Origin: Chlorobiota bacterium | GTDB taxonomy: Bacteria; Bacteroidota; Bacteroidia; Flavobacteriales; Flavobacteriaceae | Assembly (NCBI GenBank): GCA_013153605.1 | Contig: JAADED010000074.1 | Span: forward strand, 1 to 61,485 | Length of the DNA: 61,485 bases | Direction: 5' to 3' | In this document: piece by piece, positions 1 through 61,485 of the stretch | How positions within the stretch are numbered: the stretch's first letter is position 1 | How the letters are laid out: every line of letters starts with the position of its first letter | Notes under the pieces: model-generated | Databases searched by the model: none | Told to the model about the DNA's origin: nothing | The model's input: only the letters and a program-made list of their open reading frames with translations | Made by a program: the position numbers and the translations under genes

Positions 1-1126
1 TGTCGTCGTCGCAATCCAGCTGAGCGAGGTTGTTACAATCGCCCGAATAGGCGGCCATACCCGTATCGCGTACGTCGCTTCCGGTGGCTCCGGAGGTTTC
101 GAATACCAAAACGCCGGTAGCGGGAACGATGGCTTTAAACCAAACATCTCCTCCGCGATAGTTGGCACATCCGGGATCACCCACACCCGAATCGGTGGCA
201 TCGTAGTTGGTCGCCACTACGGGGTTACATACCTGGTCGCCCACTGTGAGTTCGATGGCGCCGTCACAGGTATCGTTGGCGGGAGGAGGACCCACCGTAC
301 GTCCCGTTACGGGACCTTCCCACGTACTAATATTATAGGAGCTACAAACCGAGCGCACGTAAATCTCATATAAGGTGCCGGGTTGCAATCCGGTGATGGT
401 ATAAGTGGAAGAATTATATACCGGCACCGGCGTGGCGGTGGCGGGGTCGAATCCGGGATCGCCCCATACGACTTCATACACATCCACGCCTTGAACGGGT
501 TCCCAAGTAACCGTCAAGGTGGAATCCGTACGGTCGGCCAATTGGAAGTTGGCCGGAGGCGAACAATAAGGAATATCGCTTACGGCAAAATCGTCCACAT
601 AGAAATCATGGGCGAAATCACCGCGATATTTAAAGGCGATGTAAATGGTTTGGCCTTCGTAAGGACGCAAATCGAAAGCCGCTTTGGTCCATTGGTTCCA
701 TGTGGGATGATCGTTGGGATCGAAAGTGCCCAATTCGATGAAATCCCCGGGGTTGTTGATGGGATCGTTTGAACCCGCGGATACATACACACCGGTGTAA
801 TCGTAGGCATAAGCCCAACGAATACGCCAATAAAATACCAATTCTTTATTGGGTCCCACGGTAATGGCCGGGGAAACAATCCAGGATTCGGACGTCTGGG
901 AAATATCCACTCCCAAATGACCCAAAAACTGGTCGGGACTGCGGGCAAGGGTCGAATCGTCGATTACCACAAAGCCGGGATCATCCGACTGGGTGGTGTA
1001 CGAAGCCCATCCCGGAGGGGGCGACCCTGCCGGGTAAGAGTCGAAATTGTCCGAAAACACCTGACCGTACAGCCCGGTGAGGGACAATGTCAACCATGAC
1101 ACAAATAATAGCGTAATTTTTTTCAT
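1..1126 (-). CDS. Secreted choice-of-anchor J / fibronectin type III protein, C-terminus cut by window edge
   Basis: The frame is open from the ATG at 1126 to the left edge, giving 375 codons without a stop. It begins with a signal peptide (MKKITLLFVSWLTLSLTG, predicted cut near LYG/Q). Residues about 23-165 look like a choice-of-anchor J, jelly-roll-type domain (DNFDSYPAG start, ending FYVDDFAVSD). Residues about 168-255 are a fibronectin type III domain (PPANFQLADRTDSTLTVTW). A further Cys-containing domain starting PPANDTCDGAIEL is cut by the edge. This order is typical of large surface or secreted Bacteroidota proteins exported by type IX secretion, whose sorting signal would lie in the missing C-terminus. 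A TAACTTTG promoter-like element sits 34 nt upstream. The exact ligand or enzymatic role is unknown. Confidence 0.85.
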   Translation of the reverse strand, partial: MKKITLLFVSWLTLSLTGLYGQVFSDNFDSYPAGSPPPGWASYTTQSDDPGFVVIDDSTLARSPDQFLGHLGVDISQTSESWIVSPAITVGPNKELVFYWRIRWAYAYDYTGVYVSAGSNDPINNPGDFIELGTFDPNDHPTWNQWTKAAFDLRPYEGQTIYIAFKYRGDFAHDFYVDDFAVSDIPYCSPPANFQLADRTDSTLTVTWEPVQGVDVYEVVWGDPGFDPATATPVPVYNSSTYTITGLQPGTLYEIYVRSVCSSYNISTWEGPVTGRTVGPPPANDTCDGAIELTVGDQVCNPVVATNYDATDSGVGDPGCANYRGGDVWFKAIVPATGVLVFETSGATGSDVRDTGMAAYSGDCNNLAQLDCDDD

Positions 1127-1160
1127 AACTGCAAAATTTTGCAAGATGTGGTTTGTCAAA

Positions 1161-1168
1161 CAAAGTTA
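1161..1168 (-). promoter_or_regulatory. -7 promoter element (TAACTTTG) for the anchor-J protein
   Basis: Matches the Bacteroidota TAnnTTTG -7 consensus on the minus strand, 34 nt before the start codon. No clear TTTG -33 element is present at the usual 19-21 nt. Confidence 0.4.
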
Positions 1169-1406
1169 AAAAAAACTTTTATATATCCGCATTTTCCGCT
1201 TTATTTTTTAATCGACACCCTTCTTATCGGGCCATGGGAGGTAATAAACAATCGTTTTTTTTCGAAATAAATCCGCCCGGTTCGTCGCCGCCAAACTTTA
1301 CCAAAACCCTAAAGAACTTTTTTCAAATTGTTGACAAAAAAGAGGTTAAAGCAAAATAATTCATTGATCTCTCGGGTTTGTCCTTTTATGCTTCGGCGGA
1401 ATTTCA

Positions 1407-1414
1407 TAAATTTG
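1407..1414 (+). promoter_or_regulatory. -7 promoter element (TAAATTTG) for the E1 gene
   Basis: Consensus TAnnTTTG ending 14 nt before the ATG at 1429. The nearest TTTG (1377-1380) is 26 nt upstream, rather far for a -33 element. Confidence 0.5.
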
Positions 1415-1428
1415 AATAAAAAATTTTT

Positions 1429-3843
1429 ATGGACGCGGAAAAACCTTTCGCCAACGAGCAAATGGATTTGGAGGAATTCAAACGCCGGGTTCTCGAAGAT
1501 TATAGACTCATCAACATAAGCCGCCAAATGAGCCTTACGGGCCGCAAGGAAGTGCTCTCCGGCCGGGGGCAATTCGGCATTTTCGGTGACGGCAAGGAAC
1601 TGCCTCAAATTGCATGGGCCAAAGTGTTCAAACCCGGAGACTTCCGTTCGGGATATTACCGCGACCAAACCTTTATGATGGCCATCGGCAAGCTAACGCC
1701 CGAACAATTTTTCGCCCAAGTGTACGGCCATCCCGACCTTCGATACGAACCCCACTCGGGCGGCCGACAAATGAACAATCATTTCGCCACCCGCCTGATC
1801 GACGAAAACAAAGAATGGTTACCGCAAGCGGAAATGAAAAACACGGTGTCGGACATATCTCCCACCGGAGGACAAATGCCCCGGCTGGTAGGCTTGGCCC
1901 AGGCATCCAAACTTTACCGCCATTTGGATTTGCCCGAAGACTACAAACGTAAGTTTACCCGAAACGGCAACGAAATCGCATGGGGCACCATCGGTAACGC
2001 CAGTACGGCCGAAGGTTTGTTTTGGGAAACGGTAAATGCCGCCGGCGTGCTTCAAGTGCCCGTGGTCATCAGCATTTGGGACGACGAATACGGCATCTCC
2101 GTCCATGCCAAAGATCAAACCACCAAACAAAACATATCGGAAATCCTCAAAGGATTCCAACGGGATGAAAAGGGAGAAGGTTTCGAAATCTTTACCGTCA
2201 AAGGATGGGACTACCCCGCCTTGATCGAAACCTACGAAAAAGCCGAAAAAATTGCCCGCGAAGAGCATGTACCCGTTATTATTCACGTAACCGAACTCAC
2301 CCAACCTCAGGGGCACTCCACCTCGGGGTCGCACGAGCGTTATAAATCGGCCGAGCGGCTGGAATGGGAACGCGCCCACGACGGAATCGTGAAAATGCGC
2401 CAATGGATTTTGGAAAACAACCTGGCCGACGAAGCCGAACTGGACGCCATCGAATCCGAAGCCAAAAAAATCGCCAAAGAAGCGGCCAAACGCGCATGGG
2501 CCGCATATACCGCGCCCATGAAAGAAGCCAAGAAGGAATTGCTTCCCATTCTGGCCAAAGTGGCCAAAGAATCGCACAAGAAAAAAGAGGTGGAAGCCCT
2601 GGCGCTGGAATTGGCCAAACTCAAAGAGCCCAAACGCAGGGACATCTCCTCCGCCGCCCGCCGGATTCGCCTCATTACCGCGGGAGAATCCATTCCTTCC
2701 CGGGCCGAATTGGAGAAATGGCTGGAAGCATGGATGGCCGACAACAGCGAGCGATACGACAGCGGCCTTTTCACCGACGACCCGCGCGATCCCAAAGTAA
2801 TGCAATCGGTACCACCTCAATACGCCCCGGACGCCCCCATGGTGGACGGTCGCATTATTTTGCGGGATAATTTTGAAAAATTGTTTGAAAAATACCCCCA
2901 CCTGGTGGCCTTCGGCGAGGACGTGGGCAAAATCGGAGACGTCAACCAGGGAATGGAAGGACTTCAAAAAAAATTCGGCGAACTCCGCATTTTCGACACC
3001 GGCATCCGTGAAACCACCATCATCGGTCAAGGAATCGGCCTGGCGGTACGCGGCTTCCGGCCCATTGCCGAAATCCAGTATTTGGACTACATCCTCTTTG
3101 CCCTACAAACCATCAGCGACGACGTGGCCACCATGCATTATCGAAGCGCCAAGCAACAAATGGTGCCCATTATCATTCGCACCCGCGGACACCGCCTCGA
3201 AGGGATTTGGCATTCGGGCTCGCCCATGAACGGAGTGCATACCTTGTCCAAAGGCATCTACATCCTGGTGCCCCGCGACATGACGCGCGCCGCCGGATTT
3301 TACAACACCCTCATGGACCTCAACAACCCCGCTTTGATCGTGGAAAGCCTCAACGGATACCGGTTGAAAGAAAAAATGCCGTCCAATTTGGGCGAATTCA
3401 AAGTACCCATCGGAGTGACCGAAACCCTCCGGGAAGGCACGGACATCACGTTGGTATCCTACGGCTCCACCTTGCGCCTGGTTATGCAAGCGGCCGAAGA
3501 GCTGGCCAAGCTGGGCATCGACAGCGAAGTGATCGACGTGCAATCGCTCCACCCCTTCGACACACCCGGCGATATTGCCAAGAGCGTGAAGAAAACCAAC
3601 AAATTGGTCGTCATTGACGAAGACGTGTCGGGCGGTGCCACGGCTTATATCCTTGATCAAATTATTAACAAACAGGGAGCTTGGGCCTATTTGGACGCCC
3701 AACCTTTGACCATTCACGCCAAAGATCACCGGCCGGCTTATGCCGCCGACGGGGATTATTTCTCCAAACCTTCGGTGGACGACATCATGGAAGGCGTGTA
3801 CGGCGTGATGCATCAATACGACCCCGCCAAATACCCCTTATGA
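1429..3843 (+). CDS. Fused 2-oxoacid dehydrogenase E1 component, alpha and beta subunits in one chain
   Basis: Thiamine-diphosphate enzyme that decarboxylates a 2-oxoacid and passes the acyl group to the lipoyl E2 of a pyruvate or branched-chain dehydrogenase complex. In 804 residues it joins an alpha-type TPP domain (about 20-330), a charged linker (about 330-465), a beta-type pyrimidine-binding domain (about 470-660, with FGEDVG and RIFDTGIRE) and a transketolase C-terminal domain (about 675-800). Such alpha/beta fusions are common in Bacteroidota. The alpha TPP motif is atypical: the usual GDG...NN metal-binding motif reads G-N190-A ... D218-D219, so the Asp and Asn are effectively swapped. 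The stop overlaps the next start (ATGA). The substrate cannot be told from sequence. Confidence 0.9.
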   Translation: MDAEKPFANEQMDLEEFKRRVLEDYRLINISRQMSLTGRKEVLSGRGQFGIFGDGKELPQIAWAKVFKPGDFRSGYYRDQTFMMAIGKLTPEQFFAQVYGHPDLRYEPHSGGRQMNNHFATRLIDENKEWLPQAEMKNTVSDISPTGGQMPRLVGLAQASKLYRHLDLPEDYKRKFTRNGNEIAWGTIGNASTAEGLFWETVNAAGVLQVPVVISIWDDEYGISVHAKDQTTKQNISEILKGFQRDEKGEGFEIFTVKGWDYPALIETYEKAEKIAREEHVPVIIHVTELTQPQGHSTSGSHERYKSAERLEWERAHDGIVKMRQWILENNLADEAELDAIESEAKKIAKEAAKRAWAAYTAPMKEAKKELLPILAKVAKESHKKKEVEALALELAKLKEPKRRDISSAARRIRLITAGESIPSRAELEKWLEAWMADNSERYDSGLFTDDPRDPKVMQSVPPQYAPDAPMVDGRIILRDNFEKLFEKYPHLVAFGEDVGKIGDVNQGMEGLQKKFGELRIFDTGIRETTIIGQGIGLAVRGFRPIAEIQYLDYILFALQTISDDVATMHYRSAKQQMVPIIIRTRGHRLEGIWHSGSPMNGVHTLSKGIYILVPRDMTRAAGFYNTLMDLNNPALIVESLNGYRLKEKMPSNLGEFKVPIGVTETLREGTDITLVSYGSTLRLVMQAAEELAKLGIDSEVIDVQSLHPFDTPGDIAKSVKKTNKLVVIDEDVSGGATAYILDQIINKQGAWAYLDAQPLTIHAKDHRPAYAADGDYFSKPSVDDIMEGVYGVMHQYDPAKYPL

Positions 3844-4730
3844 GCCGGCGACCGGTCATTTGGACGGCATGGGTATGGACCCTCCTGGCGGCGGGCGGAT
3901 GCGTACGGGAAATTCCCCTTCCCCTCCCATCGCACGAAGAAGAATTGGTGGTTTGGTCCATATTGGAACCGGACAGCCTTCCGACGGTATTCGTCAACCT
4001 GAGCCAACCTCTCGGAGCGGACAGCATCCGGCGATATGCGGCGGGTGCCACAGTCATTTTGGAAAGCCGTCCCGGCGGCACCGATACCCTGGTTTTCGAG
4101 CCCGGGCTTGAAGCTTATATCGGCCGCATGCCGGCCCGTCCCGATGCGGAATACCGCCTCAAAGTGAAATACGACTCATATACGGCCACGGCCGTGACCC
4201 GCTTTCCGCCCGTACCACAAGCTCGGCTCATCGCGGTCGAAAGCGCCATGATTCCCGTGGAGGAATACTATGGCGATGCGGTGAAAGTGGTATTGGAAAT
4301 CCGGGATCCGCCGGGCGAAAATTATTATATGTTGCAGGCATGGCACATCCGGGACCAATCGGGACGAAGCGCAGCTTATCCCATGCATATTGCCTCCTCT
4401 CCGGCCCAGGATCCGGTGATACGAAACGAAGGATTTCGATTCATGAGCACGTCGGTATCTTTCTCCGATCTTGCTTTTGACGGCACCGATTACCGATTGA
4501 CGGTCTATTACCACGGTTGGCCCGAAGACGGAGATACCGTCCGCATCAACCTGTATGCCCAGGATCAATACGCCTATCTGTGGGAAAAATTCAAAGTTTA
4601 TCGCCGGGAAGCGGGCGAATCCGTACTGGGGGCAGTGGAACCCATGCTCTTTCCCGACAATATCGAAGGCGGAATCGGCGTGTTCGGCGCCCGTCGCGAC
4701 ACCGTGCTTACGGGCATATTTCACGATTAA
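3840..4730 (+). CDS. DUF4249 family outer-membrane-associated lipoprotein
   Basis: A 296-residue lipoprotein: signal peptide ending in the lipobox LAAGGC (Cys21), then a beta-rich domain (EEELVVWSILEPDSLPTVFV; later VFGARRDTVLTGIF) of the DUF4249 type. Members of this family are usually encoded immediately before a TonB-dependent receptor with an N-terminal carboxypeptidase-like domain, as here, so it probably serves as the surface partner of the receptor at 4751. I chose the ATG at 3840 because it gives the signal peptide and overlaps the E1 stop by 4 nt. The frame is open further upstream, but that stretch lies inside the E1 gene. The cargo is unknown. Confidence 0.85.
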   Translation: MSRRPVIWTAWVWTLLAAGGCVREIPLPLPSHEEELVVWSILEPDSLPTVFVNLSQPLGADSIRRYAAGATVILESRPGGTDTLVFEPGLEAYIGRMPARPDAEYRLKVKYDSYTATAVTRFPPVPQARLIAVESAMIPVEEYYGDAVKVVLEIRDPPGENYYMLQAWHIRDQSGRSAAYPMHIASSPAQDPVIRNEGFRFMSTSVSFSDLAFDGTDYRLTVYYHGWPEDGDTVRINLYAQDQYAYLWEKFKVYRREAGESVLGAVEPMLFPDNIEGGIGVFGARRDTVLTGIFHD

Positions 4731-4750
4731 TTTTTTATAAACCCGTCCGT

Positions 4751-7066
4751 ATGAAAATCCGCCCTCTCGTTTGGAATATTTTATGGTTGGCGCTCACTTT
4801 GTCCTACGGACAAAAAATTACGGTGACGGGCATCGTGTATGATGCCGAAACCAAAGAAAAACTGGAAGGAGCCCAAATTTATGCACCCGACGCGGGCAAA
4901 GGAACGGTAACCAATACTTTCGGATTTTTCAGCTTGCAATTACCCCCGGCCGATTCGGTTCGTTTGGGAATTTCCCACATCGGCTACCGGTCCCGCCTGA
5001 TTACCGTGAAAGCGCAACCCGTCATTCGCTTGGACGTGGCTTTGGAACCGGGCGAAACGTTGAACGAAGTGGTGATTACCGCCGACACGGAGGAGCGGCC
5101 GGAAAAAGACGTGCGTACGGGAAAAATTTCCTTGCGGCCGGCCGAAATCGCCCGCATGCCCAGCATATTTTCGGAACCCGATTTGATTAAAGCCCTCCAA
5201 AAAATGCCGGGCGTGGAAGAAGGTACCGAAGGAACGGCGGGCCTTTACGTGCGGGGCGGAAGCTTGGATCAAAATTTTATTCTGATCGACGACGTACCGG
5301 TATATTATCTTTTTCACCTCGGAGGATTTGTCTCCATCTTCAATCCCGAGGCGGTAAAGCGAATCACCCTCTACAAAGGAGGCTTTCCGGTGAGGTACGG
5401 CGAACGTCTTTCGTCGGTGGTGGACATCCGCACCCGCGACGGTCATAAAAACGAATACCACGGCGCGTACAGAATCGGATTGCTCAGCTGGAAATTCTCG
5501 CTCGAAGGGCCTGTCGTCAAAGACCGCACCTCCTTTATGTTTTCCGTACGCCGGTTTCCCTACGATATTTTTCTCAAAACCGTGGCGGCCATTTCCACGG
5601 GCGGCGAAGAACGATACGGATATACCTTTTATGATTTAAACTTGAAAATTCACCACCGCCTGGGACGACGCGATAATTTGTATTTCACTTTTTATACGGG
5701 CGACGATGCCGTGAGCATGGTTTTCAAATATGGAATCGACAAAACCCTTTACCGCCTCGGATGGGGCAATCGCATTATGGCGGTCAAATGGGCAAGGCCC
5801 GTGGGGGCGAAATGGTTTGTGAACACCACTCTCTCCCGTTCGGGATACCGCTACGGCCGACATATGAAAGACGACTGGAAAACCGAAAGGTACCTTTCCG
5901 ATTTTCGGTACAAATCGGGCATCACCGAAACCCGACTTCAATCTCATTGGGAATACCGCATTTCACCCCAAACCGTCCTTGAAACCGGCGGCGGAGCCGT
6001 CATATACGATTTCCTTCCCGGCCGCATGACCATGTATTACCGCGAAGACGGGACGGTGGTGCTCGATACCACCGTGGAAAATTTCCGTTACCGCTCCCGG
6101 TTGCTTTATGGTTACGGCGCCCTACGGATTCGCCCCCTCCCCTTTGCGGAAATGGAGGGAGGTATTCGCCTCAACACCTTTTTCTTTTCCAATCATCATG
6201 CGGTGACGATCGAACCCAGACTTAATCTCAAATTTTCAACCGGCCGGTCGGGAGCCGTGAAGTTTTCCTACACACACATCAGCCAACCCCTCCACTTGCT
6301 GAGCTCGGGCCGCTTGGGCATGCCGGTGGATTTGTGGATGCCGGCCACCGATTTGGTGCCGCCGGCGGTAAGCCGTCAAATCGCGGCGGGATATTACCGC
6401 TCTTGGGATAACGGTCGCTATGATTTGAGTTGGGAAGTGTATTACAAAACCATGAAAGGATTGATCGCCTACAAACCGGGCATGTCGTTCTACCATTTCG
6501 CTTTCAGCAAATGGGAACAAGCCGTGGCCCGCGACGGAACGGGATACGGAGGGGGAAGCGAGATCCTTTTGCGCAAGCGCAAGGGTAAATGGCAGGGATT
6601 TATAGCCTATACCTACTCGCGTTCGTTCCGCCGGTTCGAAGAGCTCAACCGGGGCCGACCCTTCCCCTTCGACTACGACCGCCCGCACCGAATCGACATC
6701 TCGGCCGTGTGGCAATGGAAGCCCGGCAGAACGTTGTCGCTTGCATGGACCTACGGATCGGGATATCCGGTGAGCTTCCCGTCCGGCCTGGTATATGTGC
6801 GCGAAGGGAACGGAGGATATCAAATTTTGTTATATACCGAAAAAAACAACCTCCGGTTGCGCCCCTACCACCGATTGGACCTGAGCATGCAATTCACCAA
6901 ACCCAAACGCCGGGGCGAACGCACATGGATCATAGGGGTGTATAACGCCTACAATCGGAAGAATCCTTTCTTCTATACCCTCACCTGGCAAGACGGAGGA
7001 TATCGGCTTTATCAAATCAGCTTGTTCCCCGTCCTTCCTTCGGTGGCATACGTCCGTCGTTTTTAA
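4751..7066 (+). CDS. TonB-dependent receptor with carboxypeptidase-like regulatory domain
   Basis: 771 residues. It has a signal peptide (ending SYGQ), an N-terminal CarboxypepD_reg-like beta sandwich (about 22-105, KITVTGIVYDAETKEKLEGA), a plug domain (about 115-230, KMPGVEEGTEGTAGLYVRGG and DDVPVYYLFHLGG) and a C-terminal 22-strand-type barrel rich in aromatic/charged strands, ending in an aromatic residue (VRRF). It imports an unidentified substrate across the outer membrane using TonB/ExbBD energy. It lies 20 nt downstream of the DUF4249 lipoprotein gene and is probably co-transcribed with it. The start at 4751 is chosen for its signal peptide; the frame is open further upstream inside the DUF4249 gene. 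Confidence 0.92.
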   Translation: MKIRPLVWNILWLALTLSYGQKITVTGIVYDAETKEKLEGAQIYAPDAGKGTVTNTFGFFSLQLPPADSVRLGISHIGYRSRLITVKAQPVIRLDVALEPGETLNEVVITADTEERPEKDVRTGKISLRPAEIARMPSIFSEPDLIKALQKMPGVEEGTEGTAGLYVRGGSLDQNFILIDDVPVYYLFHLGGFVSIFNPEAVKRITLYKGGFPVRYGERLSSVVDIRTRDGHKNEYHGAYRIGLLSWKFSLEGPVVKDRTSFMFSVRRFPYDIFLKTVAAISTGGEERYGYTFYDLNLKIHHRLGRRDNLYFTFYTGDDAVSMVFKYGIDKTLYRLGWGNRIMAVKWARPVGAKWFVNTTLSRSGYRYGRHMKDDWKTERYLSDFRYKSGITETRLQSHWEYRISPQTVLETGGGAVIYDFLPGRMTMYYREDGTVVLDTTVENFRYRSRLLYGYGALRIRPLPFAEMEGGIRLNTFFFSNHHAVTIEPRLNLKFSTGRSGAVKFSYTHISQPLHLLSSGRLGMPVDLWMPATDLVPPAVSRQIAAGYYRSWDNGRYDLSWEVYYKTMKGLIAYKPGMSFYHFAFSKWEQAVARDGTGYGGGSEILLRKRKGKWQGFIAYTYSRSFRRFEELNRGRPFPFDYDRPHRIDISAVWQWKPGRTLSLAWTYGSGYPVSFPSGLVYVREGNGGYQILLYTEKNNLRLRPYHRLDLSMQFTKPKRRGERTWIIGVYNAYNRKNPFFYTLTWQDGGYRLYQISLFPVLPSVAYVRRF

Positions 7067-7133
7067 GCCGTCGCACGTACATGCATACGAATTTCCCGCG
7101 GGGATTTCGTAATTTTACGCCCTGACGAACGTT

Positions 7134-7268
7134 ATGACACTGGCCACCGTTTTGTTTATCATCGTGATGCTCCACCTGTTGATCGGGTTCGGATATGTAT
7201 TTTATAAATTGCAAAGCGGCGGCAAAAAGAAAACAGATGAAGACCAAACCCGCACGGATTCTTTCTAA
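7134..7268 (+). CDS. Small single-span membrane protein (44 aa)
   Basis: Short frame with one strongly hydrophobic helix (about residues 3-24, LATVLFIIVMLHLLIGFGYV) followed by a Lys-rich then acidic polar tail (GGKKKTDEDQ). The last 32 nt overlap the start of the downstream peptidase-like gene in another frame, suggesting translational coupling. I do not recognise a family. Support is the clear membrane topology and good positioning; a chance ORF cannot be excluded. Confidence 0.5.
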   Translation: MTLATVLFIIVMLHLLIGFGYVFYKLQSGGKKKTDEDQTRTDSF

Positions 7269-8787
7269 ATACCTTTTTATTTTACTATTGACCGGCACGA
7301 CGGCCATGTCCATTTTGGTGTCGGGACATCGTTTGCCCGGCCGCGACGATCCGGGGTTGCACTATGCCTACCGCCTTTCGATGGACTCCCTGATGTATTT
7401 GATAAACTTATTGGCTTCGGACTCATTGGAAGGCCGCGAAACCGGCACCGACGGAGAACTTAAGGCCGCCCGCCTTCTGGCCCGCTGGCACGAAGATAAC
7501 GGCGTCCCGCCCGGACGACACGAATACATTCAAGAATTTCAAGTGGTTAAGCCCGGTATTCCCGACGCTTATATTTATACCGATATGGATACCTTTCGGG
7601 TGGGTAAAGATTTTTTGAGCCTCTTTCCCCATGACAGCGCTTTCTTTTTCGACGATCATATCGTGTATGTAGGCTACGGCATCAGCGACCCGTCTTGGAA
7701 CGATTACGCCTACTATGACGTGCGGGGCAAAATCGTCTTGGCCAAAGAAGGAGAACCCAAAGACAATTTCGGAGTGAATATTCTCACCGCCACCGATCGC
7801 CCCTCCGAATGGTCGGCCGATCCCATTCATGCCTATATCCGCAAGCGCAATGTGGCCATGCAACACGGAGCCAAAGCCTTCCTGTATTACGCCCCCCGCA
7901 CTTACGCCCTGTTTCGAGACATCTATCACCGGATATACGAAAATACCGACCGCACCGTCACCATCGAACCCGATACTCTGTACGATTTTATCATCAACGA
8001 CCGCGTATTGGAAGGCCTGACGGGATACGACAATTTGAACGGCGTCTATTACGAAGGGCCGCGCGACCGCAAATGGCCCGTGCCCGTAGCTGTGGAATTC
8101 GGAAGCAAGACCGTATCTTATCCCGCGCGCAACGTGCTGGCCCGCGTGGACGGCGACCTCAAAGCCGACGAAGTAATTTTGGTGATTGCCAATTTCGATC
8201 ATCTCGGTAAAGAAAACGATTCGGTTTGGTATCCGGGAGCCAACAATAATGCCTCGGGCACGGCCGCTTTGGCCGAAATCGCCAAGATGTTCCAAATCGC
8301 AAGGGAAGAAGGCCATCCCCCGGCCCGTACCGTGTACTTCGTACATTCGGGCGGGAGAGAAAAAAATCATATCGGGGCCAAATATTTCTTCGAACGCATG
8401 CCTTTCGCCCGCCATAAGCTCAAAGCGGTGGTGGACCTGGACATGTTGGGATACAGGGATACACTGCTTCAAAATCCGTATTCCCTTTATTTGGCGGTAT
8501 CTTACCCCAATAAACGGGTGATGAAAAAATTGGACGAAGCCAACCGGCTGGGACCCGCTCTGGAATTGGTCCGTATCAATCCGGTAAAAGCTTATCAGGA
8601 TCCCGTATTGTCCACCGACGGCATTGTCTTTTACAGCCGAGGATTTCCGGTTTATTTTTTGAGTAACGGCCCCTCTTATCCTTTTAATCGCACGCCCAAG
8701 GATACGCCCGACAAAATCGACGGGGACCTCTATACCCAAAGGGTGCGGTTCGCCTTTTTGACGGCATGGATTTTGGCAAACGAATAA
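7237..8787 (+). CDS. M28-peptidase-like protein, predicted inactive (pseudo-peptidase)
   Basis: 516 residues with an N-terminal hydrophobic signal/anchor (about 8-28), a PA-like inserted domain (about 120-300) and a C-terminal M28 zinc-aminopeptidase fold. The fold is recognisable from the NNNASGTAALAEIAK, VVDLDMLGY and KDTPDKID blocks. The metal site is mostly lost. The usual AHYDH reads ANFDH (His to Asn319). GADDNASG reads GANNNASG (bridging Asp to Asn337). The catalytic Glu of the GEE motif is Arg374 (Glu375 kept). The His of the YHxPxDT motif aligns with Arg485. It is probably a periplasmic binding or scaffold protein and not a hydrolase. I chose the ATG at 7237 because it begins the signal sequence and follows the small gene with overlap. 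Confidence 0.85.
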   Translation: MKTKPARILSKYLFILLLTGTTAMSILVSGHRLPGRDDPGLHYAYRLSMDSLMYLINLLASDSLEGRETGTDGELKAARLLARWHEDNGVPPGRHEYIQEFQVVKPGIPDAYIYTDMDTFRVGKDFLSLFPHDSAFFFDDHIVYVGYGISDPSWNDYAYYDVRGKIVLAKEGEPKDNFGVNILTATDRPSEWSADPIHAYIRKRNVAMQHGAKAFLYYAPRTYALFRDIYHRIYENTDRTVTIEPDTLYDFIINDRVLEGLTGYDNLNGVYYEGPRDRKWPVPVAVEFGSKTVSYPARNVLARVDGDLKADEVILVIANFDHLGKENDSVWYPGANNNASGTAALAEIAKMFQIAREEGHPPARTVYFVHSGGREKNHIGAKYFFERMPFARHKLKAVVDLDMLGYRDTLLQNPYSLYLAVSYPNKRVMKKLDEANRLGPALELVRINPVKAYQDPVLSTDGIVFYSRGFPVYFLSNGPSYPFNRTPKDTPDKIDGDLYTQRVRFAFLTAWILANE

Positions 8788-8799
8788 AACAAAACGACC

Positions 8800-10530
8800 A
8801 TGATTAATAAAGAAGAAGTTATTCGCCGGGCACGCGTATGGACACGCCCTCCGTTCGACGAAGAAACGCGACGGGAAGTTCTCCGCCTGTTGGAAGAGGA
8901 TGAAGATACACTGATCGAAAGTTTTTACAAGGATTTGGAATTCGGCACCGGCGGCATGCGCGGCATCATGGGTGTGGGCACCAACCGGATGAACAAATAC
9001 ACCATCGGCCGCAACACCCAGGGATTGGCCAATTACCTCAAACAGGTTTTTCCCGACAAAGACTTATCGGTAGCCGTCAATTACGACGTACGCCATAACA
9101 GCCGCCGATTCGCCCGCATCGCGGCATCGGTGCTCAGCGCCAACGGAATCAAAGTTTATCTTTTCAAAGAATTCCGCCCCACGCCCGAATTGTCGTTCGC
9201 GGTACGCTACCTCAAAACCGATGCGGGCATCGTGCTGACGGCTTCGCACAATCCGCCCGAATACAACGGGTATAAAGTGTACTGGAACGACGGCGCCCAA
9301 GTGGTGCCTCCTCACGACATAGGCATCGTGGAAGCCATCAAACGGGTAAAATTCGAAGACATCCGCTTCGACGGAGACGAATCGCTCATCGAATATATAG
9401 GCGAAGAAATGGACAACGCCTTTATCGAAGCGGCGGTGAGCCATGCCACTTTCGGCGACAAGCGGCGAGATGCCGTCAAAATCCTTTTTACGCCCTTGCA
9501 CGGTACCTCCATTACCATCATGCCGCGGGCCATGCAACGGGCGGGATTCACCGATTTTCATATCGTGGAAGAACAGGCGGTGCCCGACGGCGATTTTCCC
9601 ACCGTGGAATCGCCCAATCCCGAAGAACCTTCGGCCTTCCTGATGGCTTTGGAAAAAGCCGAACGCATCGGAGCCGACATCATCCTGGCCACCGACCCCG
9701 ACGCCGACCGCATTGCGGTGGCGGTACGCGATATCGAAGGAAAAATGACCCTCCTCAACGGCAACCAAACCATGGCCGTAATGGATCAGTATTTGATCGA
9801 CAAACACCGGGAAATCCACGGATTAAAAGGAAACGAATTCATTGCCTCCACCATCGTATCCACCGACCTGATTTTGGATATCGGCCGCGAAACCGGCGTG
9901 ATCGTGAAACGAAGCCTCACCGGGTTCAAATGGATTGCCAAACTGATCCGCGATTACGAAGGTAAATTGAAATTCCTCGGAGGGGGCGAAGAAAGCTTCG
10001 GCTACATGGTGGGAGATTTCGTACGCGATAAAGACAGCATCACATCGGGACTCCTGGCCGCCGAAATTGCCGCCGAAATGAAAGAAAAGGGTTCGTCGTT
10101 TTTCGAATATTTGTTGGACATCTATATTCGATACAAATTTTATAAAGAACACTTGGTGGCGCTGGTCAAAAAAGGCCTTAAAGGAAAGGAAGAAATCGAA
10201 CGGATTATGAAACGCTTCCGCGAATCGCCTCCGTCAACCATTTCGGGCGAGAAAGTGGTGCGCATCGAAGATTACTTGAAAGGAGAAATCCGCAATCTTA
10301 CCACCGGCCGTACCGAACCCATAACCGAAATTCCGCGCTCCAACGTGTTGATTTTTTATACCGACCGCCAAACCAAGGTAGCCTTACGCCCCAGCGGCAC
10401 GGAACCCAAAATCAAATTTTACATCAGCGTGAATACCGACTTGCCGTCCAAAGCGGCGTATCCCGAAAAAGACCGGGAATTGGCGGAAAAAATCCGGGCA
10501 ATTGTCAAAGAGTTGGGTATAGATGGATAA
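8800..10530 (+). CDS. Phospho-sugar mutase (phosphoglucomutase/phosphomannomutase family)
   Basis: 576 residues, the length of the long bacterial alpha-phosphohexomutases. All four domains are marked by motifs: the catalytic phosphoserine loop TASHNP (Ser149), the Mg2+ loop DPDADR (299-304), the sugar-binding loop GGGEESFG (394-401) and the phosphate-binding loop RPSGTEPK (530-537). It interconverts hexose 1- and 6-phosphates, feeding glycogen/cell-wall precursors or UDP-glucose. Its last 8 nt overlap the ABC transporter start. Whether glucose or mannose phosphate is preferred cannot be decided from motifs alone. Confidence 0.92.
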   Translation: MINKEEVIRRARVWTRPPFDEETRREVLRLLEEDEDTLIESFYKDLEFGTGGMRGIMGVGTNRMNKYTIGRNTQGLANYLKQVFPDKDLSVAVNYDVRHNSRRFARIAASVLSANGIKVYLFKEFRPTPELSFAVRYLKTDAGIVLTASHNPPEYNGYKVYWNDGAQVVPPHDIGIVEAIKRVKFEDIRFDGDESLIEYIGEEMDNAFIEAAVSHATFGDKRRDAVKILFTPLHGTSITIMPRAMQRAGFTDFHIVEEQAVPDGDFPTVESPNPEEPSAFLMALEKAERIGADIILATDPDADRIAVAVRDIEGKMTLLNGNQTMAVMDQYLIDKHREIHGLKGNEFIASTIVSTDLILDIGRETGVIVKRSLTGFKWIAKLIRDYEGKLKFLGGGEESFGYMVGDFVRDKDSITSGLLAAEIAAEMKEKGSSFFEYLLDIYIRYKFYKEHLVALVKKGLKGKEEIERIMKRFRESPPSTISGEKVVRIEDYLKGEIRNLTTGRTEPITEIPRSNVLIFYTDRQTKVALRPSGTEPKIKFYISVNTDLPSKAAYPEKDRELAEKIRAIVKELGIDG

Positions 10531-12358
10531 GAATCTGAAAAAAATACTGGTTTACGCCAAACCTTATAAAAAATTCATTTCGCTCAACGTATTGAGCAAT
10601 ATCTTGTATTCCTTCTTCGGGATGCTCTCCTTCTTGGTGCTCATTCCCATGCTGGATATTTTGTTCAACGTCCGGCCCGGCGAGATTCCGCCCCCGCCTC
10701 GGTGGGAAGGCATTACCAAAGCCAAAGCCTACCTGGAACAATGGCTGTCCCATTATTGGGCCCAATACGTGCAAACGCACGAAACGGCGCAGGTGTTGAT
10801 TTCGGTCATCGCCCTGGTACTGGCGGTCATCATGCTCAAGAATATGTTCGGTTATGCCGCCATGGTGTTTGCCACCTTTTTGCGCAACGGAATTTTGAGG
10901 GACTTGCGTAAAGATTTGTATCGAAAAATTCTTTCCTTGCCCATCGGATTTTTTTCCGAACGCCGCAAAGGCGATACCTTTTCGCGCATCACCGCCGACG
11001 TGAACGAGGTGCAAAACACCACCATGATTTTTTTGGAAATGATCGTGCGCGAACCCACCACCATTCTTTTCAGCGTCGTGGCCATGTGGATGCTCAACGC
11101 CAAATTGAGCCTGTTCATTTTTATGTTCGTGCCGGTGGCGGGACTCATCATTTCCGCCGTGGGAAAAAAACTCAAGCAAAGCAGCCTTGAAGTCCAGCAA
11201 GTCAATGCCCGGTTTTTCAGCCATGTGGACGAAACCTTATCGGGCATCAAAATCATCAAGGCATTTAATGCGGAAAATTTGTTTATCCGCAAATTCGACC
11301 GAATTCAAGATCTCATGTACCGCCTGACCAACCGGATGGCCAACCGGCAAAACCTGAGCGGCCCGCTAAGCGAAACTTTGGGCGTAGCAGTCATTGCCGG
11401 CATCATCGGCTACGGGGGGCACCTCGTGCTTATTGAAAAGAGCCTCTCTCCTTCGGTATTCATGACCTTTATAGCTCTGGCCTATAACGTGCTTACCCCC
11501 GCCAAGAATATCGCCAAGGCGGGATATGCCATCCGTCGGGGCCTAGCGTCGGCCGAACGGGTGTTCGAAATCATGGAAGCGCGGGATCAAATACCCGAAA
11601 AACCCGATGCCATTTCCAAAAAAACCTTCGACGACAAAATCGAGCTTGACCATGTCTATTTTAAATACGAGCTGGACGAAGTCCTCAAAGACGTCACCTT
11701 CACCATCCCCAAAGGATACACCGTGGCTTTGGTAGGCCAATCGGGGAGCGGAAAGACCACCATCGCCCATCTCTTAATGCGCTTTTACGACGTCACCAAA
11801 GGGGCCATCAAAATCGACGGTATCGACATCCGGGACATCAAAAAGAAAGACTTGCGCAATCTGATGGCCATCGTTACCCAGGAGAGCATCCTCTTTAATG
11901 ATACGGTCCGCAACAACATCGCTTTGGCCAAGCCCGACGCCACCATGGAAGAAATCATCCGCGCGGCCAAAGTGGCCAATGCCCACGACTTCATTATGCA
12001 ATTACCTCAAGGGTACGACACCGTCATCGGCGATCAGGGGAACAAGCTCTCGGGCGGTCAAAAACAGCGGATCAACATCGCCCGCGCCGTACTCAAAAAC
12101 CCGCCCGTCATGATTTTGGACGAAGCCACCAGCGCCCTGGACACCGAATCGGAACGTTTGGTCCAGGAAGCGTTGGACAAACTCATGGAAAACCATACCA
12201 GCCTCGTGATTGCCCACCGGTTGTCCACCATCAAAAATGCGGATTTGATCATCGTGATGGAAAAAGGACGCGTCATCGAAACGGGCACCCACCGCGAGCT
12301 CATGGAAAAAAGGGGCGTGTACCACAAATTGGTTACCCTCCAATCATTCGATTTGTAA
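10523..12358 (+). CDS. MsbA-like ABC transporter, fused permease and ATPase
   Basis: 611 residues. It has six transmembrane helices in the first about 330 residues, then a nucleotide-binding domain with Walker A GQSGSGKTT (405-413), the ABC signature LSGGQ (509-513), Walker B VMILDEATSAL and the switch His in VIAHRLST. This half-transporter would work as a homodimer exporting lipid A/lipid-linked or other amphipathic substrates from the inner membrane. The long periplasmic loop between the first two helices (about residues 50-85, Pro-rich) is typical of the Bacteroidota version. It overlaps the mutase gene by 8 nt. Confidence 0.92.
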   Translation: MDKNLKKILVYAKPYKKFISLNVLSNILYSFFGMLSFLVLIPMLDILFNVRPGEIPPPPRWEGITKAKAYLEQWLSHYWAQYVQTHETAQVLISVIALVLAVIMLKNMFGYAAMVFATFLRNGILRDLRKDLYRKILSLPIGFFSERRKGDTFSRITADVNEVQNTTMIFLEMIVREPTTILFSVVAMWMLNAKLSLFIFMFVPVAGLIISAVGKKLKQSSLEVQQVNARFFSHVDETLSGIKIIKAFNAENLFIRKFDRIQDLMYRLTNRMANRQNLSGPLSETLGVAVIAGIIGYGGHLVLIEKSLSPSVFMTFIALAYNVLTPAKNIAKAGYAIRRGLASAERVFEIMEARDQIPEKPDAISKKTFDDKIELDHVYFKYELDEVLKDVTFTIPKGYTVALVGQSGSGKTTIAHLLMRFYDVTKGAIKIDGIDIRDIKKKDLRNLMAIVTQESILFNDTVRNNIALAKPDATMEEIIRAAKVANAHDFIMQLPQGYDTVIGDQGNKLSGGQKQRINIARAVLKNPPVMILDEATSALDTESERLVQEALDKLMENHTSLVIAHRLSTIKNADLIIVMEKGRVIETGTHRELMEKRGVYHKLVTLQSFDL

Positions 12359-12373
12359 AGGGGCAAATAAAAA

Positions 12374-12470
12374 AGGCAAGTGCACCGCATCACACCGCTA
12401 CGACCTCCTTACCCTTGCTGCATTTCTGCCCTGGGGGATTTGGAGGGAGCCGGTTGTGCGGGACTTGCCC
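12374..12470 (-). ncRNA. ffs: Signal recognition particle RNA, small bacterial type (4.5S-like)
   Basis: Read on the minus strand, a roughly 97-nt hairpin RNA. The terminal stem pairs 12375-12381 with 12463-12469, and the apex carries the conserved SRP domain IV signature CAGGGCAGAAATGCAGCAAG (around 12415-12434), whose internal-loop and GNRA-like tetraloop bases bind Ffh and stimulate the FtsY GTPase cycle. It sits between two convergent protein genes. Ends are estimated from base pairing. Confidence 0.85.
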
Positions 12471-12475
12471 GGGTG

Positions 12476-12483
12476 CAAAGATA
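12476..12483 (-). promoter_or_regulatory. -7 promoter element (TATCTTTG) of the SRP RNA
   Basis: Perfect TAnnTTTG on the minus strand, 5 nt before the inferred RNA 5' end, as expected for a transcript that starts right after it. It lies inside the spacer after the stop of the leftward epimerase gene. Confidence 0.65.
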
Positions 12484-12513
12484 CAAAAACCCTGCCAAAA
12501 GGCCGATATGTCT

Positions 12514-13488
12514 TTATGTCGGTTCGGCTCCCGGGAAGAGGGTGGCATCGGGATAATAATGGCGCCGAAGGTTGGTGAGCATTTCCCGAACCATGGCATC
12601 CAAATCGAACCGGTGTTGCCAGCCCCAATCTTCGCGCGCGTAGGTATCGTCTATGCTTCGGGGCCAGCTGGCCGCAATGCGCTGGCGAAAATCGGGTTTG
12701 TATTCCACCTTAAAATCCGGTATATAGCGGCGAATGGCTTGGGCCAATTCCCGGGGTGTAAAGCTCACGCCCGCCACATTATAGGCCGAGCGGACGCGTA
12801 ACCGGTTGCCGGGGGCTTCCATAAGCTCCAAGGTGGCCCGTATGGCATCGTCGATGTAAATCATGGGCAACGCCTGGTCGGGTTCCAAGTAACATACGTA
12901 AGGTTCGCCGCGCAGGGCGTAATGAAACATTTCCACCGCATAATCGGTGGTACCGCCGCCGGGTTGTACTTTCCAGCTCAACACTCCGGGATAGCGGATG
13001 CCGCGTATATCCGATCCGTGGCGTTGATGGTAATATTCCACCCATCGCTCGCCCGCCAACTTGCTGATGCCATATACCGTATTGGGATCGGTGACGGTGT
13101 ATTGAGGCGTATGTTCTTTGGGTGTATGGGGACCGAAAACCGCAATGGAGCTGGGCCAAAACAAGCGTTTGAATAACCCTTGAGTTTGAAGCTCCAAAAC
13201 GTTAAATAATATATCCATGTTGATGTTCCAGGCCCTTAAAGGAAATTGCTCGGCCTTGGCCGAAAGAATGGCGGCCATTAAATAAACGTGATCGGGACGT
13301 TCGTGTTCGATAAGGGACCGCAATTTGTCTTTATCGGTGGCATCCAACCGGTAAAAATAAGCGTCTTTGGGATTATCCACGATATCGGTGATCACCACAT
13401 TTTCCATTCCGTATTTTTCACGGAGCGCCTTGGTAAGCTCGCTCCCGATTTGGCCGCCAGATCCTATGATTAAACTTTTCACCGGCAT
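12514..13488 (-). CDS. NAD-dependent epimerase/dehydratase, L-threonine 3-dehydrogenase-like
   Basis: 324 residues of the extended SDR family. It has an N-terminal Rossmann glycine motif (GSGGQIGSEL, 8-17) and a catalytic Tyr-Lys pair in YGISKLAGE. The SSIAVFGP, PGVLSWKVQPGGGTTDYAV and FTPRELA blocks are characteristic of the SDR-type L-threonine 3-dehydrogenases of flavobacteria, which oxidise threonine to 2-amino-3-ketobutyrate. A nucleotide-sugar epimerase role is less likely because no sugar-pathway gene adjoins it. It is transcribed leftward and ends 44 nt from the SRP RNA region. Confidence 0.8.
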   Translation of the reverse strand: MPVKSLIIGSGGQIGSELTKALREKYGMENVVITDIVDNPKDAYFYRLDATDKDKLRSLIEHERPDHVYLMAAILSAKAEQFPLRAWNINMDILFNVLELQTQGLFKRLFWPSSIAVFGPHTPKEHTPQYTVTDPNTVYGISKLAGERWVEYYHQRHGSDIRGIRYPGVLSWKVQPGGGTTDYAVEMFHYALRGEPYVCYLEPDQALPMIYIDDAIRATLELMEAPGNRLRVRSAYNVAGVSFTPRELAQAIRRYIPDFKVEYKPDFRQRIAASWPRSIDDTYAREDWGWQHRFDLDAMVREMLTNLRRHYYPDATLFPGAEPT

Positions 13489-13652
13489 GAATTTTAATCA
13501 AATATAGGAAATCCCCACGGGCTTGTCCATGTAAAAAATCAGGAACCCGCCGAGCGCATCGAAAAAACCTTATGAGGGAATAACGGAATTTTATAACCCC
13601 TTTGTGACCTTGATTGCATAAAAATATGTATCATTGCGATAAAATCCGACCC

Positions 13653-14465
13653 ATGACCGACAAAAGCAAATACAACAGCATAGTTACCCAAATCATACAG
13701 GTTTCCCCAAAAATGCGCATCATCCGGGTCAAACCCGACGAATGGAAATTGCCCCCTTTCAAACCCGGGCAATTCGTGGTGTTGGGCTTGATGCCCGAAG
13801 AACCTCGCATTCCCGACGCCGACCCCGAATACAAACCCGCTCCTCCCGGCAAATTGATTCGGCGGGCTTATTCCATTGCCTCATCCTCGCGGGACGATTA
13901 CGTGGAGTTTTTTATTTCGTTGGTCAAATCGGGTCAGCTGACGCCTCGCCTGTTTCAACTGGGTGTGGGCGACCGCCTTTTTATGAGCCAGAAGCCCACC
14001 GGAATGTTTACGCTGGACCAAGTGCCCGAAGACCAAAACCTTATCCTTTTTGCCACGGGAACGGGTATCGCGCCTTATATGAGCATGCTCCGTACCGATG
14101 CGTTGAGCCGAAAAGGTAAAATCGTGGTGGTGCACGGAGCCGACAACAGCTGGGATTTGGGCTACGACGGCGAACTCAAACTCCTGGAACGCATGTTTCC
14201 GGGCAAACTTACTTACTATCCTACCATTACCCGTCCCGAGCGGGAACCCGCATCCTGGGAAGGGGACACCCGGTTTTTCGAAGACATCTGGAAAGATCCC
14301 GCCTTTAAGGAAAAAATCGGATTCGACCCCCACCCCGACAACACCCATATTTTCCTTTGCGGCAATCCCCATATGGTGGAATCCATGAAATCCTTGCTCA
14401 AAGAAGAAGGCTTTAAAGAACACACCAAAAAAGAACCCGGCCAAATCCACGCCGAGGAATTTTAA
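13653..14465 (+). CDS. Ferredoxin--NADP+ reductase (Fpr type)
   Basis: 270 residues. It has an N-terminal FAD-binding beta barrel with the RAYSIASS flavin motif and FKPGQFVVLG, then an NADP-binding domain with ATGTGIAPYMSML and a C-terminal FLCGNPHMVESM. It transfers electrons between NADPH and ferredoxin/flavodoxin. The ATG at 13653 is chosen over an in-frame TTG at 13614 because it aligns with the usual family start. It faces the SusD gene and shares a terminator hairpin with it. A residue run of Lys/Glu after the glycine motif is ordinary for the family. Confidence 0.88.
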   Translation: MTDKSKYNSIVTQIIQVSPKMRIIRVKPDEWKLPPFKPGQFVVLGLMPEEPRIPDADPEYKPAPPGKLIRRAYSIASSSRDDYVEFFISLVKSGQLTPRLFQLGVGDRLFMSQKPTGMFTLDQVPEDQNLILFATGTGIAPYMSMLRTDALSRKGKIVVVHGADNSWDLGYDGELKLLERMFPGKLTYYPTITRPEREPASWEGDTRFFEDIWKDPAFKEKIGFDPHPDNTHIFLCGNPHMVESMKSLLKEEGFKEHTKKEPGQIHAEEF

Positions 14466-14488
14466 TGTTTATTTATCGAATTCAATAA

Positions 14489-14518
14489 AAAACCGCCTCC
14501 CTCTCGGAAGGCGGTTTT
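14489..14518. terminator. Bidirectional hairpin terminator between fpr and the SusD gene
   Basis: Inverted repeat AAAACCGCCTCC / GGAAGGCGGTTTT (one bulged base) flanked by A and T runs, lying between convergent genes. Confidence 0.85.
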
Positions 14519-14539
14519 CTTTTATCCCCGTTCCGGGGA

Positions 14540-15991
14540 TTATTCATCCCACCAAACGGGTAACCAATATTCGGTTATTTGCTCCAGGTTGGGATTACGC
14601 GACACCTCGGATTCGGGATATACGGCCCGTCGCGGCCATTCGTTGGGCGGAATTTCGGTGGATCGGTTCACCGGAAATTCCAAATCGGGATATACGTTGG
14701 GGTCGAAATCGTGACGGCGCAAATCCGACCAGATTTCGGGATGGAGTACAAGAGCGATGTATTTTTGAACCATAATATGGGCCATGGTCAAATTACCCGC
14801 TCCCACATTGACGGAAGGTTCGGCCAAATATCGCCTGGGATCCAAAGCCAATTTTTCAAAGCTTGCACGAATTCCCGCCAAATAGGCTTGATAAGCCGGT
14901 CCTCTCTGACCGAGTCTTAAGCGAGCCTCGGCTTCCATGAAGCGCGCTTCCATGTTGGTCACGATCAAAATGGGAGAGGAAGAAGTAAAGTAAGCATCAT
15001 TGGCTACGTCAGTGTTGGGAGCTATGGTATCCACCCGGCTCATGGAAGCTCCGGATCCGTTGATGGCTCCGAGGTAATAGGGATCTCCTCCGTTATCGGC
15101 ATACAAAGGCAAACGGGGATCGTAATCCAGGCTATCAAAGTGGATAAAGACACTATCGTTCATGTAACTGATCAGCTGATCGGACCACAATACATGAAGG
15201 TTACCCGTATTACGTGCGGCTACCGCCCAGGTGTACCAAGGGTTTAATCGTTGCCCGCCGAAGAAGACCTGGGCATCCTCGGCGTTGGAAGTAATTCCGT
15301 TTTGTAAAGCGGCTAACACTTCTCGGGCCTCGGAATCTCCGTTACGCTTCATCAAATGAAGATGGATTCGCGCTTTTATGGTATAAGCCAATTTTTGCCA
15401 TGTCTCGACGTTGCCTCCGTAAAACAAATCTTCGGCTCCCGGCACGGGCCCTGTTGCCGTTGCGGGATCCAAATTCACAATCGCCGAATCCAGCAAAGCC
15501 AAAAGATGGGAATAAATTTCGGATTGCGGATCTACCTTGGGAGTCAGAATCTCGGTACCGTATCCCGCTTCCGTGTAAGGAATATCACCCCATTGGTCCG
15601 TGGCCATTTGGGTGGCTAACGCTTCCAACACCTGAGCAATACCCGTAAAAGCGGATGAATTCAGCTCGTCGGCTTTCCTGCGCAATACCCGCAAATTGGA
15701 AAGAATGCTGGTATAATACCTGCTCCAAGCTCCCGCAAGGGAAGTTCTCTCATGGTTATCCACGCCTCCCACATGATACGAAGCCAATTGCTGGCTGTAT
15801 TGGGCCGTAGCGGAGGCAATGGAGAAATGCAAATTGGCCACTTGATATTGGATATAAGGTAGTAAAGAATTGGCAGTTACAATGTCCTCGTCAATTTTAT
15901 CCGAGGGTTTATTTACATCAAAGAAAGATTCCTTACATCCGGTGAGTCCGGCCAAGACAACCATTAAGGATATGATCAGATACTTTTTCAT
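14540..15991 (-). CDS. SusD/RagB family outer-membrane lipoprotein
   Basis: 483 residues with a lipoprotein signal (lipobox LTGC, Cys19) and the alpha-helical TPR-type SusD-like fold. Recognisable blocks include ATQMATDQWGDIPYTEA, ANDAYFTSSSPILIVT, ATNMEA-like EARFMEAEARLRLGQ and the C-terminal FPVNRSTEIPPNEWPRRAVYPESE. It is the surface lid of the SusC channel whose gene ends 12 nt upstream. No glycoside hydrolase, protease or sensor/regulator gene adjoins the pair, so the substrate (glycan, peptide or other) is not indicated. Confidence 0.92.
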   Translation of the reverse strand: MKKYLIISLMVVLAGLTGCKESFFDVNKPSDKIDEDIVTANSLLPYIQYQVANLHFSIASATAQYSQQLASYHVGGVDNHERTSLAGAWSRYYTSILSNLRVLRRKADELNSSAFTGIAQVLEALATQMATDQWGDIPYTEAGYGTEILTPKVDPQSEIYSHLLALLDSAIVNLDPATATGPVPGAEDLFYGGNVETWQKLAYTIKARIHLHLMKRNGDSEAREVLAALQNGITSNAEDAQVFFGGQRLNPWYTWAVAARNTGNLHVLWSDQLISYMNDSVFIHFDSLDYDPRLPLYADNGGDPYYLGAINGSGASMSRVDTIAPNTDVANDAYFTSSSPILIVTNMEARFMEAEARLRLGQRGPAYQAYLAGIRASFEKLALDPRRYLAEPSVNVGAGNLTMAHIMVQKYIALVLHPEIWSDLRRHDFDPNVYPDLEFPVNRSTEIPPNEWPRRAVYPESEVSRNPNLEQITEYWLPVWWDE

Positions 15992-16003
15992 CTTTTTCGG
16001 GTT

Positions 16004-19000
16004 TTAGAAGGTTACGTTTAATCCGAAGCTGTAATTGGTGGTCAAAGGCGTACTGTAGCCCACGAAGCCGTAGATGTTACTACCGGCCGCGTAGGACGAT
16101 CCCTCGGGATCCCAACCTTTATGAGGCGTCCACAGGATGTAATTGCTCATCGACAGGTTGAGGCTTACTTTCTTCAGGAAAGTGCCTTCGAGGTATTTCT
16201 TCGGAATGTCGAATTTGACGTAAGCATTGCGCAATTTGAACCAGGAGCCGTCGCGCAATTGGGTTTCGGCAGCCCAAGTATAACGGCTGTAACGATACCA
16301 GTATTCGTTTTTCACCATGGTCAGGCTGTCGTTATCCACATATTGGCCGGGAGCCACCTCGATTACCGAATTGGGCCATACCACTTCGGTATAACGGTCT
16401 TCGGTTTCTTTGGAGTTACCGTTACGCGTGGCGGTACGAATGAAATCGTCGAAGATATCGCCGCCCTTGCGGTATTCGAGGGTAAAGCCGAATCCGAAAT
16501 GACCGATGTTGAAGTGGTTGCCCACGCTGGCAATCCATTTGGGGAAGGCGTTACCTACCAATTTCACGCCCGACCAGTCGATTTGCGGTCGGTAACGGGA
16601 ATCGAGAATCACTTTACCTTCTTCGTTATACAACCAGGTATATCCGTAAAGGGATCCCAAATAATCTCCTTCATAAACGCGTCCGTAAATCACGCCGGCA
16701 TTTCCTTGTCCGAAAGGCACATAGGCAATGCCTTCTTTTACTTTTTCGGCTTTACCGCGATGATAAGTATAGTTCACCGTGGTATTCCAGCCGAATTTTT
16801 CTTTATTAATCCAATACATACGACCGGTAAATTCATGACCCCAGCTGTGAAGCGTACCCACATTACCGTAAAGTCGGATAATACCCGAGGAATAAGGAGT
16901 GGGTGCATACATCAACATGTTCAGGTTCATGATGTCATAATAGGTATAGTCCAAACGCAATCGGTTATCGAAGAAACGCAAATCGAACCCGATTTCCTTG
17001 GTGATTTGACGTTCGGGTACGGCGTTAATATCTCCCTCGCTTCGGTCTTTATAGGTACCGAGCACATCATTAGGCAGGGTAAAGGTAGAAAAATATTGAC
17101 CCAGAACGCCCGGACGGGCATCTTTACCCACTTCCGCATAGGAAAGGCGCAATTTACCGAAGGAGAAGATGTTTTCTTCCTGATCGATCAGGTCATGGAA
17201 CACAAATGCCAAACTAATCGAAGGATAGAAGAAGGAGCGGTTTTTCTTAATCAATGTGGAAGTCCAGTCGTTACGTCCGGTTAAGTTTAAGAACAAACGA
17301 TCTTTGTATTCGAAGTTTGCGTCGGCAAAAATACCCATTAATCTATAGCGCAAGGTTCGTTCGATTACCGTGAAAGTCGTGGTATTGGAGATATGGTAGA
17401 AATCGGGTAATACGAATGTTTGTCCTCGCGTAAGCAATTGATTGCGTTTCCAGGCCAAAGCATCTATACCTCCCCGGACGGTAAGGGTAAAATCTTTACC
17501 CAATGGAGTAAAGTATTCCAACATGGCATTCCCGGTCAACTGACGGAATTTGTAGTCGCCCAAGAACGCATATCCATTCACTTGAGTACCCACGTCCAAA
17601 TCGGGAGGTACAATACGGCTTTGGGCATCGGTATAAGTATCGATACCACCCTTGAAGATAAATTTCAACTTATCCGTAAACATGTGGGTAAAGAGCAAGG
17701 AACCGATATAACGGTTTACGTCCGAAGTAAGGCTGCTTATATAGGCATAATAGCGGGGGTTATCGATCCAATAAGGAGTATAATTCCACGAACGGCCGTC
17801 CGGCCCCCAAATGCGCAACAAGTCGAACGAAGTGCTCCAATACGCCAGGGAGCTCATAATGGACTTGTCCCCGTTGATGGGGTAAAGGTTGTGGGTATAA
17901 ATGTAGTTGTTATTGAATTGAATACTGGATTTGGAGGATAATTTATATTGTCCTTTGGCCAGAATGGAAATTTTGTTGTAGGTGGTATAAGGCACCACGC
18001 TTTTGGCATACTGATGGGTGACCGAACCGTAGTAATTCATTTTTTCCGTTCCGCCGCGCACGCTGAAGTTGTTGTCGTACATGACACCCGTACGGAAAAA
18101 TTCATCGTAAATGTTGTGGAAATAAATGGTTTGGTCGAAATCGTCGGCATAACGAGGCCCCCATGTATGGAAGCTATAAGTGGCGCCGTTGATCAACCAC
18201 ACCCCTTTGCCGGGCCCGTATCCGCGATCCTGAACCGGGTTAATGTTGGGATGGTTTGGATCCATCGTAGCTTTGGCCAACTGGCGATAACCTTCGCGCC
18301 ACATGGTTTGGGGCTCGAACCATTTGGTGATGTGATTGGTAGTGATCTTGGAATTAAAAGTGAACGTAGGTTCTCCTCTCACGCCTTTTTTGGTGGTAAT
18401 CACGATCACGCCGTTGGCCCCCATCAATCCGTAAAGGGCGGTGGCTGCAGCACCTTTGAGGAAAGTGATGCTTTCAATGTCTTCGGGCGGAATGTCAAGA
18501 CCGCGGTTGGCAAAGGATACCTGTTGCAAATAGCTGGGCGCGTTGGTTCCCGCACTGGGCAAAATCAACGAACTGGCATCGATATTGTTGCTCACGGGAA
18601 TACCGTCCACCACAATTAAAGGTTGGTTATTTTGATTGGGGTCGAGCGAGCTCAAACCGCGAATGAGAATATCCACACCCGAACCGGGCACACCCGAGGT
18701 TTTTTGAATAAGCACGCCCGATACCTCGCCTTGCAAGCTGGTAAACGGGTCGGTTTGGGCCACTTTCATGTGGTCCACCTTCACTTCTTGCACCGCATAA
18801 CCCAAGGATTTTTCTTCCTTTTTAATACCCATAGCCGTAACCACCACTTCTTCCAATGCTTCGGCCGAGGGTTCCAGCACCACGTTGTAGGTACCTCCTT
18901 TGGTTACCTTGATTTCTTTGGGCTTATAACCCATGTAGGAAAATACCAACGTGGAACCCGCCGGCACCTTGAGCCGGTATTTACCGTCAAAATCGGTGGT

Positions 19001-19153
19001 GGTTCCGCGGGTGGTTCCTTTCACTACAATATTCACACCCGGAAGGGGTTCTCCGGACACATCTTTCACAGTCCCGCTGACTGTTACCTCCTGGGCCCAC
19101 ATCCATGAGAACGCCAAGAGGAAAATTCCTGCCAATAAGTGTTTTACTCGCAT
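16004..19153 (-). CDS. SusC/RagA family TonB-linked outer-membrane receptor
   Basis: 1049 residues from the ATG at 19153, chosen for its signal peptide (ending WMWAQ). An N-terminal carboxypeptidase-like domain (about 22-110, SGTVKDVSGEPLPGVNI) is followed by a plug domain with the SusC signature GANGVIVITTKKG and a large beta barrel ending in aromatic Phe (LNVTF). It works with the downstream SusD lipoprotein as a TonB-driven importer of large nutrients. No anti-sigma-interacting N-terminal (STN) domain or nearby ECF sigma gene is seen, which argues against classical substrate-sensing transcriptional control. Confidence 0.93.
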   Translation of the reverse strand: MRVKHLLAGIFLLAFSWMWAQEVTVSGTVKDVSGEPLPGVNIVVKGTTRGTTTDFDGKYRLKVPAGSTLVFSYMGYKPKEIKVTKGGTYNVVLEPSAEALEEVVVTAMGIKKEEKSLGYAVQEVKVDHMKVAQTDPFTSLQGEVSGVLIQKTSGVPGSGVDILIRGLSSLDPNQNNQPLIVVDGIPVSNNIDASSLILPSAGTNAPSYLQQVSFANRGLDIPPEDIESITFLKGAAATALYGLMGANGVIVITTKKGVRGEPTFTFNSKITTNHITKWFEPQTMWREGYRQLAKATMDPNHPNINPVQDRGYGPGKGVWLINGATYSFHTWGPRYADDFDQTIYFHNIYDEFFRTGVMYDNNFSVRGGTEKMNYYGSVTHQYAKSVVPYTTYNKISILAKGQYKLSSKSSIQFNNNYIYTHNLYPINGDKSIMSSLAYWSTSFDLLRIWGPDGRSWNYTPYWIDNPRYYAYISSLTSDVNRYIGSLLFTHMFTDKLKFIFKGGIDTYTDAQSRIVPPDLDVGTQVNGYAFLGDYKFRQLTGNAMLEYFTPLGKDFTLTVRGGIDALAWKRNQLLTRGQTFVLPDFYHISNTTTFTVIERTLRYRLMGIFADANFEYKDRLFLNLTGRNDWTSTLIKKNRSFFYPSISLAFVFHDLIDQEENIFSFGKLRLSYAEVGKDARPGVLGQYFSTFTLPNDVLGTYKDRSEGDINAVPERQITKEIGFDLRFFDNRLRLDYTYYDIMNLNMLMYAPTPYSSGIIRLYGNVGTLHSWGHEFTGRMYWINKEKFGWNTTVNYTYHRGKAEKVKEGIAYVPFGQGNAGVIYGRVYEGDYLGSLYGYTWLYNEEGKVILDSRYRPQIDWSGVKLVGNAFPKWIASVGNHFNIGHFGFGFTLEYRKGGDIFDDFIRTATRNGNSKETEDRYTEVVWPNSVIEVAPGQYVDNDSLTMVKNEYWYRYSRYTWAAETQLRDGSWFKLRNAYVKFDIPKKYLEGTFLKKVSLNLSMSNYILWTPHKGWDPEGSSYAAGSNIYGFVGYSTPLTTNYSFGLNVTF

Positions 19154-19177
19154 AAGGCCTTCATTTTGCGTGTAACC

Positions 19178-19204
19178 CAAATATAATAATTTTTTTCTAA
19201 CAAA
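19178..19204 (-). promoter_or_regulatory. Putative promoter of the susC-susD operon
   Basis: Minus-strand TATATTTG at 19185-19178, 24 nt before the SusC ATG, with TTTG at 19204-19201. The spacer is 15 nt, shorter than the usual 19-21, so the -33 assignment is weak. Confidence 0.45.
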
Positions 19205-19257
19205 ACCCTATACTTATATCATTTTTTTAAAAAGGCCGTCCCCGTTTTTCCGTGAGT

Positions 19258-21666
19258 TTAAAACCATTTTCTGATGGTGGTATTATAATCCAAATAATAT
19301 ATGGCTTTGATAATGAAGTAGTGATATTGAGGCATGTCGAACAGCAAGTTCAAATTTTCGGTATAAGACAAGGCGGGATCCGCCCGGTCCGTTTGCAAAT
19401 TGTTGCGATAAAGCAGGGTGAGCTGAGAGCCCGGAGCGAATTCCCATGTATATCCGAAATCGAAATTCCACACGTTAAAGTTCAAATCGTCGGAGCGGGG
19501 ACCGGGATGAACGGGGCGCAAGGTGCCATCGTCGCGCAAGAGAAAATAGGCGTCGTAGGTTACCGGTGCCCAATAATGGCGGAAACTGAGGTTTAAGGCC
19601 GATTTGACGGTAAAATAATAGCTTCCTTCCAATTTTTGGGAGACGATTTTTTTGTCCCGGTTGCCGAACAGGATGTTTCCGTCCCGCAAGACGGTGACGA
19701 ACCCTTTTTCGTCAAAAACTTTTTCGAAATGAAACTGGTAATTCAGCACCAATCGATTGGTGGGTCGAAGGCGGGGCTTAAGCCGGAAAAAATATCCCTT
19801 CCCGCAAGTATGTAAGTAGGCATGGCCGCCCGCACCGGCATCCAAGGCCGCCTTTTTGCGATAATCGGTGGAAATAAAGGCATGATACCGCACTTTGGCG
19901 GGGTCCAGATAAAAACGCCCCGGTACGCGGGGTTCGTAATAATCTTTGGTATCGGAGATCCAACTGAGGCGTCCGCCGAAGCTCAAATATTTTTTGGTGG
20001 TGGCGAAAATACCCGCGCTGACGTCTTTGCGGAAAATGCCGTAGGGTTTGTACAAATGATCCAATCCCACGTCCACCGAAAACCGGAAGGCGTTAAACCG
20101 GCGAGTGGGTTGAAGGATGCGGTAACTATAGAAGAAATCGTAAATCACATAATTGTTTCGCCGCATAAAACCCAGGTCGCGGTTGTCGTACTTGGTGTCG
20201 GAAAAGAGAAATTCGTGGCCCAATTCATGTTTACCCCATCGCTTGGAGAGGGCGGTGCGATTGAAAAATCCGGGCGTCACCACGGTGTCGAAAATGAAAG
20301 ACACGCTGGATTTACCGTCCACCTGAAGGGTATGGTTCATCAAATACAAAGTAAAAAAGCCCGTTACCACGTCGGCATCGCGAAAATCGCCGGCCCGCCA
20401 GGTGGAGGTGTTCATCACTCCCGCCGAATTGCCCTTGCCGAAGGCATAATCCACCACCGCCACGTTATAATTGGTATAAGGGGCGGTCAGGATCTTCCGG
20501 GTTTCTCCCGTCACGGTATCCCTCAATACGGCTTCGGCCTTGCGCGTGATGGCGTTGAGCACGCCGATTCCCCATCCGTCTTTGGTACGTCCCGAAATTT
20601 TGACGGCATTCAGCAGATTGGTTTTGGCCGGATTTTCCAAAATAATTTCGGTGGGCAATTTCTCGTAATAAGGGCGGTAATAATCGATGGGTCGCGACCC
20701 GATGCGGCGGGAATAAAAGGTGTATCCGTGTTTAAAAAGTTGCATGCCTTCTGTAAAGAAAGGGCGGTTTTCGCCGTAAAATTGCTCGAACGGGCCCAGG
20801 TTTAACACAATATCGTCATAAGGAACGTCGCTGAAATCGGGAATCAGAGTCATGTCGAGCGTAAAGTTTTCGTTCAGCCCGTATTTCAAATCCATTCCGA
20901 AGGCCGGATGCCATTCGGTGTTGCTTTGATATTTCACGAATTTGGAAGTAAAATAAGGATACAAACTCAGACGAACGGGAGGCTTGATGTGCTTAATCCC
21001 TTTGAGGCGTCCCATAAAAAGGAGAAGATCGCCCTTTTTGGTTTTGTCGATTTTGATCCATGAATATTTTTTGCGCGTGCGCACCACTTCGCGCGTAAAA
21101 TTCACCGCCCATTCCTGCTCTTCGGCCCGGGGAAACCGCAACGCCGAATAGGGGATGGCCATTTCCACCACCCAACCTCGGTCCGTAATGCGCACGGCGG
21201 AATTCCATACCGCATTCCAGGAAAAATCGGTGCGATCGCTCCGCCATTGCATCCCGTCGATTTGGGTGCCCGAAGCGCTCACTCCGAACAAATAGTTGTT
21301 GCCCGGCGCTTTAAAGGGATTGACCGCAAAGAAAAACATATCCGACATGGTCCACTGGTCGCGCAACCCGAACCGGCGGGCAATGGTCGAAGGGTCGGGA
21401 TCATACATCACGGCAAGGAGGTAAATGCCCGTATCGTCGTAACCTATGCGCACTTCGGTGCGATATTCGGGCGGGGCCGGCGTCCCGTTACCGGGTTCGT
21501 ATTCGTAAAACCCCGTAGCGGGGGGCGCCTTTTCCCATTGAGGATCGATTTTGGCGTCTATTTTGGGAGGTTGGTCGAAGCGTACGGCATAAGCCGTTTT
21601 TATTTCCTGGCCCCACATCCATGCGCATCCCGCCAGCCAGATGCTCCATGCAATCAATGTCCGCAT
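19258..21666 (-). CDS. DUF5916 outer-membrane protein with CBM9-like N-terminal domain
   Basis: 802 residues. It has a signal peptide (ending WMWGQ), a carbohydrate-binding-module-9-like beta sandwich (about 30-225, KIDAKIDPQWEKAPPATGFY and GWVVEMAIPYSALRF) and a DUF5916 region predicted as a beta barrel. The DUF5916 part contains GENRPFFTEGMQLF and many alternating aromatic strands and ends in WF. The family is widespread in Bacteroidota outer membranes; its function is not established. It sits upstream of the SusC operon in the same orientation but has its own TATATTTG element (21690-21697), so a functional link is not implied. Confidence 0.85.
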   Translation of the reverse strand: MRTLIAWSIWLAGCAWMWGQEIKTAYAVRFDQPPKIDAKIDPQWEKAPPATGFYEYEPGNGTPAPPEYRTEVRIGYDDTGIYLLAVMYDPDPSTIARRFGLRDQWTMSDMFFFAVNPFKAPGNNYLFGVSASGTQIDGMQWRSDRTDFSWNAVWNSAVRITDRGWVVEMAIPYSALRFPRAEEQEWAVNFTREVVRTRKKYSWIKIDKTKKGDLLLFMGRLKGIKHIKPPVRLSLYPYFTSKFVKYQSNTEWHPAFGMDLKYGLNENFTLDMTLIPDFSDVPYDDIVLNLGPFEQFYGENRPFFTEGMQLFKHGYTFYSRRIGSRPIDYYRPYYEKLPTEIILENPAKTNLLNAVKISGRTKDGWGIGVLNAITRKAEAVLRDTVTGETRKILTAPYTNYNVAVVDYAFGKGNSAGVMNTSTWRAGDFRDADVVTGFFTLYLMNHTLQVDGKSSVSFIFDTVVTPGFFNRTALSKRWGKHELGHEFLFSDTKYDNRDLGFMRRNNYVIYDFFYSYRILQPTRRFNAFRFSVDVGLDHLYKPYGIFRKDVSAGIFATTKKYLSFGGRLSWISDTKDYYEPRVPGRFYLDPAKVRYHAFISTDYRKKAALDAGAGGHAYLHTCGKGYFFRLKPRLRPTNRLVLNYQFHFEKVFDEKGFVTVLRDGNILFGNRDKKIVSQKLEGSYYFTVKSALNLSFRHYWAPVTYDAYFLLRDDGTLRPVHPGPRSDDLNFNVWNFDFGYTWEFAPGSQLTLLYRNNLQTDRADPALSYTENLNLLFDMPQYHYFIIKAIYYLDYNTTIRKWF

Positions 21667-21689
21667 ATAAGTTTTGATTCTGTCCGGTT

Positions 21690-21697
21690 ACAAATAT
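21690..21697 (-). promoter_or_regulatory. -7 promoter element (TATATTTG) of the DUF5916 gene
   Basis: TAnnTTTG on the minus strand, 23 nt before the start codon. No -33 TTTG is evident at standard spacing. Confidence 0.45.
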
Positions 21698-21799
21698 AAC
21701 ATACCCGCCGCGATTTTATTGCACCGCTCGGGAAATCATCCGGCGCCCGTATCGAACCGAAAGGGGGGATTGCTTACGCCGTTCCCGTAGAAGAGCGAT

Positions 21800-21985
21800 T
21801 CATCGGGATTTTTTCCACACATACCTCGCTCCCGCGGTAAAGAAAGCGGTGGCGGCGGCCAGTAACAGATAATAAAGGCGAAATTTCCATTCCCGCGCCG
21901 CAAACAGGGCGATATAAAGATTTTGAAGGGTTACCGCCAATCCCAACACGAAGAGGAGAGCGGCACCGATGCGCCGGAGGTTCAC
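21800..21985 (-). CDS. Two-helix small membrane protein (61 aa), last gene of the mutS operon
   Basis: Two predicted transmembrane helices (about 6-28 and 36-55) separated by a short charged loop (REWKFR), with a basic C-terminus. Its start overlaps the preceding aspartyl-protease-like gene by 4 nt (ATGA), which supports it as a real translated gene. No family recognised. Confidence 0.65.
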   Translation of the reverse strand: MNLRRIGAALLFVLGLAVTLQNLYIALFAAREWKFRLYYLLLAAATAFFTAGARYVWKKSR

Positions 21986-22488
21986 GGTCTTTTTTTGTTT
22001 TTGGAAGGTTTGCGCAAATACAAACGGTTTCGGCCGTAATCGATCACGGCCTCGGCGGCGTTCAACACATCGGCTCCCAGGATGCCGTCCAGCTCGGTTC
22101 CCGAATAATTCAACTCATCAATAATATGGTTGATATCCATCGCAATGACCGGAAACATGCCGCCCTTCCATTTTTTGAGGGCAATGCGATTCCATCCCGC
22201 AAACCGCACGTCCAACTCCCCGGGTGCGGCTCCGTAAGCAATCACTTCGGGCCCGTCGGCGGGAGTTTCCATACCGAACTTTTCCATCTTGCCATGGTCC
22301 ACCACCGTGGTGGACGAACCCGTATCCACGATAAAATGTCCGGGCACCCCGTTGATTTTGACTTCCACGAAATAGTGGAAACTACGGCCTCCCGGCGGTA
22401 TGATTTTCTTCAGCTTCACTCCGCGGTATCCGCGCGAATAAAGGAAATTTTTGAGCGGGTCTTTGCGTTTTTTCTTTTTCTTTTTCAT
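21982..22488 (-). CDS. Retropepsin-like aspartic protease domain protein
   Basis: 168 residues with the single-domain aspartyl protease signature VDTGSSTTVV (Asp55-Thr-Gly) and the second conserved block DGILGADVLN, followed by VIDYGRNRLYL. Such domains act as dimers, each giving one catalytic Asp. There is no signal peptide. The N-terminus is a run of lysines (KKKKKKRK), suggesting a cytosolic or nucleic-acid-proximal protein. It overlaps both neighbours by 4 nt. Substrate unknown. Confidence 0.82.
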   Translation of the reverse strand: MKKKKKKRKDPLKNFLYSRGYRGVKLKKIIPPGGRSFHYFVEVKINGVPGHFIVDTGSSTTVVDHGKMEKFGMETPADGPEVIAYGAAPGELDVRFAGWNRIALKKWKGGMFPVIAMDINHIIDELNYSGTELDGILGADVLNAAEAVIDYGRNRLYLRKPSKNKKRP

Positions 22489-23033
22489 TCGGGCGCTTGT
22501 CTGTAAAAGTTCAAATAATGAGGCAAACGTTTTTTAAACCCTTGCAACAGCTTGTCGTATTTGGGCAAAATGTTCATCTGGTCGGCCAGGAAATATTGGG
22601 CTTTGAAAGAATCGAAATCCTTGTACATCACCCAAACTTCCCCTTCATTGTTTCGGAAAATCAGGATGCGGAAAGGCAAATCGTATGCCGCTTCGGGATT
22701 CTCGCGGATCAACAGGCCCATTTCCTTGGGATGGCCGAACAAAGCCAACACCGTGGGATTCATCTCGAATTCGATGTTATCCACCGTGGCGGCGCGGTGA
22801 AAATCCACGAACCGGGGATAAAACATCCCTTCTTCTTCCAAATAATCTTTGAAAGCCCTGGCCACGTCGGTTACGGTGGCATCTTCCACTTTAAACATTT
22901 GGTACCGGAGGGCCGAAGGGTCTTTTTGGGTGATTTTTTCTTCGAATTGCGGTGTTTTTTCCGCTTCGCGGCGGCATCCGGGCATTAGTGTCATTAGGAG
23001 GGCCGTTCCTATCCAAAGGAGGTGTTTTTTCAT
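22485..23033 (-). CDS. DUF302-like lipoprotein
   Basis: 182 residues with a lipoprotein signal peptide (lipobox LMPGC, Cys19). The second half carries DUF302-type blocks: NPTVLALFGHPKEMGLL, AAYDLPFRILIF and GEVWVMYKDF. DUF302 proteins are small alpha/beta domains of uncertain role. The start overlaps the mutS stop by 4 nt and the end overlaps the retropepsin gene by 4 nt, so it is translated as part of the mutS operon although it is an envelope protein. Confidence 0.75.
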   Translation of the reverse strand: MKKHLLWIGTALLMTLMPGCRREAEKTPQFEEKITQKDPSALRYQMFKVEDATVTDVARAFKDYLEEEGMFYPRFVDFHRAATVDNIEFEMNPTVLALFGHPKEMGLLIRENPEAAYDLPFRILIFRNNEGEVWVMYKDFDSFKAQYFLADQMNILPKYDKLLQGFKKRLPHYLNFYRQAPE

Positions 23034-25624
23034 TTTTCCAGTTTGTTTTTGATTTGGTCCAACAAATTTAATGCATCTACGGGTCTCAGGTTATCGATAT
23101 CGGTTCGGAGGATCATATCGCGAATTTCTTCCAGCAAAGGATCGTCCAGCTGGATGAAGCTGAGTTGTACCGGTTCTTCGCGCCGGAGGGGCTTATCCTC
23201 TTTGGAGTGCCGGTGGGTTTCTTCCAATTGCTTGAGCATTTTTTCGGCTTTGCGAATCACGTAGGAGGGCATGCCCGCCAATTTGGCCACGTGAATGCCG
23301 AAGCTGTGGGCGCTCCCGCCGGGACGCAATTTACGCATGAAAATCACCCGCCCGTCGTGCTCTTTGACCGATACGTGAAAATTTTTGATCCGCGGAAACC
23401 ATTTCTCCATTTCGTTGAGCTCATGGTAATGGGTGGCAAACAAAGTTTTGGGACGGGCCGGATGTTCGTGCAAGTATTCGGCAATGGCCCAGGCGATGGA
23501 AATGCCGTCGTACGTGCTGGTGCCCCGCCCGATTTCGTCCAACAATATCAGCGATCGCGGCGACAGATTGTGGAGGATGCTGGCCGTTTCGTTCATTTCC
23601 ACCATAAAGGTGGATTCCCCCATGGCAATGTTGTCGCTGGCCCCCACCCGGGTGAAAATCTTGTCGATGATGCCGATATCGGCGGACCGGGCGGGCACGA
23701 AACTTCCCATTTGGGCCATAAGTACGATCAATGCCGTTTGGCGCAAAAAGGCTGACTTGCCCGACATGTTGGGGCCGGTGATGATGAGGATTTGTTGGCG
23801 CTCGCGGTCCAAATACACGTCGTTGGCCACATAGGTTTGATCTTCGGGCAAATGGCGCTCGATCACGGGATGCCGCCCTTGTTTGATATCCAAGGCATAC
23901 CCGTCGTTCATCGAAGGGCGTACGTAATAATTTTTGACCGCCGTTTTGGCGAAGGAGAGCAATACGTCCAGGCGGGCCAGCACGCGGGCGTTTTGCTGGA
24001 TACGCTCCACATAAGGTTTGATTTGTTCGAGCAAACGCCGGTAGAGGCGCTCTTCGAGGGCCAGAATTTGCTCCTCGGCGCCCAGAATTTTGGTTTCCAA
24101 TTCTTTAAGCTCGGGAGTGATATATCGCTCCGACGCCGTCAGCGTTTGTTTGCGTACCCAGTCCGAAGGGACCCGCTCTTTGTATTTGTTTCGGACTTCC
24201 AAATAATAACCGAATACGTTATTGTATCCGATTTTGAGCGAGTGAATGCCCGTCCGGGCGATTTCCCGTTGAAGGATGGCGTCGAGCATGCCTTGGGCAT
24301 CGCGGCTGACGGCCCTGAGTTCGTCCAATTGGGGCGAAACTCCCTCGGCAATGACGCCTCCCTTGTTTAACTGGGCGGGCGGGTCGGGGACCAAAGTGGT
24401 CGATATGAGGCGTTGCAATTCTTCGAGTGCATGAAGGGATTCTCCTATCTCGCGCAAGGCCCCTTCGGAATGGGCCGACAAAGCTTCTTTGATCGGCACC
24501 GTATGGCGCAGGGCACGATTCAGCTGGACCGTTTCGCGGGGATTGGCCTTACCCGTCACGATGCGGGAAAGCATACGTTCCTGATCGCCCACGGACTTGA
24601 GGTGGGCCGACAGCTTTTCGCGCAAGGCGTCGTCGCGCACCAAAGCTTCGGTTACGTCCAGCCGTTTTTCGACCGCCTCCCTGTCCTTGAGCGGAAACAG
24701 AATCCACCGCCGCAACAGGCGGCCGCCCGGAGGAGTAAGGGTTTTGTCCAATACGCCCAAAAGGGTGGCTTCCTTGCCGTGGGGGCTGTCGAGCAATTCC
24801 AGATTGCGCACCGTAAAATCGTCCATCCATACATACTGGTCGTCGGTGAGGCGGCGAATGGCCCTGATGTGATCGGTGCGGTCGTTGAGGTTTTGTTTGA
24901 GGTAATGCAATATGCTTCCGGCGGCTATCACCCCTTCGTCCAAATCGTGAATGCCGAACCCTTTCAACGAAGCGGTTTCGAATTTGGCGCGCAATAATTC
25001 CTCGGCGTAATCCCGTTGAAAAACCCATTCGTCGAGAGGATAGGTATAAAATTCTTTTCCGAAGGTTTCTTCGAACAGACGGCGGTCGGGACGGGAGAAG
25101 ATGATTTCTTTGGGCGCAAAATGACGCAACAATTTGCCGATATACTCCTTTCCGCCGCGGGTTACGTAAAACTCGCCGGTGGACACGTCCGTCAAAGCCA
25201 ATCCGATGTACTTTTTGCCGAAATATACGGCGGCCAAAAAATTGTTCTTGTCCTTGTCCAACACCGTATCGCTGTAGGCAAGGCCGGGGGTAACCACTTC
25301 GGTCACGCCCCGTTTAACGATTTTTTTTGCCTTTTTGGGGTCTTCCAGTTGTTCGCAAATGGCCACGCGATGTCCCGCCCGCACCAGCTTGGGCAAATAG
25401 GTGTTGAGCGCATGATAGGGAAATCCGGCCAAGGCGGTATCGGCTTCGGAGCCGTTGCCCCGCTTGGTGAGCACGATGCCCAAGGTTTCGGCCGTCTTCA
25501 CCGCATCGTCGCCGAAAGTTTCGTAAAAATCCCCCACCCGGAACAGCAAGAGGGCGTCCGGGTATTGCCGCTTGATGCGGTAGTATTGTTGCATCAAAGG
25601 AGTACGTTTATCTTTGGCGGCCAA
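23030..25624 (-). CDS. mutS: DNA mismatch repair protein MutS
   Basis: About 864 residues. Domains in order: mismatch-recognition domain with the Phe-X-Glu motif in FYETF, connector, lever/clamp, and the ABC-type ATPase with Walker A TGPNMSGKS (around residue 613) and DEIGRGTSTYDG (around 695), then a C-terminal helix-turn-helix tail. It recognises mispairs and recruits MutL. The proposed start is TTG at 25624, giving MAAKDKRTPLMQQY, the normal N-terminus of the family. The first ATG (25594) would cut off conserved residues, and the frame upstream of the TTG has no MutS similarity. It is first of four genes overlapping by 4 nt each. Confidence 0.93.
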   Translation of the reverse strand: MAAKDKRTPLMQQYYRIKRQYPDALLLFRVGDFYETFGDDAVKTAETLGIVLTKRGNGSEADTALAGFPYHALNTYLPKLVRAGHRVAICEQLEDPKKAKKIVKRGVTEVVTPGLAYSDTVLDKDKNNFLAAVYFGKKYIGLALTDVSTGEFYVTRGGKEYIGKLLRHFAPKEIIFSRPDRRLFEETFGKEFYTYPLDEWVFQRDYAEELLRAKFETASLKGFGIHDLDEGVIAAGSILHYLKQNLNDRTDHIRAIRRLTDDQYVWMDDFTVRNLELLDSPHGKEATLLGVLDKTLTPPGGRLLRRWILFPLKDREAVEKRLDVTEALVRDDALREKLSAHLKSVGDQERMLSRIVTGKANPRETVQLNRALRHTVPIKEALSAHSEGALREIGESLHALEELQRLISTTLVPDPPAQLNKGGVIAEGVSPQLDELRAVSRDAQGMLDAILQREIARTGIHSLKIGYNNVFGYYLEVRNKYKERVPSDWVRKQTLTASERYITPELKELETKILGAEEQILALEERLYRRLLEQIKPYVERIQQNARVLARLDVLLSFAKTAVKNYYVRPSMNDGYALDIKQGRHPVIERHLPEDQTYVANDVYLDRERQQILIITGPNMSGKSAFLRQTALIVLMAQMGSFVPARSADIGIIDKIFTRVGASDNIAMGESTFMVEMNETASILHNLSPRSLILLDEIGRGTSTYDGISIAWAIAEYLHEHPARPKTLFATHYHELNEMEKWFPRIKNFHVSVKEHDGRVIFMRKLRPGGSAHSFGIHVAKLAGMPSYVIRKAEKMLKQLEETHRHSKEDKPLRREEPVQLSFIQLDDPLLEEIRDMILRTDIDNLRPVDALNLLDQIKNKLEK

Positions 25625-25726
25625 TGCGTCGCAAATTTTTACGAAAATACGCAATTTTCGGGTTGTGCATCTCCGGCTCTCCCCTCCCCCTTCGCGGGAT
25701 TTTTTTATATTGCGGCAAAGCGCGGC

Positions 25727-26446
25727 ATGGAATCTTTGGAGATTTTTTTGCATACCGAAACATGGTTGGCCCTTCTCAGCCTCACGGTATTGGAAATCAT
25801 CCTGGGAGTGGACAACATTTTGTTTATCTCCATCCTCACCGCCAAATTGCCGCGTCATCGGCAATCCAAAGCCCGCCGTCTTGGTTTGATGTTCGCTTTG
25901 TTATTCCGCATTCTCTTCCTTTTGGCCATCAGCCTCATTATTCGCTCCACCCGCCCATTGGTCACGGTGATGGGTTTTGCCCTCAGCGGACGCGATTTGG
26001 TATTATTGGCCGGCGGATTGTTTCTCCTTTATAAAAGTACCAAAGAAATCCACGAAAAAGTAACGGGCAGTACGCCCAGATTGGCCAAAGAGCCGCGCCG
26101 GGTATCGCTCACGTCCGTGGTGATTCAAATCGTATTATTGGACATCGTCTTCTCCTTCGACAGCATTCTTACCGCCATCGGCCTTACCGACCATGTGATC
26201 GTCATGATCGTGGCGGTCATTATTTCCATGATTATCATGATCCTCTTTATCGACACCGTGGGCGATTTCATCATCAAACATCCCACACTCCAGGTATTGG
26301 GGTTGTCTTTCCTGGTGATGATCGGCACTTTGCTCATTGCCGAAGCTTTTCATTACGAAATTCCCAAAGGTTATGTATATTTTACCTTCTTTTATTCGTT
26401 TATTATAGAGATGATCAACATGCGCATACGCGACAACAAAAACTAA
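25727..26446 (+). CDS. TerC family integral membrane protein
   Basis: 239 residues with seven or so transmembrane helices and the TerC family acidic motifs LEIILGVDNILFIS (near residue 20) and VVIQIVLLDIVFSFDSI (near residue 130), which are conserved in TerC/Alx metal-export proteins (manganese efflux/metalation of exported enzymes in characterised members). The start at 25727 fits the family; the frame is open far upstream but that lies antisense to mutS. It is divergent from mutS and followed after 4 nt by a small gene. Confidence 0.88.
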   Translation: MESLEIFLHTETWLALLSLTVLEIILGVDNILFISILTAKLPRHRQSKARRLGLMFALLFRILFLLAISLIIRSTRPLVTVMGFALSGRDLVLLAGGLFLLYKSTKEIHEKVTGSTPRLAKEPRRVSLTSVVIQIVLLDIVFSFDSILTAIGLTDHVIVMIVAVIISMIIMILFIDTVGDFIIKHPTLQVLGLSFLVMIGTLLIAEAFHYEIPKGYVYFTFFYSFIIEMINMRIRDNKN

Positions 26447-26450
26447 TGCC

Positions 26451-26678
26451 ATGGAAAACACCCATGTACAAGGAACGGATTTTGACACGGCGTACAAAAT
26501 TTACAAGCCCGAGCAAATCGTCCGCATTCTCGAAAAAGAGAAAGGCGACGGAAAAGTAACCGACTTCCAATGGTTGAAGCGGGGTGAGGAATATTTTGAA
26601 GTCTTTATTATTAAAATGCCTTCCGGTGAGCTTAAGAAGGTTTATTTTAACGTTACCGATTTACTTCATCTTTATTAG
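26451..26678 (+). CDS. Hypothetical protein (75 aa)
   Basis: Small soluble protein, charged, with a helix (about 20-35, PEQIVRILEKEKGDGK) then a predicted beta hairpin (EYFEVFIIKMPSGELKKVYF). No family recognised. It lies 4 nt after terC, and its 3' end overlaps the next gene by 53 nt in a different frame. Confidence 0.65.
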   Translation: MENTHVQGTDFDTAYKIYKPEQIVRILEKEKGDGKVTDFQWLKRGEEYFEVFIIKMPSGELKKVYFNVTDLLHLY

Positions 26679-27276
26679 CGCCCAAGGGCAACAATTGGCC
26701 CTACTGAAATACAAGGGCGGCGGCGATTGGTATGCCAACCGGCGCACTTCGTTGCCCAACCTGATCGCTTTTGCCCGGGCCCACGGGTTTGCATTGGAAC
26801 CCGAACAGGCGGTGGTGGAGAGCGACAGTCCCGAAATTTTTCGTTACCCCTTCGTGCACATGACGGGACACGGAAGGGTGTATTTCGACGAAAACGACAT
26901 TCGCAATTTGCGGGCCTACCTGGAAGCGGGCGGATTCCTCCATATCGACGACAATTACGGAATGGACCCCTACATTCGCCGCGAACTCAAAAAGCTGTTT
27001 CCCGACAAGGAATTACAGGAATTGCCCGCCGATTTCGAGCTGTTTCACAACTTCTTCGAGTTCCCGGAAGGATTGCCCAAAATTCACGAGCACGACGGCA
27101 AACGGCCTCAAGCTTTCGGCATCTTTATCGACGGACGGTTGGCGGTCCTTTATACCTACGAAACCGATTTGGGCGACGGCTGGGAAAGCTACGAAGTTCA
27201 TCACGACCCGCCCGAAAAACATGAAGCCGCCCTTAAAATGGGAGTGAACATCCTGTACTATGCTTTCACCCATTGA
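26626..27276 (+). CDS. DUF4159 protein, secreted; GTG start inside the preceding gene
   Basis: A DUF4159 domain follows a signal peptide; blocks include LLKYKGGGDWY, HMTGHGRVYFDENDI, YLEAGGFLHIDDNYGMD and PQAFGIFIDGRLAVLY. These proteins have a glutamine-amidotransferase-like fold of unknown activity and are widespread in Bacteroidota. No ATG precedes the domain. GTG at 26626 gives MSLRRFILTLPIYFIFISAQ, a clean signal peptide, and 216 residues. A GTG at 26584 would add 14 residues before it. The start thus lies 53 nt inside the preceding gene. Confidence 0.82.
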   Translation: MSLRRFILTLPIYFIFISAQGQQLALLKYKGGGDWYANRRTSLPNLIAFARAHGFALEPEQAVVESDSPEIFRYPFVHMTGHGRVYFDENDIRNLRAYLEAGGFLHIDDNYGMDPYIRRELKKLFPDKELQELPADFELFHNFFEFPEGLPKIHEHDGKRPQAFGIFIDGRLAVLYTYETDLGDGWESYEVHHDPPEKHEAALKMGVNILYYAFTH

Positions 27277-27279
27277 CCC

Positions 27280-28497
27280 ATGCGCCGGCTGATCAAAAAC
27301 ATCCGCCAGTTGGTTCAGGTGCGCGACCGCGTGCCGCCGCCTTTGCGGGGAGACGACATGGACCGCTTGCCCGTGATCGAAAATGCATATCTGATTATTG
27401 AAGACGGAGTAATCGCCGATTACGGTCCCATGGAGGCCCTCCCCTCCTCCGACGCCGACCGCATCATCGACGCTTCGGGCCGATTGGTGTTGCCGGCATG
27501 GATCGACAGCCATACCCATGCGGTGTTCGCCCGCCCCCGTTACGGGGAGTTTATCGATAAAATCAAAGGTTTGAGTTATGAAGAAATCGCCCGGCGCGGA
27601 GGGGGCATCGTCCGGTCGGCCGAAGCGTTGGCCGCCATGTCCGAACAAGAACTTTTCGAACGGGCGATGCGCTATGTGGAAGCCGCTCGAGCCTACGGAA
27701 CGGGCTTGATGGAAATCAAATCGGGATACGGGCTCTCCACCGATGCCGAGCTGAAAATGTTGCGCGTGATCCGCCGTTTGGGACGCGAAAGCGGCATTCC
27801 GGTCAAAGCCACCTTTCTGGGAGCCCATGCCGTGCCGCCCGGCATGACGCGAAAGGAATACGTGCGACTTATTATCGACGAGATGTTGCCGGCCGTAGCG
27901 CGCGAGCATTTGGCCGATTATGCGGACGTATTTTGCGAAGAAGGTTACTTTACCCCCCGCGACATGGACCTTATCCTGGGCGAAGCGGCCCGGTACGGGC
28001 TCAAACCCAAAGTCCACGTGAATCAATTCCACGCCCTGGGCGGGGTGGAAGTGGCCGTACGGCACGGGGCGGTATCGGTGGACCATTTGGAAGTTATGAC
28101 TCCCGGGGATTTCGAAATCCTGGCCGACAGCGAAACCATTGCCACCGTCCTTCCCGGATGCTCCTTCTTTTTGGGCATCCCCTACGCCCCGGCCAAAGAG
28201 ATGATTGCCCGCGGCATCGCCGTAGCCGTAGCCACCGATTTCAATCCCGGCTCGGCCCCTTCCTGGAGCATGCCCATGGCGGTGGCCCTGGCGGTGATCA
28301 AACAAAAACTCACTCCCGAACAAGCCATCAATGCCGCCACCGTAAATGCCGCCCACGCCCTCGAAGCCGCCGATCGGGCCGGCATGATTCGACGGGGCGC
28401 ACCCGCACGCCTGTGGATCTCGCAACCCATGGAACACTACGGCGAAATTCCCTATTATTTCGGGACCAATCCCGTGGGACACATTCTCGAGTTTTGA
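27280..28497 (+). CDS. hutI: Imidazolonepropionase
   Basis: 405-residue amidohydrolase of the histidine degradation pathway (4-imidazolone-5-propanoate to N-formimino-L-glutamate). Metal-ligand motif HTHAVFARPR, then RGGGIV, TFLGAHAVPP, VHVNQFHALGG, VDHLE and ATDFNPGSAPS are all present in the family order. It begins 3 nt after DUF4159. No other hut gene is in the window, so hutH/U/G must lie elsewhere or be absent. Confidence 0.93.
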   Translation: MRRLIKNIRQLVQVRDRVPPPLRGDDMDRLPVIENAYLIIEDGVIADYGPMEALPSSDADRIIDASGRLVLPAWIDSHTHAVFARPRYGEFIDKIKGLSYEEIARRGGGIVRSAEALAAMSEQELFERAMRYVEAARAYGTGLMEIKSGYGLSTDAELKMLRVIRRLGRESGIPVKATFLGAHAVPPGMTRKEYVRLIIDEMLPAVAREHLADYADVFCEEGYFTPRDMDLILGEAARYGLKPKVHVNQFHALGGVEVAVRHGAVSVDHLEVMTPGDFEILADSETIATVLPGCSFFLGIPYAPAKEMIARGIAVAVATDFNPGSAPSWSMPMAVALAVIKQKLTPEQAINAATVNAAHALEAADRAGMIRRGAPARLWISQPMEHYGEIPYYFGTNPVGHILEF

Positions 28498-28559
28498 AGC
28501 TTGCCGCGAGCGTGCTACCGCTTTTGCATAAGCATGGAGAGGTTTTAGAAAAAAATCTT

Positions 28560-28567
28560 TATATTTG
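28560..28567 (+). promoter_or_regulatory. -7 promoter element (TATATTTG) of the DUF2853 gene
   Basis: TAnnTTTG ending 26 nt before the ATG at 28594; no well-placed -33 element. Confidence 0.5.
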
Positions 28568-28593
28568 TTTTACAAAATCAAAAACTTACCGCC

Positions 28594-28932
28594 ATGAGCA
28601 AATTCGATGAAGTAGTAGAAAAAGCCATCGCGCAATTGAACAGCGTGGGTATCAAAGACGTGGACGAAACCCTGTTGCGCGCCATCGTGAAATCGCAAGG
28701 CCCTTCGGTGTACTTGCGGGATGCTTCGTTGGTGTCGTGTGCCGATGCCGGTGAACTCAAGCGCGTGGAAGACAACTTCCTGGTGAAAAAACTCGGCGTG
28801 ACGGACCAAACCACCATCGACAACGTGCTGAAAAAGGCGTGCGACAAATTCAGCGACGTACGTCAAAAAATGCGTGTGGCCTTTTATTACTACATTGTGA
28901 AAGAGCTGGGCAAGGAAAGCAAATTCGTGTGA
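28594..28932 (+). CDS. DUF2853 family protein
   Basis: 112-residue, mainly helical soluble protein matching the DUF2853 pattern (GPSVYLRDASLVSCAD, ELKRVEDNFLVKKLG, and a C-terminal KMRVAFYYYIVKELG). Function unknown. It has its own promoter element and is followed by a strong hairpin terminator, so it is probably monocistronic. Confidence 0.8.
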   Translation: MSKFDEVVEKAIAQLNSVGIKDVDETLLRAIVKSQGPSVYLRDASLVSCADAGELKRVEDNFLVKKLGVTDQTTIDNVLKKACDKFSDVRQKMRVAFYYYIVKELGKESKFV

Positions 28933-28953
28933 CCCTTTCCCGACCGCACACAC

Positions 28954-28987
28954 GAACGCCCGCCCCTTCGTCGAGAGGCGGGCGTTC
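28954..28987. terminator. Bidirectional hairpin terminator
   Basis: Perfect 11-bp inverted repeat GAACGCCCGCC / GGCGGGCGTTC between the convergent DUF2853 and T9SS beta-propeller genes. Confidence 0.8.
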
Positions 28988-29008
28988 TGCTTATACGCGA
29001 ATATCTTT

Positions 29009-32000
29009 TTAGCGTTTAATAAACGGAACCGTCCGTACGCCGTCTTTCCAATAAATTCGCCACAGATACATCCCTTTGGCCAGGGAAGAGGTATTGAAAT
29101 ACAAGCGGCGCGCCCCTTCGGTTTCCATCCGGAAAATCAACTGGCCGTCGGGTGAAATCCATTCCACCGCCGTAACGGGCTCGGAACTTTCGAGGGTTAC
29201 CTCTCCGTCGGAAGGGTTGGGATACAAATTGAGGGCTACCTCGCGCACGGCCGAAGGCGCGCCCAAGGTGCCCGTAATGCGCAAATTGTCCACCACCGCC
29301 CCTTCGCCGGTTACGTAATTGTCGGAAGCCATCACGAAGCGAAGATACACGCGGGGCTCTCCCGAAAGGAAATCCAAAGAATGCGAATAGGTGCGGAACG
29401 TGGCGTCCGTACCCGACCACTGGCCGCCCACGCAAGCCCCTTGCACCGAAGAATTGTTGTACCACGAAGGATCCGAAGCGCTTCCCAAAATATACCACCG
29501 GTATCCGTCCACCGAATATTCCATGTAAAGGGCATCCCAATTGTTTTCGATATCGAATGCCAGATCGAAGGAAATTTCCAAGTCGCGGTAACCGGAAAAA
29601 TCCAGGCAAGGCAAATAGAGGTAATCCCGCCGGGTGTTTGAGTACCTGCCGTCGGCATCGGTGCAATAGGCCCGCTGTCCCGAAGCGGCCGAACCCAATA
29701 CGGTACCCGAGGGTACGGCCAATTCCCATTCCGATATGTCGCGGGTCGATGCGGTAGCCAAAGTATGGGCGTCGCTTTCGAAATCCAAATACATTCCCGG
29801 CATGCCGGACATGTTTACGAAAAAGGAATAAACCCTTGTATTGTTACCGGGCACCCTGTCGCCGGGAACGCTCACCGAGAAGGTGCCCGTCATCGAGCCT
29901 CGGGCGGATCCCCAGTCCAAAACCAGGTCCACAAAGGCTGTATCCCCGGGACGCAATACGCCGGTTCGCGTTCCCGAAAAAGTATGAATGCCGTCGTTCC
30001 ACGAATAATCGAAAGAAGTGATGTCTTGCAAGCCCGCATTTACCACCGGCACGGAGAGGCTATGTACCGTATCGCAACCATACGTGCCGGAGGTTCGGCG
30101 TCCGCCCACGGCCAAATCCCTCTCGGCTGGATAGCGGTTGACGGGCGTCACCCACACGCTTCGCCCGAAAGTGGCGGCATATAAATACCCCGCGGTTTCG
30201 TCCACCTCCAAATCATACACCAAGGTACGGGGCAACCCGTTCGAAAACAATTCCCAGGGCGCATCGCCTTCTTTGCGATATACGCCCAAATCCGTGCCCG
30301 CATACAAAACGGGCGGATCGCTGTAAGGATGATAAACCACCTTGTTTACGCGCACGCCTCTCGGCAATCCGGCGGAGACGTCCGACCAGGAGCCGCCCGC
30401 ATATTTCCATACTTTGTCGAATACTGCCACCCAAAGGGTATCGTCCGTAGCATGCTTGGCCACGCTTTTGATTCGCCGGAAAAAGGTGTGCAACAAACTA
30501 AAACTTTGTCCTCCGTCGCGGCTGACGTACAAATTATTAAGCACCCCCGCCCACATGCGGGTCGAATCGGCAGGGTCGAAAGTCAACACGTCGGCGGGAT
30601 CGGAAAAGCCGGCTTGCTGAATGCGGGTCCAGGAATTACCGTCCAACCGGTAGAGATAATAGGTGGCCGCATAAAACCGTCCTTGCATGTCCACCGCCAC
30701 CGGCACCACCCAGCTTCCCATTTCGGGAATTTGGAGAATGGGACGACCGGAAATTCCCCCGTCAAAAGTTTCATATCCCGAATATCCGTAATACAACAGG
30801 CTGTAGGCATGGAAAGGATTGCGCGGATCCGCGGCATTGTCCATTCCGTCGCCTCCGTGATAAATATTCCAGGTAGAGCCTCGCTTGGCTATGCCGCCGT
30901 TATCTTGCAATCCGCCGTACACGGGCAAGACGTCGCTGTTTTTGCCTACGGACAACCGGTATACTTGCGAAACGGCCATTCCGTCGTGCAAGGGGGTGAA
31001 ATGCAAGCCGTCGTCGGTGCTTTTGTAAATCCCTCCGTCGGTACCCACATAAAGCACGCCGTTGAAATAACGGATAAAATGAATATCCGCATGGGTATAA
31101 CGCTCGTCTTCCACATACCAGGAATTGTGGGTGGTAAACGAATCGCCTCCGTCGGTGGAAATCATCAGGTTGAGTTCTCCCTTAAAGATCAAATCGGGAT
31201 TGGTATCCGACACTCCTATTTCCAAATCGTACCAGGATTGGCGGCTGTCGATCAGATTGTCGGTTTCGGCAGTTCGGGTAAAAGAAAGTCCGCTGTCGCG
31301 GGATACGTAAAATCCTTCAAAGGTATTGCCGCTTTTGGCAAATACATACACCCGCGAAGGATCGGCGGGAGTCACATCCATCACCATCCGGTCCACCCCG
31401 CTCAGGGGCAACCCGCGGGTGACCTGTTGCCAGGTTTGACCTCCGTCGGCCGAGCGGTAAAACCCGACGGGATTTTCGGTGGCCGCATACAAAATTTGCG
31501 GATCGGAAGGATGCAACCGCAAGTTGCGGCATCTTCCGTCGAGCACCCGTTGCCAGGTGGCACCCGCGTCGGACGATCGCCATACGCCGTGCGAAGTGGC
31601 CGCCACAATCACGGAGGATTGGCCGTGCGGAATGACAATGTCGGATACGAACGCACTTCCGCTGACGGGAAGGGTCAGATGTTGCCACGTTCGGCCTCCG
31701 TCGGTGGATTTGAACATCCCCCGGGAGGGACCTTGCCAAGCATCGTCGTCTCCGGTTCCTATGTAAATTACTTGCGGATTCAAAGGATCCAATGCGATTC
31801 CCGACACCCCGGGAGCCGCCAATTCGTCGGTCAAGGGCATCCAGGTGGCCCCGCCGTCCACGGTCTTCCACAATCCGCCGGCAGGCGCACCCGCATAAAT
31901 CACATCGGGATCGGTGGGGTCCACCACAATGACGTTGATTCGCCCTTTACCTTCCATTCCGCCGGTGCGGGTATAGGCGGTTTCGCCCAAGAGTTGCCAA

Positions 32001-32335
32001 TTGCTCCGGTCGGTAGCCGGGCGGGAGGTAAGTTCCCGATTCAATGCCCGGGACCATGATTCCGAGGGGTCTATGCCCGCTTCGGCATAATCTTGCCAAA
32101 AATAGCGGGTCCGTTCAAAAGGCTTTAACCCCGAACCTTTGGACAATCCCGTGAGGCGGGGCCACAGGGAATCGCGGGATGAAAATATTTGCTCCAAGGC
32201 ATTCGCCCAACCTGTATGCGAACGGGCCGGATATTCTTTCCAAGGATCTTCTTGAGCGTAAAACGGTCCCGTAAGCCAAAAAAACAAAAGGCCGATCCAC
32301 AAGGAGCGGCGCCAAAACGGATGTCGAATCTTCAT
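29009..32335 (-). CDS. T9SS-sorted secreted beta-propeller protein (BNR/VPS10-like repeats)
   Basis: 1108 residues. It has a signal peptide (ending PFYAQ), then about 600 residues of repeated SxDGGxTW-type sialidase/VPS10 repeats (VDGGATWMPL, STDGGRTWQHL, SSDAGATWQRV, SADGGQTWQQV) forming one or two propellers. A beta-sandwich region follows (about 890-1025, a jelly-roll similar to MAM/anchor J), then a C-terminal type A T9SS sorting domain (LNLYPNPSDGEVTLESSEP, ending GVRTVPFIKR). It should be exported and anchored at the cell surface by type IX secretion. Individual repeats resemble plant-cell-wall-binding or exo-sialidase-like propellers, but no catalytic residues are recognised. Confidence 0.88.
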   Translation of the reverse strand: MKIRHPFWRRSLWIGLLFFWLTGPFYAQEDPWKEYPARSHTGWANALEQIFSSRDSLWPRLTGLSKGSGLKPFERTRYFWQDYAEAGIDPSESWSRALNRELTSRPATDRSNWQLLGETAYTRTGGMEGKGRINVIVVDPTDPDVIYAGAPAGGLWKTVDGGATWMPLTDELAAPGVSGIALDPLNPQVIYIGTGDDDAWQGPSRGMFKSTDGGRTWQHLTLPVSGSAFVSDIVIPHGQSSVIVAATSHGVWRSSDAGATWQRVLDGRCRNLRLHPSDPQILYAATENPVGFYRSADGGQTWQQVTRGLPLSGVDRMVMDVTPADPSRVYVFAKSGNTFEGFYVSRDSGLSFTRTAETDNLIDSRQSWYDLEIGVSDTNPDLIFKGELNLMISTDGGDSFTTHNSWYVEDERYTHADIHFIRYFNGVLYVGTDGGIYKSTDDGLHFTPLHDGMAVSQVYRLSVGKNSDVLPVYGGLQDNGGIAKRGSTWNIYHGGDGMDNAADPRNPFHAYSLLYYGYSGYETFDGGISGRPILQIPEMGSWVVPVAVDMQGRFYAATYYLYRLDGNSWTRIQQAGFSDPADVLTFDPADSTRMWAGVLNNLYVSRDGGQSFSLLHTFFRRIKSVAKHATDDTLWVAVFDKVWKYAGGSWSDVSAGLPRGVRVNKVVYHPYSDPPVLYAGTDLGVYRKEGDAPWELFSNGLPRTLVYDLEVDETAGYLYAATFGRSVWVTPVNRYPAERDLAVGGRRTSGTYGCDTVHSLSVPVVNAGLQDITSFDYSWNDGIHTFSGTRTGVLRPGDTAFVDLVLDWGSARGSMTGTFSVSVPGDRVPGNNTRVYSFFVNMSGMPGMYLDFESDAHTLATASTRDISEWELAVPSGTVLGSAASGQRAYCTDADGRYSNTRRDYLYLPCLDFSGYRDLEISFDLAFDIENNWDALYMEYSVDGYRWYILGSASDPSWYNNSSVQGACVGGQWSGTDATFRTYSHSLDFLSGEPRVYLRFVMASDNYVTGEGAVVDNLRITGTLGAPSAVREVALNLYPNPSDGEVTLESSEPVTAVEWISPDGQLIFRMETEGARRLYFNTSSLAKGMYLWRIYWKDGVRTVPFIKR

Positions 32336-32356
32336 TTTCTACAATTTCAAATTTTC

Positions 32357-32364
32357 CAAATATA
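32357..32364 (-). promoter_or_regulatory. -7 promoter element (TATATTTG) of the beta-propeller gene
   Basis: TAnnTTTG on the minus strand, 21 nt upstream of the start codon; no -33 element at standard spacing. Confidence 0.4.
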
Positions 32365-32381
32365 GCCAAAATAATTCGGCG

Positions 32382-32415
32382 AATAAAAAAAGCCGGAAGG
32401 CGCGGGCCTCCCGGC
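32382..32415 (-). terminator. Intrinsic terminator of the pyrophosphatase gene
   Basis: On the minus strand GCCGGGAGGC and GCCTTCCGGC form a 10-bp GC-rich stem (one G-U pair) followed by seven T residues, 26 nt past the stop. Confidence 0.85.
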
Positions 32416-32441
32416 GGTTGAATTTTATACAAAGAAAGCGG

Positions 32442-34592
32442 TTAGGCGATAATGGGTGCCAAAATCAGGGCCACCACAGACATAAGCTTGATCAAAATAT
32501 TGAGCGAAGGACCGGACGTATCTTTGAAAGGATCGCCCACCGTATCGCCCGTTACGGCGGCGGCATGGGCTTCGGACCCTTTGGTGAGTTTTTTTCCGTC
32601 CACTTCCACTCCTTCTTCGATCATTTTCTTGGCATTATCCCAGGCACCTCCCGAATTGGCTTGGAATATGGCCATCATTACGCCGCTGACCATCACGCCG
32701 GCCAGCAGGCCGCCCAACATTTCGGGACCTCCGAGGAAGCCCACCACCACCGGAGTGAGAATGGCCACCAATCCGGGCAATACCATTTCGCGTAACGATG
32801 CTTTGGTGGAAATTTCCACGCATTTTTCGTATTCCGCATATTCATCGGCGCTTTCGAAGGCTTTGCGATCTTCCTCGCTCCACTCTTCTTCGGATTTGCC
32901 CGCATATTTTTTCATCAGTTGCAAGGCTTTGTTCAGTTGCGGAATTTGTCGGAACTGACGGCGCACTTCGTCGATCATGTCTTTGGCCGCCCGACCCACG
33001 GCTCCCATGGCCATGGACGAGAAGAGGAAGGGCAACATTCCGCCGATCAACAAACCGGCCATTACTTTGGGATCCGACACGTCGATTTTTTCCACTTTGG
33101 CCGTTTGCATGTAAGCGGTAAACAAGGCCAGGGCGGTCAATGCCGCCGAACCGATGGCAAACCCTTTACCGATGGCGGCGGTGGTGTTACCCACGGCGTC
33201 CAACTTATCGGTACGGGCACGCACCTCTTTGGGCAATTTGGACATTTCGGCGATACCTCCCGCGTTATCGGCGATAGGACCGTAAGCGTCCACCGCCAGC
33301 TGGATACCCAAGTTGGACAACATACCCACCGCGGCCAAAGCGATGCCGTACAAGCCGGCTAAATAATACGCTCCCACGATGGCGGCCGCCAAAATGAGAA
33401 TGGGAATGGCGGTGGATTGCATACCTACACTCAAGCCCGCAATAATATTGGTGGCGGGACCCGTGGTGGACTGGCGAACGATGCGCCAAACGGGTTTTTT
33501 ATACGTACCGGTGTAATATTCGGTGACCATGCCGATGGCGATTCCCGCCAACAATCCCAACACGATGGCCAGAAATACGCCCGTGGCGGTGTAGGTACGC
33601 CCGCCGTATTCCCATTTTTCGGGAAGGAAATAGTTGACGATAAACCAGGAAGCCGCTATCATGATCACGCCCGCGATGATTTCGCCGCGGTTAAGGGCCT
33701 TGTGGGGACTGCCTCCTTCTTTCACCTTGACGAAAAAGCTTCCGATAATGGAACTGATAATACCGGCCGCCGCCAACACCAAAGGCAACAGCACGGGATT
33801 CAACGACCCGTTAAAAGGTTCGGCTTCGATGAAGAGAGCGCCCAGGACCATGGCACTGATAAGCGACCCCACATAAGATTCGAACAGGTCGGCACCCATA
33901 CCGGCCACGTCGCCCACGTTATCACCCACATTGTCGGCAATGGTGGCGGGGTTCAGCGGATGGTCTTCGGGAATGCCGGCTTCCACCTTACCTACCAGGT
34001 CGGCACCCACATCGGCGGCTTTGGTATAAATACCGCCGCCCACACGGGCAAACAGGGCGATGGACGAAGCGCCGAAAGAAAAGCCGGTGATGACGGTAAT
34101 CACCTTATGCAAATCCCACTCGAATACATCGTGGTAAAGGATAAAGAGCAAGGAAAGCCCCAAAATACCCAAACCTACCACGGCCAAGCCCATTACACTA
34201 CCGCCGGCAAACGCCACTTCCAAAGCTTTACCCAAGCTCTTGCGGGCCGCGGCCGCCGTACGTACGTTGGCATTGGTGGCCACACGCATGCCGATAAACC
34301 CGGCCAAGGCCGACGAAAAGGCTCCCAAAATAAAGGAGACTCCGATCAACCACGAGGACTCCACCGGGTCGGCCGAAATGGCCAGCAATACGAAGACCAC
34401 TAAGATGAATATAATCAACACCTTGTATTCGGCCATCAAAAACGCCATGGCCCCCCTCCGAATGTGGGAAGCGATGCGTTTCATCCGTTCCGTTCCGTAA
34501 TCTTGTTTGGCGATCCAGCTCGAACGCCACCAAGTATAAGCCAATGCCAAAATACTGACAACCAGCACCGCATAAAGGATGGTCATATCCAT
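32442..34592 (-). CDS. hppA: Membrane-bound ion-pumping pyrophosphatase
   Basis: 716 residues with about 16 transmembrane helices and the family signatures [39 protein letters not shown] and [16 protein letters not shown], which hold the pyrophosphate/Mg2+ site. It hydrolyses PPi while pumping Na+ and/or H+ out of the cytoplasm. Position 'A' in [10 protein letters not shown] (around residue 467) is the alanine of the K+-dependent class (Lys in the K+-independent class); in Bacteroidota these are Na+- or Na+/H+-pumps. It has its own promoter element and terminator. Confidence 0.93.
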
Positions 34593-34614
34593 AATCGTCG
34601 AAAATATTTTGGTG

Positions 34615-34622
34615 CAAATTTA
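34615..34622 (-). promoter_or_regulatory. -7 promoter element (TAAATTTG) of hppA
   Basis: TAnnTTTG on the minus strand, 22 nt before the start. A TTTG is found 14 nt upstream of it, closer than usual. Confidence 0.5.
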
Positions 34623-34763
34623 TAACTTTTTTATACCAAAACCGATAAGTTTTAAACTTCCCCTTTCGGAATTACCCGGGAACGAGCGAAAAAGCTCCGG
34701 GCCGGCAATTCGACTTTTGAATTTTCCCATATCTTTGTGAAAAGCTTGCAAACATTTCCGCTT

Positions 34764-35405
34764 ATGTCTTTCGAATTGCTCCTTTTGATATTGGCCAATG
34801 CGATTTTTACTTATAAAGGATTGGAAGATCCGGTCTTTTTCGACAAATACAAATTCAATGTGTCCGCCATTCGCCGCGGCGAATATTACCGGCTGATCAC
34901 CTCGGGTTTTCTTCACGGAAGTTGGACCCATTTTATTTTTAACATGCTCACCCTTTATTTCTTTTATCCTCCGCTCAAGCAATGGGTGGGCACGGGCGGC
35001 GCTCTGGCGATTTATTTTGCGGGTCTTATTTTGGGCAATCTGACGGCCTATTATTTTCACAAAGATCATCCCTGGTATTCGGCCATCGGCGCTTCGGGAG
35101 CGGTTAATGCGGTGGTGTTCGCCTCCATACTTTTCAATCCCGACGCCTCCATCATTATTTTCCCCATTCCCATTCCCATTCCCGCCATCCTTTATGCCGT
35201 GGGTTACCTTCTCTACACCACCTTCGGCATGAGCCGGCAATCGGGCATCATCGGCCATGAAGCCCATTTCGGAGGAGCGGCGGCCGGTATTTTGACCGCC
35301 GTTTTACTGGAACCGGCTCTTTTAAAAGCCCGAACCGGCATGCTTTTGGTATTGATTTTGGTAATCGTCGCAGGATTTTTCTTTGCCAAACAAAAGAAAT
35401 TATGA
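34764..35405 (+). CDS. Rhomboid family intramembrane serine protease
   Basis: 213 residues, six transmembrane helices. The catalytic Ser111 sits in GASGA and the partner His168 in AHFGGAAAG; the loop before the third helix carries the HGSWTHFIFNM block typical of rhomboids. It cleaves transmembrane segments of unknown substrates. The ATG at 34764 starts directly at helix 1. The loop at about 132-140 (FPIPIPIPA) is encoded by a CCCATT hexanucleotide repeat. The gene ends 4 nt inside the PBP4 gene (ATGA). Confidence 0.87.
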   Translation: MSFELLLLILANAIFTYKGLEDPVFFDKYKFNVSAIRRGEYYRLITSGFLHGSWTHFIFNMLTLYFFYPPLKQWVGTGGALAIYFAGLILGNLTAYYFHKDHPWYSAIGASGAVNAVVFASILFNPDASIIIFPIPIPIPAILYAVGYLLYTTFGMSRQSGIIGHEAHFGGAAAGILTAVLLEPALLKARTGMLLVLILVIVAGFFFAKQKKL

Positions 35406-36835
35406 GACGCATCTTACTCCTTATATTGACCGGCATTTTGTGGGGGAATGCGCTCAATTATGCCCAACAGGTATCCGCCCTTACGCGTAAATTCGTCACC
35501 GCTCCGGCGGTCCGGCATGCCTTAACGGGAATCGACGTACGGGAGATACCGTCGGGGAAGTCGGTGGTTTCGCGAAATGCCGACCGTTTGTTCGTACCCG
35601 CCTCCACCTTGAAATTGCTCTACGTCTTTTCGGCCCTCGACGAATTGGGCGACGCCCATACGCGAGCCACCCTCTTGCTGATTACGGGACCGGTCAAAAA
35701 CGATACGCTCAAAGGTCATGTGATTATCCGAAGCGAAGGAGACCCTTCGTTCGGCGGAGCGGCGGATGCCAAATCTTTTCGGCGCCTTGCGGAAGAAATG
35801 TCGGCCGCCCTCCACCGGCTGGACATTAAAGTGATCGACGGAAACCTGGAACTCCAATTGCCGGCCAATCCCTATCCCGCCCACGGAAGCTGGCCCATCG
35901 AAGACATAGGCAATTACTACGGCACGGGATATTGGGGATTCAATTTTTTGGACAATACCTATTATTTATATTTGGACGCCCGCCAACCGGGACGGGTGCC
36001 CGAAATCGTACGAACGGAACCTTCGATTCCCCGTCTCCACATATACAATTTGGCCGTGACGGGACCTCCGGGGTCCGACGATACCGCTTATCTGTACGGC
36101 GACCCCACCTCCTTTACCCGCACGCTGATCGGATCGGTTCCCGCAACCGACACCCTCTACCGCCTCAAAGGAGGAATTCCCTATCCGCCGCTTACTTTTT
36201 TATGGATGTGGAAAGACCGGCTCGAAAACGAAGGCATAAGTTTGACGGGTAAATGGTTTGTACGTCCCAAACATATTACTTATCCGCGGGAGCAAACGAT
36301 TTGGAGCCATACCTCGCCTCCGCTGAAGGAACTGGCCCGCCATACCTTGAACAAAAGCGTCAACCTCTACAGCGAAGCCATGGCCCGCTGGGTGATCGAA
36401 AAAGACCGCATGCAATCGGACCGCTATCTGAATAAAGACAGCCTCAACGCCTATTTCCGCCGCCGCGGATTCACCCTAATCGATTTGGAAGACGGAAGCG
36501 GCCTGGCCCCCGACAACCTGATCGCCCCGTCGGAACTCACGGCCTTTTTGGTTCGCCGGGTAGAGCAAGATGGTCTCGAGCGGGTATTGGACATCCTCCC
36601 CCATGCCGGCGAAGAAGGCTACGCAAAATATTTTCTGAAAGGAAGCCCCGTTCAAAACCGGGTTTGGGTCAAAAGCGGATCGGTGAGTAAAGTACGCAAT
36701 TATGCGGGTATTTTTCGGGGAAAAAGCGGTAAATATTACGCCTTTGCGGTTATGGTGAACCACTTCGACACCTCCCATAAGGAGGTCAAACGCGCCATCG
36801 AAAGGTATGTGGAATCCCTGATAAACGCCTTGTAA
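35402..36835 (+). CDS. dacB: D-alanyl-D-alanine carboxypeptidase/endopeptidase, PBP4 (peptidase S13) type
   Basis: 477 residues with a signal peptide (ending NYAQQ) and the penicillin-binding active-site set: SxxK at Ser68-Thr-Leu-Lys71, SxN at Ser319-Val-Asn321 and KSG at 424-426 (the KTG-type box). The PBP4 inserted domain separates the first two. It trims peptidoglycan cross-links in the periplasm and is a beta-lactam target. It overlaps the rhomboid gene by 4 nt, so both may be made together. Confidence 0.92.
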   Translation: MRRILLLILTGILWGNALNYAQQVSALTRKFVTAPAVRHALTGIDVREIPSGKSVVSRNADRLFVPASTLKLLYVFSALDELGDAHTRATLLLITGPVKNDTLKGHVIIRSEGDPSFGGAADAKSFRRLAEEMSAALHRLDIKVIDGNLELQLPANPYPAHGSWPIEDIGNYYGTGYWGFNFLDNTYYLYLDARQPGRVPEIVRTEPSIPRLHIYNLAVTGPPGSDDTAYLYGDPTSFTRTLIGSVPATDTLYRLKGGIPYPPLTFLWMWKDRLENEGISLTGKWFVRPKHITYPREQTIWSHTSPPLKELARHTLNKSVNLYSEAMARWVIEKDRMQSDRYLNKDSLNAYFRRRGFTLIDLEDGSGLAPDNLIAPSELTAFLVRRVEQDGLERVLDILPHAGEEGYAKYFLKGSPVQNRVWVKSGSVSKVRNYAGIFRGKSGKYYAFAVMVNHFDTSHKEVKRAIERYVESLINAL

Positions 36836-36837
36836 GA

Positions 36838-37308
36838 TCAGGCGGTGCCTTCGTCCGGCGAATCTTTTTTCTCTTCTTTACCGGCCCATTTGTCTTTCAG
36901 GTCGTCGGCCTTTTCTTCGAGATTTTCTTTGATTTCCTCCGCCTTACGAGCCAGCTCTTCGGTGGTTTCTTCCAATTTTTCTTTCAAACCGGCCGTTTTT
37001 TCACGAAGCTCGTCTTTCCATTCGGCGGCCTTTTCTTTGATTTCCTCCGTTTTTTCGGCCAATTCTTCTTTAAGCTCGTCGGCCTTTTCGGCCAATTCCT
37101 CTTTCACCTTTTCGGCTTTTTCCTTCCATTCGGACGCTTCTTCCTTGAGCTCTTCCAATTCTTCCTTCAATTCCTCTTTGACCTTTTCGGCCTTTTCTTC
37201 CAATTCGTCTTTCAATTCTTCCATTTCCTCCTTAAGTTCGTCCATGGCTTTTTCCGCCTTTTCTTTGGCGCTTCCGAACAACGATTGTAATTTTTTCAAA
37301 ATTCCCAT
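36838..37308 (-). CDS. Highly charged amphipathic coiled-coil protein (156 aa), LEA/apolipoprotein-like
   Basis: From ATG 37308 (MGILKKLQSLFGSAKEKAEK) almost the whole protein is Glu/Lys/Ala/Leu, with near-repeats such as EKAEKVKEEL and EWKEKAEK/EWKDELREK spaced about 22-24 residues apart. That is the pattern of amphipathic helices in LEA group 3, apolipoprotein or coiled-coil domains. The short N-terminal helix is hydrophobic/basic and may contact membrane. There is no signal peptide. Codons of the repeats vary, so it is an old repeat, not recent expansion. Role unknown; membrane coating, stress protection or structural rod are possible. The same frame stays open further upstream, but that is antisense to yebC. 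Confidence 0.75.
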   Translation of the reverse strand: MGILKKLQSLFGSAKEKAEKAMDELKEEMEELKDELEEKAEKVKEELKEELEELKEEASEWKEKAEKVKEELAEKADELKEELAEKTEEIKEKAAEWKDELREKTAGLKEKLEETTEELARKAEEIKENLEEKADDLKDKWAGKEEKKDSPDEGTA

Positions 37309-37322
37309 AGCGGTATTTTTTA

Positions 37323-37330
37323 CAAATTTA
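37323..37330 (-). promoter_or_regulatory. -7 promoter element (TAAATTTG) of the coiled-coil gene
   Basis: TAnnTTTG on the minus strand, 14 nt before the ATG at 37308, supporting that start. Confidence 0.5.
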
Positions 37331-37427
37331 AAAGTTTTTGGCATATCCTTCGAAAAATTCTTTTCATCAATCCTATCGTGGCCGCGCGGGTTGCCGGAAA
37401 GGAGCGGCGAGGAACCGAAAAATCCCG

Positions 37428-37435
37428 TAAATTTG
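37428..37435 (+). promoter_or_regulatory. -7 promoter element (TAAATTTG) of yebC
   Basis: TAnnTTTG ending 29 nt before the ATG at 37465; no clear -33 element. Confidence 0.5.
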
Positions 37436-37464
37436 TAAAAATTGCAACCGGAAATTCCACGCTT

Positions 37465-38220
37465 ATGGCAGGACACAGCAAATGGGCCAACATCAAACAC
37501 CGCAAGGGAGCTCAAGATGCCAAGCGGGCCAAAATATTTACGAAAGTTTTGCGGGAAATCAACATAGCCGTACGCCAGGGCGGCCCCGATCCCGACGGGA
37601 ATCCGGCGCTCAGGCGCGCCATTGCCAACGCCCGGGGAGTCAATATGCCCAAAGAAAACATTATGCGGGCCATCAAAAAGGCCTCCGGCAAGGATGCCGA
37701 AAACTTCCAGGAAGTAACCTTCGAAGGATACGGCCCTTACGGAATCGCCTTTATCGTGGAAACCGCCACCGACAATACCAACCGCACGGTAAGCATCATT
37801 CGCTCCATTTTCAACAAACACGGAGGCGAATTGGGCAAAACGGGATCGCTGGAATACATCTTCGACCGCAAAGGAGTGTTTGTAATCGAAAAAGACAAAG
37901 TCAAAGATCTGGATCCCGAAGAATTCGAAATGGAACTCATCGATGCGGGAGCCGAAGATATCGAACACGACGAAGAATTCATCACCATTTATACCGATTA
38001 CAAGGATTTCGGCTCCATGTCGGCCAAATTGGAGGAATTGGGCATCGAAGTGAAAAACGCCGGATTGCAACGCATTCCCAAAACCACCAAGCAATTACCC
38101 GTGGAACAGGCGGAAAAAATCCTCAAGCTGGTGGAAAAATTCGAAGACGAAGACGACGTGCAACACGTGTATCATAACCTGGAACTTACCGACGAACTCT
38201 ACGAAAAACTCAATGCATGA
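37465..38220 (+). CDS. yebC: YebC/PmpR family protein (TACO1 type)
   Basis: 251 residues starting with the invariant MAGHSKWANIKHRKGAQDAK. The three-domain family includes DNA-binding regulators and YebC-type factors that relieve ribosome stalling at proline runs. The conserved GYGPYGIAFIVE and TDNTNRTV blocks are present. The ATG at 37465 is the family start; the frame continues upstream without similarity. Its stop overlaps the MBL hydrolase start by 4 nt. Confidence 0.92.
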   Translation: MAGHSKWANIKHRKGAQDAKRAKIFTKVLREINIAVRQGGPDPDGNPALRRAIANARGVNMPKENIMRAIKKASGKDAENFQEVTFEGYGPYGIAFIVETATDNTNRTVSIIRSIFNKHGGELGKTGSLEYIFDRKGVFVIEKDKVKDLDPEEFEMELIDAGAEDIEHDEEFITIYTDYKDFGSMSAKLEELGIEVKNAGLQRIPKTTKQLPVEQAEKILKLVEKFEDEDDVQHVYHNLELTDELYEKLNA

Positions 38221-39074
38221 AACTCTATCCGGTCATTCACGAATATTTTAAACTGGACGGCGGCGCCATGTTCGGCGTGGTTCCCAAAACCATATGGCAA
38301 CGCACCAATCCGGCCGACGAAGACAACCTCATCGACATGGCCACCCGGAGCCTTCTCATCGATACGGGCGACCGTCTCATCCTGATCGACACGGGATTGG
38401 GCAACAAACAATCCGAAAAATTTTTCGGCTACTATAAACCCCGGCGGGTCAACGAGCTGGATACCACCTTGGAAAAATTGGGCTATAGCCGCGACGACAT
38501 CACCGACGTGGTGATGACCCACCTCCACTTCGACCATTGCGGCGGCTCGGTGGTCCGCGACGAGGAAGGCTGTCTCAAACCCGCCTTTCCCAATGCCCGC
38601 TATTGGACCAACGAACCCCACTGGGAATGGGCCGTACATCCCAACCGGCGTGAACGGGCTTCGTTTCTTCCCGAAAATTTCGTGCCTCTCCGCGAAGCGG
38701 GCGTGTTGGAATTCATTCCCGTGCCGGATGAAGGAAACATGCTGGGAAGCACCGATCTGAAAATGGATTTTTTATTCCTCAAAGGACATACCGACAATCA
38801 AATGTTGCCCGTGATTCGTTACGGCGATAAAACCATCGTGTTTATGGGCGACCTGATCCCCACCGCGGGACACATTCCTCTACCCTACATCATGGGCTAC
38901 GACGTGCGGCCGTTGGAAACTTTACGCGAAAAAGAGGCTTTCCTCAACGAAGCCGCCGACAAAGGATATTACCTCTTTTTGGAACACGACCCCCAAATCG
39001 AAGTATGTACCGTCAAACATACCGACAAAGGGGTACGCCTGGACCGCACCTTTAAACTTTCCGACATTCTTTAA
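38217..39074 (+). CDS. MBL-fold metallo-hydrolase
   Basis: 285 residues of the metallo-beta-lactamase fold. The dinuclear metal motif HLHFDHCGG, later GHTDNQM, VFMGDLIPTAGHI and the final LEHDPQIE give all ligands. It resembles the quorum-quenching lactonase/hydrolase-like subgroup of MBL proteins; the substrate cannot be assigned. It overlaps yebC by 4 nt and is followed after 16 nt by the chosen start of the subtilisin-like gene. Confidence 0.85.
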   Translation: MKLYPVIHEYFKLDGGAMFGVVPKTIWQRTNPADEDNLIDMATRSLLIDTGDRLILIDTGLGNKQSEKFFGYYKPRRVNELDTTLEKLGYSRDDITDVVMTHLHFDHCGGSVVRDEEGCLKPAFPNARYWTNEPHWEWAVHPNRRERASFLPENFVPLREAGVLEFIPVPDEGNMLGSTDLKMDFLFLKGHTDNQMLPVIRYGDKTIVFMGDLIPTAGHIPLPYIMGYDVRPLETLREKEAFLNEAADKGYYLFLEHDPQIEVCTVKHTDKGVRLDRTFKLSDIL

Positions 39075-39090
39075 TTTAAAAATGATAACC

Positions 39091-40821
39091 ATGAAACAAC
39101 TCATTCGAATTTTATTGATCGCGGGGGTGATTTTTTCGTTTTCGGCATGCGGCTCGCTGAAGAAACAAACCGAGCAAACGGCCGCGGAAACCGAAACGGC
39201 ACCCGCCGCCTTACCCGAACCTTTGCCTTCGGAACTGGGCTCCCTCTATACCCGTGAGGAATTACGGGGGTGGCAACACACCGACGCCCGGACCGACAAA
39301 TTACCCGGCATGAGCGTGCGCAAAGCTTATGCCGAAGTATTGCCCCTCCTTCCCGAAGGGGATACCGTCATCGTGGCCGTGCTCGACAGCGGTTTGGACA
39401 TCGACCACGAAGATTTGAAAGACCATATCTGGACCAATAAAGACGAAATTCCGGGCAACGGCATCGACGACGACAAAAACGGGTACGTGGACGACGTGCA
39501 CGGATGGAACTTCCTGGGAAGCCGCGACGGCAAAAAAGCCTATCCCGAACAATTGGAATTGGCACGCATCGTTAAAAAATACCGAAGCATCTGGCAAGAC
39601 AAAACCGAAGCCGACATCGCTCCCGAAGATTTGGAAATGTTCCGCCTCTACAAACGGGCCGAAAAAGAGCTGGAACAAAAGCTCAAAGAGGCCAAAATGA
39701 TGGAACAGCAAGTCAAAATGCTTGAATATGAAATCGAGCGAATCGAACAAACGCTCAAGGACTATTTGGGCACGGACGAATTGACGGAAGAAAAGGTCAA
39801 AGCCATCGACAGCGAGGACAAAGCCGTTATGGAAGCGCGGGAAAAATATTTGCAAGGATTGCACTCGGGCAACAAACGCATCGAACGCTTCAAAAAATAT
39901 GTGGAAGGCCAATTGAAATACAACCTGAACGTGGACTTCGACGGCCGCGCCGTGGTGGGCGATAATCCCGACGATATTAACGACCGCAACTACGGTAATC
40001 CCGACGTCCGCCCGGTGAGCGAAGACGAAGCCCACGCCACCCATGTGGCCGGCATCATCGGCGCCGTGCGGCATAACGGCATCGGCATCGACGGAGTGGC
40101 CGATAAAGTGCTGATCATGCCCATACGGGCCGTACCCGACGGGGACGAATACGACAAAGACATCGCCTTGGGAATCCACTATGCGGTGGACAACGGAGCC
40201 AAAATCATCAATTGCAGCTTCGGCAAATACTACTCGCCCCACAAAGAGTGGGTATGGGACGCCATCAAATATGCGGCCGATCACGACGTGCTCATCGTGA
40301 ATGCCGCGGGCAACGATGCCAAAGACATGGACAAATTCGGCGAATACATTTCCTACCCCAACGACGGAGACCAACCGGGCATGGAAATCGCCGACAACTT
40401 CATCACCATCGGCGCCTACAGTCCCCACTTCGGAGCCGACCTTCCCGCTCCTTTCAGCAACTACGGCAAAACCACGGTGGATGTGTTCGCTCCCGGAGTG
40501 GATATTTATTCCACCGTGCCTTTCAACAAATACGCCTCTTTCAACGGCACTTCCATGGCCGCTCCCGATGCGGCGGGAGTTGCCGCCCTCATTCGTTCGC
40601 GTTATCCTCAATTGAGCGCCGCCGAAGTGAAGGAGATTCTTATGAAATCAGGAATTTTGCCCACCCTACTGGTGTTTGTTCCCACCGAGGACAAACAAAT
40701 ACCCGATTTGGACTACTTTAAAAACCTCTCCAAAAGCGGCCGCATCGTAAATGCCTACAACGCGTTGCTGTTGGCCAAAAAGATGGCCGAAGCCAAAGCC
40801 GAACAAAGCCAAGGCCAATAA
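39091..40821 (+). CDS. Subtilisin-like (S8) serine protease lipoprotein with coiled-coil insert
   Basis: 576 residues. A lipoprotein signal (lipobox FSAC, Cys20) places it on the envelope. The catalytic triad is complete: Asp99 in AVLDSGLD, His315 in HATHVAG and Ser488 in NGTSMAAPDAAG, with the oxyanion Asn in NAAGND. Between Asp and His there are about 215 residues instead of the usual 30-40. Part of this (about 160-265) is a Glu/Lys-rich coiled coil (KEAKMMEQQVKMLEYEIERI) that may act as a spacer or dimerisation arm. An ATG at 39082 would add three residues. The gene ends in a strong terminator. Confidence 0.9.
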   Translation: MKQLIRILLIAGVIFSFSACGSLKKQTEQTAAETETAPAALPEPLPSELGSLYTREELRGWQHTDARTDKLPGMSVRKAYAEVLPLLPEGDTVIVAVLDSGLDIDHEDLKDHIWTNKDEIPGNGIDDDKNGYVDDVHGWNFLGSRDGKKAYPEQLELARIVKKYRSIWQDKTEADIAPEDLEMFRLYKRAEKELEQKLKEAKMMEQQVKMLEYEIERIEQTLKDYLGTDELTEEKVKAIDSEDKAVMEAREKYLQGLHSGNKRIERFKKYVEGQLKYNLNVDFDGRAVVGDNPDDINDRNYGNPDVRPVSEDEAHATHVAGIIGAVRHNGIGIDGVADKVLIMPIRAVPDGDEYDKDIALGIHYAVDNGAKIINCSFGKYYSPHKEWVWDAIKYAADHDVLIVNAAGNDAKDMDKFGEYISYPNDGDQPGMEIADNFITIGAYSPHFGADLPAPFSNYGKTTVDVFAPGVDIYSTVPFNKYASFNGTSMAAPDAAGVAALIRSRYPQLSAAEVKEILMKSGILPTLLVFVPTEDKQIPDLDYFKNLSKSGRIVNAYNALLLAKKMAEAKAEQSQGQ

Positions 40822-40841
40822 AATTTGCCTCGGCCGATCAT

Positions 40842-40875
40842 AAAAGCCCGGTCCCTTTCGGCCGGGCTTTTTTTG
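40842..40875 (+). terminator. Intrinsic terminator after the S8 protease gene
   Basis: AAAGCCCGG / CCGGGCTTT hairpin followed by a T run (TTTTTTT), 22 nt past the stop. Confidence 0.85.
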
Positions 40876-40905
40876 TGGCGCCCCCTTTTACTAATTTTGT
40901 GAGAT

Positions 40906-41811
40906 ATGAAAGCGGTTGGATTTACTTTCGTCCGCAATGCGATCCTTCTGGATTATCCCGTGAAGGAAGCCATCGAATCGGTGCTTCCGCTGGTGGACGA
41001 ATTCGTGGTGGCGGTGGGCCGCTCCGACGACGGTACGCGGGAACTGGTTCAAAGCATCGCTCCCGGAAAAATCCGCATTATCGACACCGAATGGGACGAG
41101 AGCCTCCGCACCGGGGGCCGGGTACTGGCCGCCGAAACCGACAAAGCGCTGGCCGCCGTCCCGGCCGATGCCGATTGGGCCTTTTATATTCAAGCCGACG
41201 AAGTGGTGCACGAAGACGATTACCCCGCCATTCGGGAGGCCATGCACAAATATGCGGATTGCAAACGGGTGGACGGCCTTTTGTTCGACTACGTCCACTT
41301 TTACGGCTCCTACGATTGGACGGGCGCTTCATATAAATGGTATCGCCACGAGGTGCGCATCATTCGCCCCGGACGAGGAATTTTTTCTTACCGCGACGCT
41401 CAAGGCTTCAGGCGACCCGGCGGAAAGCGGTTGCGCGTGGTACCGTCGGGGGGACGCATATTTCATTACGGCTGGGTGCGCGACCCCGTGGCCATGGGGC
41501 GAAAACAAAAATTGTTTCGCGCCCTCTGGCATGCCGAAGGTACGCCCCAAGTGGACGTCCGTAACACCCCCGCATACGCATACGACAGCGAAGTGCGGGC
41601 CCTGGAACCGTTTCGCGGAACCCATCCCCGCATTATACACGAACGCATCGCCCGGAAAAATTGGAAATTCGACCCGCCGCCCGGCTACCGCACCCGATCT
41701 TTCAAAGACCGGTTCAAAGCATGGGTCGAAAAACATACGGGTTACTACATCGGATTTAAAAATTACAGGCGCATTCGTCCCGGACGTTGCGTCCGGCCGG
41801 TGAAATCCTAA
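40906..41811 (+). CDS. Glycosyltransferase, family 2-like
   Basis: 301 residues with a GT-A fold. The N-terminal VGFTFVRNAILLDYPVKEAI matches the start of family 2 transferases of the WaaE/LPS-core type, and the DxD-like metal/donor motif is in FYIQADEVVHEDD. The C-terminal part is rich in Arg/aromatics and has no transmembrane helix, so the enzyme is cytosolic. Donor and acceptor unknown. It is followed after 9 nt by the HPPK-dNK gene. Confidence 0.78.
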   Translation: MKAVGFTFVRNAILLDYPVKEAIESVLPLVDEFVVAVGRSDDGTRELVQSIAPGKIRIIDTEWDESLRTGGRVLAAETDKALAAVPADADWAFYIQADEVVHEDDYPAIREAMHKYADCKRVDGLLFDYVHFYGSYDWTGASYKWYRHEVRIIRPGRGIFSYRDAQGFRRPGGKRLRVVPSGGRIFHYGWVRDPVAMGRKQKLFRALWHAEGTPQVDVRNTPAYAYDSEVRALEPFRGTHPRIIHERIARKNWKFDPPPGYRTRSFKDRFKAWVEKHTGYYIGFKNYRRIRPGRCVRPVKS

Positions 41812-41820
41812 AATCCGCCT

Positions 41821-42969
41821 ATGCCCCTTGCCTACCTCTCTCTGGGAGCCAATACGGGCCGAAAACGGGAAAACATCCTCCACGCCCTGAAGGAATTGGA
41901 CAAACGGGCGGGCACCGTGCGCGCCGTTTCGCCCGCTTACCGGTCGCCGGCTTGGGGATTCGACGGCGCGCCGTTCGTAAACGTGACGGCGGCTTTGGAC
42001 ACGCCCCTGGAACCCGAAGCATTGTTGGACGTCATTCACACCCTCGAAAAAGAAGCGGGCCGCCGGCGTTCGGGACGGGGATACGACAACCGCCCCTTGG
42101 ACATCGACATCCTCACCTACGGCGACCTGGTAGTTCAAACGGAACGTCTCCGCATTCCCCATCCTCTTCTTCACAAGCGGCGGTTCGTATTGCGCCCCTG
42201 GTACGACATCGCCCCCGACTTCCGCGTGCCGGGCTTCGACAAAACCGTGGGGGAATTGCTATCTTTGTGTGACGATTCCACACCCGTGATCCGCATGAGC
42301 GAGCAAAGCGAACTTACACCCATCCCTTTTGATTTCATCGTGTTTGAAGGCAACATCGGCGCGGGCAAAACCACGCTGGCCACCATGCTGGCCGACGAGT
42401 ACGGCGCCAAACTCATCACCGAAAGGTTCGAAGAAAATCCCTTTTTGCCCAAATTTTACGAAGATCCCAAGCGATATGCCTTTCCGCTCGAAATGTCGTT
42501 CCTGGCCGACCGCTACCAACAACTCATCGACGAACTCACTTCCCCCGATTTGTTCAGCCCTTTTACGGTGTCGGATTATTACGTGATCAAATCCTTGATT
42601 TTTGCGGGCGTAACCCTCGAGGACGAAGAGTACGAACTCTATCGTAAGATTTTCAATATCATGTACAGGGACATCAAAAAACCCGATTTGTACGTGTATC
42701 TCTACCGCACCACCGACGATTTATTGAAAAACATCGCCAAGCGGGGACGCGAGTACGAAAAAAACATTACGGCCGATTACCTCAAAAGCGTGCACGAAGG
42801 ATACATGAAATTCATCCGTTCCCAGCGGGAACTCAACGTGCTCATTCTCGACATCACGGGAGTGGATTTCGTAGCCAACCCGGGATATTACCGCACCATC
42901 AAAGACATTATCGCCCACACGCCCAAAACACCCGAGACGCGGCGCATCAAAATCGAAGCGGATGAGTAA
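41821..42969 (+). CDS. folK: Fused HPPK (FolK) and deoxynucleoside kinase
   Basis: 382 residues. The N-terminal half (about 1-145) is 6-hydroxymethyl-7,8-dihydropterin pyrophosphokinase (AYLSLGANTGRKRENI, NRPLDIDILTYGD, IPHPLLHKRRFVLRP), a folate-pathway enzyme. The C-terminal half (about 170-375) is a deoxynucleoside kinase with P-loop GNIGAGKTT (177-185), ERFEENPFL and RGREYEKNI. Such fusions are described in flavobacteria, where the kinase half prefers deoxyadenosine or thymidine. The two activities belong to different pathways (folate; nucleotide salvage) but both feed DNA precursor supply. Its 3' end overlaps tsaB by 8 nt. Confidence 0.92.
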   Translation: MPLAYLSLGANTGRKRENILHALKELDKRAGTVRAVSPAYRSPAWGFDGAPFVNVTAALDTPLEPEALLDVIHTLEKEAGRRRSGRGYDNRPLDIDILTYGDLVVQTERLRIPHPLLHKRRFVLRPWYDIAPDFRVPGFDKTVGELLSLCDDSTPVIRMSEQSELTPIPFDFIVFEGNIGAGKTTLATMLADEYGAKLITERFEENPFLPKFYEDPKRYAFPLEMSFLADRYQQLIDELTSPDLFSPFTVSDYYVIKSLIFAGVTLEDEEYELYRKIFNIMYRDIKKPDLYVYLYRTTDDLLKNIAKRGREYEKNITADYLKSVHEGYMKFIRSQRELNVLILDITGVDFVANPGYYRTIKDIIAHTPKTPETRRIKIEADE

Positions 42970-43645
42970 ATTTCTCCTCATCGAAACCTCCACCCGCAAT
43001 TGCTCGGTGGCCCTGGCCGATGACGACCGCATCGTGGCCTCAAAGGACATGGCCCCCGACCGGTATTCCCACGCCGAAAAATTGCACCCTTGCATGGAAG
43101 AACTCCTCTATAGCACGGGATGGCACCCGGGAGATTTGGACGCGGTGGCGGTGGGCAAAGGTCCCGGCTCTTATACGGGCTTGCGAATCGGGGTATCGGC
43201 AGCCAAAGGATTGGCCTACGCCTTGGACATTCCCCTCCTCTCGGCCGGCAGCCTCGAAATATTGGCTCGGGGAGTGAAAGCTACGGAAGGATTTATCGTG
43301 CCCATGATCGACGCCCGGCGGATGGAAGCCTACACGGCGGTATTCGACCACCGTTACTGGCCCGTGCGGGAAATCAAAGCCGAAATTTTAGACGAACAAT
43401 CATTCCGCGAATTCTTGGAACGGGGGCCCGTATATTTTGCGGGCGATGCCACGGATAAAGCCCGCGAAGTGATCCGCCACCCGCGAGCCGTATTTACCTC
43501 ACACCGCTATCCCCGCGCGGCCGATATGCTTCCCCTTGTTCTGGAAAAGTGGGAAAAACGCGAATTCGAAGATATCGCCTATTTCGAACCTTTTTATTTG
43601 AAAGAATTCATCGCCAAGAAAAAGAAAAACATTTTCGGTACATGA
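42962..43645 (+). CDS. tsaB: tRNA t6A biosynthesis protein TsaB
   Basis: 227 residues of the ASKHA fold: LIETSTRNCSVAL, AVGKGPGSYTGLRIG and VPMIDARRMEAYTAVF are the TsaB signatures. It partners TsaD and TsaE in threonylcarbamoyl-adenosine synthesis at position 37 of ANN-decoding tRNAs. It overlaps folK by 8 nt and tatD by 4 nt. Confidence 0.9.
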   Translation: MSKFLLIETSTRNCSVALADDDRIVASKDMAPDRYSHAEKLHPCMEELLYSTGWHPGDLDAVAVGKGPGSYTGLRIGVSAAKGLAYALDIPLLSAGSLEILARGVKATEGFIVPMIDARRMEAYTAVFDHRYWPVREIKAEILDEQSFREFLERGPVYFAGDATDKAREVIRHPRAVFTSHRYPRAADMLPLVLEKWEKREFEDIAYFEPFYLKEFIAKKKKNIFGT

Positions 43646-44412
43646 TCATCGACACCCATACCCATTTGTTTGTCAAACAATTCGATAAAGACCGGGACGA
43701 AACGGTACGCCGCGCCAAGGATGTAGGAGTGGAAAAGTTTCTCCTCCCCAACATCGATTCATCCACCATCGACCGCCTTCTCCGAACCGCGGATGCCTAC
43801 CCCGGAGAGATGTTTCCCATGATGGGCTTGCATCCCACTTCGGTCAAAGAAAATTATCGTGAAGAACTGGCCCGCATCGAAAAAGCTTTGAGCGAACGCC
43901 CCTACTACGGAATAGGCGAAATCGGTATGGATTTTTATTGGGACACCGCCTTTGCCAAGGAACAGGAAGAGGTGTTTCGCACCCAACTTAATTGGGCCAA
44001 GGAATTGGATTTGCCCGTAAGCATCCATATCCGCGAAACCTTTCCTCAAGTCCTCCGCATCTTGCGGGAAGAACAGGACGGCCGCCTCCGGGGCGTCTTG
44101 CATTGCTTTACGGGCACGTACGAGCAGGCACTGGAAGCCCTGGATCTGAACATGTGGCTGGGCATAGGCGGAGTGGTGACGTTCAAGAACGGGAAAATCG
44201 ACCGGTTTTTGGATCGAATACCGGTGGAACGTTTGGTGGTGGAAACCGATGCGCCCTGGCTGACACCCGCTCCTTACCGCGGCAAACGAAACGAGCCCGC
44301 TTACATAAAATTTATAGTGGATAAACTGGCCGAAATCTACGGAACCACTCCCAAAGAGATCGCATGCCTCACCACCCATAACGCCATGGACGTATTCGGA
44401 GAATTGGAATAA
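43642..44412 (+). CDS. TatD family hydrolase
   Basis: 256 residues with the metal motif DTHTH at the start, IGEIGMDFYW, VSIHIRETFP, LHCFTGT and ETDAPWLTPAPYRGKRNEP, characteristic of TatD/YcfH-type DNases. The ATG at 43642 is chosen because it begins immediately before the conserved IIDTHTH and overlaps tsaB by ATGA; the frame is open upstream without similarity. Confidence 0.9.
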   Translation: MIIDTHTHLFVKQFDKDRDETVRRAKDVGVEKFLLPNIDSSTIDRLLRTADAYPGEMFPMMGLHPTSVKENYREELARIEKALSERPYYGIGEIGMDFYWDTAFAKEQEEVFRTQLNWAKELDLPVSIHIRETFPQVLRILREEQDGRLRGVLHCFTGTYEQALEALDLNMWLGIGGVVTFKNGKIDRFLDRIPVERLVVETDAPWLTPAPYRGKRNEPAYIKFIVDKLAEIYGTTPKEIACLTTHNAMDVFGELE

Positions 44413-44450
44413 AAAAGCGGAAAAAATTTCGTGAATTCAAAAAAATTGCG

Positions 44451-44458
44451 TAAATTTG
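44451..44458 (+). promoter_or_regulatory. -7 promoter element (TAAATTTG) of the tRNA-Pro pair
   Basis: TAnnTTTG with its last base 16 nt before the first tRNA nucleotide. A weak TTTC-G lies about 20 nt upstream as a possible -33 element. Confidence 0.6.
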
Positions 44459-44473
44459 CACCGCTTTTGAAGT

Positions 44474-44548
44474 CGGGATGTAGCGCAGTCCGGTTAGCGC
44501 ACCACGTTAGGGACGTGGGGGTCGCAGGTTCAAATCCTGTCATCCCGA
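44474..44548 (+). tRNA. tRNA-Pro, anticodon AGG
   Basis: 75-nt cloverleaf: acceptor CGGGATG / CATCCCG, D stem GCGC, anticodon stem CCACG / CGTGG, loop TTAGGGA with anticodon AGG (44509-44511), T stem GCAGG / CCTGT (one G-U), discriminator A, no encoded CCA. The C1-G72 pair and GGG at 35-37 are proline identity features. An A at position 34 is rare in bacteria outside tRNA-Arg(ACG). Confidence 0.92.
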
Positions 44549-44559
44549 CTAATTTTTTT

Positions 44560-44634
<75 letters not shown>

Positions 44635-44868
44635 CAACCTTCTCTTCCGCTTTTTTCTTTATCGTCAATTGAAGGTTTCGCCCGAAGTTTTTCTTCGCTT
44701 TTTACGCCATTTCGTATGAAGAACTCCTCCGCTTTATCATTCGGCGGGTGGAGGATTCGAGCTTTTACCCGGATGTGGTGAAGAAACCTTTCTCCCGCGA
44801 AAGTTTGCGTTTTAAAAATATTTAGATGAACATTCCTATTGAAATCCGAATTTTTCGGGTGACCCGAG

Positions 44869-45303
44869 CTACTTCCGAATATTTTCGAAAAAGATTTTGA
44901 GCAATGCCGCGGCCTCGTCGGCCAATACGCCCCTTCTCACCCGGGTACGGGGATGCAAGGGGCATCCCAATCGGGCGTATCCCCGCTGTTCGTCGGAAGC
45001 GCCGTACACGAGCCGCCCCAATTTGGACCAATAGGCGGCACCCGCACACATATGGCACGGCTCGAGCGTGACGTACATGGTGCAATCGGGAAGATATTTG
45101 GCGCCCAATGCATTCATGGCCGCCGTGAGAGCCAGCATTTCGGCATGGGCCGTACTGTCGTTTAGCCGCTCGGTCTGGTTACGGGCTTTGGCCACCACCC
45201 GGTCGCCGCATACCACCACCGCCCCTACGGGAATTTCGCCTTCTTCCAATGCCCGGCGGGCTTCGGCCAAGGCCATTTGCATGTAAAATTCGTCCGAATC
45301 CAT
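44869..45303 (-). CDS. tadA: tRNA adenosine(34) deaminase TadA-type
   Basis: 144 residues of the cytidine/adenosine deaminase fold with the zinc motif HAEM (His-Ala-Glu) and PCHMC, plus GEIPVGAVVV and YGASDEQRG. TadA converts A34 to inosine in tRNA-Arg(ACG). It is the last gene of a leftward operon behind the sugar-phosphate transferase (1-nt gap) and lies opposite the tRNA-Pro(AGG). A guanine deaminase or other nucleoside deaminase is a less likely alternative given TadA-type length and motif spacing. Confidence 0.88.
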   Translation of the reverse strand: MDSDEFYMQMALAEARRALEEGEIPVGAVVVCGDRVVAKARNQTERLNDSTAHAEMLALTAAMNALGAKYLPDCTMYVTLEPCHMCAGAAYWSKLGRLVYGASDEQRGYARLGCPLHPRTRVRRGVLADEAAALLKIFFENIRK

Positions 45304-45304
45304 C

Positions 45305-46684
45305 TCAATATGCTTTGCGGTCGCCTTTAAAAATGTTCAAAATCGTTTGCAAGATTATTTTCAGATCCAAAAATACCGACCAGTTTTCGATATAATACAA
45401 GTCGTATTTGACCCGGTTTTTAATATCTTCATCCGTCACCACTTCGCCGCGATAACCTTTCACCTGGGCCAATCCCGTAATGCCCGGTTTGATGTAATGC
45501 CGCCCCAAAAACCGCTCCACCTTTCCTTTGAACCGCTCGTTTTCGGCAATCATGTGGGGTCGGGGCCCCACCACCGACATATCCCCTTTGAGCACGTTAA
45601 AAAATTGCGGCAATTCGTCGATGCTGGTTTTGCGCAAAATTCTTCCGATCCGGGTTACGCGCCGGTCGCCTTTGGTTACCTGTTTGCGGTCGGCTTCGGG
45701 GTTGGGATACATGGATCGAAATTTATAACAATAAAACGGTTGATAATTAAGTCCGTTGCGCAATTGTTTGAAAAATACGGGGCCCCGCGACTCCAGCTTG
45801 ATCAATAAGGCCAACAGGGGCGTAAGCCACGATAATACCAACACCACCACGATAAGCGAAAACACGATGTCGAAAGCCCTCTTGAGCAAAGCATTGAGCG
45901 GATCGTCCAACGGGGATTTGCGAATGCTGAGCACCGGGAGATATTCGAAATATTCCACCCGGAGTTTTTTCTTAAAAATATCCTTGTTGTCGGGAATGAA
46001 TTTAATGTCCTTAAAGGTTTCGTCCGCCGTTTTGATCAACCGGTCGATTTGGGCGTCGTTGAATTCTTTGATGGAGGTAAACAGAATATCCACCCGATTG
46101 GCAGGATCCCGGAGGTAGCGGATTCCCTCTTCGAATCCGCCCAACACTTCCGGGTTGTCGGTTTTTTGGTCGGTAAAATATCCGGCGAATTTATATCCGT
46201 AATCCACGCGGCGATCCAAAAGCCGTTTGAATTCCTTCAACTCGTCGTTATATCCGAATATCACGTAGGTACGCAAATTATATCCCTTGGCGCGGTATTT
46301 TTTGAGGGAAATATAAACCGCAGTTTTAAAAAGCACCAACGCCAAATCGGCGGCCAAGAGGACGGCCAGCAATTTTTTGTCGGACACCGCTTCGGCATCG
46401 AACACCTTGAGATAAGCCACGGCCGTGACCGAAAAAATAAAAAGATGACGGAATGCATTATTCAACAATTCGTTGTAGGACGTATGCCGTCCGGTGCCGT
46501 AATAGCCGGTGAAGGCGGCCAGCACAAACCAAAATAAGCCCAAAACGGCCACATGTCCCCATTCGAGGCGGAAGAAATAGCGGAAAAAGAAGGTAATAAT
46601 GAGGAGATCGCCCGTAAAAACGAAGGGCAGAATCAAAAAGGAAAACCGGTGGCGATGTTTCCGATAAGGCGTTTTTTTACTCAA
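45305..46684 (-). CDS. Undecaprenyl-phosphate sugar phosphotransferase (WcaJ-like initiating transferase)
   Basis: 459 residues. It has four N-terminal transmembrane helices (about 15-120), a CoA-binding-like middle domain (about 135-240) and a C-terminal bacterial sugar transferase domain after a membrane re-entrant helix (about 270-292). Conserved blocks are [40 protein letters not shown] and [15 protein letters not shown]. It starts repeat-unit synthesis by moving sugar-1-phosphate to undecaprenyl phosphate. It overlaps the UDP-xylose synthase gene by 4 nt. Confidence 0.92.
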
Positions 46685-47670
46685 CGCTTAATGTATTTCT
46701 CGAAATCTTTCGGCGTTTTACGATCCCATTCCTCTTGAGGTAACGACCGGAAGTACTCGAATGTTTTACGCAATCCGGTTTTTCTGTCCACCCGGGGCTC
46801 CCAATCCAGGAGACGGCGGGCCAGGGAGATGTCGGGACAGCGGCGCTTGGGGTCGTCTTTGGGGAGAGGTTTGAAATCGATTTGCAAATCCTTGCGGCCG
46901 GAAAGTTCGAGAAGCTCTCGGGCAAGCTCGAGGATGCTCACTTCGTCGGGATTGCCTATGTTGACCGGGTTTTTGTAATCGCTCATCAAGAGGCGATAGA
47001 TGCCTTCCACCTGGTCGTCAATATAGCAAAACGAGCGGGTCTGGCTTCCGTCGCCGTACACCGTGAGGTTTTCGCCCCGCAAGATCTGACCCATGAAGTT
47101 GGGCACCACCCGCCCGTCATTCAAGCGCATACGCGGCCCGTAAGTGTTAAATATCCGGACGATACGGGTATCCACGCCGTGAAAATCGCGATAGGCCACC
47201 GTCAGGGCTTCCTGAAAACGCTTGGCTTCGTCGTACATGCTCCGCGGCCCCACCGGATTTACGTGTCCCCAATAATCTTCGGATTGGGGGTGCACTTCGG
47301 GGTCGCCGTACACTTCGGAGGTCGAAGCCATCAGAATGCGGGCTTTGTGCGCTTTGGCCAACCCCAACATGTTATGGGCGCCCATGGCTCCCACCTTGAG
47401 GGTTTGTATGGGGATCCGGCGATAATCTTCGGGGCTGGCGGGCGAAGCGAAATGGAGCACGTAATCGATTTTATCGCTCACTTCGAGAGGACGGGTCACA
47501 TCGTGTTCGATAAAGCGAAAACGGGGATGTTCCTTCAGGTGGGCAATATTCCGGGGGTTGCCGGTAATAAAATTATCCACCCCCACTACATCGAATCCTT
47601 TATCCAGAAAATAATCGGCCAAATGGGAACCGATAAACCCCGCCACGCCGGTGATCAGAACTCTTTCCAT
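46681..47670 (-). CDS. UDP-glucuronate decarboxylase (UDP-xylose synthase)-like SDR
   Basis: 329 residues. It has the Rossmann motif [12 protein letters not shown], catalytic MYDEAK, and the signature blocks [26 protein letters not shown] and [13 protein letters not shown] found in UDP-xylose synthases. With the upstream UDP-glucose dehydrogenase it would make UDP-xylose from UDP-glucose. It overlaps ugd by 16 nt. Confidence 0.9.
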
Positions 47671-49010
47671 AATTTTCGGGTTACGTTCACTTGCGGCCGG
47701 CCGATGGAGTAGTACACGAAGCCGTGCTTACGCATTTGGTCCAAATCGTAAATATTGCGCCCGTCGAATACCACGGGTTGCTTCATCAACTTTTTCATAC
47801 GCTCGAAATCGGGTGAGCGGAAGGCATTCCATTCGGTGCTGATCAGCAAGGCGTCCGCGTCTTTAAGGGCTTCGTACGGATTGGAAGCATATGCGATTTT
47901 GTCACCCAAGCGTCGCTTGACGTTTTCCATGGCTTCGGGATCGTATGCGGTGATTTGCGCCCCGTGCTTGAGCAATTCCTCGATGATGTAGAGCGAAGGC
48001 GCTTCGCGGATGTCGTCGGTTTCGGGTTTGAACGACAGCCCCCACACCGCGATTTTTTTGTCTTTGAGATCGCCGTCGAAAAAACGAAGCATTTTGGGCA
48101 CCAACGCCTTGCGCTGGCGTTCGTTGACTTCCATCACCGATTTGAGGATCTTGAAATCGTAGCCGTACTCCTGGCCGGTTTTGTAAAGAGCCTTCACGTC
48201 TTTGGGGAAACACGACCCCCCGTATCCTATGCCCGGAAAGAGAAAACGCATGCCGATGCGCGAATCCGTGCCCATTCCGATGCGCACTTTGTCCACGTCG
48301 GCACCCACGCGCTCACAAAAATTGGCGATTTCGTTCATGAAACTGATTTTCATGGCCAAAAAAGCATTGGCCGCATATTTGGTGATTTCGGCCGACTTTT
48401 CGTCCATAATCAGGATGGGATTACCCGAGCGTACGAAGGGCTGATACAGCTTCTCCATTTTCCGGGCCGCCCGCTCGCTGGAAGTGCCTATCACCACGCG
48501 TTCGGGTTTCATAAAATCGTCCACCGCAAAACCTTCTCTCAAAAATTCGGGATTGGACACCACGTCCACATCGGCTTCGGGCGCTTTTTCGCGGATGATC
48601 CGACGAACTTCATCGGCCGTACCCACGGGCACCGTGCTTTTGTTGACCACGATTTTGTAATCTTTGACATCGTGTTCGCGCAAATAGTCCCCGATTTGTT
48701 CGGCTACCGATTTTACGTAAGAGAGATCGGCCGAGCCGTCTTCGTCTTCGGGAGTGGGGAGGGCCAGAAAAATAATTTCCCCGTGTTCGATTCCTTTACC
48801 CGTATCGGTGGTGAAATGCAAGCGTCCGGCCCGTCGGTTGCGGTCCACCAGTACGTCCAAGCCGGGTTCGTAAATGGGAATTTCGCCGTTGTTCAGCTTG
48901 CGGACTTTTTCTTCGTTAATGTCCACGCACACCACGTCATTGCCCGCTTCGGCCAGGCCCGTACCCGTGACCAGGCCCACGTATCCGGTTCCGATGACCG
49001 TGATTTTCAT
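47655..49010 (-). CDS. ugd: UDP-glucose 6-dehydrogenase
   Basis: 451 residues from ATG 49010, which opens with the NAD motif [14 protein letters not shown]. The catalytic Cys is in [14 protein letters not shown], and [12 protein letters not shown] and [13 protein letters not shown] are conserved. It oxidises UDP-glucose to UDP-glucuronate. A TAACTTTG element (49026-49033) lies 15 nt upstream, so the ugd part may also be transcribed independently of the flippase. Confidence 0.93.
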
Positions 49011-49025
49011 AAAATCAATTTTGTT

Positions 49026-49033
49026 CAAAGTTA
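49026..49033 (-). promoter_or_regulatory. -7 promoter element (TAACTTTG) in front of ugd
   Basis: TAnnTTTG on the minus strand, 15 nt before the ugd ATG and overlapping the stop region of the flippase gene. Confidence 0.45.
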
Positions 49034-50302
49034 CGTCAAAAATCCCTTCGCACACCCCGCAGGGATTTGTCGCTTCCACTTTCGCAAATAAGGACGTACC
49101 GCCAAATATTTGAGAACCGCCATCCATCCCATGGCCGCCAGGGTGGTGAGGGCCGCCCCCGTAAGTCCGTAGCGGGGAATCATCCACAGGTTAGCCGCCA
49201 CGTTCAACACCATGCCCGACACGGCCGCCAGAGTCAAAACCCGGTCTTTATGCAAGGCATACAACAAAAAATGGTAAATCAAGGATAAATTGAAAACGAC
49301 GTTTGCCGCCACCAAAAGCACGAACACATGATAATATTGCAAATGCACGGCTTTTCCCAACATACGAAGAATCAAGGGAAGCAACGGCAACAAAGCCGCC
49401 GCCGTCCATAAAGTCCACCGGGTGAGGCTACGCACAAAACGGGAAATTTCGGCACAAATTTTTCCGGCATCACCGTCCAATACCGCCCGCACCAGCGAGG
49501 GATAACGCAAGGACACCACCGTGGTGGTGACCACGGTATTGACCAAAATCGCCAAATTGCCGAAAAAAGTATAAATGCCCGTCATTTCTTTGCCGTAGAA
49601 ATAATCGATAAAGTAACGGTCCGAAAATTCGACGGCTTTAAAACTCAATACCGCGGCAAAGTAGGGCAATCCCACCCGTATGCCCCGGACAATCCATCGC
49701 CAATCGGGGCGGAGGCCTCCGCCTCCCCGGCCGAGCCTTCCGCGCGCCGCCGCCAACGGCACCAGCGACAACAGATCGCCCGCCACCCACCATCGCAATA
49801 TTTCCTCCATATCCACAGGCATACCGCGCCACAGCTTCCATATTAACGGAATCATCCAGAAACCGTTTCGAAAAAACAAATTGATATTGGCGGCCAAGGG
49901 TTTTTCCAGCACAAACAAAAGGCGATGCACTTCGTAAGAGAGATGTTCGGCCACCAACAATAGGTAAAACCACGTGAGATATCGCACATCGAGAAATCCC
50001 CACTTGAACAGGAGATAGAAAAAGGGCAACAGCAGTGCATAGGCCCCGGCGTAAAATATCAATTGATGCCCGAAAATACGGCCCGGAGACCGGCTCCCTT
50101 TCAAAAGTTCGCGTTGGGCGTAAACATAAAATTCGAGGCCCAACACATACACTCCCAGCGCCACGGTAGTGGCCAGCAATCCGTATTCCCCGTAAACGGC
50201 CTCGGAATACCGGAAGAAGAGGGCTACAAAAACAAAGCGGATGGCCAGGGTAAAAAAACGGATGGCCAAATACAGCCAGGGGCGGGTGCGCGGAGCCTCC
50301 AT
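49031..50302 (-). CDS. Polysaccharide flippase (oligosaccharide flippase/Wzx-like)
   Basis: 423 residues from ATG 50302 (a TTG two codons upstream is possible). It has about 12-14 transmembrane helices of the MOP superfamily polysaccharide exporter type and many hydrophobic segments with small charged loops. It would move lipid-linked repeat units from the initiating transferase across the inner membrane. A TACCTTTG element (50325-50332) lies 22 nt upstream. Polymerase and chain-length genes are absent from the window. Confidence 0.82.
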   Translation of the reverse strand: MEAPRTRPWLYLAIRFFTLAIRFVFVALFFRYSEAVYGEYGLLATTVALGVYVLGLEFYVYAQRELLKGSRSPGRIFGHQLIFYAGAYALLLPFFYLLFKWGFLDVRYLTWFYLLLVAEHLSYEVHRLLFVLEKPLAANINLFFRNGFWMIPLIWKLWRGMPVDMEEILRWWVAGDLLSLVPLAAARGRLGRGGGGLRPDWRWIVRGIRVGLPYFAAVLSFKAVEFSDRYFIDYFYGKEMTGIYTFFGNLAILVNTVVTTTVVSLRYPSLVRAVLDGDAGKICAEISRFVRSLTRWTLWTAAALLPLLPLILRMLGKAVHLQYYHVFVLLVAANVVFNLSLIYHFLLYALHKDRVLTLAAVSGMVLNVAANLWMIPRYGLTGAALTTLAAMGWMAVLKYLAVRPYLRKWKRQIPAGCAKGFLT

Positions 50303-50324
50303 GCACAAAAGGAATTGAACCTCA

Positions 50325-50332
50325 CAAAGGTA
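50325..50332 (-). promoter_or_regulatory. -7 promoter element (TACCTTTG) of the polysaccharide operon
   Basis: TAnnTTTG on the minus strand, 22 nt before the flippase ATG; no clear -33 element. Confidence 0.5.
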
Positions 50333-50399
50333 AAAAGAAAAAAGGAAGACGCGGACCGGTCATTTCCGGTCCCTCACCTGGGATGCGCGGAAGGAGGAT

Positions 50400-50516
50400 T
50401 TATTTTTTGCTCCCTTTAATAATCAATACAATCACGATCACGCTCAACAAAATGGCAACCGTAAAAAAGAGAATTCCTTGCCACGCTCCGGCCGAATAAT
50501 CGAACAACGGGTACAT
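50400..50516 (-). CDS. Tiny single-span membrane protein (38 aa)
   Basis: ATG at 50516 (MYPLFDYSAGAWQGILFFT...). The protein is one hydrophobic helix (about residues 14-33) with a basic tail KGSKK, the topology of small accessory membrane proteins. It stands alone between the flippase and ferredoxin genes. No family recognised. Coding evidence is limited to topology and the lack of any other feature there. Confidence 0.5.
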   Translation of the reverse strand: MYPLFDYSAGAWQGILFFTVAILLSVIVIVLIIKGSKK

Positions 50517-50624
50517 ACGTTTCTGTTTTGGAGGGGAAATATACAAAAATTTTTTAAAAGTTATCCCAAATTTTCCCCTTCATCCTATCCCGCCTTATAA
50601 CCCTGCTCACGGAATTTCCCCGGA

Positions 50625-50852
50625 TTACTTTTTAACTTGAATAATGCGGGCCGGACAGGCCTTGGCCGCTCTTCTGGCGGGTTCGTATAATTCTTCCAAC
50701 GGGGTGCGCAAGGTATGGAAGCCTTTTTTCTCGTAAGCTCCCAGCAACACGGCCTTCCCGTCTTTTCGGGACATTCGGAACAGCTCGGGAGCGGCTTCCA
50801 CGCAATAATTGCATCCGATACACTTATTCCTTTGAAGCGTGATGACGGGCAT
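50625..50852 (-). CDS. Ferredoxin-like iron-sulfur protein (75 aa)
   Basis: Cys motif CIGCNYC near the N-terminus and a single CP pair near the C-terminus (ACPARIIQV), the arrangement of monocluster [4Fe-4S] or [3Fe-4S] ferredoxins; a loop of acidic/charged residues separates them. Its first 29 nt overlap the trpS 3' end, so it is probably co-translated with trpS. Electron partner unknown. Confidence 0.8.
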   Translation of the reverse strand: MPVITLQRNKCIGCNYCVEAAPELFRMSRKDGKAVLLGAYEKKGFHTLRTPLEELYEPARRAAKACPARIIQVKK

Positions 50853-51828
50853 AAAGCGGATTGAATCGGAATTTTTTGCGCACGCGGTCCAGCACTTCGC
50901 CGGCTTTTATGCGGGCTTTGCGGGCGCCTTCGGCAAGGATTTGCTCGATTTGTTCGGGGCGGGCCGTCAGTTCGGCAAAGCGGCGGCGCGGTTCTTTGAA
51001 TTTTTCCAAAATCAATTCGAACAAGGCTTGCTTGGCATGGCCGTAGCCGAAATTGCCGGCCAGGTACTTTTGTCGAAGCGCCTCGGTCTCTTCGTGAGAG
51101 GCCAGGAGGGAATACAAGGCAAACACATTACAGGTATCGGGATTTTTGGGCGCTTCCAACGGCGTGCTGTCGGTCACGATGCGCATGATTTGCTTGCGCA
51201 ATTGTTTTTCGGGTAGGAATATGTCGATGATGTTATTGCGCGATTTGCTCATTTTCAACCCGTCGATGCCGGGAACGTACATGGTTTTTTCGTGCAACTC
51301 GATTTCGGGAACGACGAAAGTTTCGCCCATGATGCGATTGAATTTTTGGGCCACGTCCCGCGTCATTTCCAAATGTTGCTTTTGATCCTTACCCACCGGC
51401 ACGATATCGGCATCATACAAGAGAATATCGGCCGCCATCAGCATGGGATAAGTAAACAGGCCCACGTTCACGTCTTCGAGGCGGTCGGCTTTGTCTTTGA
51501 AAGAGTGCGCCAACGTGAGGCGCTGATAGGGAAAAAAAGTGCTGAGATACCAGGCCAATTCCGTCACTTGGGGCACGTCCGATTGGCGGTAGAACACGGT
51601 TTTGTCGGGATCGAGGCCGAAGGCCAACCAGGCCGCCGCCGTTTGAAGGGTATTGTCGTGCAAAGTGTCGCCGTCTTTGATTTGGGTGAGCGAATGTAAA
51701 TCGGCAATGAACAAATAGCTCTCGTTCCCCGGCTCGGCCGCCCGCTGGAGGGCGGGAATAATGGCCCCCAAAATATTGCCCAAATGGGGACGTCCCGTGC
51801 TCTGGATGCCGGTGAGAATACGTGCCAT
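50824..51828 (-). CDS. trpS: Tryptophan--tRNA ligase
   Basis: 334 residues of class I tryptophanyl-tRNA synthetase. It has the HIGH-type motif PHLGN (16-20) near the start, KMSKS in GLKMSKSRNN, and the tryptophan pocket blocks LTQIKDGD and PVGKDQKQHLEM. Divergent from plsC across a palindromic promoter region. It overlaps the ferredoxin gene by 29 nt. Confidence 0.93.
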   Translation of the reverse strand: MARILTGIQSTGRPHLGNILGAIIPALQRAAEPGNESYLFIADLHSLTQIKDGDTLHDNTLQTAAAWLAFGLDPDKTVFYRQSDVPQVTELAWYLSTFFPYQRLTLAHSFKDKADRLEDVNVGLFTYPMLMAADILLYDADIVPVGKDQKQHLEMTRDVAQKFNRIMGETFVVPEIELHEKTMYVPGIDGLKMSKSRNNIIDIFLPEKQLRKQIMRIVTDSTPLEAPKNPDTCNVFALYSLLASHEETEALRQKYLAGNFGYGHAKQALFELILEKFKEPRRRFAELTARPEQIEQILAEGARKARIKAGEVLDRVRKKFRFNPLYARHHASKE

Positions 51829-51836
51829 AAATTGTG

Positions 51837-51853
51837 TATTTTTGACAAAAATA
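51837..51853. promoter_or_regulatory. Palindromic back-to-back -7 elements between trpS and plsC
   Basis: TATTTTTG-A-CAAAAATA is a perfect 17-bp inverted repeat. Read either way it gives TATTTTTG (TAnnTTTG), ending 19 nt before the plsC ATG and 17 nt before the trpS ATG. The overlapping elements mean the two promoters are likely mutually exclusive. Confidence 0.55.
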
Positions 51854-51863
51854 CGGCTTTTCG

Positions 51864-52631
51864 ATGATTGGAAAAGCCCGCGAATCGGTACGCCGCTTCT
51901 TCCTGATTCTTTGGAAATTCTGGGGCCTCCTGGCCGCTTACGTGCCCATCCTTCTCCTGTCGCCGCTGCTAATGTTGTTGGTGGCCACGGGTAATCTCAA
52001 GTGGTTTTGGCGCATCGAGCGGTGGTGGTCCCGGTGGATATTGTTTGCCCTGGGATTCCGCCCCCGCCGCATGCCCGGCTCGGCCTCTTATGATCCGAAA
52101 AGGCAATATATCGTGGTGGCCAACCACACTTCCATGATCGACATTCCCCTTCTTCTGACGGTGCTCAAAACGCCCCTCACATTCGTGGGCAAAGCCGAGT
52201 TGGCCAAATATCCGGTGTTCGGCTACTTCTACCGCAAGACCAACGTCCTGGTGGACCGGGCCTCGCTCCAAAGCCGCAAAAAAGTGTACGACGAAGCGGC
52301 ACGGTTTATTCGCAAAGGACTCAGCATCGCCATTTTCCCCGAAGGAGGCGTTCCCGATCCTTCGTTTTTGTTGGCTCCTTTTAAAAACGGGGCTTTCCGC
52401 ATGGCGATCGCCCATCGCCTCCCCTTGTTGCCCGTGGTGTTTTATGACAATAAAAAACGGCTCCCTTACGCCTTTTTTAAAGGAGGACCCGGGAAATTGC
52501 GCTACAAAATCCTCCCGCCCGTCGAAACCGAAGGCCTTACCGAAGAAGATATATCCGACCTTCGGGATTACGTGTACACCCTTTTGTTTAACGAACTCAC
52601 GGCCGCCCGCCTCCGGGAAACCTCCGGATGA
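51864..52631 (+). CDS. 1-acyl-sn-glycerol-3-phosphate acyltransferase-like (PlsC family)
   Basis: 255 residues with an N-terminal membrane helix (about 15-40), the acyltransferase motif NHTSMID (HX4D), the glycerol-phosphate motif FPEGGVPD and PLLPVVFYDN. It adds the second acyl chain in phospholipid synthesis. It converges on the cytochrome bd operon with a 2-nt gap. Confidence 0.88.
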   Translation: MIGKARESVRRFFLILWKFWGLLAAYVPILLLSPLLMLLVATGNLKWFWRIERWWSRWILFALGFRPRRMPGSASYDPKRQYIVVANHTSMIDIPLLLTVLKTPLTFVGKAELAKYPVFGYFYRKTNVLVDRASLQSRKKVYDEAARFIRKGLSIAIFPEGGVPDPSFLLAPFKNGAFRMAIAHRLPLLPVVFYDNKKRLPYAFFKGGPGKLRYKILPPVETEGLTEEDISDLRDYVYTLLFNELTAARLRETSG

Positions 52632-52633
52632 GA

Positions 52634-52744
52634 TTACACCCCGTATTTCCGTTCGTAATAACGGACGGCCCACCAAATCAATTTGTAAGAAAGCCAAATA
52701 AGAAGCGGCCAGCTCAAAAAGTGGATTAAGGCATAAGTGGTCAT
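52634..52744 (-). CDS. Small membrane protein at the end of the cytochrome bd operon (CydX-like candidate, 36 aa)
   Basis: ATG 52744 begins 2 nt after the cydB stop (TGACCATG). The product is a single aromatic-rich transmembrane helix (about 5-28) with a charged C-terminal tail (RYYERKYGV), the size and topology of the small CydX/CydS subunits that stabilise bd oxidases. Sequence similarity to proteobacterial CydX is not evident, so the assignment rests on size, topology and position. Confidence 0.65.
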   Translation of the reverse strand: MTTYALIHFLSWPLLIWLSYKLIWWAVRYYERKYGV

Positions 52745-52746
52745 GG

Positions 52747-53928
52747 TCAATATTTTTCGGGTTCGCGTTCGATGTTTTCTTCCGACAATTTATGGCGATC
52801 CAACGCCCGCCATGCCCATGCGATGTATGCCACCACAAACGGCACCATGAGGGACACGTACCCCATCACGATCAGGGTAAAGCGGCTGGACGAGCTGTTG
52901 GCGATGGTCAATGAGCTTTGCAAATCGTAGAGCGAAGGATAATAAGCCGTGTGATTGTATCCGGCCAGGAAGAAAATACTCAATACCGTGAGCACCGTCC
53001 CCGCCGCGGTGTACCAAAAGGCCTTCTCCTCGTCGCGGAAGATGCCTTTATACAATCCCACGAGGACTGCGGCTATGCCCGCCGCCAACATGAGGGCCAC
53101 CACGGGCATTTCCACCAGGTTGCGGAAATATTTGCCCTTTTGCATAAACACTTCGCCCGTGCCGGGTTCCACCGCAAATCCGGAAATGAACATCAGGCGA
53201 ATCAGCCAGAAAAGGAAAAAGACCAAAAACAAAACCGCATTGCGGCGCAATTCCTTGCGGCTACGGGCCAAAATTTCGGGATCGTCCACGTTCTTTCGCA
53301 CGTAGAGCAACGCATTGACCCGCGCCAAAAAGAAAACGGCCAATCCCAAAGCGATGTTTTGCAAAAAAGCCCACTGGTGAGTGTTCCAAAGCGCTTCAAG
53401 TCCGTACCACGGCGTTTCCCAATGAGCGATCACCGCTTCCACGTTGGAACCCGCCTTCACCAACCGCGTTTTCTCCACGCTGAAATAATTACCGGTAAAA
53501 AAAGTGGATACCGCCACCCCCAGAAGAAAAGGAGCAATCACCCCGTTGAAATAGAGGAAGGCTTCATAGGTCTTTTGACCCAAAAAATTGTGGATTTTGC
53601 TTCGAAACTCGTACGACACGGCCTGAAGGATAAAGGCGAACAGGATGATGTACCATACCCAATACGCCCCTCCGAAGCTGGTGGCATAAAACAAGGGAAA
53701 GGAAGCGAAAAAAGCCCCTCCGAAAGTCACCAGAGTGGTGAAAGTCAGTTCCCATTTGTGTCCGAAAAGGTTGATAAGCACGGTTTTCTCGCGCTCGTTG
53801 CCGCTGAGTTTGTAAAACAGCGTTTGTCCCCCTTGCACGAATAACAAAAAGACCAAAGCGGCTCCCAGCAAGGCGATCATGCCCCACCAGTACATTTGCA
53901 AGGCTTCGTATGACATTTTTTCAAACAT
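52747..53928 (-). CDS. cydB: Cytochrome bd oxidase subunit II
   Basis: 393 residues with about eight to nine transmembrane helices, typical of CydB, including EFRSKIHNFLGQKTYEAFLYFNG and YNHTAYYPS. It partners CydA in the high-affinity quinol oxidase. Initiation at MFEKM (53928) or at the fifth codon is possible. It follows cydA after 14 nt. Confidence 0.92.
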   Translation of the reverse strand: MFEKMSYEALQMYWWGMIALLGAALVFLLFVQGGQTLFYKLSGNEREKTVLINLFGHKWELTFTTLVTFGGAFFASFPLFYATSFGGAYWVWYIILFAFILQAVSYEFRSKIHNFLGQKTYEAFLYFNGVIAPFLLGVAVSTFFTGNYFSVEKTRLVKAGSNVEAVIAHWETPWYGLEALWNTHQWAFLQNIALGLAVFFLARVNALLYVRKNVDDPEILARSRKELRRNAVLFLVFFLFWLIRLMFISGFAVEPGTGEVFMQKGKYFRNLVEMPVVALMLAAGIAAVLVGLYKGIFRDEEKAFWYTAAGTVLTVLSIFFLAGYNHTAYYPSLYDLQSSLTIANSSSSRFTLIVMGYVSLMVPFVVAYIAWAWRALDRHKLSEENIEREPEKY

Positions 53929-53942
53929 AAGACACGATTTTT

Positions 53943-55472
53943 TTATTCGGGAAAACCTTTTTTGATGGTCGAGGCCATGATTTTAAGTTCGGCTATCAGC
54001 AAGGCGGTGAAGGTAACGAAAAACAGGAAGAAGGTAAGCTTTACGCCCGCCGTTTCGATATGTGAAATGGCCACCAAATTGGGCATGAGGTCCTGAATCA
54101 CCCAGGGTTGACGTCCCACTTCGGCGGTCACCCAGCCCATTTCCTGGGCCAACAATCCGAGAGGAAGGCTGAGCACGGCCGCGCGCAACAGCCATTTCTT
54201 GCGCTCGATGGTGTCGTTCATGACGGAAATAAAAATCAGGATAAAAAGGATCAAAAACCATCCGCCCAGCAATACCATGGTATGAAAAGAATAAAAAGTG
54301 AGGGCTACGGGGGGAATCAACATATGGGGATCCATGCCGTAATAATAGCCGTAGCCGAAATCTTTGTAATGAGCCCGGAAGGTTTCCAAATGTTCCATGG
54401 CCTTTTTCTCGTCGCCCGCCCGTTTGGCTTCCTTATAAGCCGCCAGGGCGTCGATGGCGATTTTTCCGCTTTGAATGCGTTCTTCGTACGACGGAATGCC
54501 GTATTCGGGGTTGCCATGGACCAAATCCTTGATACCCGGCACGAATCTGTCGGGATCGTTAAAGGCCAGAATGGACAACAGATTGGGAATTTCCACGCCC
54601 ACGATATGTTCTTTGGGCAAGGTGTCGTTATCGGGCAAAGCCACGCCTATGGCGATGAGGGGAGCGCCCGTCCGTCCTTCGTACAACCCTTCCATGGCGG
54701 CCAGCTTCATGGGCTGATAGCGTGCCACCTGTTTGGCCGATCCGTCCCCGGTGATGATGGTGGCCACAACGGACAAAAAGCCGAAAATCGAAGCCACCAA
54801 CATACTGTATTTGGCATATACCTTATTTTTTCCTTTGAGCAACAACCAGGCGCTCACCGCAATCACGAACAGGGCCGAAAAGGTATAGGCCGAAGTGATG
54901 GTGTGAAGAAATTTGTTTACCGCCACGGGATTGAACAACACGGCCCAGAAATCCGTCATCTCGTTGCGCATGGTATCGGGATTAAACGTCATGCCGGTGG
55001 GATTTTGCATCCACGCATTGGCCACCAATATCCATAGAGCCGATAAATTGCTTCCTATGGCCACCAACCAGGCCGAAATCAAATGGGCCTTCTTGCTCAC
55101 CTTGTTCCACCCGAAAAACAGGATGGCGATAAAAGTGCTTTCCATAAAGAAAGCCATTATCCCTTCGATGGCCAGCGGTGCGCCGAACAGGTCGCCCACA
55201 AACCAGGAATAATTGCTCCAGTTGGTACCGAACTCGAATTCGAGGATGATCCCCGTAGCCACCCCGATGGCGAAATTGATGCCGAAAAGTTTTAACCAAA
55301 ACTTCTCGATTTTCAACCATTTTTCGTCACCGGTTTTGTAATAGATCGTCTCCATGATGGCAATCATGAAAGACAATCCCAACGTCAGCGGGACAAAAAT
55401 CCAATGATACATTGCCGTCAGGGCAAATTGGGCCCGCGACCAATCTACCAGTTCCCAATTAATTTGTTCCAT
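53943..55472 (-). CDS. cydA: Cytochrome bd oxidase subunit I
   Basis: 509 residues with nine transmembrane helices. The haem-ligand His is in SRAQFALTAMYHWIF (near the N-terminus), and GINFAIGVATGIILEFEFGTNW and the quinol-binding Q-loop are present. It reduces O2 with menaquinol, matching the men genes nearby. Its start overlaps the DUF4492 gene by 14 nt. Confidence 0.95.
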   Translation of the reverse strand: MEQINWELVDWSRAQFALTAMYHWIFVPLTLGLSFMIAIMETIYYKTGDEKWLKIEKFWLKLFGINFAIGVATGIILEFEFGTNWSNYSWFVGDLFGAPLAIEGIMAFFMESTFIAILFFGWNKVSKKAHLISAWLVAIGSNLSALWILVANAWMQNPTGMTFNPDTMRNEMTDFWAVLFNPVAVNKFLHTITSAYTFSALFVIAVSAWLLLKGKNKVYAKYSMLVASIFGFLSVVATIITGDGSAKQVARYQPMKLAAMEGLYEGRTGAPLIAIGVALPDNDTLPKEHIVGVEIPNLLSILAFNDPDRFVPGIKDLVHGNPEYGIPSYEERIQSGKIAIDALAAYKEAKRAGDEKKAMEHLETFRAHYKDFGYGYYYGMDPHMLIPPVALTFYSFHTMVLLGGWFLILFILIFISVMNDTIERKKWLLRAAVLSLPLGLLAQEMGWVTAEVGRQPWVIQDLMPNLVAISHIETAGVKLTFFLFFVTFTALLIAELKIMASTIKKGFPE

Positions 55473-55701
55473 GATCCGTCGTGTTTTGTACCGCCCCGGG
55501 AATCAGCCGGGACTCGATATATTCGATGCGTTCGCGATCGGTGTCGAAATTCTTTTTTAAAATGTCGGGAAAAAAGAACAGCTTGAGCACCGCAAACATG
55601 ATGAACAATTTGATCAAAATGATCAACCACAGCTTGCGGCCTTCGTCCGAAAGATCCCGGAACCCTTCGTAGTAGAATCGCCAAATCTTTTTTATAATCA
55701 T
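55459..55701 (-). CDS. DUF4492 family small membrane protein
   Basis: 80 residues: amphipathic N-terminus (MIIKKIWRFYYEGFRDL), one transmembrane helix (about 24-44, LWLIILIKLFIMFAVLKLFFF) and a polar tail. The family is regularly encoded just upstream of cydA in Bacteroidota and Campylobacterota and is thought to be an accessory part of the bd oxidase. The last 14 nt overlap cydA. Confidence 0.88.
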   Translation of the reverse strand: MIIKKIWRFYYEGFRDLSDEGRKLWLIILIKLFIMFAVLKLFFFPDILKKNFDTDRERIEYIESRLIPGAVQNTTDHGTN

Positions 55702-55719
55702 TCTAAATTGAATTCTTTA

Positions 55720-55751
55720 CAAAGGTACGGCGAATCCGGCTGAAAATCAAA
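55720..55751 (-). promoter_or_regulatory. Promoter of the cytochrome bd operon (TTTG-N20-TACCTTTG)
   Basis: Minus-strand TTTG (55751-55748) and TACCTTTG (55727-55720) are 20 nt apart, the canonical Bacteroidota -33/-7 spacing, 18 nt before the DUF4492 ATG. This is the best-formed promoter in the window. Confidence 0.75.
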
Positions 55752-55862
55752 AATTAGCACTCGAAAAGGGGCGGAAATATCGTATGTTAGAGCCGGGAAA
55801 AATTTCCCTATTCAAAAGCCGAAAACCGGGGCTCGAAAAATTACGCGAAGCATGCACAAATG

Positions 55863-56924
55863 TTACCGACGCTCCGCACGCACCGCACGCATCACCTCGT
55901 TCCGGCGAATTTTTCCCGAAGGGGTAAGAGGAAAACGGGGAAGAAAAAACACTTCTTTGGGTTTTTCGTAATAAGCCAGGCCGGCCCGCTCGTATAAATC
56001 GGAAGGCAACTCGAAGGGTGAATTTTCGATCACCAGCACGATTTTTTGTCCCCATCGGGCATCGGGGAGGGCGCCTATCATAAAGCGGGAAGAAAAATAG
56101 GGGGCCAACTTGGCTTCCACGGCGGCGGGGTGCACTTTGATGCCCCCGGTATTGATGACGTCGTCGGCGCGTCCGAGCCACCGGAACGATCGTTCGCCTT
56201 TTATTTCCACTAGGTCGTTGGTACGGGCGCGAATGCCGGTGATGCGGTCTTCCACGTACAAGCGGCCTTCCGGGTCGGTACGGGCCGTTACCCCCGGAAG
56301 GAGGTGGAAAAGGCCCGGCGTACACCCGCACCATTGCGAAGCGGTCCGGTTCAGCGGCATCACGGCCACATGGGTAAGGGTTTCGGTCATTCCGAAGGTT
56401 TGAAATACCGCTCCGGGAATTTTTTCCGCCAACCGGGCCAAAGGAGGGTCCACGGGGGCTCCCCCCCATAACAGGACGCCGAAATCTTCCAAGCGGGAAG
56501 CAAATTTTCGGGCTTGACGCGGCACCATGGCCGCAAAATCGAATCGCCTTTCAGGCCAAGGACCGCCGGGCGGGGCAAGATGCAAATCCCAACCCGCCAC
56601 CAAGGCGCGAACCCACATCATTTTACCCGCCACAAACGAAGGGTCCAACACATGCAAGGCTCCGGTGCCGGCCCCCGCGCGAAAATAATCGGCGGTGCGG
56701 CGAGCCGAAGCCGTCAATTGATCCTTCGCGAATATGTGAACGGAAGGTTTGCCCGTGGAACCCGAAGTGTGCAAACGCACGGTAGGGGAATCGGAAAACC
56801 AATCGTATAAAAAGGGGGCATGGGCGGGAGCGTACATCTCCACGTAAGTAAGCAAGTCGGCCGGATGCTTAAAAGAACGACCCGCCAGGCGGAAAGCGGG
56901 ATGGATGGACGGAACCGCACTCAT
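55863..56924 (-). CDS. menE: o-Succinylbenzoate--CoA ligase, short form
   Basis: 353 residues of the ANL superfamily, shorter than the classical ~450-residue enzymes as usual in Bacteroidota. The nucleotide motif HTSGSTGKP, FQTFGMTET, RTNDLVEIKGE, WLGRADDVINTGGIKVHP and the catalytic Lys in LTPSGKIRRN are all present. It activates o-succinylbenzoate in menaquinone synthesis. It overlaps menC by 4 nt. Confidence 0.9.
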   Translation of the reverse strand: MSAVPSIHPAFRLAGRSFKHPADLLTYVEMYAPAHAPFLYDWFSDSPTVRLHTSGSTGKPSVHIFAKDQLTASARRTADYFRAGAGTGALHVLDPSFVAGKMMWVRALVAGWDLHLAPPGGPWPERRFDFAAMVPRQARKFASRLEDFGVLLWGGAPVDPPLARLAEKIPGAVFQTFGMTETLTHVAVMPLNRTASQWCGCTPGLFHLLPGVTARTDPEGRLYVEDRITGIRARTNDLVEIKGERSFRWLGRADDVINTGGIKVHPAAVEAKLAPYFSSRFMIGALPDARWGQKIVLVIENSPFELPSDLYERAGLAYYEKPKEVFFLPRFPLTPSGKIRRNEVMRAVRAERR

Positions 56925-57958
56925 AGGCCGGGGACTTGCAAACGACGGGCGGGGTCGAACCTCAAGGTATCGCCTTCCAAATACAGGGGCGAAGGAAAAT
57001 TATCGGTAAACAAACCGCCGGTACCCAATCCTTGGGGCATGTGTACGCCCAAGCGGGCCGTAAATTGGGCGATGGCATTCAACCCCACGTTGGATTCCAA
57101 TGCCGAAGTAATCCACCAACCGGCTCCCGCTTCTTCGGCCGCCCGTATCCATTCTTTGGTTCCCGAAAAACCTCCCGCCAGCGAAGGTTTCAAAATGATG
57201 TAAGAAGGGCGGATGTAGCGGAGCAACCGCCGCTTGTCTGAGGGATCGAACACGCCGATCAGCTCCTCGTCCAATGCCACCGGCACGGGCGATTTTTCGC
57301 ATATCTCGGCCATAGCCTCCGGTTGGCCGGCACGAATGGGTTGCTCCACGGAATGAACGTTCCAACGGGCCAATCGCTCCAGCTTGTCCAACGCCTCTTC
57401 GGGACGGAACGCGCCGTTGGCATCGGTACGGATTTCCAATTCGCGGGACGAAAAACGGCGCCGAATATGGCGAATCAGATCCAGTTCGTCTTCAAAATGA
57501 AGGGCGCCGATTTTGATTTTAATCACCCGAAATCCCCGCTCGATTTTTTCTTCAATCTGGCGGAGCATGAAATCTTTGTCCCCCATCCAAATCAATCCGT
57601 TGATGGGGATGCCCTCCTCCCCGCGTGTAAAAGGCGAAGGAAACAACACGTCGGGCCGGTCGCCCGCCAAAGAAGCCAAAGCCGTTTCCCATCCGAACAC
57701 CAACGACGGCCACCTCCTCCATTCTTCCGCATCGAAAAGCCTGCCCGCCTCCCATTGCCGGGCGGATTCGCGAAGGATTTCCTCGTATTCGGGCCGGTCG
57801 TCGGCGCTCAGTCCTTTGAACAAAGCGCATTCTCCCCCTCCTTTGCGGCCGTCCTTTTCCAACAGCAACAGATAGGTATCTTTTACGTACATCACTCCAC
57901 GCGAAGTGCGAGCGGGGAATTTAAAATGCAACCGATACGGGAGAATGCGGGCGCGCAT
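56921..57958 (-). CDS. menC: o-Succinylbenzoate synthase
   Basis: 345-residue enolase-superfamily enzyme. Catalytic Lys pair in RVIKIKIG, metal ligands in IRTDANGAF and SVEQPI, and the opposite face Lys in ILKPSLAGGF. It dehydrates SHCHC to o-succinylbenzoate. It starts 1 nt after the gldC stop. Confidence 0.92.
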   Translation of the reverse strand: MRARILPYRLHFKFPARTSRGVMYVKDTYLLLLEKDGRKGGGECALFKGLSADDRPEYEEILRESARQWEAGRLFDAEEWRRWPSLVFGWETALASLAGDRPDVLFPSPFTRGEEGIPINGLIWMGDKDFMLRQIEEKIERGFRVIKIKIGALHFEDELDLIRHIRRRFSSRELEIRTDANGAFRPEEALDKLERLARWNVHSVEQPIRAGQPEAMAEICEKSPVPVALDEELIGVFDPSDKRRLLRYIRPSYIILKPSLAGGFSGTKEWIRAAEEAGAGWWITSALESNVGLNAIAQFTARLGVHMPQGLGTGGLFTDNFPSPLYLEGDTLRFDPARRLQVPGL

Positions 57959-57959
57959 C

Positions 57960-58310
57960 TCAACGATTTTGGGGGCCTTTGCGCAATTCCAATTTTTCTT
58001 CCATGTAATCGGCCAGGTCCAGAATGGTGTCGGCCATGCGGTCGTCTCCCGTGGCTTTGCGATAAGTGTCGGCCAATGACCGGATGGTTTGCCAAATGAA
58101 AAATTGCATTTCGTACACTTTCATTTCCTTGGTCCACAAATCCAACCGCAAGGCTTCCTTGCGCTCGTCATCCCATACGGACAACAAAAAGGCTTCGGCC
58201 GGCCGGTTTTCGATGCCCGCATCGGTGGCCGTCCACGTAATTTCTTCGGGAATGCGGTTTTCGTCCAAACCTACTTCCAAAATGATTTTGCTTCGATGTT
58301 TTACTGCCAT
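57960..58310 (-). CDS. gldC: Gliding motility/T9SS-associated protein GldC
   Basis: 116 residues, soluble, matching the GldC family (KIILEVGLDENRIPEEI, LLSVWDDERKEALRLDLWT, EMQFFIWQTI). GldC supports gliding in flavobacteria but is not strictly essential for it. It directly follows gldB (3-nt gap), as in Flavobacterium. Confidence 0.9.
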   Translation of the reverse strand: MAVKHRSKIILEVGLDENRIPEEITWTATDAGIENRPAEAFLLSVWDDERKEALRLDLWTKEMKVYEMQFFIWQTIRSLADTYRKATGDDRMADTILDLADYMEEKLELRKGPQNR

Positions 58311-58313
58311 ACC

Positions 58314-59270
58314 TTAAGGTTTATATTTGGATTCTCTGAATATGTCGTGCGGGTCGGCTTTGATCAGCGTTTGCAAATCGGCCCCGGTCCGATCCATGTA
58401 AGCTTGCACGATGCGATACCCCATGTAGCGTCCGATCATACCCGCGGATTCGTTGTCCACTTCGGTATAAAATTTGGAAAAGGGCGAGGGATTCAAAAAA
58501 CGCATGTCCAAATTCTTATCGGTATCGAACAAAAGATTTTGATCCAAAAAATACAACCATACGTTCTTCTCGTTTTCCACGGCCCATCGCCACTTGGCGG
58601 AGGTATAACCCAACAAGAGGCTGTCGTGCGCGCGGGGCATAAACGCCTTTTGTAAATAAAGCAATTTGCCGTGGTAAATCATTTTGCTCAAAAAATCCTT
58701 GGTCCGCGGCAAGGGTACCGTATGTTCGGCTGTCTTTCGGGCGAATTCCACCGGAATGTATTCTTTGGACATGGTATGCCGCAAATACAAAGGGATGCCT
58801 TCATACACGGGATTGTCCTCTCCCAAAAAATTATCGATAAACAAAAATGCCAACGTATCGGCCAAATACAATTTTTTCATGTAATCCCAATCGGAATACA
58901 ACGTGATGATGCGCGGCTCTTTCCAACGGGGAAAATAATATTTGACATGCTTAAACACATCGGCCAACCGGTCTTCCACGCCCAAAGGGCCGGGAAACAC
59001 GCTGTCGGTGGCCTTTCGGAGGTCGAGCAAAAGGGTGTCTTGCATTTTGGCGGCCCACACGCTGTCAGGTATGCCGGGGGAAAAGAGGTAGGGAAACTCC
59101 TCCTTCAGGGCCGGTAAGCGCGCCGGATCTCCTCCGTAAAAAAGGGTGTCGAACCGGATCACCTCCACCCCGGCGGGCACGGCCGATACGTCCACATCCA
59201 AGGGATTGCGTTTTTTGCACGCCCACGGAAGAAGCAAAACCGCCACCCAAATCCAAACCGACTTTTTCAT
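58314..59270 (-). CDS. gldB: Gliding motility lipoprotein GldB
   Basis: 318 residues with a lipoprotein signal (LPWAC, Cys18) and GldB blocks (VIRFDTLFYGGDPARLPAL, TLYSDWDYMK, HTMSKEYIPVEFARKTAEH, LPRTKDFLSKMIYHGK). It is required for gliding/T9SS function in flavobacteria. A TATTTTTG -7 element ends only 4 nt before the ATG, so the mRNA may be leaderless. First gene of gldB-gldC-menC-menE. Confidence 0.92.
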   Translation of the reverse strand: MKKSVWIWVAVLLLPWACKKRNPLDVDVSAVPAGVEVIRFDTLFYGGDPARLPALKEEFPYLFSPGIPDSVWAAKMQDTLLLDLRKATDSVFPGPLGVEDRLADVFKHVKYYFPRWKEPRIITLYSDWDYMKKLYLADTLAFLFIDNFLGEDNPVYEGIPLYLRHTMSKEYIPVEFARKTAEHTVPLPRTKDFLSKMIYHGKLLYLQKAFMPRAHDSLLLGYTSAKWRWAVENEKNVWLYFLDQNLLFDTDKNLDMRFLNPSPFSKFYTEVDNESAGMIGRYMGYRIVQAYMDRTGADLQTLIKADPHDIFRESKYKP

Positions 59271-59274
59271 GCCA

Positions 59275-59282
59275 CAAAAATA
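59275..59282 (-). promoter_or_regulatory. -7 promoter element (TATTTTTG) immediately before gldB
   Basis: TAnnTTTG on the minus strand ending 4 nt before the ATG. TTG at 17 nt and TTTG at 23 nt upstream could serve as -33. Initiation would start about at the ATG. Confidence 0.5.
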
Positions 59283-59353
59283 GGGATTTTCGTACCCTAC
59301 AACGTCAAAAAAGAGAACGAATTGCTCCCAAAAAAGGAGCGGGAGTTTTTATG

Positions 59354-59361
59354 TATTTTTG
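59354..59361 (+). promoter_or_regulatory. -7 promoter element (TATTTTTG) of folP
   Basis: TAnnTTTG ending 14 nt before the ATG at 59376, which supports that start over an earlier in-frame codon. Confidence 0.5.
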
Positions 59362-59375
59362 TCCAAACCCGATAT

Positions 59376-60215
59376 ATGAAGCTGTTCGTTCGTTGCCGCG
59401 AGGAATTGATCGATTTGAGCCGTCCCCGGGTAATGGGCATTCTGAACGTCACGCCCGACTCTTTTTATGCCGGAAGCCGCGTCTCCCAAGACGATCTCTT
59501 GTACCGCGCCGAAAAGATGCTCCGAGAAGGCGCCGATTTTTTGGACGTGGGCGGATATTCGTCCCGTCCCGGCGCCGAGGACGTGCCCGAATCGGAAGAA
59601 CTCAAACGCGTAATTCCCGCGGTGCGCGCCGTACACGAACATTTTCCCGAAGCCCGCATTTCGGTGGACACCTTCCGGGCGCGCGTGGCCCGCGAAGCGG
59701 TGGAAGCCGGCGCTTGTATGATTAACGACATCTCCGGCGGCCAAGCCGACCCCGGCATGTTCGATACCGTGGCCCGCTTGCAAGTGCCGTACATCCTCAT
59801 GCACATGCGCGGCACACCCCGCACCATGCAACAACTCACCGATTACGAACCCGACGTGGTCACGGAAATCAACCGGTTCTTCGCCCGCCAAATCGCCCGC
59901 TTGCACGAGCTCGGGGTCAACGACATCATCGTGGATCCCGGATTCGGATTTGCCAAAACATTGGAACAAAATTATTTCATGCTCAAACATTTGGACCGCT
60001 TCCTCATTCATGACAAACCCCTGTTGGCGGGCATGTCGCGCAAGTCCATGTTTTTCCGGTTGTTAAACAAAACCCCCGAAGAAGTGCTGATTCCGTCGGT
60101 TACGGCACATGCCATAGCCGTACTGAAAGGCGCTTCCGTCGTTCGCGTGCACGACGTTAAAGAAACCCGCGAAGCCTTGGCGGTGGCGGAAGAGTTGATT
60201 ATAATACCTAAGTAA
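59376..60215 (+). CDS. folP: Dihydropteroate synthase
   Basis: 279 residues from ATG 59376. The GILNVTPDSFY, DVGGYSSRPGA, NDISGGQAD, DPGFGFAKTLEQN and final VRVHDV (RxH) motifs define the folate-pathway TIM-barrel enzyme, the sulfonamide target. The frame is open upstream to 59322 without similarity, and the promoter element lies inside that extension. Confidence 0.93.
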   Translation: MKLFVRCREELIDLSRPRVMGILNVTPDSFYAGSRVSQDDLLYRAEKMLREGADFLDVGGYSSRPGAEDVPESEELKRVIPAVRAVHEHFPEARISVDTFRARVAREAVEAGACMINDISGGQADPGMFDTVARLQVPYILMHMRGTPRTMQQLTDYEPDVVTEINRFFARQIARLHELGVNDIIVDPGFGFAKTLEQNYFMLKHLDRFLIHDKPLLAGMSRKSMFFRLLNKTPEEVLIPSVTAHAIAVLKGASVVRVHDVKETREALAVAEELIIIPK

Positions 60216-60227
60216 GTTGAACAAAAA

Positions 60228-60241
60228 ATGATAAATATCAT
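60228..60241. repeat. 14-bp palindrome at the island promoter
   Basis: ATGATA-AA-TATCAT, two 6-bp arms with a 2-nt centre, ending on the first T of the TTG -33 candidate. Position suits an operator. Confidence 0.5.
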
Positions 60242-60273
60242 TGACAAAAGATGGAGGGGGGGGGGTAAATTTG
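60241..60273 (+). promoter_or_regulatory. Putative promoter with a G10 homopolymer in its spacer
   Basis: TTG (60241-60243), 22-nt spacer containing ten G residues (60256-60265), then TAAATTTG (60266-60273), a consensus -7 element, 15 nt before the ATG at 60289. Change in G-tract length would change -33/-7 spacing. Confidence 0.6.
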
Positions 60274-60288
60274 TGAAAAAATAAAAAA

Positions 60289-60906
60289 ATGAAAACACCT
60301 AAATTATTATCCTTCATTTTTGTAATTGGAATAATTCTTTCTTTCTCATCTTGTAAACAAAAAGTATCTGATGATAGTTTTACTATCACTACTCAACCTT
60401 TAACAATGCAAGAGATTGAAGACATTGCCGCACAGTTATCAGCTCAAAACCGGACATTACAAACTCAAAACGAAGATTCGATTCGCCGAATCCTTTTACC
60501 TTTAATTGAAACCGGAAGGTCCTATTATAATGAAATATTAAGCCAAATTGATTTAAATGATCCTTCTTTGAATTTAACTCAAGAAGAGAGAGAGGCGATT
60601 CAAAATATGACTGAAGACCAATTAGGATTATTGGGTTTTGTATATAGTGTGAGTCATATTTGTAATGAAATCTCTAATAATAATGATGAGAATCGAACGA
60701 GTTACAGAGCTATAGATAAGAATACTATTTTAAATTGTTTAAGCGCTGCATTAGGAATAAGTGATATTATAGCAATTGTAGAAAATACGGCTGCTTTAGC
60801 TACAGTTGATGGGGCCATAGCTGTATTAAAATTAATTGGGAAAAGATATTTAGGGTACCTAGGGTTAGCGGTAGCTGTAGTTTCATTTGTAGAATGTGTA
60901 AGCTAA
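60289..60906 (+). CDS. AT-rich-island lipoprotein with hydrophobic Cys-bracketed C-terminus, unknown function
   Basis: 205 residues. It has a lipoprotein signal (FSSC, Cys22), a polar helical middle (QAEIE-type, Gln/Asn/Glu-rich), and from about residue 148 a hydrophobic Ala/Ile/Val/Gly segment (NCLSAALGISDIIAIVENTA ... GYLGLAVAVVSFVECV) bounded by Cys150 and Cys203. Cys125 lies before it. Such C-terminal segments resemble those of small membrane-active peptides, but I recognise no named family. Codons are strongly AT-biased compared with folP 70 nt away, pointing to lateral acquisition. Confidence 0.8.
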   Translation: MKTPKLLSFIFVIGIILSFSSCKQKVSDDSFTITTQPLTMQEIEDIAAQLSAQNRTLQTQNEDSIRRILLPLIETGRSYYNEILSQIDLNDPSLNLTQEEREAIQNMTEDQLGLLGFVYSVSHICNEISNNNDENRTSYRAIDKNTILNCLSAALGISDIIAIVENTAALATVDGAIAVLKLIGKRYLGYLGLAVAVVSFVECVS

Positions 60907-60919
60907 ATATATAAAAAAG

Positions 60920-61255
60920 ATGCAAACAACTTCGTTGGAAAATAAGAAAGTATCCGACATAAAAATAGGTATATTTCTTTCGAATTTTTTCTCTTTATTG
61001 TCATTTATCCTTTCAGGAATAGCATACCATGTTTACAAATATTTTGAATACTCTTTAGCACCAGTGGTATATGTATCTTTCTTTTCCGCATTGATAGCTT
61101 TAGTTATTTCCATTTTTTATTTATTAAAATGTAATTTCTATACCGAATTGTCTAAAAAAACACGTAAAAGATATAATCGAAAATTATGGTTTCGACTTAT
61201 ATCTGCTTCTTTTTTTCTTTATTACGCAATCTATGTTTATCATGCCATAACCTAA
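60920..61255 (+). CDS. Three-helix small membrane protein, unknown function
   Basis: 111 residues with three predicted membrane helices (about 17-40, 46-69, 90-111) and a basic cytoplasmic loop (SKKTRKRYNRK). It starts 13 nt after the lipoprotein stop, has the same AT-rich codon use and is likely co-transcribed. Size and topology match immunity or accessory membrane proteins, but no family was recognised. Confidence 0.75.
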   Translation: MQTTSLENKKVSDIKIGIFLSNFFSLLSFILSGIAYHVYKYFEYSLAPVVYVSFFSALIALVISIFYLLKCNFYTELSKKTRKRYNRKLWFRLISASFFLYYAIYVYHAIT

Positions 61256-61364
61256 AAAAATAAATATACTTATGGGGGTCAAGTATTTTGGCCGCCTTTT
61301 TAATTTATCAAAATTCCGGTTTAAAAAAAATAAAGAGAAGAAATTTATTCTTTTATACTTAATC

Positions 61365-61485
61365 TTAGGAGTAAAACGAAGGCACTTCCAAGGGCGGCAA
61401 TCCCTTTTGCCGGATGCGGCGCTTCATCCCGTCGATGCCTTGCAAACCGCCCGTATGCACGGCCAAAATCCGCGTGCCGGGCATA
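61365..61485 (-). CDS. C-terminus of a PLP-dependent ACC deaminase/D-cysteine desulfhydrase family enzyme (partial)
   Basis: The frame enters from the right edge and stops at 61365. The readable 39 residues include RILAVHTGGLQGIDGMKRRI, the conserved C-terminal glycine-rich block of this PLP enzyme family. The 5' part is beyond the window. Base composition returns to the normal, more GC-rich type here, marking the right border of the AT-rich island. Confidence 0.75.
   Translation of the reverse strand, partial: MPGTRILAVHTGGLQGIDGMKRRIRQKGLPPLEVPSFYS

Follow-up and report, generated by a model that had tools for sequence, protein, structure and literature searches.

The window, i.e., the whole stretch of DNA analysed (61,485 nucleotides), carries on its forward strand an open reading frame at 7237-8787 that encodes the 516-residue protein P0001 (7237-8784); an alternative in-frame ATG lies upstream of its start, at 7195. 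Upstream, and on the same strand, the gene of a DUF4249 protein (3843..4730, with a provisional start) adjoins that of a TonB-dependent receptor (4727..7066), and a short ORF (7134..7268) for a 44-aa single-helix microprotein (MTLATVLFIIVMLHLLIGFGYVFYKLQSGGKKK...) overlaps the start of P0001. Downstream, and again on the forward strand, are a phosphosugar mutase of the phosphoglucomutase type (8800..10530), which begins after 12 bases, and an MsbA-like ABC transporter (10523..12358).

As for P0001, its sole Pfam match is Peptidase_M28 (PF04389), over residues 299-500, with an E value of 2.1e-21 and 76.9 bits against a cut-off of 21.3; because it clears this cut-off so easily, the misannotation of such proteins as active aminopeptidases, of which the sequence-only reading had warned, is likely. 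Residues 1-30 (7237..7326, forward strand, as for all the features of the protein given below) form a hydrophobic segment predicted to be an export signal or a membrane anchor: its Kyte-Doolittle profile peaks at 2.04 at residue 13, the orthologues are similar, and the segment is a helix in the structural model; no lipobox Cys was seen in P0001. The inserted domain (residues 105-292; 7549..8112), now the more constrained one, is followed by the M28 catalytic-type domain (residues 293-516; 8113..8784), supported by Pfam, the model and the alignment, and the C-terminus comes directly after the latter. The insert is here called PA-like, as the Pfam PA model matches it with an E value of 0.003-0.004, below the cut-off, in one active-type homologue and in one orthologue, and the insert of the structure 2ek8 is weakly matched by the family profile.

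Regarding the active site, the sequence-only reading had listed four altered positions, and its numbering proved exact. In the alignment, N319 (in IANFDHLG, 8191..8193) falls on the first metal-binding His, N337 (GANNNASG, 8245..8247) on the bridging Asp, R374 (GGREKNHIG) on the catalytic Glu, and R485 (YPFNRTPKDT, 8689..8691) on the last metal-binding His; we take these to correspond to H97, D117, E151 and H256 of the Aeromonas aminopeptidase (1AMP), whose homology with P0001 is supported by the family-profile search. Two of the five metal ligands are kept, namely E375, which follows R374 (8356..8361 for the two codons), and D402, presumably E152 and D179 in 1AMP numbering, while the other three are changed to N319, N337 and R485. 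The general-base Glu is absent, with Arg at 374 as in all seven members of the genus, and the His of the SDH motif is gone as well (G462). Finally, D400, which together with the retained D402 spans 8434..8442, is a new fixed acid, the corresponding residue being Asn in the active homologues.

The M28 fold is retained in P0001 according to an AlphaFold2 model built from the protein and 36 homologues. Over residues 293-516 the pLDDT is mostly 80-98, with one dip to ∼69 near 451-460; it is below 50 across most of the insert (109-289), where the alignment rows, which include mostly short M28s from viral contigs, hardly reach. Superposition with VIA-align 2 gave a Z score of 33.5 with BSAP (6hc7; rmsd of 2.1 over 260 residues), 32.9 with 2ek8, 32.7 with 1amp and ∼31 with transferrin receptor 1.

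A whole-genome search recovered full-length orthologues in six further genomes of the genus, with 46-55% identity to P0001, and the seven readable copies have identities of 46-73% among themselves; one more genome (G007) has only a 41-residue C-terminal fragment at a contig end. No copy was found in G003, in an assembly that is 88% complete and in which the downstream mutase is missing too, so this absence is possibly a gap. All seven full copies have Asn at 319, Arg at 374 and Glu at 375. At 337, six have Asn and G002 has Leu; at 402, six have Asp and G006 has Gly; at 485, five have Arg and two have Lys, and the G007 fragment has Arg there as well. The ligand losses first read from a single protein hold, therefore, in seven of the seven orthologues, and the replacements themselves are conserved. 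The reading frames are open in all seven, and the genus pairs have saturated dS (at least 1.5) with pN/pS values of 0.22-0.59; the closest pair has a dN of 0.19 and a dS of 3.8. The gene is under purifying selection, and drift is unlikely given the open frames and a protein conserved at saturated synonymous divergence; with pN/pS below 0.6 at such distances, the selection on the altered protein that the sequence-only reading had suspected is borne out.

Homologues outside the genus were collected by searches at the order, class and phylum level, each over up to 400 sampled genomes, and by follow-up fetches; three candidates were scored per genome, so that a rare loss elsewhere could be missed. 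Among the resulting 156 distinct, full-length homologues from the sampled genomes, none had the same ligand loss: all six site residues are kept in 155, while in the other (L249), whose locus ends before the sixth, the first five are present. Loss of the ligands is thus seen in 7/7 genus orthologues versus 0/155 complete outside homologues. The genus proteins form one clade (support 100/100), whose stem measures 1.32 changes per column in the first tree and 0.83 in the second, wider tree; given one clade and a long stem, the pattern is explained by a single loss in the genus ancestor.

No other M28 is present in the genus. Apart from the pseudopeptidase, the M28 profile detects only two kinds of gene there; in the genome of the window, Pfam classes one as an M42 glutamyl aminopeptidase and the other as an M20 peptidase; a hidden active M28 copy was rejected, the remaining profile matches being of the M42 and M20 type. 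Other genera of the family often have several M28 genes. M42 and M20 peptidases (L002, L054) also score above the cut-off of the Pfam M28 model, and counts of M28 genes taken from this model alone are therefore too high. In several other genera (L011-L032, L045-L049), a long M28 and a short one of ∼350 aa, which has no insert, form a tandem; nearly all of these tandem M28s keep the site residues, and one short copy (G017_short) has Thr at the last His. As for more distant sources, a scan of genome contigs gave just four distant M28s, and a scan of viral contigs with the genus alignment gave no match; the same type of scan with a second query (A2) yielded 93 stretches that code for M28 relatives, most of which are short, and the contigs involved reach 527 kb.

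Within the genus, several residues were not simply lost and became fixed anew. A position was considered refixed if at least 95% of the outside homologues share one residue there and the genus uniformly has another; eight positions behave in this way, H319N, D336N, E374R, L378H, S381A, N400D, S426K and H481Y, and several of them are at the old active site. D336 is the residue just before the bridging Asp, and N400D introduces an extra acid two residues ahead of the retained D402, on the same strand.

The two domains also differ in how they have diverged. The insert (105-292) has a higher identity than the catalytic-type domain (293-516) in 20 of the 21 genus pairs and in none of the 12,090 outside pairs. 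The phosphoglucomutase-type mutase of the same genomes served as a divergence clock, with a line fitted to 253 active pairs: in the 15 genus pairs compared, the catalytic-type domain was 0.28 below this line (residual sd 0.045) and the insert 0.15 above it (sd 0.059), with every genus pair on the same side of the line for each domain; these figures are an effect size and not a test, as the pairs share branches and derive from one clock gene and one genus. They indicate that the constraint is inverted, the old catalytic domain being relaxed and the insert tightened. A relaxation of the catalytic domain alone was considered first, but the clock indicates a change in both domains.

Most M28 pseudopeptidases of established function are eukaryotic, as exemplified by the transferrin receptor and nicastrin. 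Transferrin receptor 1 and nicastrin/nicalin have an M28 fold without peptidase function, as proposed for P0001, and TfR1 and nicalin are among the matches of the family profile; however, they are eukaryotic, have additional domains, and bear no specific relationship to P0001. BSAP/YwaD of Bacillus subtilis and the Aneurinibacillus aminopeptidase (2ek8) share with P0001 not only the catalytic-type fold but also the order of the parts, in which an insert separates the N-terminal helices from the catalytic core; unlike them, P0001 has no metal His, bridging Asp, general-base Glu or last His. The nearest proteins in sequence are the long Bacteroidota M28s (L011-L033, L195-L329), with ∼30% identity over the full length and the same length and layout. 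Unlike P0001, all the complete ones have the six site residues; their constraint is on the catalytic domain, several are in tandem with a short M28, and judging from their sequences they are presumably active.

In bacteria, CA_C2195/DUF4910 is an M28-like protein with an altered metal site, as P0001 is, but it binds one zinc, has a winged-helix domain and belongs to a different family (PMC4000134). The glutaminyl cyclase, also an M28 relative, keeps the metal ligands and the catalytic Glu (PMC4000134), whereas in P0001 three of the five ligands and this Glu are lost. More than 550 non-peptidase homologues of M28 are found in MEROPS, few of which are characterised (PMC4000134). P0001 has M28 homology, has lost site residues and is under selection, which makes it a probable non-peptidase homologue of M28; it is not classed as an active M28 peptidase since, despite the homology, the defining residues fail. 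These non-peptidase homologues are also what P0001 would work most like. They are a known kind, of which P0001 is a new bacterial variant, and no bacterial M28 pseudopeptidase with this pattern was found described in the open-licence literature.

Regarding the neighbourhood, the order DUF4249 protein, TonB-dependent receptor and pseudopeptidase occurs in five genomes of the genus (G000, G001, G004, G005 and G006), although in G001 the place of the DUF4249 gene is held by a similar partial gene at the contig end. DUF4249 proteins are regular neighbours, and proposed partners, of a subfamily of TonB transporters (PMC11003636). A functional link of the pseudopeptidase to the receptor and the DUF4249 protein is possible but weak, because the receptor is elsewhere in G008 and is followed by other genes in G003 and G007. 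On the other side, the mutase comes directly after the pseudopeptidase in seven genomes of the genus (in G007, after the fragment) and not in G001. The pair formed by the mutase and the ABC transporter (8800-12358 in the window) is present in 17 of the 23 loci fetched outside the genus (L360-L382), independently of M28; being common in the family with no adjoining M28, it identifies the pseudopeptidase as the newcomer at this place. The function of the pseudopeptidase is undefined by its neighbourhood.

The microprotein consists of one hydrophobic helix, and it has homologues upstream of the pseudopeptidase in six of the seven genus genomes; no family of Pfam or NCBIfam matched it at the cut-off. 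In G005 it is located between secG and alaS, and other families of the order contain weak look-alikes, 33-49 aa long. These two observations counter the idea that it is a genus-specific partner of the pseudopeptidase, which was discarded.

The reading that we favour, with a probability of about 0.72, is that P0001 is a metal-free M28 pseudopeptidase of single origin, which dates from the genus ancestor and has been maintained ever since in a different role, as a binding or scaffold protein. To judge from its N-terminal hydrophobic segment, the protein would be exported, and it would stay in the periplasm, perhaps anchored via the N-terminal helix. The places of the two zinc ions may be occupied by R374 and by the Arg or Lys at 485, in salt bridges with the left-over acids (E375, D400 and D402) that would stabilise the pocket; from the residues involved, such a network probably replaces the two ions. 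Against this reading, one metal ion might still be bound weakly by E375 and D402. The insert would be the main site of contact with a partner protein or a ligand, in a binding or scaffold role after the manner of the transferrin receptor and nicastrin in eukaryotes.

Other explanations have to be set against this one. The low identity of the catalytic-type domain for the divergence involved is what a decaying pseudogene, or a sequencing or assembly error, might produce, but the same replacements recur in seven separate genomes, with open frames and pN/pS below 0.6 at saturated dS, and the inserted domain is tightly conserved; with the seven genomes concordant, error or decay was rejected and is very improbable. 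The protein might instead be purely structural, a docking protein whose old pocket serves only for folding and whose entire function lies in the insert and its partner. The shift of the constraint to the insert agrees with this, and the replacements in the pocket may be seen as a charge compensation for the lost metal ions; still, H378 and Y481 are fixed beyond the needs of plain charge balance, and this explanation is a possible but clearly less probable one.

The main rival to the scaffold role is a rebuilt pocket with a ligand or a chemistry of its own, because the new residues of the pocket are fixed and not variable. In its enzymatic form, P0001 would be a metal-free or one-metal enzyme in which the pocket made by R374, H378, D400 and N319 catalyses another reaction, or in which a single metal on E375 and D402 sustains hydrolysis. 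The residues round the old site became fixed without drift, E375 does not vary, and six of the seven genus copies have D402; in a genus that has no active M28, the gene may have been worth retaining as an enzyme, and a bacterial M28-like protein, CA_C2195, binds a single zinc (PMC4000134). However, the protein has neither of the His ligands, nor the bridging Asp or the general base, one orthologue is without D402 as well, and the catalytic-type domain evolves much faster than in the active relatives, which is ill-suited to a demanding active site; a changed enzyme is therefore unlikely. Somewhat more doubtful is the scheme of a novel exported protein of the genus for which the former aminopeptidase is a mere chassis: the zinc site would have become a metal-free pocket with a conserved chemistry or ligand of its own, with the insert as the main working surface, possibly within a membrane complex with the microprotein and the TonB-dependent receptor.

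In conclusion, the loss of the metal site first noticed in the sequence is confirmed and the interpretation given to it is supported; to these, the analysis adds the retention of E375 and D402, the lack of an active M28 in the genus, the shift of the constraint to the insert, the single origin of the loss and the refixed residues. The proteins of this genus are a set that automatic annotation would label as active peptidases; together, they would represent a clean case of the passage from an enzyme to a binding protein, with a single origin in one bacterial genus, more than 150 homologues that bear the ligands, and a measurable shift of constraint between domains.

What the first reader, a model, noticed from the sequence alone, without database searches (positions are those of the whole stretch)
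60241..60273. Ten-G homopolymer inside a promoter spacer: possible phase-variable switch
TTG and TAAATTTG promoter elements are separated by 22 nt that include ten uninterrupted G residues, just 15 nt before the start of an AT-rich lipoprotein gene. In other bacteria G tracts between promoter boxes cause slipped-strand length changes that turn transcription up or down. Bacteroidota promoters prefer about 19-21 nt between these boxes, so gain or loss of one to three G could tune or silence the gene. A G10 in an otherwise AT-rich stretch is unlikely by chance.
Basis: partly seen in the sequence, partly recalled or inferred. Interest (0 to 1): 0.78.

Follow-up and report, generated by a model that had tools for sequence, protein, structure and literature searches.

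The report
Ten-G tract in lipoprotein promoter spacer
A run of ten G bases sits between the two recognition boxes of a promoter just before a surface-lipoprotein gene, where DNA-copying slips could turn the gene up or down; the same layout recurs before exported-protein genes in many Alistipes gut bacteria, which suggests a little-noticed kind of switch in Bacteroidota.

Summary
G10 lies at 60256-60265, 22 nt separate TTG from TAAATTTG, and the ATG of a lipoprotein gene follows 15 nt later. It is the longest G/C run found in the genome. Of 29 noncoding TTG-N17-24-TAnnTTTG sites in 1.08 Mb of this genome, 28 have no G run longer than 4. Their spacing peaks at 20 nt, so the assembled spacer is about 2 nt too long and G8 would be optimal.

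The lipoprotein has no full-length homologue in 8 congeners, 198 other family genomes, or plasmids. The promoter layout (-33 box, G8-G13, TAnnTTTG, exported gene) recurs elsewhere in Bacteroidota. In one Alistipes genus, G8-TAnnTTTG occurs 102 times in 180 genomes against 3 for the mirrored control. Four related Alistipes promoters with near-identical cores carry 8, 9, 10 and 11 G. The pattern is not enriched in family, class or phylum samples; it is lineage-specific.

Best reading: a porA-type slipped-strand promoter switch built on the Bacteroidota -33/-7 promoter. Length variation within the species and any effect on expression are untested. Phase variation reported for Bacteroidota in the papers I found was by DNA inversion; I found none of this type.

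The parts
60228..60241 (.). Dyad ATGATA-AA-TATCAT just upstream of and touching the -33 box; possible operator, function unknown
   Evidence: read in the sequence; forms the only stable hairpin of the region
60241..60243 (+). -33-like element TTG (preceded by A, so ATTG rather than TTTG)
60256..60265 (+). G10 tract inside the 22-nt spacer (60244-60265), directly abutting the -7 box
60266..60273 (+). -7 element TAAATTTG; fits TAHHTTTG. Predicted start of transcription 4-5 nt further, about 60278
   Evidence: consensus and start distance from PMC6847099; the start itself is inferred
60289..60906 (+). 205-aa lipoprotein gene (signal peptide and lipobox FSSC, Cys22)
   Evidence: motif rule; no family above cut-off in Pfam or NCBIfam
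60715..60903 (+). C-terminal domain with two Cys 54 residues apart, shared with other Bacteroidia lipoproteins
60920..61255 (+). 111-aa putative membrane protein, possibly co-transcribed
   Evidence: no family

Best explanation
The element is a candidate phase-variable promoter. The Bacteroidota primary-sigma promoter of a surface lipoprotein gene carries a G10 tract in its -33/-7 spacer. Slipped-strand mispairing during replication would add or remove G residues and so change the distance between the two boxes. Expression would be highest when the spacer is near the organism's usual 20 nt (G8) and lower at the assembled 22 nt (G10) or beyond, giving cells with graded or on/off lipoprotein expression. 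Shown: the anatomy, the rarity of the tract, the spacing optimum, the recurrence in other Bacteroidota, and tract-length differences between related Alistipes promoters. Inferred: slippage in this species and its effect on transcription.
For: Exact placement between the two boxes and 15 nt before a lipoprotein start codon. Own-genome spacing peak at 20 nt, all other spacers without G runs above 4. In a scan of 84,980 species, 24 of 28 scored Bacteroidota loci with G10 between TTTG and TAnnTTTG have an 18-23 nt spacer against 13 of 39 in other phyla, p = 2e-5. In an Alistipes genus G8-TAnnTTTG has 102 matches against 3 control matches, before exported genes in 22 of 26 cases against 11 of 32 for ordinary promoters. 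Tract length 8, 9, 10, 11 in four related Alistipes promoters with near-identical cores. G runs abutting the -7 box are 1-3 or 8-11, never 4-7. Known precedent: porA of Neisseria meningitidis.
Against: No length variation has been seen in this species; the collections hold one genome per species. The -33 box is ATTG, and the -33 motif is weak in F. johnsoniae, so spacing may matter less than assumed. No enrichment of the layout in the window's own family, in Bacteroidia or in the phylum. Six Alistipes promoters, five of them before M16 peptidase genes or their flank, all have G9. Read-through from folP may supply transcript anyway. The homopolymer count in an assembly may be off by one.
Confidence: 0.66

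Rival explanations
1. The G tract is a fixed promoter sub-element (a protein-binding or DNA-shape element in the spacer) rather than a length switch.
For: In Alistipes the commonest length is G9 with a 19-nt spacer, and six promoters from different species all keep G9. The -33 side is also conserved (TTTGGAAAATTC), so a regulator could read the whole module.
Against: Related promoters with the same core vary from G8 to G11. Tracts up to G13-G15 occur in similar positions elsewhere (L136, L052). The window's locus shares only the tract and the -7 box, not the TTTGGAAAATTC part.
Confidence: 0.16
2. The tract is a chance expansion in an AT-rich, possibly foreign islet, with no regulatory role.
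For: Dinucleotide shuffles do not make long G runs rare in this window. Only one such site exists in the genome and the layout is rare in the family. The islet is atypical in GC and absent next to folP in congeners.
Against: Long runs are avoided in this genome. The tract falls exactly inside a -33/-7 spacer before a lipoprotein start, a layout enriched in Alistipes and in Bacteroidota spacing statistics.
Confidence: 0.14
3. The tract acts in RNA: it lies in a 5' leader made from folP or another upstream promoter and affects translation or RNA structure.
For: No terminator-like site was found between folP and the tract, so read-through RNA would contain it.
Against: A start at the -7 box would leave the tract untranscribed. 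Bacteroidota lack Shine-Dalgarno sequences (PMC6847099), and the tract ends 23 nt before the ATG.
Confidence: 0.04

Closest known systems
Neisseria meningitidis porA promoter (poly-G between -35 and -10; PMC3639595)
   Same: Homopolymeric G tract of about 9-11 in a promoter spacer before an outer-membrane protein gene; length alters box spacing. 11G to 10G to 9G lowers surface PorA 2.2- and 13-fold.
   Different: Sigma-70 boxes with a 17-nt optimum there; here the Bacteroidota -33/-7 boxes with a 20-nt optimum, and no experimental proof.
Treponema pallidum tpr poly-G promoters (PMC7864442)
   Same: Poly-G tracts of 8 or more upstream of surface-protein genes, length affects expression.
   Different: Other phylum and promoter type; in tprL the tract position relative to the boxes differs and the effect was tested in E. 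coli.
Invertible promoters of Bacteroidota (for example Bacteroides fragilis capsule loci)
   Same: Phase variation of surface structures in the same phylum.
   Different: Those flip by a recombinase at inverted repeats; no strong inverted repeats bracket this promoter.
Bacteroidota primary-sigma (sigma-ABfr) promoters
   Same: TAnnTTTG -7 box and TTG -33-like box.
   Different: Normal spacers are AT-rich and in this genome free of long G runs.

Membership tests
porA-type slipped-strand promoter switch | Homopolymer of 8 or more between the two promoter boxes | tested here: met
   G10 at 60256-60265 between TTG and TAAATTTG
porA-type slipped-strand promoter switch | Spacer within a few nt of the organism's optimum, so that plus or minus 1-3 G matters | tested here: met
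   Own-genome optimum 20 nt, this spacer 22 nt
porA-type slipped-strand promoter switch | Controls a surface-exposed or exported protein | tested here: met
   Signal peptide and lipobox; surface exposure itself not tested
porA-type slipped-strand promoter switch | Tract length varies between cells or strains | not testable with these tools
   One genome per species held, no reads. Related Alistipes promoters vary from G8 to G11 between species
porA-type slipped-strand promoter switch | Expression depends on tract length | not testable with these tools
   Needs reporter or mRNA data
Bacteroidota primary-sigma promoter | -7 element TAnnTTTG (TAHHTTTG) | tested here: met
   TAAATTTG at 60266-60273 (consensus)
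Bacteroidota primary-sigma promoter | -33 element TTTG at about 19-21 nt | tested here: inconclusive
   ATTG, three of four bases, at 22 nt; the length would be 20 with G8
Invertible promoter | Inverted repeats bracketing the promoter | tested here: not met
   Only weak AT-rich pairs; the one that touches 60276-60307 starts downstream of the -7 box

The most novel reading that the evidence does not exclude
Some Bacteroidota lineages, above all Alistipes, carry a multi-gene repertoire of poly-G spacer promoters that switch lipoproteins, TonB-type receptors and exported peptidases by slipped-strand mispairing. This would be a simple-repeat contingency system in a phylum whose phase variation is known mainly as DNA inversion. 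The window's locus would be an isolated member in a Flavobacteriaceae-like genome.
Probability: 0.55. Interest if true: 0.78.

Novelty: new variant of a known kind. Interest (0 to 1): 0.64.

Why it matters
If true, gut Bacteroidota vary surface lipoproteins by promoter-spacer slippage as well as by DNA inversion. Surveys that look only for invertible DNA would miss these switches. The exact layout gives a simple genome-wide search (G8 or more abutting TAnnTTTG) and a direct test in existing deep metagenomes of Alistipes.

Tried and rejected
Homologues of the lipoprotein: none above cut-off in Pfam or NCBIfam, none in family or genus genomes, GTDB contigs and viral contigs (these scans find close relatives only) or plasmids; three weak phage hits at E 0.5 or worse were dismissed. 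A family-wide excess of G tracts before TAnnTTTG was expected and not found (about 17 tracts against about 13 control matches). Phylum and class samples also showed none. Promoter inversion rejected. A Shine-Dalgarno role of the GGAGG at the tract's start rejected (too far from the ATG; phylum lacks such sites). The sigma-70 scan is not relevant to this phylum. A same-species strain comparison could not be made, since the collections hold one genome per species. Literature searches found no report of poly-G spacer switching in Bacteroidota, but the library lacks most subscription papers, so this is not proof of novelty.

Full report
What is there. The sequence reads ...ATGATAAATATCATTGACAAAAGATGGAGGGGGGGGGGTAAATTTGTGAAAAAATAAAAAAATG... 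The G10 tract is 60256-60265. TTG (60241-60243) and TAAATTTG (60266-60273) are 22 nt apart and the ATG at 60289 follows 15 nt after the second box. The gene (60289-60906) encodes a 205-aa protein with a signal peptide and lipobox. A 111-aa putative membrane protein gene follows at 60920-61255. Both lie in an AT-rich islet (27-32% GC) between folP, a dihydropteroate synthase gene of 55.5% GC, and sequence of 62% GC.

Is it more than chance? It depends on the null. Dinucleotide shuffles of the window do not make a G8 rare. But this genome avoids long runs: in 1.08 Mb, G+C runs of 7/8/9/10 number 10/3/1/1, and tail extrapolation predicts 0.002-0.15 runs of 10 or more. Only one other G/C run of 9 or more exists in the whole assembly, a run of 9. 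Inside an islet with 15% G, a G10 has a chance of about 1e-5.

Does the organism use such promoters? Of noncoding TTG-N-TAnnTTTG sites in the sampled genome, spacing peaks sharply at 20 nt (19: 4, 20: 14, 21: 5), with about 2 per bin elsewhere; the one site at 22 is this locus. All other 28 spacers of 17-24 nt have G runs of 4 or less. Published F. johnsoniae data give the -7 consensus TAHHTTTG and a start 4-5 nt downstream, with a weak -33 motif (PMC6847099); B. thetaiotaomicron spacers are AT-rich (PMC7366714). A G10 spacer is thus the opposite of the norm. From the optimum, G8 would give the best spacer and G10 should be weaker (inference).

Is it one of a kind? The lipoprotein as a whole is an orphan. 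Only its last ~58 residues, a domain with two Cys 54 residues apart, match other Bacteroidia lipoproteins: an Alistipes protein (pairwise E 7e-7) and one in genome G695 (E 1.7e-8). The two-row model behind one search was built from the window protein and the Alistipes protein. The promoter layout, however, recurs. A scan of 84,980 species for TTTG-N{4,13}-G10-N{0,8}-TAnnTTTG gave 87 rows. Among those that could be scored, 24 of 28 Bacteroidota loci have an 18-23 nt spacer, against 13 of 39 from other phyla (p = 2e-5). Phyla were assigned by hand from record titles; Kapabacteria/Ignavibacteria and unnamed records were left out of that count, and a few of the 28 come from one genome, so they are not fully independent.

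The strongest recurrence is in the genus of several MAGs named Alistipes: GGGGGGGGTANNTTTG has 102 matches in 67 of 180 genomes, against 3 for the same pattern read backwards. The consensus is aaaTTTGGAAAattcgtG(8-11)TAAATTTG with spacers of mostly 18-21. Downstream genes are lipoproteins, TonB-type receptors, M16 peptidases and other exported proteins: 22 of 26 by a simple motif rule, against 11 of 32 for ordinary promoters of one genome of the genus (p = 2e-4). In 400 kb of that genome, 28 of 29 promoter-like spacers have G runs of 4 or less and one has G8, before a lipoprotein. Over 592 kb the G run that abuts the -7 box is 1-3 or 8-11 and never 4-7, though part of that sequence was fetched because of its tracts.

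Does the tract change length? Not testable in the window's own species. In Alistipes, L158, L168, L200 and L191 share an upstream gene end and the core TTTGGAAAATTC[GA]T-Gn-TAAATTTGTAGGCA, with n = 11, 10, 9 and 8. Two exported-protein promoters of other Bacteroidia, L105 and L136, have G10 and G13. Against this, six promoters, five of them tied to M16-peptidase genes by flank similarity or ORF, all have G9. These comparisons are between species, so they show evolutionary lability, not switching.

How widespread? Not general. In the window's own family (397 genomes) the looser pattern has about 17 tracts against about 13 control matches. In a phylum sample made up mostly of other classes, and in a class sample, it is also near control. 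Within the family several hits do sit right before exported genes: L049 (SusC-like), L052 (G15 before an outer-membrane protein), L054/L062 (paralogous lipoprotein genes), L060. So the trait is lineage-specific or scattered.

Mechanism. By analogy with porA, where going from 11G to 10G to 9G lowers surface expression 2.2- and 13-fold (PMC3639595), slippage in the tract would alter the box spacing and thus transcription. The inversion mechanism usual for Bacteroidota has no support here. Rivals are a fixed spacer element, a chance tract, and an RNA-level role; each is weighed in its field.

Verdict. Observation confirmed; interpretation plausible and strengthened by comparative evidence, but the defining test, length variation within the species coupled to expression, could not be run.

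Noticed in passing
L029 (congener G001, contig 152), tract at 1181-1190: A lipoprotein gene of a congener holds a C10 tract right after its lipobox (SSCSKTPPP...). At the assembled length the start is out of frame with the rest of the gene, so it is a candidate translational contingency locus.
   Followed up: partly
L001 1501-1509 (own genome contig 8, 3189-3197): The genome's only other G/C run of 9 lies in the intergenic region upstream of a gene for an exported surface-type protein, but with no -7 box beside it.
   Followed up: partly
L093, L104/L218, L119, L223: Kapabacteria and Ignavibacteria have G10-G12 spacers (22 nt) before small peptides with a KLRLDEL/DI..ESFVT-like leader, which look like modified-peptide precursors.
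   Followed up: no
L156, L192, L198, L199, L202, L243: One lipoprotein family (...YTVSSAGGEMIIPV..TGIDNV...) repeatedly sits behind a G8-G10 spacer promoter in different Alistipes species.
   Followed up: no
window 60715-60903: The two-Cys C-terminal domain links otherwise unlike Bacteroidia lipoproteins and was not found in Pfam.
   Followed up: partly
L042 (congener G007, contig 49, 8164-8180): A G17 tract in an intergenic region of a congener, with no -7 box beside it.
   Followed up: no
L080, interrupted tract: An Alistipes promoter has GGGGAGGG in place of the pure tract (TTTGGAAATTTGATGGGGAGGGTAAATTTG), perhaps a decayed or locked copy.
   Followed up: no
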